33,028 nt of DNA from an uncultured Flavobacteriales bacterium. GTDB lineage: Bacteria; Bacteroidota; Bacteroidia; Flavobacteriales; Schleiferiaceae. Of this stretch, positions 1-33,028 are shown in pieces. The stretch is from NCBI GenBank assembly GCA_937929815.1, contig CALFUW010000075.1, positions 1 to 33,028 of the forward strand. Direction: 5' to 3'. The notes under the pieces are model-generated. The model did no database searches, had not been told where the DNA came from, and worked only from the letters and a program-made list of their open reading frames with translations. Every line of letters starts with the position of its first letter. Position 1 is the first letter of the stretch. The position numbers and the translations under genes were made by a program.

Positions 1-231
1 GTGACGATCGTATTCGCTGGTATCAATATCGTACCCAATCGTTCTGACTGCTTCACGCAACTGTTCGGCGCTGGTGGTGTTTTCATCAAACTCCACCACC
101 GCACAGCCACTTGCATACGAGACAGTGGCTGAGCGCACTCCGGGCTGGTTTTGAAGTTGTTTTTCTACGGTCGCTGCACATGCTGCACAGGACATATCGT
201 GCACCGGAAAGGTGTTTTTAACAGTCTTCAT
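1..231 (-). CDS. copA: Copper-translocating P-type ATPase, N-terminal metal-binding domain (partial, runs off window start)
   Basis: The minus-strand reading frame begins with ATG at 231 and stays open for 77 codons to the window edge. It encodes a heavy-metal-associated (HMA) fold whose metal site is MSCAACAATVE, with the CxxC cysteines near residues 15 and 18, followed by the usual beta-alpha-beta pattern. In this family the CxxC binds Cu(I) and passes it to the membrane ATPase. The frame is still open after a complete HMA domain and is already longer than a typical 65-70-residue CopZ chaperone, so the N-terminus of a CopA-type exporter is more likely than a free chaperone. A chaperone with a C-terminal extension cannot be excluded because the rest lies outside the window. 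Upstream (324-389) are inverted half-sites that could be its operator. Confidence 0.75.
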   Translation of the reverse strand, partial: MKTVKNTFPVHDMSCAACAATVEKQLQNQPGVRSATVSYASGCAVVEFDENTTSAEQLREAVRTIGYDIDTSEYDRH

Positions 232-323
232 TGGTAGGGAGAGATTCGTTAATAGCTTTTCTTATAGAATGATTTTCCGGTTGGAAGTTTCATTGATTTT
301 TTGGTATTTAAAATTCAGGCAGT

Positions 324-389
324 ACCTGATCTCAGGTGCACACCATCAAAAATACCTCATCCAGACTACCCCATCTGTGTTCTGAGGTA
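324..389. promoter_or_regulatory. Cluster of four ACCTSA half-sites upstream of the copper ATPase
   Basis: Within 66 bp there are two inverted pairs of one half-site. ACCTGA (324-329) and TCAGGT (332-337) are separated by 2 bp. TACCTCA (353-359) and TGAGGTA (383-389) are separated by 23 bp. They lie about 95-160 bp upstream of the copper ATPase start, in the 277-bp gap before the convergently oriented end of the ABC permease gene. They may be operators for a metal-responsive regulator or a hairpin; this is inference from symmetry and position only. No regulator gene is visible nearby and no clear promoter element was found in the gap. Confidence 0.3.
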
Positions 390-508
390 CAATTTAAAGC
401 TTTGAATTTGCTTAAGACGTGGTAAACTCTGACAAAGCGATAGCAGCTGATGAAAAACCCTGGTTTTGTTCTCTTATATTTTCCGATAGATTGTATTGAG
501 AAGATGGA

Positions 509-1852
509 CTACATGCGATAGCTAAACCATCGAATGATCTCAGATAAGGAAAATTTTTTGCCATACATCAAGATACCAACACGGTAAATTCGACCTGCAA
601 CCCATGCAGCCAATAAAAAAAAGAGAATCAGGAACAGCATGGAGAGTGCGGTTTCCCACCATGGAATGCCAAATGGAATCCTCGCCATCATAATGACAGG
701 TGAGGTCAGAGGTATGTAGGAGAGGGCAGCAGCCAACGTGCTTTCCGGATTGTCGATGATGGAGGACATGGCCAGGATGGAAATAATCAGGGGTATGCTG
801 ATGGGAAGGACAAGCTGCTGAGAGTCCGTTTCGTTATCCACAGCAGAACCCACAATGGCAAAAAGTGCTCCATAAGCCAGATATCCAAAGAGAAAGTAAA
901 AGACAAAGAGAGAGAGTACAAGAGGAAAATTGATCGTCTGTATAGCATTAATGATTTCGAGAGAGCGATCTATATCCATGGGTATAGCGCTGCCTTCTAT
1001 TTTTAATTGCTCCTGTTGTGCAGCAAGTACGCGGGCAGCTTCAAACTTTTCACGGAATAAAACCTGCGATGCAAGGGTATAAACAGCCGCGCTGAGCACG
1101 ACCCAAATAGCAAACTGCAACAAGCCGGTCAGGGCTATTCCCAAAATTTTTCCCATCATCAGCTGAAAAGGTTTTACAGACGTGATGATGATTTCGACGA
1201 TGCGGTTTGATTTTTCTTCGATGATTCCGCGCATAACCATATTGCCGTACAAAAAGATAAACAGATAGATGAGCAGACTTCCGATAAAGGCAAGTACAAA
1301 CTTGAGTTCTGTAGCCGATTGCTTTTCGGCCTTATCAGCATCTTCGAGATAAAAGGTTCTAAGCCTGACATTGGTTTCGGATTGTTTTACCAAAGCGGGA
1401 TCCACGCCAAGGAGTTTGAGTTTTTCTTCCTGGATTTTTGACTTAATGAGAGATTCTGCATAGGATTGCACCTTGAGCGAAATGTCACCCAGGCTGTACA
1501 TGGCGATGCCAGCAGCCATAAAGTCCGGATCCCATGTTTCACCCGTAGGAATATAGAGGAGAGCATAGAATTGTGGATTTTCTTTCAGGTATTCTTTGGC
1601 TTGCTGAAGGTCATATTTTGACGGGTCTATGTAAGTAAAACGGATGTCTGCATTTCCCTGGTGAAAGTCGAGTAAAGTGGCGCGGTCATGCACGAGGATG
1701 ACGCGTTTTTCCAATTGAATTTCAGAGAGAAAGGCAGGCGCCGTAATGAGAGCACCAAATAGAAAAGGACCTAAAAGTGTAATGATCAGAAATGAGCGCT
1801 TTCGCACTCTATGCAGAAATTCGCGACGGATGATAAGCCAGATTTTGTTCAT
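509..1852 (-). CDS. ABC-2 type exporter, permease subunit (NatB-like)
   Basis: This is the 447-residue membrane subunit of an ABC exporter. A basic N-terminus precedes the first membrane helix (about 21-42). A large extracytoplasmic loop (about 43-182) follows, then five or so helices from about 184 to 435. Just after the second helix comes the segment RGIIEEKSNRIVEIIITSVK (208-227), characteristic of the ABC2_membrane_3/NatB family, in which this cytoplasmic stretch contacts the ATPase. The gene starts inside the stop of the upstream ATPase gene (ATGA, 4-bp overlap), so the two are translationally coupled and form one transporter. NatAB exports sodium in Bacillus, but substrates in this broad family vary and nothing here fixes the substrate. 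Family assignment is firm; the substrate is unknown. Confidence 0.88.
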   Translation of the reverse strand: MNKIWLIIRREFLHRVRKRSFLIITLLGPFLFGALITAPAFLSEIQLEKRVILVHDRATLLDFHQGNADIRFTYIDPSKYDLQQAKEYLKENPQFYALLYIPTGETWDPDFMAAGIAMYSLGDISLKVQSYAESLIKSKIQEEKLKLLGVDPALVKQSETNVRLRTFYLEDADKAEKQSATELKFVLAFIGSLLIYLFIFLYGNMVMRGIIEEKSNRIVEIIITSVKPFQLMMGKILGIALTGLLQFAIWVVLSAAVYTLASQVLFREKFEAARVLAAQQEQLKIEGSAIPMDIDRSLEIINAIQTINFPLVLSLFVFYFLFGYLAYGALFAIVGSAVDNETDSQQLVLPISIPLIISILAMSSIIDNPESTLAAALSYIPLTSPVIMMARIPFGIPWWETALSMLFLILFFLLAAWVAGRIYRVGILMYGKKFSLSEIIRWFSYRM

Positions 1853-2781
1853 AATGTATAGGTATTTTTAGCTACGTCAATGAAAATATCTTTCATGGCT
1901 GGAAGCAGTTCGCGCACCGAAATGATGGAGGCCGGTGATGACGATCTCGTAAGCCACTGCAGCAGGGGATTGATACCTTGAGTATGCCGATCGTGAACGA
2001 TAATGAGGGTGTGCGTCTGAGTAGTCTGATGGCTGATGAGCGGATAGTCTTCCGGCAGATTCAATGAATTTGGATCAGTGGGCGATAGTACAATCTCCCA
2101 CTGATGTCGGGCATATTGGCGTTTGATGTAATGAAGAGGTCCATTGAGTACAAGGCGCGACTTGTCGATCATGGCAATATCCTGACAGAGTTCTTCGACG
2201 GTATCCATTCTGTGGGTTGAGAAGATGATGGTAGTGCCCTGGCGGTGAAGCTCGAGGAGCTCATCGCGTATGATCCCCTCATTGACCGGGTCAAAGCCGG
2301 AAAAGGGCTCATCAAGTATAAGCAGTTCGGGATGATGAAGCACCGTAATGGCAAATTGAACTTTCTGCGCCATTCCTTTTGAGAGTTCTTCGACCTTCTT
2401 ATCCCACCAGGAGAGCATGTCGAGCCGCCTGAACCAATACCGGAGGGCATTTTTTGCATCATCGCTTTTCAAGCCCTTAAGACCTGCAAGATACAGAGCT
2501 TGTTCACCTACTTTCATAGTGCGGTACAGACCCCTCTCTTCAGGAAGGTAGCCGATTCTCTTGTGGTGGGCAGGACGGAGTGATTCACCGTCAAAATACA
2601 GCTCGCCTGAATCGGGTTTGATTATTTGATTGATGATACGAATCAAGGTAGTTTTTCCTGCTCCATTAGGACCAAGCAGGCCGAAGATGCTACCCTTTTC
2701 TACTTGAATCGATACTTCGGACAATGCCTGATGAATTCCGAATGTTTTGCTTATACGCCGGGTTTCTAGGAGTTTGGTCAT
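1849..2781 (-). CDS. ABC exporter, ATP-binding subunit (NatA-like)
   Basis: This 310-residue ABC ATPase has all the expected motifs: Walker A GPNGAGKT (37-44), signature LSKGM (133-137), Walker B LLILDEP (153-159) and switch histidine H190 in STHRM. A C-terminal extension of about 90 residues (220-310) resembles the DUF4162-type tail found in NatA-like exporters. It is the first gene of a two-gene operon with the permease, which overlaps its stop by 4 bp. It powers the export of an unidentified substrate. The start at 2781 directly precedes the conserved N-terminal strand (MTKLLETRRISKTFG). TATATTTC about 22 bp upstream of the start departs by one base from the Bacteroidota TAnnTTTG element and may be the promoter. 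Confidence 0.9.
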   Translation of the reverse strand: MTKLLETRRISKTFGIHQALSEVSIQVEKGSIFGLLGPNGAGKTTLIRIINQIIKPDSGELYFDGESLRPAHHKRIGYLPEERGLYRTMKVGEQALYLAGLKGLKSDDAKNALRYWFRRLDMLSWWDKKVEELSKGMAQKVQFAITVLHHPELLILDEPFSGFDPVNEGIIRDELLELHRQGTTIIFSTHRMDTVEELCQDIAMIDKSRLVLNGPLHYIKRQYARHQWEIVLSPTDPNSLNLPEDYPLISHQTTQTHTLIIVHDRHTQGINPLLQWLTRSSSPASIISVRELLPAMKDIFIDVAKNTYTL

Positions 2782-2847
2782 TTGCTGCGAGGAAATATAT
2801 GCAGGATTACTCTAAAAAATCTCTCTGTCGTGATGACGTCTATCGTC

Positions 2848-3580
2848 TTATGAATATTCAGCGACAAATGTATGTTCCGGTAGTCGTTTGAAAAGTATGG
2901 AGATCAAGTGTACGCCTTGGAAATTACGTGATGATGGCAGTATTTCAGAAATTTGTTTGTCTCCATTGTCTCTGAGGACAATCTGCATCTTCTGATTTTT
3001 ACCATTGAAAAAACAGAATTTCACCACTGATCATAACGGGTGTGGTTAGACTTGAAAGTAATCGTTCATGCCGGGAACTTCCATTAGCAGGGGTTGGCTG
3101 TGTATTCACTAAAAGTAATTCGCTGGCCAAGGATACTTGGTAATGAAATAAATAATCACAAAATATATTGTTTTCACTTTAAAAAGAGAACGACTATTGA
3201 ATCAAAGATATCTGAACTCCGATTGTGAATTAGAACTCAACATACATCCGATCATCGGAGGAGGAGCGCAAAATTAATCAACTTTGCCGGTAATCCAAAG
3301 CGTCAGAAAATCACTAAAATTTCTGTTTATTACCCAGGATTTTCTTCCCCCCAACTTATAGTACAAATCAGAAATACGACCCTAGTAAATTATTCGTTTT
3401 TCACTGATCATACATACTTGCGGGATCAACCTTTACAAAATAAGATTTCACAATATCCGAATTTGTTTCCAAATAAAATGTAATCCAATTCAGCTCATAT
3501 AGCGAAAGGAAATATCAAACAGACAAATCTGTATGTTTGCTTCTGGAGAATATGATTTTAAAATCAATTGCCTCGTCTTT
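2848..3580 (-). pseudogene. Decayed coding remnants, possibly the 3' end of a type IX secretion cargo gene
   Basis: The 1.26-kb gap between the ABC ATPase gene and the 78-residue gene has no intact gene, but its minus strand reads as successive protein-like fragments broken by stops and frameshifts. Fragment 1 (3580-3401) has one internal TGA (3515-3517) and contains LNWIT...ETNSD, close to the LNWTTxxETNND motif often found before the sorting domain of secreted Bacteroidota proteins. Fragment 2 (3381-3274) includes LYYKLGGRKSWVINRNFSDF. Fragment 3 (3178-2999) ends TTPVMISGEILFF. A one-frame shift at a T-run near 3006-3012 leads into fragment 4 (to 2848), with QIVLRDNGDKQISE and then LPEHTFVAEYS. 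That order resembles a type A C-terminal sorting domain (NPVxSG..., V.I.D..GK..., LP.GTYxV). This is my reading by eye. From 3590 to 3980 I see only shorter AT-rich fragments. Confidence 0.4.
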
Positions 3581-3986
3581 CTATTATTAAAAGATCTTAT
3601 TAATTTCTCCGGTCATATTTCAGACTACCGGACATTCGTGTGTTAGAAAAAAATATACAATACCTCACGATGACTTACCCCTACAGGTGATATTTAGATA
3701 ATTCTGAAGACTAATCTTAACAAAAGTCTATAATTTGAAATCAGGCATTTCATTCTGACTTACAAAGAATCTAATTGAAATTCCAATGTAAGAAAAGAAG
3801 GGGGTTAAACGCTACAATGAATACATAGGTTTGATTGCAAATCATTTTTTTTCGAATTAATTTCAAGTTCCGTCGATGAAAACAGATAATTTTATACCTC
3901 CTTAGTTTTTTAATGCGTTTTATATCAAAATGCAAAGGCAGTTTATTTACTCGACTTACAGAAAGGAGAATAATTACTTGTGAATG

Positions 3987-4021
3987 AAAAAAGCCGTCCT
4001 TACAATAAGAACGGCTTTTTC
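3987..4021 (-). terminator. Rho-independent terminator of the 78-residue gene
   Basis: A 15-bp stem (3988-4002 with 4006-4020) has a 3-nt loop. In the minus-strand transcript the single irregular position is a G-U pair (a C-A mismatch on the plus strand), and the stem runs into a T-rich tract. It therefore works best for the minus-strand gene ending at 4039, about 18 bp upstream in that direction. Confidence 0.85.
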
Positions 4022-4038
4022 TGGAAAAAAGCTTATAT

Positions 4039-4275
4039 TTAGGCTTTGATTACTTTGTAGCCTAATTTTTCCACTTCTGCAATCTTTTCCTGAGCGATAG
4101 CATCGTAGCGGGCTTGGATTTCTTCCTCAATATTTACTTTTAAAGCTTCGAGTTGTTCGAGGTCAAACTTTGAAAGAAATTGAGCTGCAAATACACTTTT
4201 AAGTCCACCCCTGTTGCTGAAGTTGGCCTTGAGATAGTTGGCTACAGTTTTAGGAGTTAATTTTTCTGCTTCCAT
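4039..4275 (-). CDS. Small helical protein of unknown function (78 aa)
   Basis: I do not recognise this family. The 78-residue protein has no signal peptide, cysteines or membrane segment. The N-terminal half is basic (LTPKTVANYLKANFSNRGG) and could form a short helix-turn-helix-like unit. From about residue 35 a long amphipathic helix rich in Glu, Ala and Lys follows (LEQLEALKVNIEEEIQARYD) and could form a coiled coil. The product is probably cytoplasmic and possibly dimeric. The gene stands alone between decayed sequence and a 515-bp gap, but it has its own TAnnTTTG element 27 bp before the ATG and a strong terminator straight after the stop, so it is very likely expressed. Nucleic-acid binding or a regulatory role is only a guess. 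Confidence 0.75.
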   Translation of the reverse strand: MEAEKLTPKTVANYLKANFSNRGGLKSVFAAQFLSKFDLEQLEALKVNIEEEIQARYDAIAQEKIAEVEKLGYKVIKA

Positions 4276-4302
4276 CTTTTATATAAATTATTATTAACAG
4301 GA

Positions 4303-4310
4303 CAAAAATA
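4303..4310 (-). promoter_or_regulatory. -7 promoter element (TATTTTTG) of the 78-residue gene
   Basis: TATTTTTG matches the Bacteroidota TAnnTTTG -7 consensus and lies 27 bp upstream of the ATG at 4275. No clear TTTG -33 element is seen at the expected distance, so the match is partial. Confidence 0.5.
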
Positions 4311-4517
4311 AATAAAAAATTATTTGATTAATAAAAAAAAATTGTTTTAACACTTCATAAGAAATTTCAAATTTGTATTGAAAGTAATTCCTTTTTGTTC
4401 TGATTCTTTTTAAATGTTGGCGCTCTAAATTCAATTACTGATGATATAAATTTAATTCATCGAACCTTTTGCAATATGCAGTGAAGTTGCATCAATAGAA
4501 GTTTAGATTGGTATTTC

Positions 4518-4555
4518 AAAAAAAATGGGGTTTCCTGAAAAGACGAGGAAATCCC
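4518..4555 (-). terminator. Probable terminator downstream of the DUF2892 gene
   Basis: Arms GGGGTTTCCT (4527-4536) and AGGAAATCCC (4546-4555) pair around a 9-nt loop. Read on the minus strand, the hairpin is followed by a run of eight T. One pair is A-C in that transcript and G-U on the plus strand. It could end the DUF2892 transcript, whose stop codon is about 240 bp upstream. Confidence 0.55.
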
Positions 4556-4791
4556 AAAGTGCAATTGTGTTTTGCCAGCAAAAACGAAAAGTAAATGACA
4601 ATCCCTACACTTGATAGTGTCAGTAAATAAATAGCAAGTCTGAGTTGTAAATATTGATAATTTTCAGGGAGCGCAGCAAAAAACGTTCGAGAGTAACCGT
4701 TATGGCAATTTTAGTTGCCAGATGGTGATTTCAGGGCAAATTTATCCCTTAACTTTACCTAATTTATTGCCGAATTTACCTTAAAAGAATT

Positions 4792-4995
4792 TCATTTAAT
4801 CTTACACGTATTAATTCCGAATAAAATGTAAGCCGGACAAAAATTAATAAGGGAAGTAAGGGTGAGCATACCGGCTGCAACAAGCCCGATGACACCCAAC
4901 GTACCAGATAAAATATTTGTGAAATACAGTACGATAAGTACTGCTGCAAGCGTTAGACGGATACCTTTGTCTGTCTTTCCAATATTTGACTTCAT
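4792..4995 (-). CDS. DUF2892 (YgaP-like) small inner-membrane protein
   Basis: This 67-residue protein has two membrane helices (about 13-31 and 34-52) and the conserved C-terminal cysteine pattern NFCPAY...FGINTC typical of DUF2892. The fold occurs alone or fused to a rhodanese domain, as in E. coli YgaP. Stand-alone versions are often near sulfur or heavy-metal genes, and their role is not settled. N-terminal MKSNIGKTDKGIRL is the usual start of the family, which supports ATG at 4995. Its start codon directly abuts that of the divergent OmpA-family gene, so its promoter must lie inside that gene; a TATTTTTG element sits at 5013-5020. Confidence 0.88.
   Translation of the reverse strand: MKSNIGKTDKGIRLTLAAVLIVLYFTNILSGTLGVIGLVAAGMLTLTSLINFCPAYILFGINTCKIK
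4962..4969 (+). promoter_or_regulatory. -7 element (TACCTTTG) for the OmpA-family gene, inside the DUF2892 coding region
   Basis: TACCTTTG fits TAnnTTTG exactly and ends 26 bp before the ATG at 4996. It lies within the divergent DUF2892 gene. No TTTG -33 element is seen about 19 bp upstream. Confidence 0.45.
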
Positions 4996-6993
4996 ATGCG
5001 TGTAAATTTGTTCAAAAATAAATTATTTTCTTTGGTTTTGTCGGTGACTTCAATCATGATTTTTAGTAAAAGTCATGCTCAGCCTGAACTCGGAGAGTGT
5101 TTGATTCCTTGCCAGGAAAAGGTGTTTAATCAAATCGAAAAATGGCAAAAAGCATGGCGGGCAAAAAATTATCAGGAGATGAGGCGTTATGCGGATCTGA
5201 TGCTGAGCTATGATCAGGAGTGTCCTCACGCTCTTTACTTATATGGAGAAACTGCAGTAAGGGGTGGGCGTCTTCGTGAGGCAGAGGCAGCCTGGAGCAA
5301 GTTGTTGGAAAAGTGTCCGGATTACAAGTCAGAACTTTTGTTTTATGCAGGTGTGGTCCTGATTGAAAACGGAAAAGTCGCAAAAGGCACAGACTTGCTT
5401 CAGAGGTATATTCAGCACCCCGACAGGGAGCCAGCATTTTACAAAGAAGCGCGTATAATTATCAGTCAGGTAGATATTGAAAAGACCCTGCGTAATAAAC
5501 CGGTTCTTTTTGATCCGAAACCTCTTGAAAAAATCTGTACTCACGCAGATGAATATTTGGCCACTATATCTCCTGACGGAATGTTTTGTTTTTTTACCCG
5601 AAGGACCAAGGAGATCGACCGTAGATCCGGTCCGGTGCCAACAGAGCGAATAGTAGAGCGATTTTCATACGCACGGCGATTGGCCGACGGAACATTCGAA
5701 CGCGGACAGCCCCTGCCGTCGCCATTCAATCAAAAATACAATGAAGGAGGTCCCTCAATCACTGCTGACAACAGAGAGTTGTACTTTACTATTTGTGAAC
5801 TTCTGCCTACCGGCTATCAGAATTGCGACATTTATTTTTCGGTCTTTTCGGGCGAAACCTGGAGTGAGCCAAAAAGTGTGGGAGACCATATCAACAGACC
5901 AGATTCCTGGGAATCCCAGCCTTCCGTGACAGCTAACGGCGATTGGCTGTATTTTGCTTCCAATCGCAAGGGTGGTCAGGGCGGACTGGACATTTACCGA
6001 TGTTACAGATTGCCTACAGGTGAATGGAGTACTCCTGAAAATCTAGGCCCCATCATAAATACACCAAAGGACGAAAAGTCCCCTTACATTCATTCTGATG
6101 GGGTCACCTTATACTTCTCTTCCAACGGACACGGGGGAATCGGAGGTATGGATATTTTCTTTACGCAAATGAATCCTCAATCGCAAGCATGGAGTCTTCC
6201 CACAAACATCGGATATCCTATAAATACAGAATCCGATGAAGTCGGACTAATTGTGAGTATCGATGGGGCCAAAGGATACATTTCCTCTGATAAAATAAAA
6301 GGGAAAGGCGGATGGGATATTTTTTATTTTGAACTTCCGGCAAATGTTCGCCCGGAGTATACACGTCTGATCACCGGAAGGTTCACAGAGGAAGGAGGTC
6401 AGCCTCCCGGAAATGTACAGGTCAGAATTAAAAATGTAGAATCTACTCAGGAATCAACCGCGCGTGTCGATACAGTCTCAGGAGAATTTGCCGTCGCAGT
6501 AAAGTCAAAACCGGATGAAGATTTAATCCTCATAGCTGAGAAGGAGGGTATTTCATTCACATCTCGCTATATCGCTGCCGAGGAGCACAGTGCATCTACC
6601 GGTGCCATAGTAGATCACAGTTCTATTGAAATTAAAAAACTTAAAAGAGGACAGGAATATCGCCTGAATGATATCAATTTCGAAACTAATTCTTATACGT
6701 TAGACAAGCGCGCGATCCGAATATTGGAAGAGTTTTATGAGTTTTTAAAAACCAACAAAACCATTCATATAGAAATACAAGGCCATACCGATAATATCGG
6801 CACCAGAGAAGACAATCTGATCCTGTCGGACAGGCGTGCCAAAGTCGTCTATGACTACCTTGTGCAAAAAGGGATCTCTCCCGCACGGATGACACACAAG
6901 GGCTATGGGCCGGACAGGCCTGTGGCTACCAATCAAACTGAAGAAGGTCGTTCTCTGAACCGAAGGACAGTCTTCGTAATTAATAATTTATGA
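4996..6993 (+). CDS. TPR / PD40 beta-propeller / OmpA-domain envelope protein (PorE-like architecture)
   Basis: This is a 665-residue exported protein. A signal peptide (1-28, cleaved after KSHA) is followed by an alpha-helical TPR-like region (about 35-155). A WD40-like PD40 propeller (about 185-445) has several repeats, seen as LYFASNRKGGQGGLDIY and LYFSSNGHGGIGGMDIF. A carboxypeptidase-regulatory-like beta domain (about 455-540) precedes a C-terminal OmpA domain (about 555-665) with the peptidoglycan-binding signature GHTDN...N..LSDRRAKVV. The order TPR-PD40-CRD-OmpA and the length match PorE, the peptidoglycan anchor of the type IX secretion system in Porphyromonas. Bacteroidota carry several paralogs of this layout, and no lipobox is visible here, unlike PorE. 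It probably links outer-membrane machinery to the cell wall; the exact complex is uncertain. The start codon is retained because it opens a good signal peptide, although no leader separates it from the divergent gene. Confidence 0.88.
   Translation: MRVNLFKNKLFSLVLSVTSIMIFSKSHAQPELGECLIPCQEKVFNQIEKWQKAWRAKNYQEMRRYADLMLSYDQECPHALYLYGETAVRGGRLREAEAAWSKLLEKCPDYKSELLFYAGVVLIENGKVAKGTDLLQRYIQHPDREPAFYKEARIIISQVDIEKTLRNKPVLFDPKPLEKICTHADEYLATISPDGMFCFFTRRTKEIDRRSGPVPTERIVERFSYARRLADGTFERGQPLPSPFNQKYNEGGPSITADNRELYFTICELLPTGYQNCDIYFSVFSGETWSEPKSVGDHINRPDSWESQPSVTANGDWLYFASNRKGGQGGLDIYRCYRLPTGEWSTPENLGPIINTPKDEKSPYIHSDGVTLYFSSNGHGGIGGMDIFFTQMNPQSQAWSLPTNIGYPINTESDEVGLIVSIDGAKGYISSDKIKGKGGWDIFYFELPANVRPEYTRLITGRFTEEGGQPPGNVQVRIKNVESTQESTARVDTVSGEFAVAVKSKPDEDLILIAEKEGISFTSRYIAAEEHSASTGAIVDHSSIEIKKLKRGQEYRLNDINFETNSYTLDKRAIRILEEFYEFLKTNKTIHIEIQGHTDNIGTREDNLILSDRRAKVVYDYLVQKGISPARMTHKGYGPDRPVATNQTEEGRSLNRRTVFVINNL
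5013..5020 (-). promoter_or_regulatory. -7 element (TATTTTTG) for the DUF2892 gene, inside the OmpA-family coding region
   Basis: An exact TAnnTTTG match on the minus strand, 17 bp before the ATG at 4995, lies within the signal-peptide codons of the divergent gene. The -33 element is not evident. Confidence 0.45.
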
Positions 6994-7050
6994 CAGATAC
7001 AATTGATTGCAAACTACCTTCGCTATTGTACCTTTTACAGAAAGTATCAT

Positions 7051-7596
7051 ATGAAGATATATACAAAATCCGGTGATTCGGGACAAACGTCTCTCCTGGG
7101 AGGAAGCAGAGTGGATAAATTTCATTTGCGTATAGAAGCGTATGGAAGTCTCGATGAGCTCAATTCCTGGATAGGACTGATAGCCGATGAGCACATGCAT
7201 GCCGAAGTGCAGAAAAGCCTTCATAACATCCAAAATCTACTCTTTGTAGCGGGAAGTCATCTGGCTGCTGAAAACGAGCAGGCAAAAAGCTACCTCTCGC
7301 CTTGGCCTGAACAGGCTACAGAAGATCTGGAGAATCTGATAGATGAAATGACATCTCATCTTAAACCATTGAAAAATTTCATCTTGCCGGGAGGACATTC
7401 TGTGGCATCGTATTGCCATATAGCAAGGTGCGTGTGCCGAAGAGCAGAGCGCATAGTAGTACTTCTATCCACTGAAGAACAGGTCAATCACGGCATAATA
7501 AAATACCTCAATCGGCTGTCGGATTATCTCTTTACCCTGGCCAGGTTTACCTTATTTCTCACCGGTATCGATGAAATATACTGGAAATCAAAGTGA
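7051..7596 (+). CDS. Corrinoid adenosyltransferase (PduO-type ATP:cob(I)alamin adenosyltransferase)
   Basis: This 181-residue enzyme transfers the adenosyl group of ATP to cob(I)alamin, making coenzyme B12 for enzymes such as methylmalonyl-CoA mutase. The N-terminal ATP-binding segment MKIYTKSGDSGQTSLLGGSR and the signature RCVCRRAER are both PduO-family hallmarks; the C-terminal helix LNRLSDYLFTLAR is also typical. The ATG at 7051 is chosen because MKIYTK is the universal family start. The frame extends upstream to 7003 only through a non-family stretch and an ATT codon. It follows the OmpA-family gene by 57 bp on the same strand and may be cotranscribed. No B12 synthesis genes are nearby, so it may serve salvage of imported cobamides. 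Confidence 0.93.
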   Translation: MKIYTKSGDSGQTSLLGGSRVDKFHLRIEAYGSLDELNSWIGLIADEHMHAEVQKSLHNIQNLLFVAGSHLAAENEQAKSYLSPWPEQATEDLENLIDEMTSHLKPLKNFILPGGHSVASYCHIARCVCRRAERIVVLLSTEEQVNHGIIKYLNRLSDYLFTLARFTLFLTGIDEIYWKSK

Positions 7597-7649
7597 TATA
7601 ATTTCGAACAAACTTTTATTTCCTGTAAAAAAATTCTCTGAAAAAAGTG

Positions 7650-7657
7650 TAATTTTG
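7650..7657 (+). promoter_or_regulatory. -7 element (TAATTTTG) of the DUF2795 gene
   Basis: An exact TAnnTTTG match lies 25 bp before the ATG at 7683, giving a leader of about 20 nt. No clear -33 element is seen. Confidence 0.5.
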
Positions 7658-7682
7658 CACAAATTTTTAAAATCCCCAGGCA

Positions 7683-7907
7683 ATGTATTGGACGCTGGAA
7701 TTAGCATCATATTTAAGCGATGCACCTTGGCCGGCCACCAAAGATGAGCTGATAGATTATGCCATACGTACAGGTGCGCCACTGGAGGTCATCGAAAACC
7801 TTCAGGCGATCGAAGACGATGAGGGAGAAATCTATGAATCTATTGAAGACATTTGGCCGGATTATCCTACACAAGAAGACTTCTTGTGGAATGAAGATGA
7901 ATATTGA
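7683..7907 (+). CDS. DUF2795 family protein
   Basis: This 74-residue acidic cytoplasmic protein (MYWTLELASYLSDAPWPATK...) is of the DUF2795 type that is highly conserved in Bacteroidota, where nearly every genome has a copy with the same aromatic N-terminus and the acidic tail EDIWPDYP...NEDEY. The body resembles a small helical unit with the family segment PATKDELIDYAIRTGAPLEV. Its function is unknown. The gene is monocistronic, with a promoter element upstream and a strong terminator just after the stop. The compact unit and strong acidity suggest an abundant small regulatory or protein-binding factor, but that is inference. Confidence 0.9.
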   Translation: MYWTLELASYLSDAPWPATKDELIDYAIRTGAPLEVIENLQAIEDDEGEIYESIEDIWPDYPTQEDFLWNEDEY

Positions 7908-7924
7908 TTTCTGAAAAAAATCTG

Positions 7925-7958
7925 AAAAAAACCTCCCGCAACCACGGGAGGTTTTTTA
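7925..7958 (+). terminator. Rho-independent terminator after the DUF2795 gene
   Basis: A perfect 13-bp stem (7926-7938 with 7945-7957), GC-rich CCTCCCG at its core, has a 6-nt loop and a six-T tract. The A-rich left flank may let it also act on the opposite strand. Confidence 0.93.
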
Positions 7959-8034
7959 TTTCAGCTTCGTTAAGCTAATTCTTGTTTTAAAGCATTATTG
8001 TGTTTAATTTGCAAACATTATAAATTCATTAACA

Positions 8035-9801
8035 ATGAATCCTCCAACCAGACTATTTGACTTTCCAAGATATCAACTTTCCAAAAAACCTTTATCAGTC
8101 TCTCTCGCCTCAAAGAGAAATGGTGTATGGGTTGAAATATCTACACAGAATTATGTGGATACGGCCGACAACCTGTCACTCGGTCTAATGGAACTGGGCA
8201 TTAAACCCGATGACAAAATTGCACTTATTAGCACAAATAATCGCTTCGAATGGAATTTCTGTGATATTGCCATCATGCAATGCGGGGCAATTAATGTGCC
8301 TGTATATCCCACTGCCTCTGAAGAAGACTACATATACATCTTCAATGACGCAGAAGTCAAAATATGCTTTGTATCGGATAAGGACCTCTACGATAAGGTC
8401 ATGAGAATTCAACCACACGTACCTACATTGGCAAGGGTGTATGTTTTTGACGATGTAGAGGGACTACCTAATTACAAAGAAGTAGTCGATTTGGGTAAAA
8501 AATCAGCAAAAAAGCCAGAATTGGAGTCCATCATGCAAAGCATTAAGCCGGAGCAGCTAGCCACCCTCATTTATACCTCTGGTACTACCGGGCGTCCAAA
8601 AGGGGTAATGCTCAGCCACCAAAATATTGCAAGCAATGTAATGAACTGCACAGATCGATTACCAACTTCGGAAGGTGGTGTTGCGCTCAGCTTTCTGCCG
8701 ATGTGCCACATCTATGAGCGCATGCTCAACTATCTCTATTGTTACAATTTCGTTTCGATCTACTATGCCGAAAGCCTTGAAACCATCGGTGATAATCTTC
8801 GGGAAGTCAAGCCCACGATATTTACGGCAGTTCCCAGGTTACTGGAGAAGGTATTTGTAAAAATTATGGATAAGGGAGCAGCCCTTACAGGCATAAAGAG
8901 AGCATTGTTTTTCTGGGCGGTCAGTTTGGCCGAGGAGTACGATGTCAAGGGCAAAAGTGCCATATATCATTTTAAGCTTAAGATTGCCCGTAAACTCATT
9001 TTTAGTAAATGGAAGGAGGCCCTGGGAGGGCGAGTACTGGCCGTAGCTTCAGGGGCAGCCGCGCTCAATCCCAGGTTGAGTCGGATTTTTCTCGCGGCCG
9101 GCATTAACATACAGGAAGGCTATGGTCTTACGGAAACCTCTCCGGTTATAGCTGTTAACTGCCCGAAAAATGACGGTACACGCATCGGTACAGTAGGAAG
9201 ACCCATCAATCAGTGCGAAGTTAAGATCGCAGATGATGGCGAGATCTTGGTCAAAGGTCCAAATGTAATGATGGGATATTATAAAAAGCCGGAATTGACC
9301 GCAGAAGTGATCGACTCAGATGGCTTCTTCCATACTGGCGATATCGGGGAAATGGTAGAGGGTCAGTATCTCAAGATTACAGATAGAAAAAAAGAAATCT
9401 TCAAAACTTCAGGAGGCAAGTACATCACACCACAGATCATGGAAAACAAGTTCAAAGAAAGCAGGTTTATCGAGCAAATCATGGTAATTGGCGAGAACGA
9501 AAAACATCCCGCTGCTCTCATTCAGCCTGATTTTGTTTTTCTCAAACAATGGTGTGAGCGCAAAGGCATCGAATACACCTCCAATGCTGAAATCATAAAA
9601 GATGAGCGCGTGATTAAACGCTTTCAACAAGAGATCGATAAATATAATGAGTCTTTTGGAAATTGGGAGCGAATTAAAAAGTTTGAATTGACACCTGATG
9701 TGTGGAGTATTGAAGCAGGTCATCTTACACCCACTATGAAACTAAGAAGAAAAGTGATATTGAAATTATATGACAATTTGTATAAAAAAATTTATGCCTG
9801 A
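8035..9801 (+). CDS. Long-chain fatty acid-CoA ligase (AMP-forming acyl-CoA synthetase)
   Basis: This 588-residue ANL-superfamily enzyme activates fatty acids to acyl-CoA through an acyl-adenylate, feeding beta-oxidation or membrane lipid synthesis. The P-loop-like motif LIYTSGTTGRPKG is at 178-190, the adenine-binding motif YGLTET at 363-368, the hinge DRKKEIFKTSGGKY starts at 450, and the C-terminal adenylation lysine lies in LTPTMKLRRK (about 565-574). The long insert and missing signal peptide fit the FadD15-like cytoplasmic long-chain group common in Bacteroidota. Chain-length preference cannot be read from the sequence. The gene stands alone between a terminator and a convergent polyprenyl synthase gene, with only 46 bp between their ends. 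TTAATTTG about 25 bp upstream of the ATG differs by one base from the -7 consensus. Confidence 0.93.
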   Translation: MNPPTRLFDFPRYQLSKKPLSVSLASKRNGVWVEISTQNYVDTADNLSLGLMELGIKPDDKIALISTNNRFEWNFCDIAIMQCGAINVPVYPTASEEDYIYIFNDAEVKICFVSDKDLYDKVMRIQPHVPTLARVYVFDDVEGLPNYKEVVDLGKKSAKKPELESIMQSIKPEQLATLIYTSGTTGRPKGVMLSHQNIASNVMNCTDRLPTSEGGVALSFLPMCHIYERMLNYLYCYNFVSIYYAESLETIGDNLREVKPTIFTAVPRLLEKVFVKIMDKGAALTGIKRALFFWAVSLAEEYDVKGKSAIYHFKLKIARKLIFSKWKEALGGRVLAVASGAAALNPRLSRIFLAAGINIQEGYGLTETSPVIAVNCPKNDGTRIGTVGRPINQCEVKIADDGEILVKGPNVMMGYYKKPELTAEVIDSDGFFHTGDIGEMVEGQYLKITDRKKEIFKTSGGKYITPQIMENKFKESRFIEQIMVIGENEKHPAALIQPDFVFLKQWCERKGIEYTSNAEIIKDERVIKRFQQEIDKYNESFGNWERIKKFELTPDVWSIEAGHLTPTMKLRRKVILKLYDNLYKKIYA

Positions 9802-9847
9802 AAGATAGCCAGTTGGTTAGTTAAAGTTTTGGTATAATCTGGTCTCA

Positions 9848-10840
9848 TCAAAAATCCCTGCCCATAAGCATTTCAGCTAACTCGAGAAGAGGTTTGATCT
9901 GAGTGCCTGAAAATTCAGAACTTTTCAGCAAGTTAACACTAATACGATAAAAGTCCTCAGCTTTTGACTTAAGGTATATATCGGAGCCAGTAGAGATGAA
10001 GAGGTCTTTTGCGAGGCGAATCCTATCAGAATCACTCATGATCGAATTTTTATCATAGATTTTGCGGAGTTCATTGCGCGCGCTCTCAGAGGCATGATGT
10101 AAGCAATGCAAGTACAGTAATGTTTTTTTGCCGGCGACGATATCCCCTCCTTGCATTTTACCTGTTTTTTCCGGCTGTCCATACACATCCAGATAGTCGT
10201 CCAGCATTTGAAACGCTAGGCCTAAATTGACCCCAAATTCATACAAAAGTGAAGCTTCCGTAAGACCTGCACCAGCTCTTAATGCCCCGATCTGAATAGC
10301 AGCACCAATCAATACAGCGGTTTTTTTCCGGATCATTTCAATATAATTATCTTCATGAATAGAGGCTACATTCTCAAAATCCATATCCATCTGCTGACCC
10401 TCGCAGACTTCGACGGCCATTTTTGAAAACGAATCAAGGATCGGTGACAATACAGAAGACGGAGCATCACACAGGTGGTCATATGCTTTGATTAGCAAAA
10501 GATCACCGGATAAGATTGCAATCGGTTCATTCCACTTTTTGTGCACGGTGGTTTGACCACGCCGTACCTCTGCACTATCCATAATATCATCGTGAACAAG
10601 CGTAAAATTGTGAAACAATTCAATTGCTATTGCTTGACTGATAGCATGCTCTATTTGCTGATGAAACATTCGGTAACCCATCAAGACGAGTACAGGCCGG
10701 ATGCGTTTACCTCCGATATTTAAAAAATAACTGATCGGTTCATACAAATTTTTTGGCTCTTTGGCAGTCAAATATTTACCTAGTGAATCATCAATGAGTT
10801 TTCTGTAGTGATAAAGCTCTTGCATTTTGTTTAAAATCAT
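9848..10840 (-). CDS. Polyprenyl diphosphate synthase (trans-isoprenyl diphosphate synthase)
   Basis: This 330-residue enzyme condenses allylic diphosphates with isopentenyl diphosphate to make precursors of quinones, carotenoids or lipid carriers. Both aspartate-rich magnesium-binding motifs are present: DDIMD (84-88) and DDYLD (214-218). GGKRIRP (43-49) and the Lys/Thr motif GKKT (237-240) are also present. The first motif has no two-residue insertion, so this is not a bacterial type II farnesyl synthase. Phe79, five residues before the first DD, suggests a short or medium product such as geranylgeranyl diphosphate; this is inferred from known chain-length rules. The start at 10840 could instead be M6, which begins the conserved helix. 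No downstream terpenoid genes are in the window. Confidence 0.93.
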   Translation of the reverse strand: MILNKMQELYHYRKLIDDSLGKYLTAKEPKNLYEPISYFLNIGGKRIRPVLVLMGYRMFHQQIEHAISQAIAIELFHNFTLVHDDIMDSAEVRRGQTTVHKKWNEPIAILSGDLLLIKAYDHLCDAPSSVLSPILDSFSKMAVEVCEGQQMDMDFENVASIHEDNYIEMIRKKTAVLIGAAIQIGALRAGAGLTEASLLYEFGVNLGLAFQMLDDYLDVYGQPEKTGKMQGGDIVAGKKTLLYLHCLHHASESARNELRKIYDKNSIMSDSDRIRLAKDLFISTGSDIYLKSKAEDFYRISVNLLKSSEFSGTQIKPLLELAEMLMGRDF

Positions 10841-10996
10841 TTAATTCAATACAACAAATTTAGGTTGGTGTTTGACATATTCTTATTAAGAAAAATACAG
10901 TAATGTTCCTTATTTTTTTCATAATTTAAGAGTAACAATTGTTGTTAAAATGGTATTAAAAGTGTCTGTAATACAAGTGAAAACAAACTTTTTACA

Positions 10997-11028
10997 TTGT
11001 TCATTAAAAAATAAAAATAATACTTTTG
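10997..11028 (+). promoter_or_regulatory. Promoter of the small acidic lipoprotein gene
   Basis: TTG (10997-10999) and TACTTTTG (11021-11028) are separated by 21 bp, close to the Bacteroidota TTTG-N19-TAnnTTTG pattern. Transcription would start near 11034, leaving a leader of about 20 nt before the ATG at 11055. Confidence 0.7.
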
Positions 11029-11054
11029 CTTTAGTAAACTTAAACATACGCGTC

Positions 11055-11261
11055 ATGAAAAAAATCAATTTGTTTCTCGCTGCTTTAGCTATGGTAGCTT
11101 TTGTAGCATGCAACAATGCAGTGGATGAAACTGCTACCGAAGAAACTGCTACTGAAGATGTAGTTGCCGAAGAGCCTGCTACTGAAGAAGCTGATGAAAC
11201 TGCTGAAGTTGTTTCTGAAGAAGAACAAGCAGAGAATGTTTCAACTGAAGAAGTGAAGTAA
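11055..11261 (+). CDS. Small acidic Thr/Glu-rich lipoprotein
   Basis: This 68-residue product has a lipoprotein signal, MKKINLFLAALAMVAFVAC, with the lipidated cysteine at 19. The mature part of about 50 residues is almost entirely Glu, Thr, Ala, Val and Asp, built from loose repeats of the type ETATEE / PATEEADE. It is therefore strongly negative and probably unstructured on the cell surface or in the periplasm. ATG at 11055 is chosen because it opens the signal peptide; the frame extends upstream without one. It is monocistronic, with a good promoter and two terminators behind it, implying its own high expression. No family with known function is recognised. Short acidic lipoproteins of this sort are common in Bacteroidota, but their role is unclear. 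Confidence 0.85.
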   Translation: MKKINLFLAALAMVAFVACNNAVDETATEETATEDVVAEEPATEEADETAEVVSEEEQAENVSTEEVK

Positions 11262-11281
11262 TTCACTCCCGAATGGCAAAG

Positions 11282-11313
11282 AAAACCGCCTCATCCAAAG
11301 GGGCGGTTTTTTT
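11282..11313 (+). terminator. Rho-independent terminator of the acidic lipoprotein gene
   Basis: An 11-bp stem with one G-U pair (11282-11292 with 11300-11310) around a 7-nt loop is followed by seven T. It begins about 20 bp after the stop codon. Confidence 0.92.
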
Positions 11314-11320
11314 ATGAATT

Positions 11321-11352
11321 AAAATAAGCCGATCTTTATGACCGGCTTATTT
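11321..11352 (-). terminator. Terminator between convergent genes, probably for ahcY
   Basis: Arms around AAGCCGATC and GACCGGCTT pair over a 5-nt loop. The one irregular pair is G-U in the minus-strand transcript and A-C on the plus strand. A seven-T run lies on the plus side and four T on the minus side, so it may work both ways. It lies 30 bp past the ahcY stop. Confidence 0.75.
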
Positions 11353-11381
11353 TTTTATAGAATTCTCCTTAAAATCGTTAG

Positions 11382-12698
11382 TTAGTATCTGTAGTATTCC
11401 GGTTTAAAGGGACCATTTATATTTACACCAATGTATTCTGCCTGTTTTGGTGTGAGGTCGTCCAGTTCAGCACCGATTTTTTCGAGATGCAACATCGCGA
11501 CCATCTCATCTAGATGTTTCGGAAGCGTATAGACTCTGTTTTCGTAAAGATGTCTGTTTGTCCAAAGCTCAATTTGTGCCAAAACCTGATTGGTAAATGA
11601 ATTGGACATCACAAAGGAGGGATGTCCAGTCGCACAACCAAGATTGACAAGACGGCCCTCTGCAAGCAGAATGATGTCTTTTCCGTCAATATTATAGAGG
11701 TCTACCTGAGGCTTGATATTTACGTGTGTGTGTCCGTAGTTCTTCTTCAGCCATGCCACATCTATCTCATTGTCAAAGTGACCAATATTGCAGACGATTG
11801 TTTTGTCTTTCATCAGCCGAAAGTGAGGCTCACCAATGATATCACAGTTGCCCGTTGCAGTGATTACAATATCTGCCAAAGGTGCGGCATTGATCATTTT
11901 TTTCACTTCATATCCGTCCATTGCCGCCTGAAGCGCACAAATAGGATCTATTTCGGTGACGATCACCCTGGCACCTGCTCCGCGGAAGGAAGCAGCTGTA
12001 CCTTTTCCTACATCTCCATATCCTGCCACTACCACCACTTTACCGGCAATCATCACATCTGTAGCACGACGAACCGCATCCACAGCAGACTCGCGGCATC
12101 CGTACTTATTGTCAAACTTTGATTTTGTCACAGAATCATTGATATTGATGGCAGGTAGGGGGAGTGTCCCTTTCTTCATACGTTCATAGAGTCGATGCAC
12201 ACCGGTGGTAGTTTCCTCTGAAATACCATTTATATTTTCTACAAGTTCGGGATATCGGTCCAGTACCATATTGGTCAGATCTCCTCCATCGTCCAGTATC
12301 ATATTGAGAGGTTTGCGCTCGGGGCCGAAGAATAGGGTCTGTTCGATACACCAGTCAAATTCTTCTTCAGTCATGCCTTTCCAGGCATATACAGAGATTC
12401 CGCGGGCGGCTATGGCAGCTGCTGCATGATCCTGTGTTGAAAATATATTGCAGGATGACCAAGTGACCTCGGCCCCAAGTTCTACAAGAGTTTCGATTAA
12501 TACAGCAGTTTGAATAGTCATGTGCAGGCAGCCTGCAATTCGAGCACCTTTAAGTGGCTTGCTGTTTCCGTATTTCTGTCTTAGAGCCATTAGTCCGGGC
12601 ATTTCAGCCTCAGCGAGTTGTATCTCCTTGCGACCCCATTCTGCCAATGCAATGTCTTTTACTTTGTAGGGGATAAACGATGTTTCTATCATATTCAT
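11382..12698 (-). CDS. ahcY: S-adenosylhomocysteine hydrolase (adenosylhomocysteinase)
   Basis: This 438-residue cytosolic enzyme reversibly splits S-adenosylhomocysteine to adenosine and homocysteine, removing the product that inhibits methyltransferases. The Rossmann NAD site GYGDVGKG is at 226-233. Substrate and catalytic positions are present: D139 in DDGGD, the EETTTG segment (161-166), K193 in TKSK and D197 in KFDN. The C-terminus KPEYYRY carries the conserved Lys/Tyr that reach the neighbouring subunit's NAD. Length and motifs match the tetrameric bacterial form without the large insertion. The start at 12698 is followed by a second Met at residue 3, which could be used instead. A TATTTTTG element lies 14 bp upstream, and the gene appears to be monocistronic. 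Confidence 0.97.
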
Positions 12699-12712
12699 TT
12701 ATTTCAAGAATG

Positions 12713-12720
12713 CAAAAATA
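12713..12720 (-). promoter_or_regulatory. -7 element (TATTTTTG) of ahcY
   Basis: An exact TAnnTTTG match lies 14 bp before the ATG at 12698, implying a leader of only about 8-10 nt. No TTTG is seen at the -33 position. Confidence 0.5.
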
Positions 12721-12777
12721 CAGCTTCTGTGATGTTCATTTACATTGTAATGATCCCAAAAAGGTATTCGCACTTTA

Positions 12778-13398
12778 TTAATTTTCATCGGTATTTGGAG
12801 TAAGTCGCAGAAGGTCTCTGATATTGGGATAGGTGTTTGAATGAATTTTATTTAGCATTTCTGGCTTTAACCAGAAGACCTCGGTGATCCCTTCCTCTGT
12901 TTGAGGTTTAGATGCGTACTTACTTCCGGAGTATATCATAGGAAACCAATGAGTCTCTTTTAGAATTCGTTGATTGTCAATTATGTATGTGTGGTAGGAT
13001 ATGGTAGGGGCACCGTCTACTGTAAGGTTTTGGCTTAACCCACACTCCTCTGCAACTTCTCTGAGTGCCGCATCTTGCAGGTTTTCGTATTCCTCCACCT
13101 TTCCCTTTGGAAGATCGAATTTGCCATGACGTCTGATTATCAAAAATTCCCCCTGCTCATTACGAACAACTCCTCCTGCTGCGCGAATGATTTCAAAATG
13201 TTTCGTAAATTCTTTCCAGATTTCTGCATCATTTCCCTCAGTCCGGATATGATAGTATAAAGGGACCGGAGAATTTTCTAGTTGATTTATCAATAAATCA
13301 AACGGAATATGATTGTAATAGTCTAAATTCCAATCAGGTTTTTTAAGAGGTTTTTCACCGATTGTGAGAGAAGAATTTTGAATATAGACTTTGTACAT
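12778..13398 (-). CDS. Nudix hydrolase
   Basis: This 206-residue protein has a complete Nudix box at 99-121 (G at 99, E at 105, REVAEECG at 113-120), which binds magnesium and catalyses hydrolysis of nucleoside diphosphate-X substrates. The first 70 or so residues form an N-terminal extension typical of the version found beside pyrE in Bacteroidota; the Nudix fold begins near IIRAAGGVVRNEQGEFLIIRR. The substrate is unknown; nucleotide-pool cleaning or a link to pyrimidine synthesis is inferred from position only. ATG at 13398 is chosen because the longer frame would run into the divergent pyrE coding region. Only 13 bp separate the two start codons, and its likely -7 element (TATCTTTG, 13423-13430) lies inside pyrE. 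Confidence 0.92.
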   Translation of the reverse strand: MYKVYIQNSSLTIGEKPLKKPDWNLDYYNHIPFDLLINQLENSPVPLYYHIRTEGNDAEIWKEFTKHFEIIRAAGGVVRNEQGEFLIIRRHGKFDLPKGKVEEYENLQDAALREVAEECGLSQNLTVDGAPTISYHTYIIDNQRILKETHWFPMIYSGSKYASKPQTEEGITEVFWLKPEMLNKIHSNTYPNIRDLLRLTPNTDEN

Positions 13399-13405
13399 AT
13401 TTTTG
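13377..13405 (+). promoter_or_regulatory. Promoter of pyrE, implying a leaderless transcript
   Basis: TTTG (13377-13380) and TATTTTTG (13398-13405) are 17 bp apart. Only 6 bp separate the last G of the -7 element from the pyrE ATG at 13412, so the expected start of transcription falls on or next to the start codon. The element overlaps the start codon of the divergent Nudix gene. Confidence 0.6.
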
Positions 13406-13411
13406 CGCCCT

Positions 13412-14068
13412 ATGATTGGTGACAAAGATATTGCCCAAAAAGCAGCCGAATTTCTAATGCAGATCAAGGCTGTACAACTAAATGTAGCGCAACCCTATCA
13501 ATGGTCCAGCGGATGGCTGTCTCCGATCTATTGTGACAACAGGGTGATCCTTTCATTTCCTGCTATTCGCACGTACATCAGAGATACCATGATCAAAAGC
13601 ATCGAAAAGTATTTTCCAAAGCCGGATGTAATCGCCGGTGTAGCCACCGGAGCCATTGCCATAGGGGTACTTGTCGCCGATCAGATGGGTCTTCCATTTA
13701 TTTATGTTCGACCAGAACCTAAATCACATGGTAAAAAAAATCAAATTGAGGGATTTGTTACACAGGGTCAGAATGTACTTGTTGTAGAAGATCTGATATC
13801 CACCGGTGCAAGCTCGCTCAATGCCATACAGGCTTTGAAAGAGTCAGGTCTTAAAATTATTGGCGTTCAATCTATTTTTTCATACGGATTTGAACAGGCA
13901 AATGACCTGTTTGAAAATAAAAATATTCACGTCAGATCACTTAGCGATTATGAACACTTGATTCAGGTTGCACTTAAGATTGGATATATCAATGAAAGTG
14001 AATTAAACTTACTTGACCGTTGGAGAGTTAATCCTGCTGTCTGGGGAAAAAATAATGCGATAAAATGA
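13412..14068 (+). CDS. pyrE: Orotate phosphoribosyltransferase
   Basis: This 218-residue enzyme joins orotate to PRPP to form orotidine 5'-monophosphate in de novo pyrimidine synthesis. The PRPP-binding motif VVEDLISTGASS spans 124-135, and the flexible-loop lysines lie in RPEPKSHGKKNQIEG (100-114). The N-terminal segment YQWSSGWLSPIYCDNR binds orotate. ATG at 13412 is the first in frame; an in-frame TTG at 13391 would overlap the divergent gene's start and adds no family sequence. The downstream SRPBCC gene overlaps its stop by 4 bp. The tight divergence from the Nudix gene and the very close promoter suggest translation from a leaderless mRNA. Confidence 0.96.
   Translation: MIGDKDIAQKAAEFLMQIKAVQLNVAQPYQWSSGWLSPIYCDNRVILSFPAIRTYIRDTMIKSIEKYFPKPDVIAGVATGAIAIGVLVADQMGLPFIYVRPEPKSHGKKNQIEGFVTQGQNVLVVEDLISTGASSLNAIQALKESGLKIIGVQSIFSYGFEQANDLFENKNIHVRSLSDYEHLIQVALKIGYINESELNLLDRWRVNPAVWGKNNAIK
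13423..13430 (-). promoter_or_regulatory. -7 element (TATCTTTG) of the Nudix gene, inside pyrE
   Basis: An exact TAnnTTTG match on the minus strand, 24 bp before the Nudix ATG at 13398, sits within the first codons of pyrE. No -33 TTTG at the expected spacing. Confidence 0.45.
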
Positions 14069-14457
14069 ATCTGCAATCCAAAAAAGTTAAAGTCCAGAAA
14101 CCGGTATCTGAATTATATGCACAGCTTACCGAAAGTCTTGAAAATTACAGGCAAATAATGCCTTCCGAAGTTTCTGTATTTCGTGTGGACGGTGATACTT
14201 TTACTTTTGGTCTCAAGGGTTTTCCGGAGGTAAATCTGCGATTAAAAGATAAGGTAGAAAATCAGAAAGTAGTCTTTGAATCAGCGTCGTCTATGCTGAA
14301 ATTTGAACTCACCTGTGCATTGTCTGAAGCAGATGAGCACAGCAGTATGGTTCAGTTTTTATTCGATGGTGAGGTTAATATGATGATGCGAATGATGATC
14401 GAAAAACCACTTCAAAATTTTATCGATGCATTAGCCGATCAAGTCGGAAAATTATAG
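14065..14457 (+). CDS. SRPBCC-superfamily protein downstream of pyrE
   Basis: This 130-residue protein has the alternating-strand pattern and long C-terminal helix (MIEKPLQNFIDALADQVGKL) of the START/SRPBCC fold, a hydrophobic-cavity scaffold. The N-terminal strand and helix (KKVKVQKPVSELYAQLTE) fit the same fold. It is translationally coupled to pyrE (ATGA overlap), a pairing I know from many Bacteroidota. The ligand and function are unknown. A run of Met residues (MMMRMMIEK) before the final helix is typical of this group. It ends 4 bp from the convergent biotin ligase gene, with no room for a terminator between them. Confidence 0.85.
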   Translation: MNLQSKKVKVQKPVSELYAQLTESLENYRQIMPSEVSVFRVDGDTFTFGLKGFPEVNLRLKDKVENQKVVFESASSMLKFELTCALSEADEHSSMVQFLFDGEVNMMMRMMIEKPLQNFIDALADQVGKL

Positions 14458-14461
14458 CTTA

Positions 14462-15202
14462 TCATATGGAGTATTTTATTTCACCGTTGTGATAAACTTT
14501 TTTGTTGTTATTCTGTTCAGTGACCAATCTTCCCCATGTATCTACACCCAATATTTTAGCTCTTACTTTGGTTTGATCTTTTGTTTCGATTAAATCAGTG
14601 TCCAGACCCTTATTAAAGAGACAATCATTATATATTTTGTAGATCAATTCACGGTGATCACTGTTTAGTAGGTTTTGCCATTTTTCGAATTGAAATTCAA
14701 ATTCATCTAAAAAATCCTCCACAACGATTGTTTTTCCGAGCACATCTCTAATTGAAATGGAAGTGTAGGCGTTAGTAGAAAGATGTTTCTTTTGTGAATT
14801 CAGGTTGATTCCTATGCCGGTAATAGTGTGAATTGTGTGGTTTTGTGTTATTGATTCGATTAATATTCCTGCTACTTTATTGGTTTCAACAAGGAGGTCA
14901 TTGGGCCATTTTATAACACTTTTAATGCCAAAACTGCCAAAAGTGTCTTTCAATATAAGACATATTGTCATCACATAAGCGGTCGGAAAATGATAAGACA
15001 GCTCTCCATTAATCTTTTGATACAAGCTGAAAGCCAGGTCAAGGCCCGGCTGCATTTCCCAAACTCTGGAAAACTGTCCCCTGCCCTTTGTCTGGTGGAG
15101 CGTGTAAATCAAATAATTAGTTGAAATTTGGCCAGATTCAACCCTCCTCTTAATCCAATCGTTGGTGGAATCTACTTCCGAAATAAACTGTCTTTCAAAC
15201 AT
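14462..15202 (-). CDS. birA: Biotin--[acetyl-CoA-carboxylase] ligase (catalytic domain only)
   Basis: This 246-residue enzyme makes biotinyl-AMP and attaches biotin to the carrier subunit of acetyl-CoA carboxylase or other carboxylases. The biotin-binding loop appears as KGRGQ (39-43), with the usual following W at 48. KWPND (98-102) and the catalytic lysine region NKVAGILIE (108-116) are intact. There is no N-terminal helix-turn-helix, so it is a class I ligase that does not itself repress biotin genes. ATG at 15202 is preferred because MFERQFISEVDSTND matches the family N-terminus; the longer frame to 15235 adds an unrelated segment. It is divergent from rsfS across 91 bp. The motif reads GRGQFSR rather than the common GRGRxGR, a tolerated variation. 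Confidence 0.93.
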   Translation of the reverse strand: MFERQFISEVDSTNDWIKRRVESGQISTNYLIYTLHQTKGRGQFSRVWEMQPGLDLAFSLYQKINGELSYHFPTAYVMTICLILKDTFGSFGIKSVIKWPNDLLVETNKVAGILIESITQNHTIHTITGIGINLNSQKKHLSTNAYTSISIRDVLGKTIVVEDFLDEFEFQFEKWQNLLNSDHRELIYKIYNDCLFNKGLDTDLIETKDQTKVRAKILGVDTWGRLVTEQNNNKKVYHNGEIKYSI

Positions 15203-15293
15203 TGTGAACAACAAATATTTACAAATGATTGGCAATTTTATTGCTTATTTTAGCTGTCTATAAAAAAGAATATTTCAATCCTAAATATTTTTA

Positions 15294-15668
15294 ATGAGAT
15301 TAAAACAAGAAATTGAAACTGAAGGAATTGTGCTTTCTGTCATTGAAGGCCTTAGGGAGGTAAAAGGCTTTAACATTAAAGTGTTTGATTTAACGGGGAT
15401 TGACAAGGCTGTCTGTGATTGCTTTGTGATCGCTGAAGGAAATTCAACCACGCAGGTAAGCGCTCTTGCAGATTCGGTAGAAGAAAAAGTATTTAAAAAC
15501 ACTGGAGAAAAGCCTTGGCATGTAGAAGGCAAAACCAATTCGGAGTGGGTGTTGTTAGATTACGTGGATGTGGTAGTGCACATATTCCTGCCTGCGACGC
15601 GTCGGTTTTACGACTTGGATGGATTGTGGAGTGATGCTCGTATCATCGAAATTTCAAATGGTGAATAA
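15294..15668 (+). CDS. rsfS: Ribosomal silencing factor RsfS (YbeB/Iojap family)
   Basis: This 124-residue protein binds ribosomal protein L14 and blocks joining of the 30S and 50S subunits when nutrients fall. The family core is clear: FDLTGIDKAVCDCFVIAEGN near 32-51, W80 in KPWHVEGK, and DYVDVVVHIFLPATRRFYDL near 92-111. Length is as usual for bacteria. It is the first gene of a five-gene run (rsfS-ftsH-LUD-cdsA-psd), with 7 bp to ftsH. The ATG at 15294 is the first in frame and gives the usual helical N-terminus. No exact promoter element was found in the divergent gap with birA. Confidence 0.96.
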   Translation: MRLKQEIETEGIVLSVIEGLREVKGFNIKVFDLTGIDKAVCDCFVIAEGNSTTQVSALADSVEEKVFKNTGEKPWHVEGKTNSEWVLLDYVDVVVHIFLPATRRFYDLDGLWSDARIIEISNGE

Positions 15669-15675
15669 ATAAAAC

Positions 15676-17772
15676 ATGGCACAAAAGAAAAAAATACAGC
15701 CGGACTTCGGTCAGTTTCGGAAAAAAAGTCAAAATAACAGACCTGAAGATGACCCTAACAAAGGCGGGGGTTTTAATTTTTATTGGATTTACATCGTTTT
15801 AATAGCGATAATTTTTGGTATTCAACTTCTTGGAATGATGAATACAGCTGCTAAGAAAAGCAGCTTCAATGAGTTGACTAGCCATTTGCTCAACAATGAT
15901 GTAGAGAAAATAAGAGTTGTCAATTCAAAAGAGATTCAGGTATTCATCAAACCTGAAAGCATTAAAGACAAAGAAGAGTTTAAGGATCTGCGCAATCGGT
16001 CCGGCAGTTCAGGGGTCTTACCAGGACCACACTACGTCTTCCAAATGCCCGGTGATGCATTTCGGGATGAGCTCAGAAGTTTCTATGAGGAAAATACTCA
16101 GCTTGATCGCCGGGAAGTACCGGTGACGTATGAAGAACAGCGAGACTACTGGAGTGATATTCTGGCATGGGTGCTTCCATTTCTCTTTATTTTCCTGATC
16201 TGGATGTTTATCATGCGACGAATGAGTTCGATGGGTGGCGGCCCCGGAGGTCAAATTTTCAATATCGGAAAATCTAAGGCTCAGCTCTTTGACAAAAACA
16301 CCAATGTAAAAGTCACTTTCAAGGACGTTGCCGGTATGGAGGGTGCCAAGGAAGAGATTCAAGAAATCGTCAATTTCTTAAAAAGCCCTGAAAAGTACAC
16401 TAATCTCGGCGGAAAAATTCCGAAAGGAGCCCTTCTGGCAGGGCCTCCGGGTACCGGTAAAACCCTTCTTGCCAAAGCTGTGGCCGGAGAGGCCAAGGTG
16501 CCCTTTTTCAGCCTTTCAGGGTCTGATTTTGTTGAAATGTTTGTCGGGGTAGGAGCCTCCCGCGTCCGTGACCTCTTCAAGCAAGCCAAAGAAAAAGCTC
16601 CATCCATCATTTTTATAGATGAGATTGACGCAATAGGTCGTGCCCGGGGAAAAGCCTCTTTCAGCGGTGGCAATGATGAACGCGAAAATACCCTCAATCA
16701 GCTCCTCACCGAGATGGACGGCTTTCAAACCAATGAAACCGTCATTGTATTGGCAGCTACCAACCGACCTGAGATACTCGATAGGGCACTTACCCGTGCA
16801 GGTCGATTTGATCGAACCATTTATATAGATCTGCCCGACTTGAAGGAACGCAAAGAAATTTTCAAAATTCACCTTCGCCGAATCAAGTACAGTCAAGGAC
16901 TGGACATTGACTTTTTGGCCAAGCAAACCCCGGGTTTTTCTGGAGCTGATATTGCCAATGTGTGCAACGAAGCAGCACTAATTGCAGCCCGTAAAGACAA
17001 ATCCCTGGTGGAATTACAGGACTTTCTCGATGCTGTCGACAGGATAGTAGCTGGCCTGGAGAAAAAGTCGAAAATCATCACACCGGAAGAGAAAAAAGTA
17101 ATTGCTTACCATGAGGCGGGCCATGCTACTGTAAGCTGGCTGCTCGAGCATGCAGCACCTCTGGTAAAAGTGACCATCGTGCCCAGAGGTCGCTCATTAG
17201 GCGCAGCATGGTATCTGCCCGAAGAACGCCAGATAACCAACGCAGACCAAATTCAAGACGAAATGTGCGCAGCTCTCGGCGGGCGTGCAGCCGAAAAAGT
17301 CATATTTGACAAGATATCGACAGGAGCTCTCAGCGACCTGGAGAAAGTAACAAGGCAAGCCCAGGCAATGGTAACGATCTTCGGCCTTAATGATAGGATC
17401 GGCAATATTACATACTACGATTCCTCCGGCCAGAATGAACTGGGATTTAGCAAACCCTACAGCGAAAAAACTGCGGAAATTATAGATGAGGAAGTCAAAA
17501 AAATAGTCGAAGCCCAATACCAAAGAGCGATTCAGTTATTAACAAACAATAAAGAAAAACTTACCGAGCTAGCAAATTTATTGCTGGAAAAAGAAGTTAT
17601 CTTTAAAAACGACTTGGAACAAATCTTTGGTAAGAGAAAATGGGATAAAGAGCATCACGATAGCAAAAATCAAGATGATTCTTTAGACAACTCTGTTGAT
17701 GCTGAAATAGACCAGAGCAATGAAGATGAACTCAGCAAAACAGCTGTACCTGCCGAAGAATCAAAGGACTGA
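15676..17772 (+). CDS. ftsH: ATP-dependent zinc metalloprotease FtsH
   Basis: This 698-residue membrane-anchored AAA+ protease degrades misfolded membrane proteins and selected regulators. A cytoplasmic N-tail with a basic and acidic stretch leads to helix 1 (about 35-53). A periplasmic domain (about 54-155) and helix 2 (about 160-180) follow. In the AAA domain, Walker A GPPGTGKT is at 256-263, Walker B acids D315/E316 lie in IIFIDEIDA, and the second region of homology is near [18 protein letters not shown]. The zinc site HEAGH is at 479-483. The C-terminal 50 residues are acidic and low in complexity. [12 protein letters not shown] in the protease domain is a Bacteroidota-style version. The gene sits in an operon with rsfS and phospholipid genes. 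Confidence 0.98.
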
Positions 17773-17789
17773 TTTACACTGATTATGAC

Positions 17790-18401
17790 ATGGCAGACGC
17801 TTCGTTACTATCAAAACTCTTTTCTACCCTGAAACCAAAGGCTCCTGAAAAAGGAGCCAGTACTACCTCTGGTAATCATCCCGGAATCGAAAAGCTTGCC
17901 TATCCGGAAGTTATGTTTGCGCAGAAATTCGTTTCTTCCGGTGGTAGGTTTATCTTTTGCGAAGACCGAGATAGCATCATATCAGCCTTGAAAAACATTT
18001 TTGAAGAAGAAGATATATGTGTACTATCATGCAATGATCCTAAATTAAAGTCCCTCGCCCACGAGTCTGGTATCTTGTCCCTTACTGAGCTTTCCAAAAA
18101 AGCAGATGCCGCTTTTATCACCTGTGAGTTGCTGATCGCGCACAATGGTGGGATAATGGTGACGGCCAACCAGACCTATTACAATAAAATTGTGAGCCTC
18201 CCCAATACAATTATAGTCTTTGGCACTGTCTCACAAATCATTGATAAACTCAATAACGCCCTTACTTACATCAAGACTAAATATCCACCAAAAGAAATTC
18301 CATCCATGATCACGACCATTAAAGGCCCTAAGGGTGATGGCCTCGAGGATCCTAATTCTGCTTTTTCCACCAAAAACTTGTACCTCCTCCTTTCCGTGTA
18401 A
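17790..18401 (+). CDS. LUD-domain protein (LutC-like)
   Basis: This 203-residue protein carries a LUD domain from about 70 to 203, recognised from the pattern ADAAFITCELLIAHNGGIMV (a glycine-rich loop after an acidic strand) and the C-terminal motif TTIKGPKGDG near 170-180. LUD proteins include LutC of the L-lactate oxidation complex, but lutA and lutB are absent here. Stand-alone copies next to ftsH and cdsA are frequent in Bacteroidota, where their role is unknown. The first 40 residues are low in complexity. The stop abuts the cdsA start with no gap, and the gap to ftsH is 17 bp, so it is part of the operon. A role in lactate use is not supported by context. Confidence 0.85.
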   Translation: MADASLLSKLFSTLKPKAPEKGASTTSGNHPGIEKLAYPEVMFAQKFVSSGGRFIFCEDRDSIISALKNIFEEEDICVLSCNDPKLKSLAHESGILSLTELSKKADAAFITCELLIAHNGGIMVTANQTYYNKIVSLPNTIIVFGTVSQIIDKLNNALTYIKTKYPPKEIPSMITTIKGPKGDGLEDPNSAFSTKNLYLLLSV

Positions 18402-19268
18402 ATGAAAGAGTTGTTTCTGCGCAGCGTTTTTGGACTTCTTTATGTCACACTGATAGTTTTTTTAGTTTACTACAATTTTTCTCCTATTCTATTCATAATA
18501 TTTGGAGTATTAGCCCTTCACGAATTGGGTAAAATCCTAAATTTCTCCCCTTCGGAAGTGCGCTTTTGGTATCTGATCTTCATCTTGGGATTTCTCCCGT
18601 GGATACTGACAGTATCTCTAAATACATTATTTGATGAAATACCCTTTTTATCTCCCTACATCTCATGGGTGCATTCTTCTGGTGTAGGTCAAGGCATTAT
18701 ATCATTTTTCCAATGGCGCTGGCTGTGGATTTTGGTGTCGTTCATAATCGTTATTATCAGATTTTACAGCAAAAGGTGGTCTGCTTATCTCCCCGCAGCC
18801 TACATCATCCTTCCATTTGTTTTAGCCTGTGAAGTTGAATTATCTGATCAGGACTTCGAAATATCCCCCATACTCTATATATTTTTGAGCATGTGGGTTT
18901 TTGACACGTTTTCATATATAGTAGGCAAATTGTTTGGCAGGCATCCGGTCATCCCGGCGATCTCTCCCGGAAAGACCTGGGAAGGTCTCTTCGGTGGTTT
19001 GGCTGGATTGCTGGCATTAAATTACGCATTGTATTCAGCGCACCTTTTGCCGTTTCAATACGCTTTTACAGGTTTTTTATTAGCCGTTGTGTTAGGAGTT
19101 TTTGCCTTTTTGGGAGATATGTTTGAATCCAAATTAAAGCGTACGGCAGGTATTAAAGACAGCGGTACCATTATTCCCGGGCATGGAGGTATTCTCGATC
19201 GCATCGATAGCTTTCTCTTTGCAGCTCCGGCATTTTATTTTTTATACCCAATATTGCTTAAATTATGA
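18402..19268 (+). CDS. cdsA: Phosphatidate cytidylyltransferase
   Basis: This 288-residue integral membrane enzyme makes CDP-diacylglycerol from phosphatidate and CTP, the branch point for bacterial phospholipids. It has seven to eight hydrophobic helices. The C-terminal family signature is intact: SKLKRTAGIKDSGTIIPGHG followed by GILDRIDS. The motif SPGKTWEGLFGG also matches CdsA. The ATG follows the LUD stop directly. The psd gene overlaps its stop by 4 bp, linking synthesis of CDP-diacylglycerol to production of phosphatidylethanolamine. The intermediate step (PssA, phosphatidylserine synthase) is not in the window. Confidence 0.96.
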   Translation: MKELFLRSVFGLLYVTLIVFLVYYNFSPILFIIFGVLALHELGKILNFSPSEVRFWYLIFILGFLPWILTVSLNTLFDEIPFLSPYISWVHSSGVGQGIISFFQWRWLWILVSFIIVIIRFYSKRWSAYLPAAYIILPFVLACEVELSDQDFEISPILYIFLSMWVFDTFSYIVGKLFGRHPVIPAISPGKTWEGLFGGLAGLLALNYALYSAHLLPFQYAFTGFLLAVVLGVFAFLGDMFESKLKRTAGIKDSGTIIPGHGGILDRIDSFLFAAPAFYFLYPILLKL

Positions 19269-19945
19269 TCAAGATTCATCGCGAAGGTCATACCATACTC
19301 TTCATCCTGCTGATTTCCCTGTTTTTTATAAATGTATTGGTACATTGGCTCACGGATCTTGTTTGGATTCGAAATGTATCCATCATCCTGTCACTGGTCG
19401 TCTATATACTGGTACTACAGTTTTTCCGAAATCCCCAACGCGATATCGTCATCGATGAATCCAAAATCATAGCACCGGCTGACGGCAAAGTCGTCATTAT
19501 CCAGGAAGTGGATGAGCCGGAGTATTTCAAAGAAAAACGCCTGCAGATATCCATCTTCATGTCGCCACTCAATGTACATGTCAATCGCTATCCGGTCAGC
19601 GGAAATATCGAATATGCACGTCATCACAAGGGGCAATACCTGGTAGCTTGGCATCCGAAATCAAGCACACTCAACGAACGCACCTCTGTAGTCATAAATA
19701 GCCCCGAGTGGGGTCCGGTTTTATACCGTCAGATTGCCGGATATGTAGCCCGTCGGATCGTAATGTATGCCAAAGAAGGGACCCGTGCGCGCCAGGGAGC
19801 CGAAAGCGGATTCATCAAATTCGGCAGCCGGCTGGACATATTCCTTCCTCTCGGCACCCAACCCGCTGTCCGTGTTGGCGATAAAACCACCGGAGGCATC
19901 ACCATCATTGCAGAAAAGCCCTCCTCCCCTGAACCTAAAAATTAA
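19265..19945 (+). CDS. psd: Phosphatidylserine decarboxylase (short form)
   Basis: This 226-residue proenzyme makes phosphatidylethanolamine from phosphatidylserine. Two N-terminal hydrophobic segments (about 11-28 and 36-53) anchor it. The core has PADGKVV (71-77) and SPLNVHVNRYPVSG (100-113). Self-cleavage at G187-S188 in FIKFGSRLD would create the pyruvoyl cofactor from the serine, giving a short alpha chain. This FGS site is the short-form (archaeal- and Bacteroidota-type) version rather than the LGST of E. coli. It is the last gene of the rsfS-psd operon. Its stop codon ends exactly where the convergent hemF stop begins, so neither gene has a terminator between them. Confidence 0.95.
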   Translation: MIKIHREGHTILFILLISLFFINVLVHWLTDLVWIRNVSIILSLVVYILVLQFFRNPQRDIVIDESKIIAPADGKVVIIQEVDEPEYFKEKRLQISIFMSPLNVHVNRYPVSGNIEYARHHKGQYLVAWHPKSSTLNERTSVVINSPEWGPVLYRQIAGYVARRIVMYAKEGTRARQGAESGFIKFGSRLDIFLPLGTQPAVRVGDKTTGGITIIAEKPSSPEPKN

Positions 19946-20875
19946 TTAATAATCCTTTATCTCAAAAGTATTCACCCAATCTCTGTGCTCCAGCGCTTTG
20001 ATCAGCTTAGATTCTTCGCTGCCCGGTTCCGGCCGGTGATTGTATTCCCAGCGAGCCGTAGCCGGCAGACTCATTAATATAGACTCTATTCGGCCATCCG
20101 TCTTCAGACCAAAGAGCGTCCCCCGGTCATACACCAGATTAAACTCTGCATATCGACCTCTTCGTATACCTTGCCAGAATAGATGACGCTCCCCATATGG
20201 CAGGTTCTTCCTCCGTTCCACGATCGGTGCATAAGCCGGTAGAAAGGCATCGCCCGTTTCCATTACAAAATCCAGCCAATGCTCTGCCGGTTGCTGGGCA
20301 CCCGGCCTCAGATAGTCAAAGAATATTCCCCCGATACCCCTGTTTTCCTTACGGTGCTCGATGTAGAAGTATCTGTCACATTCTGCCTTAAATCTTGGAT
20401 AATACTCCGGCGAATGCCGGTCGCACGCCTGCTTAAGCACCGTGTGAAAGTGCCTTCCATCCTCCTCAAAGACATAAAACGGCGTCAGGTCAGCACCCCC
20501 GCCAAACCAGCAATCCACCAGATTACCCCCATCGTCGTAGAGCTCAAAGTACCTGAAATTGGCATGCACCGTCGGCACAAAGGGATTTAGTGGGTGAATC
20601 ACAAGCGAGATCCCGCACGCAAAAAAGCGGTTGTGGCCGACCCCTAACCGCTGTACCATTACCTCCGGCAGCAGGCCGTGTACTACGGAAGTATTCACCC
20701 CGCCTTTCTCAATCACCCCACCACCCGATAGAATCCGCGTGATACCGCCACCTCCACCCGATCGCTCCCACCGATCCTCGACAAAGCATTTTTCTCCATC
20801 CAGCTCCTCAAGCGATTGGCAGATGCGGTCTTGCAATGCATGGATGTAAGCCACAAATCGATCTTTGACAGTCAT
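19946..20875 (-). CDS. hemF: Oxygen-dependent coproporphyrinogen III oxidase
   Basis: This 309-residue cytosolic enzyme decarboxylates two propionates of coproporphyrinogen III to vinyls with O2, late in heme synthesis. Family motifs are plain: a glycine-rich GGGGGITRILSGGGV near 37-51, then NPFVPTVHANFRYFE and WFGGGADLTPFYVFEEDG, and later RGIGGIFFDYL. The length matches bacterial HemF. Its presence implies aerobic heme synthesis; the oxygen-independent HemN is not seen here. The gene lies downstream of pruA on the same strand, but a structured GC-rich element of about 170 bp separates them. Its 3' end meets psd with no gap. Confidence 0.97.
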   Translation of the reverse strand: MTVKDRFVAYIHALQDRICQSLEELDGEKCFVEDRWERSGGGGGITRILSGGGVIEKGGVNTSVVHGLLPEVMVQRLGVGHNRFFACGISLVIHPLNPFVPTVHANFRYFELYDDGGNLVDCWFGGGADLTPFYVFEEDGRHFHTVLKQACDRHSPEYYPRFKAECDRYFYIEHRKENRGIGGIFFDYLRPGAQQPAEHWLDFVMETGDAFLPAYAPIVERRKNLPYGERHLFWQGIRRGRYAEFNLVYDRGTLFGLKTDGRIESILMSLPATARWEYNHRPEPGSEESKLIKALEHRDWVNTFEIKDY

Positions 20876-20900
20876 TTTTTCTCTTTTTTATGTAGGCGTT

Positions 20901-21073
20901 CCCCAGACCGAAGCAGCTGACGCAGCTCTCGTCTGGGTCGGTGTCTTCCGCAGTCCGCTTCGCTCCCGTACTTCGTACCACCGGCTTCGCCGGTGTGCTC
21001 CAGCCACCTAACGCGGGCGACTCGCAGTACCAGAGGTGTCTTGCCATGGGTCAGACCCCTTGAAAGAGCCCAT
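20901..21073. repeat. GC-rich element with dense nested inverted repeats between pruA and hemF
   Basis: This stretch is clearly richer in G+C (about 60 percent by eye) than its surroundings. It contains at least five short perfect inverted repeats. CCCAGAC/GTCTGGG (20902-20908, 20931-20937) encloses AGCTG-ACG-CAGCT (20915-20927). GTAC-TTC-GTAC (20968-20978) is followed at once by CACCGGC-TTC-GCCGGTG (20979-20995). GGGTC-A-GACCC (21048-21058) lies near the pruA stop, with ATGGG/CCCAT (21046-21050, 21069-21073) enclosing it. A third mini-hairpin GC-TTC-GC is at 20957-20963, so three loops share the TTC/GAA triplet. It could be an interspersed REP-like repeat or an RNA structure between two genes. 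A minus-strand open frame through it is not credible as a protein. Confidence 0.6.
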
Positions 21074-21076
21074 CGA

Positions 21077-22702
21077 TCACTTCATAAACGGATAGGTATA
21101 ATCGGTCGGAGGCACAAAAGTTTCCTTTATTGATCTGGCACTCACCCAGCGCAGCAGATTCAGTTTAGAGCCCGCCTTGTCGTTGGTGCCGCTGCCACGT
21201 GCCCCGCCGAATGGTTGTTGATCTACGACAGCACCCGTAGGCTTATCATTGATATAGAAGTTCCCGGCACTATCCACCAGTTTATTTGTAGCGATCTCTA
21301 TGATATATCGGTCCTTGCTGAATATTGCTCCCGTCAGCGCATACTCACTCGTTTCATTTACCAGGTCCAGAGAGGTCTCCCAATCTTCGTCCTTGTACAC
21401 ATAGATCGTCAGCACAGGCCCGAAGATTTCCTCCACCATTGTTTTCGTTTTCGGATTTCGCGTAAGTATGACTGTAGGTTCTATAAAGTATCCAACAGAC
21501 TTATCATATGTTCCCCCGAAGATGATTTCACTGTCTTTATCCTGACGGGCATATTCGATATATGAAACGATTTTATCAAAAGCACCCTCGTGAATCACAG
21601 CCGTTACAAAGTTCGAAAAGTCACGGGGAGAGCCCATTTTGATGTCAGAAAGCATCGTTCCCAGCTCTTTTTTCACCTCTTCCCAACGATTTTGCGGAAT
21701 GTAAGCACGCGAAGCAGCCGAGCACTTCTGACCTTGATACTCAAAAGCTCCCCGAACCAGCGCCACCGCCACCTGCCGCGCATCTGCCGAGGAGTGCATC
21801 CACACATAGTCTTTTCCACCCGTCTCGCCTACAATGCGAGGGTAGGAGCGATAGAGGTGTATGTTTTCGCCTATAGTCTTCCAGATGCTCTTAAACACAG
21901 CCGTTGAGCCGGTAAAATGTATCCCGGCAAATTCAGGATGACTCAGTACGATTTGAGCAGTTTCGGCAGGATCTGTCATGATCATATTGATGACCCCCGG
22001 TGGCAGTCCCGCTTCAATGAATACCCGCATGACCACATCTGCCGAATACACCTGATATAGCGAAGGTTTCCATACCACCACATTCCCCATCAGCGCGGCA
22101 GAGGCCGGCAGATTGCCGCTGATGGCTGTGAAGTTAAATGGCGTCACTGCAAATACAAATCCCTCTAACGGCCTATATTCTATTCGATTCCATACGCCTG
22201 GCATTGAATTGGGCTGTTCTGCATAGATTTCAGCCATGTATTTCACATTAAATCTTAGAAAGTCGATCAATTCGCAGGCAGCATCTATCTCCGTCTGAAA
22301 AGCAGTCTTGCTCTGTGCAATCATGGTAGCAGCATTGACTTCAGCTCTGTAAGGGCCTGCCAGCAGATCAGCCGCTTTCAGAAAGATAGACGCCCGCTGT
22401 TCCCAGCTCATGGATGCCCACTGGCTTCGCGCTTTCAGCGCAGCATCGATGGCTGCCTGCACATGACTGCGGTCACCCATATGGTAGTGCCCTACATTGT
22501 GCTGGTGGTCATGAGGAGGCCTCACGCGTTCGGTTTTACCCGTGCGCTCCGGAGCACCATTTATATACATTGGAATATCGCGTTCGGAGCTCCATAGCTC
22601 GTCGTATTTATCCTGTAGCTCTGCGCGCTCTGCACTGTTAGGAGCATATTGTTTTATAGGCTCATTTTGTACATGAGGTAATCTAAAAAAACCTTTTATC
22701 AT
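21077..22702 (-). CDS. pruA: 1-pyrroline-5-carboxylate dehydrogenase (L-glutamate gamma-semialdehyde dehydrogenase)
   Basis: This 541-residue aldehyde dehydrogenase oxidises glutamate semialdehyde to glutamate, the second step of proline breakdown. General base E293 lies in GETGGK and the nucleophile C327 in GQKCSA; both are intact. TPFNFTAISGNLPASAALMG (187-206) is typical of the stand-alone PruA group found in animals and Bacteroidota. The C-terminus (about 480-541) includes the DQQPFGGARGSGTNDKAG segment. Length fits this group and not the PutA fusion. No proline dehydrogenase is next to it. A TAGCTTTG element lies 25 bp upstream of the start at 22702. Confidence 0.97.
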   Translation of the reverse strand: MIKGFFRLPHVQNEPIKQYAPNSAERAELQDKYDELWSSERDIPMYINGAPERTGKTERVRPPHDHQHNVGHYHMGDRSHVQAAIDAALKARSQWASMSWEQRASIFLKAADLLAGPYRAEVNAATMIAQSKTAFQTEIDAACELIDFLRFNVKYMAEIYAEQPNSMPGVWNRIEYRPLEGFVFAVTPFNFTAISGNLPASAALMGNVVVWKPSLYQVYSADVVMRVFIEAGLPPGVINMIMTDPAETAQIVLSHPEFAGIHFTGSTAVFKSIWKTIGENIHLYRSYPRIVGETGGKDYVWMHSSADARQVAVALVRGAFEYQGQKCSAASRAYIPQNRWEEVKKELGTMLSDIKMGSPRDFSNFVTAVIHEGAFDKIVSYIEYARQDKDSEIIFGGTYDKSVGYFIEPTVILTRNPKTKTMVEEIFGPVLTIYVYKDEDWETSLDLVNETSEYALTGAIFSKDRYIIEIATNKLVDSAGNFYINDKPTGAVVDQQPFGGARGSGTNDKAGSKLNLLRWVSARSIKETFVPPTDYTYPFMK

Positions 22703-22727
22703 CGTAATATTTGTTAAAAAATTCAGA

Positions 22728-22735
22728 CAAAGCTA
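22728..22735 (-). promoter_or_regulatory. -7 element (TAGCTTTG) of pruA
   Basis: An exact TAnnTTTG match lies 25 bp before the ATG at 22702. A TTTG -33 element is not seen at the expected 19-bp spacing. Confidence 0.5.
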
Positions 22736-22859
22736 CATACATCTCACTGAATCATCCGGCGAGAATTGTCACACAGAAATATTAAAGGTAGGATGTACTT
22801 GGATCAATCCCTCAAAAGAGGATAAAATTTAGCAAATCAAGATGCTTAAAAAGGATTAA

Positions 22860-23960
22860 TCACTTCATCACGAAGGCATCTGAGGCCACGGATTGTCTTA
22901 TTTGTTGGAGGATTTGATCAACCTCATTTTTATTACATCGAACGATCACGCGAAAAAACTTACCCATGGGTTCGATTTCGGGAGTCAAACTCAGGTTTTC
23001 AATCTGCCGCTTTCGCTGCAGGGCATTGTCTTCCACGCCGAATAGACCGATCGATATTTTTATGTCATCTTTAAGATCAGATACTTGTAATTGTACATCG
23101 CTAGGAGAGCCATTCTGAACGGTCTTTTCTGGATTTATCGACGGGGATATCGCTTGATCTCGACCAGTTGGAGGCAGATCAGTGGAAATGTCCAAATCAG
23201 GAAGCATTTTGGGAGTTGGAGGATCGAAGTCCAATGCTGTGACCTCTGCTTTATTGAAATCGACTTTATCCGTGACTGTCGCATTTCCTGAATATTGAGG
23301 TGTTTCGCTCGAATCAGTGAGGGCGCTAAATCCGATATAAGAGAAACTGTCTGTCTGAGATTTTTTAAACAGATTACTGTTATCCACAGCGAGATAAAAC
23401 ACAGACCCAACTACCAGTATCACAGATGCCACCTTAACGGTAGAAAAGAAATTGGAAATAAAATATCCTGCATCTCGATGTTCGTATACCTGGCCCTCTA
23501 GCTGGGCTTGCTGCCGAATGGATTGAACGATCACCGATTCGGCGGAGATCGCCGGCGACCGGAAGAGACCAAGGCCATAAGCCGATGTCAGAAAATTGGC
23601 TTCCAGGGAAGGAGTAAACTGAAGATTACCTTCTGAATCTAGGTAAATCTTGCCGATGCCGTCCAGTGAAATTTTATTTCCACTCTCCAGTATTCTATTC
23701 CAGGCGCGGACGCTGATTTCAATAGTTTGTACTGCTTCGTGATAAGATATTCCTTCTTTCTGACTAATGTAGTGTGCCAAAAGGCCATCATTTTCCTTCA
23801 GTCGTGCATTGAAAGAAACCCTTTTGGAAGGAGGCCTGAACATATAGGTACCTTCCTGAATTTCTGCAGGGAAGTATCTTGCCACAAATCCGCCAAAGCC
23901 TGGAATTATGACACAATCATACGAAAATAGAAGGTTGATAATGTGTTCGTTGATTGTCAT
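22860..23960 (-). CDS. HU-CCDC81 / transmembrane / SPOR domain protein
   Basis: This 366-residue protein has two DNA-binding-like HU-CCDC81 domains at the N-terminus (about 1-60 and 65-130; IIPGFGGFVARYFPAEI marks the first). A single membrane helix follows (about 175-192), then a low-complexity linker (about 195-285) and a C-terminal SPOR domain (about 290-366) that should bind denuded peptidoglycan glycan strands. The domains place the HU part in the cytoplasm and SPOR in the periplasm, so it may link an intracellular partner to cell-wall or division sites. HU-CCDC81 modules were defined in Bacteroidota from sequence comparison, and their ligand is not known. A TACTTTTG element lies 21 bp upstream of the start. 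Confidence 0.88.
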   Translation of the reverse strand: MTINEHIINLLFSYDCVIIPGFGGFVARYFPAEIQEGTYMFRPPSKRVSFNARLKENDGLLAHYISQKEGISYHEAVQTIEISVRAWNRILESGNKISLDGIGKIYLDSEGNLQFTPSLEANFLTSAYGLGLFRSPAISAESVIVQSIRQQAQLEGQVYEHRDAGYFISNFFSTVKVASVILVVGSVFYLAVDNSNLFKKSQTDSFSYIGFSALTDSSETPQYSGNATVTDKVDFNKAEVTALDFDPPTPKMLPDLDISTDLPPTGRDQAISPSINPEKTVQNGSPSDVQLQVSDLKDDIKISIGLFGVEDNALQRKRQIENLSLTPEIEPMGKFFRVIVRCNKNEVDQILQQIRQSVASDAFVMK

Positions 23961-23981
23961 TGACCCAAAAAAATTTCATTG

Positions 23982-23989
23982 CAAAAGTA
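23982..23989 (-). promoter_or_regulatory. -7 element (TACTTTTG) of the HU-CCDC81/SPOR gene
   Basis: An exact TAnnTTTG match lies 21 bp before the ATG at 23960, in the 126-bp divergent gap with glgB. No TTTG at the -33 position. Confidence 0.5.
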
Positions 23990-24086
23990 CAATAATAAAT
24001 TTTAGACACTTCATTCTTCCGATGATTACTTATGTAAAAACTTTGAATTTAATTAGCACCATTGAATCCGATTGATTTTACAAAGC

Positions 24087-25997
24087 ATGAGCACAGTTCC
24101 CCATTCGTTATATACTGATTTCGATATTTCCTTGTTCCGTTCAGGGCACCATTTCAAAATGTATGAAAAAATGGGAGCTCACCCCATCGGACTGGATGGA
24201 GTAGAGGGCACCTACTTCTCCGTCTGGGCTCCCAATGCCAAACATGTATCCGTGATTGGGGACTTTAATTTTTGGAACAAAGACACCAATCCGCTTTTTC
24301 CCAGGTGGGATGGCAGCGGCATCTGGGAGGGATTCGTTCCTGGAGCTGCCGTAGGTCAGCGGTACAAATATTTTATCCTGTCTCCCTGGGGTCATCATCT
24401 TGAAAAAGCAGATCCATACGGACGGCTGTACGAAACACCTCCCAAAACTGCCAGCATCATTTGGAAAGATAACTACAACTGGAAGGACAACAAGTGGAAA
24501 GCCAACCGCAGCCTGAGAAACAGCCACGACTGCCCGATCAGCATCTACGAAGTGCACCTGGGTAGCTGGATGCGCAATCCCGATGGAACCTCTCTGAGCT
24601 ACATACAACACAAGGAAAAACTTGTCTCTTATGTCAAGAAGATGGGATATACCCACGTGGAGCTGATGCCTGTGATGGAGCATCCATTTTTTGGATCATG
24701 GGGCTATCAGATCACCGGATACTATGCTCCATCGTCGCGCTATGGTACTCCGGACGAGTTAATGGAGTTAATTGATGCCTTCCACAGCGAAGATATTGGT
24801 GTAATACTTGATTGGGTGCCCTCACACTTTCCCGGTGATGCTCACGGTATTTTTAAGTTTGATGGAACATCCTTATATGAACATGAAGATCCGCGAAAAG
24901 GATACCATCCTGACTGGAATAGTTATATTTTCAATTATGGCCGTTATGAGGTGCGATCGTTTCTTTTTTCCAATGCAATGTATTGGATAGAACATTTTCA
25001 TGCAGACGGACTTCGGGTAGATGCAGTAGCCTCAATGCTCTACCTCGACTACTCCCGCAAGCACGGCGAGTGGGTTCCTAATATTTATGGTGGAAAAGAA
25101 AACCTGGAAGCCATATCCTTTTTCAAAGAACTCAATGAGTACATTTACAAGGAGCACCCCGATATTCAAATGATTGCCGAAGAATCAACAGCATTTCCCA
25201 AAGTATCAAAGCCTATCTATGAAGGGGGACTTGGATTTGGATTAAAGTGGATGATGGGTTGGATGCACGACACCTTAAAATACTTCAGCATTGACCCTCT
25301 TTTCCGAAGGTATCATCACAATCAGATCACCTTTAGTCTAGTCTATGCATATAGCGAAAATTTTGTCCTTCCTTTATCACACGATGAGGTGGTTCATGGC
25401 AAGGGATCGTTGCTGAGTCGCATGCCTGGGGATCTCTGGCAGAAGTACGCCAATCTGAGAGCTTTATTTGCATATATGTTTACTCATCCCGGTAGTAAAT
25501 TGATGTTTATGGGTTGTGAGTTCGGACAGTTTTCGGAATGGAATCACGATGGATCTGTGCGCTGGGATCAGCTCGATCAGCTTTCTTTCAGCCAAGGGTT
25601 GCAGCTGCTCATTAGAGACTTAAATAACCTTTACAGGAAACAGGAGGCACTCTTTAAAAAACAATACAACCCCGAGGGATTCGAATGGATAGAGCCCAAC
25701 GATTGGGAGCAAAGTGTACTATCTTACGTACGCAAATCCGATAACCCTGAAAAAGATTTGGTCATTGTGGCCAATCTGACTCCAGTACCTCGTAAAAATT
25801 ACAGAATCGGAATGCCAGGTTTTGGCACCTGGAAGTTGGAGCTCAATACCGACGATCCTAAATACGGAGGAAGTGGTATGGTAAAAAACAACAAAAAAAT
25901 CAATACAGATTCCATCCATATGCATAAGCGGGAGCACAGCATTAAGCTGGATTTGCCACCTCTTGCGGTAGTTGTCTTTTCGAAGTCTAAAGCTTAA
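24087..25997 (+). CDS. glgB: 1,4-alpha-glucan branching enzyme
   Basis: This 636-residue GH13 enzyme introduces alpha-1,6 branches into glycogen. An N-terminal CBM48 domain (about 35-125, with TYFSVWAPNAKHVSVIGDFN) precedes the catalytic barrel. The nucleophile is D312 in GLRVDAVASML, the acid/base lies in AEEST (E365/E366) and the third acid is D433 in LSHDEVVHGKGS. Length matches the shorter GlgB type without the extra N1 domain. ATG at 24087 is preferred to an upstream TTG at 24072, which lacks family sequence. The GH57 gene follows 12 bp later, so the two are probably cotranscribed for storage-glucan metabolism; glgA and glgC are not in the window. Confidence 0.96.
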   Translation: MSTVPHSLYTDFDISLFRSGHHFKMYEKMGAHPIGLDGVEGTYFSVWAPNAKHVSVIGDFNFWNKDTNPLFPRWDGSGIWEGFVPGAAVGQRYKYFILSPWGHHLEKADPYGRLYETPPKTASIIWKDNYNWKDNKWKANRSLRNSHDCPISIYEVHLGSWMRNPDGTSLSYIQHKEKLVSYVKKMGYTHVELMPVMEHPFFGSWGYQITGYYAPSSRYGTPDELMELIDAFHSEDIGVILDWVPSHFPGDAHGIFKFDGTSLYEHEDPRKGYHPDWNSYIFNYGRYEVRSFLFSNAMYWIEHFHADGLRVDAVASMLYLDYSRKHGEWVPNIYGGKENLEAISFFKELNEYIYKEHPDIQMIAEESTAFPKVSKPIYEGGLGFGLKWMMGWMHDTLKYFSIDPLFRRYHHNQITFSLVYAYSENFVLPLSHDEVVHGKGSLLSRMPGDLWQKYANLRALFAYMFTHPGSKLMFMGCEFGQFSEWNHDGSVRWDQLDQLSFSQGLQLLIRDLNNLYRKQEALFKKQYNPEGFEWIEPNDWEQSVLSYVRKSDNPEKDLVIVANLTPVPRKNYRIGMPGFGTWKLELNTDDPKYGGSGMVKNNKKINTDSIHMHKREHSIKLDLPPLAVVVFSKSKA

Positions 25998-26009
25998 TTA
26001 AAATTTGCT

Positions 26010-28424
26010 ATGGCAGAGTGTATGAAATACATATGCATTCATGGTCACTTCTATCAGCCACCTCGCGAAAATGCCTGGCTGGAGGAAATTGAAATCCAAG
26101 AATCTGCCCACCCCTACCACGACTGGAATGAACGCATCACTCAAGAATGCTACCGCCCTAACAGCGTAAGTAGAATCTTAAATGACTCCGGTAAGATTGC
26201 TGATATAGTAAACAACTACATCGATATTTCCTTCAATTTTGGACCTACACTCCTCAGTTGGATTGAAATTCATCAACCAGATGTATATCAGCGCATTTTA
26301 GATGCAGATATGCAATCTATCGTTCAATTTGACGGTCATGGATCTGCCATTGCACAGGTGTATAATCACATCATAATGCCACTTGCCAATCGCCGTGATA
26401 AAGAAACACAGGTCATTTGGGGGATTGAAGATTTCAAGAAGCGATTTGGACGAAATCCAGAAGGTATGTGGCTGGCAGAAACAGCCGTAGATACTGAAAC
26501 GCTCGAAGTTTTAGCTGCTAATAAAATTAAATTTACCATTTTATCCCCCTTTCAAGCAGCGCGCTATCGCAGGATCGGTACTTCTGAATGGATATCGGGG
26601 ATAGATAGCAGGCGTGCCTACATCTGTAATCTTCCCTCAGGTAGGTCGATAGCCATTTTTTTTTACCACGCTGATCTTTCACAGGGGGTAGCATTCAAAG
26701 GATATTTAAACGACGGACGTTTTTTTGCCAATCAACTCATCAGTGCGTTTGATCCACATTCTACCGAACCTCAGCTAGTAAATATTGCCACAGACGGTGA
26801 AAGCTATGGACACCACCATCGCAACGGGGATATGGCATTGGCTTATTGCAATCACTATCTCAAAAGATTGCCAGACGTCAAAATCGCCAACTATGGGTTT
26901 TTTCTACGGAAATTTCCACCTCAATACGAAGTTCAGATTCATGAAAATTCCTCCTGGTCGTGTGCTCATGGCGTAGAGCGATGGCGCTCAGACTGCGGAT
27001 GTAAGACAGGGGGAGAGCCACATTGGAATCAAAAGTGGAGAAAACCCCTACGTGAGGCTCTCGACTTCCTGCGTGACGAGCTTTCCCAAATTTTTGAGTC
27101 CAAAATAAAAGAGTTTTACCCCGACCCGTGGGAGCTTAGAAATAAATACATTCACATCTTTCAGCAGAGAAGTCGCTCAAAGACTCTGCGCTTTATAGAG
27201 CAGCATATTAATAAGGAACTTACAGAGCAGGAAATAATTACCATTGTTAGGTCTCTGGAGATGCAGAGAATGGCCTTGTACATGTATACTTCTTGCGGAT
27301 GGTTTTTCAATGAAATTTCAGGAATCGAAACCATTCAGATTCTTCAGTATGCTGAGCGTGCCATACAGCTTGCAGAGGATGTAGCACAGGTGGACTTATA
27401 TCCGCCACTGCTCGAAATACTTAGCAAGGCAGAGTCAAACATCCATTCTTTGGGCACCGGAGCTGATATCTACAGAAAGATGATCGTCCCGAAAAGGCTG
27501 TCTCTCACCCAAGTGGGAATGCACTATGCAGTGAGTACTCTCTTTGAAGAGAACGCGCGTAATCTGACTGTACTCAACTACGAATGTACCTCCGAGGAAC
27601 TTACACGTATCAAAGCCGGCGGTCAGCTGCTTGTCATCGGGCAGACCAAAGTGCGTTCTAAGGTTACTCAAAGTCAAAAGCGATTTAGTTTCGTCATTCT
27701 GTATCTTGGCAATCATCACCTGATCGGAAACACTGCCGACAGCTTAACCTATGATGAATATGCATCACTGGTAAAAAAGTTTAGAGAATACTTTGACGCC
27801 GGAAATCTCACACAGGTTTTAGAACTTATCAAAGACAACTTTGCCTCCAGAACCTTCTCTTTCTTCGACCTATTTAAAGATGAGCAAAAAAAATTATTAG
27901 ATCGTGTCCTGGACATTCAGGTGAAAAATGCCCTTGATTTTTATGAAAGAATAAATGAGCGCACCTTTCTGCTTCTCAATCTGATGCACAAAGAGGGTTT
28001 GACAATTCCAGAAATTTTAATTACCAATTTAAAGACTTATGTTGTCCAAAATCTTTATGACGAACTAGCGGATCCATCATTGCCAAATATTGATAAAATA
28101 CACGAAATCGAACAAATCATCCTGAAATGGAAGTTTCGCATCCCGGTTGAGAAACTTAACTATGCAGCCACACTCAAAATCAATACCCTTGTCGAGGAAT
28201 ATAGAAGAAGTCAAAACATACATCTGGTAGTAGAGCTATCCATCGATTTACTCAACAGCCTGAAGTCCATAGGGGTTATGCCGCAGCTCAATGAATTGCA
28301 GGACCTCATGTTTACGATCATCAAAGAGGGTAAATTTCCTCAATCCGAAATGTTTGGTATTCTGCTGTTGGCCAACAAACTTGGAATGGAAATCAAAGGC
28401 AAACTTCACAAGCCCGCCTCATAG
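26010..28424 (+). CDS. GH57-family glycoside hydrolase with DUF3536 domain
   Basis: This 804-residue protein has a GH57 catalytic domain in the N-terminal half. HGHFYQPPRENAW (11-23) is the first conserved region, E157 in GMWLAETAVD the probable nucleophile, and D262 in ATDGESYGHHH the probable acid. A DUF3536 domain follows (about 300-540) and then an alpha-helical C-terminal third with no clear assignment. GH57 enzymes act on alpha-glucans (amylases, branching enzymes, alpha-galactosidases), with retention. The exact activity here is not known. The gene lies 12 bp after glgB, which supports a role in glycogen or maltodextrin metabolism. M5 (26022) is an alternative start, immediately before KYICIHGHFYQPP. 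Confidence 0.9.
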   Translation: MAECMKYICIHGHFYQPPRENAWLEEIEIQESAHPYHDWNERITQECYRPNSVSRILNDSGKIADIVNNYIDISFNFGPTLLSWIEIHQPDVYQRILDADMQSIVQFDGHGSAIAQVYNHIIMPLANRRDKETQVIWGIEDFKKRFGRNPEGMWLAETAVDTETLEVLAANKIKFTILSPFQAARYRRIGTSEWISGIDSRRAYICNLPSGRSIAIFFYHADLSQGVAFKGYLNDGRFFANQLISAFDPHSTEPQLVNIATDGESYGHHHRNGDMALAYCNHYLKRLPDVKIANYGFFLRKFPPQYEVQIHENSSWSCAHGVERWRSDCGCKTGGEPHWNQKWRKPLREALDFLRDELSQIFESKIKEFYPDPWELRNKYIHIFQQRSRSKTLRFIEQHINKELTEQEIITIVRSLEMQRMALYMYTSCGWFFNEISGIETIQILQYAERAIQLAEDVAQVDLYPPLLEILSKAESNIHSLGTGADIYRKMIVPKRLSLTQVGMHYAVSTLFEENARNLTVLNYECTSEELTRIKAGGQLLVIGQTKVRSKVTQSQKRFSFVILYLGNHHLIGNTADSLTYDEYASLVKKFREYFDAGNLTQVLELIKDNFASRTFSFFDLFKDEQKKLLDRVLDIQVKNALDFYERINERTFLLLNLMHKEGLTIPEILITNLKTYVVQNLYDELADPSLPNIDKIHEIEQIILKWKFRIPVEKLNYAATLKINTLVEEYRRSQNIHLVVELSIDLLNSLKSIGVMPQLNELQDLMFTIIKEGKFPQSEMFGILLLANKLGMEIKGKLHKPAS

Positions 28425-28452
28425 AGGTAGACAAGGTTACACAGTAATCTCC

Positions 28453-28471
28453 TTCCTTAGATAGTAAGGAA
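28453..28471. repeat. Short inverted repeat between the convergent GH57 and rfbB genes
   Basis: TTCCTTA (28453-28459) and TAAGGAA (28465-28471) surround a 5-nt loop. Neither side is followed by a good T-run, so it is at most a weak terminator or RNA-stabilising hairpin for the convergent pair. Confidence 0.5.
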
Positions 28472-28486
28472 ACTAAAAAAACGAAC

Positions 28487-29539
28487 TTATCTGTTTTTAT
28501 ACATATCCTCGTAGTAGCGCTGATAGGTGCCTGAGGTCACGTTTTGCAACCACTCTGTATTATTCAGATACCAGTCGATAGTTTCAGATAGACCTTGCTC
28601 GAAGGTTACAGAAGGTTCCCAGCCCAGTTCGCGCTTGATTTTTGAGGCATCGATGGCATATCGACGGTCATGGCCGGGACGGTCTTTGACAAACGTGATC
28701 AGATTTTCAGAAGTACCTTCAGGCCTTCCCAGTTTTTTGTCCATTAGTTTACACAGAAGCCGCACTAAGTCAATGTTTTTCCATTCATTGAAACCACCGA
28801 TGTTATAGGTTTCGTGATTCTTTCCGTGGTGGTACACCAGGTCGATGGCAATGGCATGATCTATTACATAAAGCCAGTCGCGTGTATACAACCCGTCTCC
28901 ATAGACTGGAAGAGGTTTTTTGTGAATAATATTGTTAATGAACAAAGGAATCAATTTTTCAGGAAACTGAAAAGGACCATAATTATTCGAGCAATTTGTC
29001 ACAATGTATCTCAGCCCATAAGTCTCCCCATAAGCCCTCACAAAGTGATCAGATGCTGCCTTTGAAGCAGAATAGGGTGAATTGGGATCATAAGGAGTTG
29101 TTTCAGTAAATAGGCCTGTGTCTCCAAGTGTTCCATAAACCTCATCGGTGGAAATATGATAAAACAGCGTTTCATGATATCTATCCTTCCAGGCATCGCG
29201 GCATGCATTCAGCAGGTTTACAGTCCCGATGACATTCGTTTTCACAAAAGCCATTGGATCTGCTATAGATCTGTCAACGTGTGATTCGGCGGCAAGGTGA
29301 ATTAGGCCATCTGGTTGTATCTCAGAAATAAGCACCTGCATACGACTTACATCTGTGATATTTTCTTTTAAAAATGTGTAATTTGGCAGATGATCAATAT
29401 CCTTAAGATTTTCAAGATTACCGGCATAAGTTAGAGCATCGAGATTATAAACGTGAACATCAGGATATCTGGTCACAAAACGCCTTACTACGTGAGAACC
29501 TATAAATCCTGCTCCTCCTGTGATAATGATTTTTTTCAT
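28487..29539 (-). CDS. rfbB: dTDP-glucose 4,6-dehydratase
   Basis: This 350-residue SDR-family enzyme converts dTDP-glucose to dTDP-4-keto-6-deoxyglucose for rhamnose and other deoxysugars of surface polysaccharides. The NAD-binding motif GGAGFIG is at 8-14, the catalytic triad-region T131-D132-E133 lies in STDEVYG, and Y156xxxK160 is in SPYSASK. AESHVDRSI (84-92) and GDGLYTRDWLYV fit RmlB. No rmlA, rmlC or rmlD is adjacent, which is unusual since they are often clustered, but single rfbB genes occur. The start at 29539 is certain from the GXXGXXG motif position. No good promoter element was identified upstream. Confidence 0.95.
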   Translation of the reverse strand: MKKIIITGGAGFIGSHVVRRFVTRYPDVHVYNLDALTYAGNLENLKDIDHLPNYTFLKENITDVSRMQVLISEIQPDGLIHLAAESHVDRSIADPMAFVKTNVIGTVNLLNACRDAWKDRYHETLFYHISTDEVYGTLGDTGLFTETTPYDPNSPYSASKAASDHFVRAYGETYGLRYIVTNCSNNYGPFQFPEKLIPLFINNIIHKKPLPVYGDGLYTRDWLYVIDHAIAIDLVYHHGKNHETYNIGGFNEWKNIDLVRLLCKLMDKKLGRPEGTSENLITFVKDRPGHDRRYAIDASKIKRELGWEPSVTFEQGLSETIDWYLNNTEWLQNVTSGTYQRYYEDMYKNR

Positions 29540-29775
29540 GTAATTGAGTAATTTCGGAGAACAAAGAAAACGATGATCGATTTACCTATTTAAATTTTTT
29601 AGCTATAAGTGTTAAAAGTCATCTAATTCCTTGTATTTTGTCTTTTAAATATATGTCGATTGCTCGCTATTGCAAACAAAAAATTCTTTTAATGAATTGA
29701 AATACAGATTTATGCGATGTTGAGTAATAAAAATTTTTATTGAGAATGCAATTTGTTGAATAAGCTGGAAAAACT

Positions 29776-29806
29776 TTTGGATGATAAAAAAAGATATCTA
29801 CATTTG
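29776..29806 (+). promoter_or_regulatory. Consensus Bacteroidota promoter of the tRNA-tuf operon
   Basis: TTTG (29776-29779) and TACATTTG (29799-29806) are separated by exactly 19 bp, matching TTTG-N19-TAnnTTTG with no mismatch. The start of transcription would be near 29811, about 13 bp before the first tRNA. It is the best promoter in the window, as expected for tRNA and tuf expression. Confidence 0.9.
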
Positions 29807-29823
29807 CAATCCCAAAATTTTAA

Positions 29824-29896
29824 GCCGGCATAGCTCAGTTGGTAGAGCAGCTGATTTGTAATCAGCTGGTCGGGGGTTCGAGTCCCTCTGCCGGCT
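29824..29896 (+). tRNA. tRNA-Thr (anticodon TGT)
   Basis: A 73-nt cloverleaf with all stems intact: acceptor GCCGGCA/TGCCGGC and anticodon loop TTTGTAA, with TGT reading ACA. No CCA is encoded. It is the first tRNA of the operon. Confidence 0.97.
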
Positions 29897-29930
29897 CACA
29901 TTACAGAACGTTCTTTTAAACTCATCGATT

Positions 29931-30011
29931 GGGGAGATTCCAGAGTGGCCAAATGGGGCAGACTGTAAATCTGTTGCGAAAGCTTCGGAGGTTCGAATCC
30001 TTCTCTCCCCA
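29931..30011 (+). tRNA. tRNA-Tyr (anticodon GTA)
   Basis: An 81-nt cloverleaf with a long variable arm, as in bacterial tRNA-Tyr; acceptor GGGGAGA/TCTCCCC and anticodon loop CTGTAAA with GTA. CCA is not encoded; discriminator A. Confidence 0.97.
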
Positions 30012-30021
30012 CAAGTTATTG

Positions 30022-30094
30022 GCGGAAGTAGCTCAGTTGGTAGAGCATCAGCCTTCCAAGCTGAGGGCCGCGGGTTCGAATCCCGTCTTCCGCT
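30022..30094 (+). tRNA. tRNA-Gly (anticodon TCC)
   Basis: A 73-nt cloverleaf: acceptor GCGGAAG/CTTCCGC, anticodon stem TCAGC/GCTGA with loop CTTCCAA (TCC reading GGA). It lies 10 bp after tRNA-Tyr. CCA is not encoded. Confidence 0.97.
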
Positions 30095-30103
30095 CAAAGG
30101 TAA

Positions 30104-30175
30104 GCCGTTGTAGCTCAGTGGTAGAGTGTTTCCTTGGTAAGGAAAAGGTCGAGGGTTCAATTCCCTCCATCGGCT
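30104..30175 (+). tRNA. tRNA-Thr (anticodon GGT), with an acceptor-stem U-U mismatch
   Basis: A 72-nt cloverleaf with anticodon loop TTGGTAA (GGT reading ACC), T-stem GAGGG/CCCTC and D-stem GCTC/GAGT. The acceptor GCCGTTG pairs with CATCGGC except at position 5-68 (30108 and 30170), where U faces U. All other stems are sound, so it is probably functional. It lies 9 bp after tRNA-Gly and 42 bp before tuf. Confidence 0.93.
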
Positions 30176-30217
30176 CTGATTTTTTTTAATTAATCAACTT
30201 TAATTGAGCTTCTTAAA

Positions 30218-31405
30218 ATGGCAAAAGAGCAATTTATCAGAACAAAGCCCCACGTAAACGTGGGTACGATAGGTCACGTTGACCACGGAAAGACCACCCT
30301 TACAGCTGCCATCACGAAAGTATTGGCCGACAAGGGATTTGCTCAGGCACGCAGTTTTGATTCCATCGATAATGCACCTGAAGAAAAAGAAAGAGGTATC
30401 ACCATTAACACTGCCCACGTAGAGTACGAGACCGAGAAAAGACACTATGCGCACGTGGATTGTCCAGGTCACGCAGACTATGTTAAAAACATGGTAACTG
30501 GTGCAGCGCAAATGGATGGTGCCATTCTAGTGGTTGCAGCTACCGATGGCCCAATGCCACAGACCCGCGAACACATTCTCCTTGCTCGTCAAGTAGGTGT
30601 ACCCAGAATAGTGGTATTCCTAAACAAAGTAGATATGGTTGATGATGAAGAGCTTCTCGAACTTGTGGAAATGGAAGTTCGTGAACTCCTTTCATTTTAT
30701 GAATATGATGGGGACAATACTCCTGTAATAAAAGGATCAGCCCTAGGTGCTCTCAATGGCGAACCAAAGTGGGTAGATACTGTAATGCAACTCATGGATG
30801 CGGTAGATACCTGGATTGAAGATCCTGTAAGAGATAAGGATAAGCCCTTCCTCATGCCCATCGAAGATGTATTCACCATTACAGGACGTGGTACTGTTGC
30901 CACAGGTCGTATTGAAACAGGAGTTATTAACTCTGGTGAAGCTGTTGACATCATCGGCTTCGGTGACGAAAAGCTTACCTCCACTGTTACAGGTGTTGAA
31001 ATGTTTCGCAAAATACTTGACAGGGGAGAAGCTGGTGACAATGTGGGTCTGCTGCTTCGCGGTATTGAAAAATCTCAAATTCGCCGTGGTATGGTTATAT
31101 GCAAACCAGGCTCACAGACTCCGCACAAGAAGTTTAAAGCTGAGGTGTATATCCTTAAAAAGGAAGAAGGTGGACGTCACACTCCCTTCCACAACAAATA
31201 TCGCCCTCAGTTTTACTTGCGTACAACTGACGTAACAGGTGAAATTATCCTTCCCGAGGGTGTAGATATGGTGATGCCTGGTGACAACCTTACTATCACT
31301 GTAAATCTTATCACCCCAGTTGCGATCAGCAAAAACCTTAGATTTGCAATCCGCGAAGGAGGTCGTACTGTAGGTGCTGGACAGGTAACTGAAATTATTG
31401 AGTAA
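30218..31405 (+). CDS. tuf: Translation elongation factor EF-Tu
   Basis: This 395-residue GTPase carries aminoacyl-tRNA to the ribosome. The G1 motif is GHVDHGKT (19-26), the switch I threonine lies in RGITIN (59-64), G3 is DCPGH (81-85) and G4 is NKVD (136-139). Domains 2 and 3 follow without change, ending [12 protein letters not shown]. The tRNA cluster before it and trpT-secE-nusG after it match the order seen in E. coli (thrU-tyrU-glyT-thrT-tufB). A hairpin after the stop (31427-31465) may partly end transcription. This is the only tuf in the window. Highly expressed codons (AAC, GAC, CGT) are frequent. Confidence 0.99.
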
Positions 31406-31426
31406 ATCATTGATATTCAGAATTTA

Positions 31427-31465
31427 AAAAGGTGTTTCGGATTCTACAGGTTCGAAACACCTTTT
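31427..31465 (+). terminator. Hairpin between tuf and tRNA-Trp, terminator or processing site
   Basis: A perfect 13-bp stem, AAAAGGTGTTTCG (31427-31439) with CGAAACACCTTTT (31453-31465), encloses a 13-nt loop. The four T belong to the stem, so termination would be weaker than usual, and it lies only 8 bp before tRNA-Trp. It may reduce read-through into secE-nusG or mark an RNA processing site. Confidence 0.75.
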
Positions 31466-31472
31466 ACCACTT

Positions 31473-31543
31473 ACGGGTGTAGTTCAAGGGTAGAATAGCG
31501 GTCTCCAAAACCGTTGATGGGAGTTCGAATCTCTCCACCCGTG
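31473..31543 (+). tRNA. tRNA-Trp (anticodon CCA)
   Basis: A 71-nt cloverleaf: acceptor ACGGGTG/CACCCGT with discriminator G, anticodon loop CTCCAAA (CCA reading TGG). The G discriminator is a Trp identity element. It sits between tuf and secE, a common arrangement. Confidence 0.97.
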
Positions 31544-31570
31544 CAAATAGCGGTTTTAAACCACTTAATA

Positions 31571-31765
31571 ATGGTCAATTCTATAAAAAAAGCATTTAGG
31601 GAATCCTATGTAGAACTGGTGCAAAAAACATCATGGCCTACTTTCTCCCAGATGCAAAAAACTTCAGCACTCGTGGCCTTGGCCTCTGTTATTATTTCGT
31701 TGGTCATCTTTGGGATGGACAAGATAATCACATTTGTTTTGGAGACGATTTATTCTCTCTTCTAA
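31571..31765 (+). CDS. secE: Preprotein translocase subunit SecE
   Basis: This 64-residue single-helix form of SecE clamps SecY in the translocon. A cytoplasmic amphipathic helix (about 1-30) with ESYVELVQKTSWPTFSQMQK holds the conserved WP signature. One membrane helix follows (about 34-58), matching the short SecE of most bacteria rather than the three-helix E. coli form. ATG at 31571 is chosen because MVNSIKKAFRESYVEL matches the family start; the longer frame upstream crosses tRNA-Trp. It is followed 17 bp later by nusG, its universal partner. Confidence 0.95.
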   Translation: MVNSIKKAFRESYVELVQKTSWPTFSQMQKTSALVALASVIISLVIFGMDKIITFVLETIYSLF

Positions 31766-31782
31766 CAGCCTTTAAAATAAAA

Positions 31783-32331
31783 ATGACGGATAACAAAAAG
31801 TGGTATGTAGTACGGGCTATCAGTGGCCAGGAAAATAAAGTAAAGAACTACATTGAAAATGAAGTTCTTAGAAATAATTTGTCTTCTTACTTGGGCAAAG
31901 TACTTATCCCTACCGAAAAAGTCATTCAGGTACGAAATGGGAAAAAAGTTACCAAAGAACGCAACTACTTTCCTGGATATATCATCATAGAGGCTAACCT
32001 GGAAGGTGAGATGATTCATGTGATTAAAAATATCCCTGGTGTTATAGGTTTTTTGGGTGAAACGAAGGGTGGAGATCCAGTGCCACTGCGTCCAGCCGAA
32101 GTTAATAGAATGCTTGGCAAGGTGGATGAATTGACAGAAAGTATTGGAGTTACTCAAATTCCATTTGCCGTAGGCGAAACAGTGAAAGTGATTGATGGGC
32201 CATTTACAGGTTTTAATGGTGTAATAGAGAAGATTCACGAGGAGAAGAGAAAACTGGAGGTAATGGTCAAAATTTTTGGTCGGAAGACCCCTCTCGAACT
32301 CAGTTATATGCAGGTCGAGAGAGAATCTTAA
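31783..32331 (+). CDS. nusG: Transcription termination/antitermination protein NusG
   Basis: This 182-residue protein binds RNA polymerase and affects pausing, Rho action and coupling to ribosomes. An NGN domain (about 5-115: KWYVVRAISGQENKVKNYIE) precedes a KOW domain (about 127-182) with GETVKVIDGPFTGFNGVIEK. ATG at 31783 matches the domain start; a longer frame upstream overlaps secE in another register and is not a NusG sequence. Length is normal. Its place between secE and rplK is conserved across bacteria. Confidence 0.97.
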   Translation: MTDNKKWYVVRAISGQENKVKNYIENEVLRNNLSSYLGKVLIPTEKVIQVRNGKKVTKERNYFPGYIIIEANLEGEMIHVIKNIPGVIGFLGETKGGDPVPLRPAEVNRMLGKVDELTESIGVTQIPFAVGETVKVIDGPFTGFNGVIEKIHEEKRKLEVMVKIFGRKTPLELSYMQVERES

Positions 32332-32368
32332 AAGATATTGATGTGAGCTCAATATAAATTAATTTATT

Positions 32369-32400
32369 CAGTGCTGAAAATGCTTCCACTTCACGCACTG
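32369..32400 (+). repeat. Inverted repeat in the nusG-rplK leader
   Basis: CAGTGC (32369-32374) and GCACTG (32395-32400) could pair around a 20-nt loop, 20 bp before the rplK ATG. Autoregulatory L1 binding sites often lie in this leader in other bacteria, but I do not see a clear L1 target here. The structure is small and may be chance. Confidence 0.35.
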
Positions 32401-32420
32401 GAATTAAAAAAGAAGATAAA

Positions 32421-32864
32421 ATGGCAAAAGAAGTAACAGCAATAATAAAACTCCAGGCCAAAGGCGGACAGGCAAATCCTGCTCCACCTATCGGTCCTGC
32501 CCTTGGTTCTAAGGGTGTAAACATTATGGAGTTCTGTAAACAGTTTAATGCTCGTACCCAGGATAAAATGGGAAAAATCCTTCCGGTACTTATCACTGTT
32601 TACGCAGATAAGTCATTTGACTTTATCGTTAAGACACCTCCCGCTGCCATTCAACTGATGGAAGCGGCAAAGATTAAATCAGGTAGTGCAGAGCCCAATC
32701 GCAAGAAAGTAGGAAAGGTGACCTGGGATCAAATCAGAGCCATTGCTGAAGACAAAATGCAGGATTTGAATGCATTTACAATTGAGTCAGCTATGAGTAT
32801 GGTAGCCGGTACCGCCAGAAGCATGGGATTGACAGTCGTAGGGGATTCACCGTTAAAAAAGTAA
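32421..32864 (+). CDS. rplK: 50S ribosomal protein L11
   Basis: This 147-residue protein forms the GTPase-associated centre with 23S rRNA and the L10-L12 stalk. The N-terminal domain has [20 protein letters not shown] (20-39), the proline-rich hinge region, and the C-terminal rRNA-binding domain ends [17 protein letters not shown]. Length matches the family. It is followed 6 bp later by rplA; the L11-L1 pair is conserved. Confidence 0.99.
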
Positions 32865-32870
32865 TGACGT

Positions 32871-33028
32871 ATGGCACATCTAACAAAAAAAATGAAAGCT
32901 GCAACGGCTAAAGTTGATAAAAACAAGGCATACACCCTCGATGAAGCAGCTAAATTGGTGAAGGAAACCTCAATTACCAGATTTGATGCATCTGTCGATA
33001 TTGCAATTCGCCTGGGCGTAGATCCGCG
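32871..33028 (+). CDS. rplA: 50S ribosomal protein L1 (partial, runs off window end)
   Basis: Fifty-two codons are visible: MAHLTKKMKAATAKVDKNKA then YTLDEAAKLVKETSITRFDA and DIAIRLGVDP, which is the L1 N-terminal domain that binds the 23S stalk and, in some bacteria, its own mRNA. The gene begins 6 bp after rplK, as expected, and continues beyond the window. Confidence 0.97.
   Translation, partial: MAHLTKKMKAATAKVDKNKAYTLDEAAKLVKETSITRFDASVDIAIRLGVDP

What the first reader, a model, noticed from the sequence alone, without database searches (positions are those of the whole stretch)
20901..21073. GC-rich element of nested and tandem hairpins between pruA and hemF
In 173 bp there are at least five perfect inverted repeats. 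They include adjacent GTAC-TTC-GTAC and CACCGGC-TTC-GCCGGTG, and three mini-loops that share the same TTC (GAA on the minus strand) triplet. Base composition differs sharply from the flanks. Such composition and symmetry suggest an interspersed REP-like repeat, possibly mobilised by a REP-associated transposase, or a structured RNA between two cotranscribed genes. I do not know this exact element.
Basis: partly seen in the sequence, partly recalled or inferred. Interest (0 to 1): 0.6.

Follow-up and report, generated by a model that had tools for sequence, protein, structure and literature searches.

The report
Dispersed palindromic DNA element in Bacteroidota
The hairpin-rich stretch between two ordinary genes is one copy of a roughly 120-base folded DNA element scattered through the chromosomes of many Bacteroidota; part of it is known as the unexplained 'Flavo-1 RNA', and it looks more like a small hitch-hiking mobile element than a regulatory RNA.

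Summary
The hairpins are real, but the unit is 20895-21014 (120 nt). Bases 21015-21073 of the finding belong to local flank, not to the repeat. BLAST finds no second copy in this 70%-complete MAG. A covariance model and a core-motif search find four more copies in it, at least 39 in Thermaurantimonas aggregans, 44 in Schleiferia thermophila, and others across Bacteroidota. The element folds as a closed three-way junction (P1, P2, P3/P4) carrying P5 and P6. Of 21 modelled pairs, 16 show compensatory changes; slid controls show 2-7. Flavobacterium copies are Rfam RF01705 (Flavo-1, function unknown), matched on the opposite strand; Flavo-1 leaves P1 and P2 unpaired, and the window copy itself does not match it. 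The 5' edge is T-rich and ends in TTTG. Copies sit in every gene arrangement. All four other copies in this MAG lie beside genes whose T. aggregans counterparts lack one. The window copy is shared with T. aggregans and absent from S. thermophila. Wobble pairs show no strand preference (GU 3 vs AC 5; 25 vs 21), unlike tRNAs (5 vs 0). I favour a non-autonomous, REP/MITE-like element selected as folded DNA. It is not a RAYT-REP: no GTAG/CGTC tag and no Y1 transposase in either Thermaurantimonas genome. The mobilising enzyme is unknown.

The parts
20876..20894 (+). T-rich 5' flank. Consensus over 134 copies ends TTTG; here it ends TGTA. It directly abuts the hemF start codon (CAT at 20873-20875).
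   Evidence: T fraction in the 25 nt on the 5' side 0.50, on the 3' side 0.23; positions -4..-1 = TTTG in 83/81/73/89% of copies
20895..21014 (+). The whole element: one 120-nt copy of the dispersed family
   Evidence: CM R1, 106.4 bits, full length; boundaries from 16 to 68 copies with unrelated flanks. The window copy is one of the model's training sequences.
20896..20900 (+). P1, 5' strand (GCGTT); pairs with 21010-21014 (AACGC) and closes the element
   Evidence: 644 of 670 P1 cells are Watson-Crick over 134 copies; GCGTG/CACGC, GGCTG/CAGCC and GGGTG/CACCC variants
20902..20908 (+). P2, 5' strand (CCCAGAC); pairs with 20931-20937 (GTCTGGG). The stem continues inward and is highly variable in sequence between copies.
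20940..20946 (+). P3, 5' strand (GGTGTCT, one T-C mismatch); pairs with 21002-21008
   Evidence: Helix 3: 4 of 6 pairs with compensatory changes, 96-97% of cells paired
20947..20949 (+). Conserved internal loop TCC facing TCC (20999-21001)
   Evidence: Alignment
20950..20952 (+). P4, 5' strand (GCA); pairs with 20996-20998 (TGC)
   Evidence: All 3 pairs covary, 99-100% paired
20953..20967 (+). Conserved CGCTTCGCTCC-type segment (GC-TTC-GC mini-hairpin possible), characteristic of this sub-family
   Evidence: Alignment; MFE fold
20968..20978 (+). GTGC...GCAC in other copies; carries long insertions in T. aggregans copies.
20979..20995 (+).
21010..21014 (+). P1, 3' strand (AACGC); right end of the element
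21015..21076 (+). Spacer to the pruA stop codon. It belongs to the locus, not to the repeat, although it lies largely inside the finding's coordinates.
19946..20875 (-). hemF (coproporphyrinogen III oxidase), the neighbour downstream in transcription
   Evidence: Pfam PF01218, E 4.7e-128
21077..22702 (-).
   Evidence: Pfam PF00171, E 5.3e-97

Best explanation
20895-21014 is one copy of a family of dispersed, non-coding, palindromic elements of Bacteroidota chromosomes. It works like a REP/MITE. The conserved thing is a fold: a closed three-way junction with complementary ends (P1), a variable hairpin arm (P2) and a long arm (P3/P4) bearing extra hairpins (P5, P6). SHOWN: the fold, the dispersal, the sharp common ends, the T-rich TTTG 5' edge, the species-to-species turnover of copies, and the lack of strand preference in wobble pairs. 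INFERRED: the element is spread in trans as folded single-stranded (or cruciform) DNA by an enzyme of the host or of another element, which joins it at T-rich intergenic sites next to TTTG. No copy examined carries an open reading frame, and the enzyme is unknown. Here it entered the pruA-hemF spacer before T. aggregans and the window's species separated (or was lost in Schleiferia). It has kept its pairing in place since then; any effect on pruA or hemF expression would be secondary.
For: Copies: G000 C75 and C109 (strong), C121 (weak), plus core-motif copies C33 and C108; T. aggregans 39, S. thermophila 44. The same ends with unrelated flanks in 66 copies. Compensatory change: 16 of 21 pairs, 148 cells against 35 in shuffles, covariation score 0.310 against 0.014-0.065 when slid. 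Every pairing difference between the orthologous window and T. aggregans copies that I could identify by eye is compensated: P1 TA/GC, P4 CG/TA, P5 AT/GC. Natural site without the element: the hemF-pruA spacer of S. thermophila is about 80 nt and lacks it. The genes beside the four other G000 copies (recA, purL, acs and a carboxylase subunit, names read from sequence) have no element at the corresponding place in T. aggregans. Wobble: P1 GU 3 vs AC 5 of 670; P3 25 vs 21 of 702; tRNA control 5 vs 0. All gene arrangements: tandem sense 25, tandem antisense 11, convergent 14, divergent 12. Adjacent inverted pairs in three MAGs. Few occurrences in viral contigs, none in phages, one partial plausible match in plasmids.
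Against: No mobilising enzyme identified; no target-site duplication or exact pre-insertion sequence could be read because intergenic DNA diverges too fast between the genomes held. Pairing kept in place between two species implies some constraint after insertion, which a purely selfish element need not show (gene conversion between copies could also do it). The wobble argument rests on a small tRNA control (20 tRNAs), GC-rich pairs and anchor-based counting. In the CM-fitted alignment A3 GU exceeds AC (38 vs 15), though that alignment is fitted to the plus strand.
Confidence: 0.62

Rival explanations
1. It is a structured RNA (a distant, extended Flavo-1): an sRNA, or a cis-acting element in the pruA-hemF mRNA (attenuator or mRNA-stability element in the hemF leader), spread by duplication.
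For: Flavobacterium copies match Rfam Flavo-1, which was published as probably an RNA and probably not cis-regulatory (PMC2864571). Strong covariation. Pairing kept in place between two species. The minus strand, which is the hemF sense strand, folds better than its shuffles (z -2.23).
Against: All gene orientations; no GU excess on either strand in unfitted counts; F. psychrophilum transcriptome: Flavo-1 hits in sense or antisense and many not transcribed; copy number and turnover typical of a repeat.
Confidence: 0.22
2. It is a true REP mobilised by a RAYT (Y1 HUH transposase), with the enzyme lost or missed.
For: Hairpins, an imperfect 4-nt TTTG edge, adjacent inverted pairs, and many copies without a coding gene; all are REP/REPIN-like.
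Against: No Y1_Tnp in G000 or T. aggregans; the one in S. thermophila is flanked by another palindrome; no GTAG or CGTC tag in the consensus; 120 nt with long-range P1/P2/P3 pairing rather than a single 20-40-bp palindrome.
Confidence: 0.1
3. It is a retro-element: the T tract would be a poly-A tail of the minus-strand RNA, copied in by a reverse transcriptase.
For: A T-rich tract consistently at one end whatever the gene orientation.
Against: No RVT_1 gene in G000, T. aggregans or S. thermophila; the tract is weak in many S. thermophila copies.
Confidence: 0.04
4. Chance cluster of small palindromes in GC-rich spacer DNA.
For: Folding energy alone is near that of shuffles; BLAST finds no second copy in the MAG.
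Against: Covariation in 16 of 21 pairs and dispersed homologues with common ends.
Confidence: 0.01

Closest known systems
Flavo-1 RNA, Rfam RF01705 (Weinberg et al. 2010, PMC2864571)
   Same: At Flavobacterium loci, model R1 and Flavo-1 hit the same places (for example L065, L066, L073, L152). They share the P3/P4-type long arm with its internal loops.
   Different: Flavo-1 is modelled on the opposite strand, leaves the P1 and P2 segments unpaired, and does not match the window copy. The Schleiferiaceae form adds P5/P6 and the CGCTTCGCTCC segment and reaches 39-44 copies per genome.
REP / REPIN / BIME with RAYT (GTAG- and CGTC-tagged repeats, PMC3733652, PMC2817692, PMC3116915)
   Same: Non-coding palindromic extragenic repeats, many copies, some adjacent inverted pairs, a conserved 4-nt edge.
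   Different: About 120 nt with a long-range closed three-way junction; edge TTTG, not GTAG or CGTC; no RAYT found in the two Thermaurantimonas genomes.
[quoted passage not shown]
   Same: Short, non-autonomous, complementary ends, dispersed.
   Different: The ends are only 5-6 bp and vary in compensation with each other across genera; interior arms are conserved as structure; no parent transposon or target duplication seen.
Integron attC sites (from general knowledge, not tested here)
   Same: Works-like comparison only: a recombination site recognised as folded single-stranded DNA, with structure conserved over sequence.
   Different: No cassette arrays and no attC core motifs (RYYYAAC/GTTRRRY at the ends).

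Membership tests
Flavo-1 RNA (RF01705) | Covariance-model score at or above gathering | tested here: not met
   Window copy: no match at E<=1 nor at gathering in the whole window. Flavobacterium relatives do match, up to 68.6 bits.
Flavo-1 RNA (RF01705) | Homology of the core to Flavo-1 copies | tested here: met
   R1 and Flavo-1 hit the same stretches in L065, L066, L073, L148, L152. Link is by shared loci; R1 scores there are 26-38 bits.
Flavo-1 RNA (RF01705) | Acts as a transcribed RNA of defined strand | not testable with these tools
   No transcriptome held. Indirect signs against.
REP / RAYT system | Multiple extragenic palindromic copies per genome | tested here: met
   5 in the incomplete MAG, 39 in T. 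aggregans, 44 in S. thermophila
REP / RAYT system | GTAG or CGTC tag at one end | tested here: not met
   Consensus edge is TTTG in n=134. The GTAG letters at 20892-20895 of the window straddle its edge and are not the consensus.
REP / RAYT system | Y1 (PF01797) transposase in the genome, flanked by the repeat | tested here: not met
   None in G000 or T. aggregans; one in S. thermophila flanked by CAACGATTAAAATCGTTG instead. G000 is only 70% complete.
MITE | Inverted terminal repeats | tested here: met
   P1, 5 bp: 644 of 670 cells Watson-Crick over 134 copies
MITE | Target-site duplication | tested here: inconclusive
   Sites without the element found, but flanks too diverged to read the junction
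MITE | Parent autonomous transposon with the same ends | tested here: inconclusive
   In the fetched loci, 69 5'-half matches had an exactly complementary 3' end within 300 nt; 5 did not, of which 4 are ordinary or diverged short copies and none shows an inserted gene. Whole genomes were not scanned for this.
Retro-element | Reverse transcriptase in the genome | tested here: not met
   No RVT_1 in G000, G001 or G014

The most novel reading that the evidence does not exclude
Flavo-1 and this element are one Bacteroidota-wide family of mobile sites that act as folded DNA. They would be moved as a closed three-way junction into T-rich TTTG targets by an enzyme that is neither a RAYT nor a reverse transcriptase: a new kind of structure-guided DNA mobility, with the Rfam 'sRNA' label wrong in kind and strand.
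Probability: 0.3. Interest if true: 0.72.

Novelty: new variant of a known kind. Interest (0 to 1): 0.52.

Why it matters
Flavo-1 has been listed since 2010 as a probable sRNA of unknown function, and a transcriptome study of F. psychrophilum could make no sense of its positions. This work gives the family a complete fold with defined ends. It shows copies gained or lost between species and points to selection on DNA rather than on RNA of one strand. That makes the question testable by finding the enzyme that moves it. It would also correct annotations and explain a common source of hairpin-rich intergenic DNA in Bacteroidota.

Tried and rejected
Energy-based folding as a test: weak, superseded by covariation. 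BLAST for copies in its own genome: missed four diverged copies. The 3' part with GGGTCAGACCC as a second repeat: no recurrence beyond chance. Rfam match of the window: none. RAYT and reverse transcriptase: absent where needed. Insertion specifically behind intrinsic terminators: by eye several copies follow one, but a strict count gave only 9 of 132 on the 5' side and 4 of 132 on the 3' side, so I claim only T-richness. Replication-strand bias: both orientations occur along the largest S. thermophila contig (by eye only). Phage or plasmid carriage: not supported. Autonomous form with a gene inside: none in fetched loci. Literature: beyond Flavo-1 no description of the extended element was found in the open-access library; subscription journals were not covered. 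The first tRNA wobble control was mis-indexed and was redone.

Full report
WHAT WAS CHECKED. The stretch lies in the 201-bp spacer between hemF (PF01218) and an aldehyde dehydrogenase gene (PF00171; pruA), both on the minus strand. The reported palindromes are there, and there are more short-loop palindromes than in dinucleotide shuffles (4 against 0.86). G+C is 65% against 44-58% nearby. BLAST finds only one copy in the window's genome, a 1.45-Mb, 70%-complete MAG.

IT IS A DISPERSED FAMILY. A search of relatives showed 13 or more scored matches each in a congener (G001) and in a genome of the same family (G014). The copies share an element of about 120-140 nt with the same two ends, GGCGTG...CACGC, inside unrelated flanks. 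The remainder up to 21073 is local spacer.

FOLD. Sixteen copies gave alignment A1. The structure is P1 closing the element, P2 a hairpin arm, and P3 and P4 separated by a conserved TCC/TCC internal loop: 94.9% of cells pair, with 39 doubly changed cells against 13.3 in shuffles. A covariance model (R1) found 39 copies in T. aggregans, 44 in S. thermophila, and 3 in the window's MAG (C75, C109, and a weak C121) at E<=0.01. Two more copies of a longer sub-type, C33 and C108, carry the exact core motif, so the incomplete MAG has at least five. On 68 aligned matches, 16 of 21 pairs have compensatory changes and the covariation score is 0.310, against 0.106 shuffled and 0.014-0.065 slid. The minimum-energy fold of the exact window element agrees with this structure on both strands and adds P5 (GTAC-TTC-GTAC) and P6 (CACCGGC-TTC-GCCGGTG). 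P1 varies as a unit between genera: GCGTG/CACGC, GCGTT/AACGC, GGCTG/CAGCC in Hymenobacter, GGGTG/CACCC in a Chitinophagales MAG. Alignments made with the model lean towards its structure; the unfitted P1 count over 134 copies (644 of 670 Watson-Crick) does not depend on pair fitting beyond end placement.

DISTRIBUTION. The core motif GGGTCGGGCTN{1,2}TCNG occurs in most genomes of one genus (g21; from the Flavo-1 matches and copy style probably Flavobacterium) at 1-8 copies with almost no control matches, and patchily elsewhere. In many other families the counts equal the control. The model finds copies in Chitinophagales and Chitinophagaceae, Hymenobacter, Microscillaceae, Cytophagaceae, Lentimicrobiaceae and Chryseobacterium records. 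Loci from other phyla gave nothing above 24 bits. Few viral contigs, no phage and at most one plausible plasmid record carry it.

RELATION TO FLAVO-1. Flavobacterium copies are hits of Rfam RF01705. The Rfam model lies on the opposite strand and leaves P1 and P2 unpaired; the window copy does not match it. The element is therefore a homologous but divergent and extended form, not a member by Rfam's own test. Weinberg et al. list Flavo-1 as a probable RNA, not cis-regulatory. In F. psychrophilum its hits were in sense, antisense or untranscribed DNA, with no clue to function.

MOBILITY AND CONTEXT. Copies lie in tandem sense (25), tandem antisense (11), convergent (14) and divergent (12) spacers. 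The 5' flank is T-rich (0.50 against 0.23 on the 3' side) and ends TTTG; the 3' flank is nearly free. The T-richness is also seen where the neighbouring gene points away, so it is not only a terminator tail; a strict count of terminators was low. S. thermophila keeps hemF next to pruA but with an about 80-nt spacer and no element, while T. aggregans has the element at the same place. The other four copies of the MAG lie beside genes whose T. aggregans counterparts have no element there. Copies are thus gained or lost between congeners, while the window copy is older. Between its two orthologues the identifiable pairing differences are compensated (P1 TA/GC, P4 CG/TA, P5 AT/GC), so the pairing has been kept in place.

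DNA OR RNA. In an RNA, G-U pairs are tolerated and their mirror image, A-C, is not. Unfitted counts give GU 3 and AC 5 in P1 (670 cells), and GU 25 and AC 21 in P3 (702 cells). A small control of 20 tRNA acceptor stems gives GU 5 and AC 0. In A2 the numbers are 5 and 6; in A3, fitted to the plus strand and poorer, 38 and 15. I read this as selection acting on DNA, or on both strands alike. It is an inference, not proof.

MECHANISM. Best supported: a non-autonomous element spread as folded single-stranded or cruciform DNA by a trans-acting enzyme. RAYT/Y1 is absent from both Thermaurantimonas genomes, and the one Y1 gene in S. thermophila is associated with another palindrome. Reverse transcriptase is absent from all three. 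No copy with a gene inside was seen in the fetched loci. Adjacent inverted pairs occur in three MAGs, as in REPINs. The enzyme and the exact joining step remain unknown.

VERDICT. A real, interesting, incompletely known family: a new variant of a known kind (Flavo-1 by homology, REP/MITE by mode of life). Its main value is to turn an unexplained 'sRNA' into a testable mobile-DNA hypothesis.

Noticed in passing
window 29824-31543: Five tRNA genes on the plus strand, four of them clustered at 29824-30175. Ordinary.
   Followed up: no
G000 C33 (L306), C108 (L307), C121 (L092); T. aggregans L311-L316, L105: A second, longer sub-type (about 170-180 nt, core GGGTCGGGCTATCCGCT...CGGCTCATACCGCTCCTATCCCTCACGC) coexists with the window's sub-type in both Thermaurantimonas genomes.
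   Followed up: partly
L050, L042, L105 (T. aggregans): The P2 arm is expanded into tandem repeats (e.g. GGGCTTGCCCAGGCATGGAGCCGACAGGCGCCTTCGCCATA), so the element can grow a minisatellite from one arm.
   Followed up: no
L157 1483-1531 (genome G437): A minimal copy of about 49 nt, TTTGGGCGTGTCCCTCCGGGTCGGGCTATCCGCTTCTATCCCTCACGC, keeps P1, P2 and the start of P3 only.
   Followed up: no
L280 6752-6964; L169 2345-2567; L162 5843-6089; L257 5783-6327: Pairs of copies in inverted, tail-to-tail arrangement about 15-250 nt apart, like REPINs.
   Followed up: partly
L040 1250-2040 (S. thermophila): A Y1 transposase gene of S. thermophila is flanked by several copies of a different palindrome, CCAACGATTAAAATCGTTGGGTATG: a likely true RAYT/REP system in the same genome.
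   Followed up: no
T. aggregans copies L098, L100, L052, L101, L049, L047: In several T. aggregans copies the 3' flank continues with a shared hairpin plus T run (GGCAGCAGCCTTCGGCCGCTTTTAAT), terminator-like, absent from S. thermophila copies.
   Followed up: no
L283 (S. thermophila hemF-pruA spacer): Where the element is missing, the spacer holds a terminator-like hairpin for pruA (GTGAC...GTCAC followed by T6 on the minus strand), so the element may replace a terminator.
   Followed up: no
L306 (G000:C33) against L324 and L330 (T. aggregans): The acetyl-CoA synthetase gene beside this G000 copy seems to lack roughly 430 bp near its 3' end compared with T. aggregans: deletion or assembly error.
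   Followed up: no
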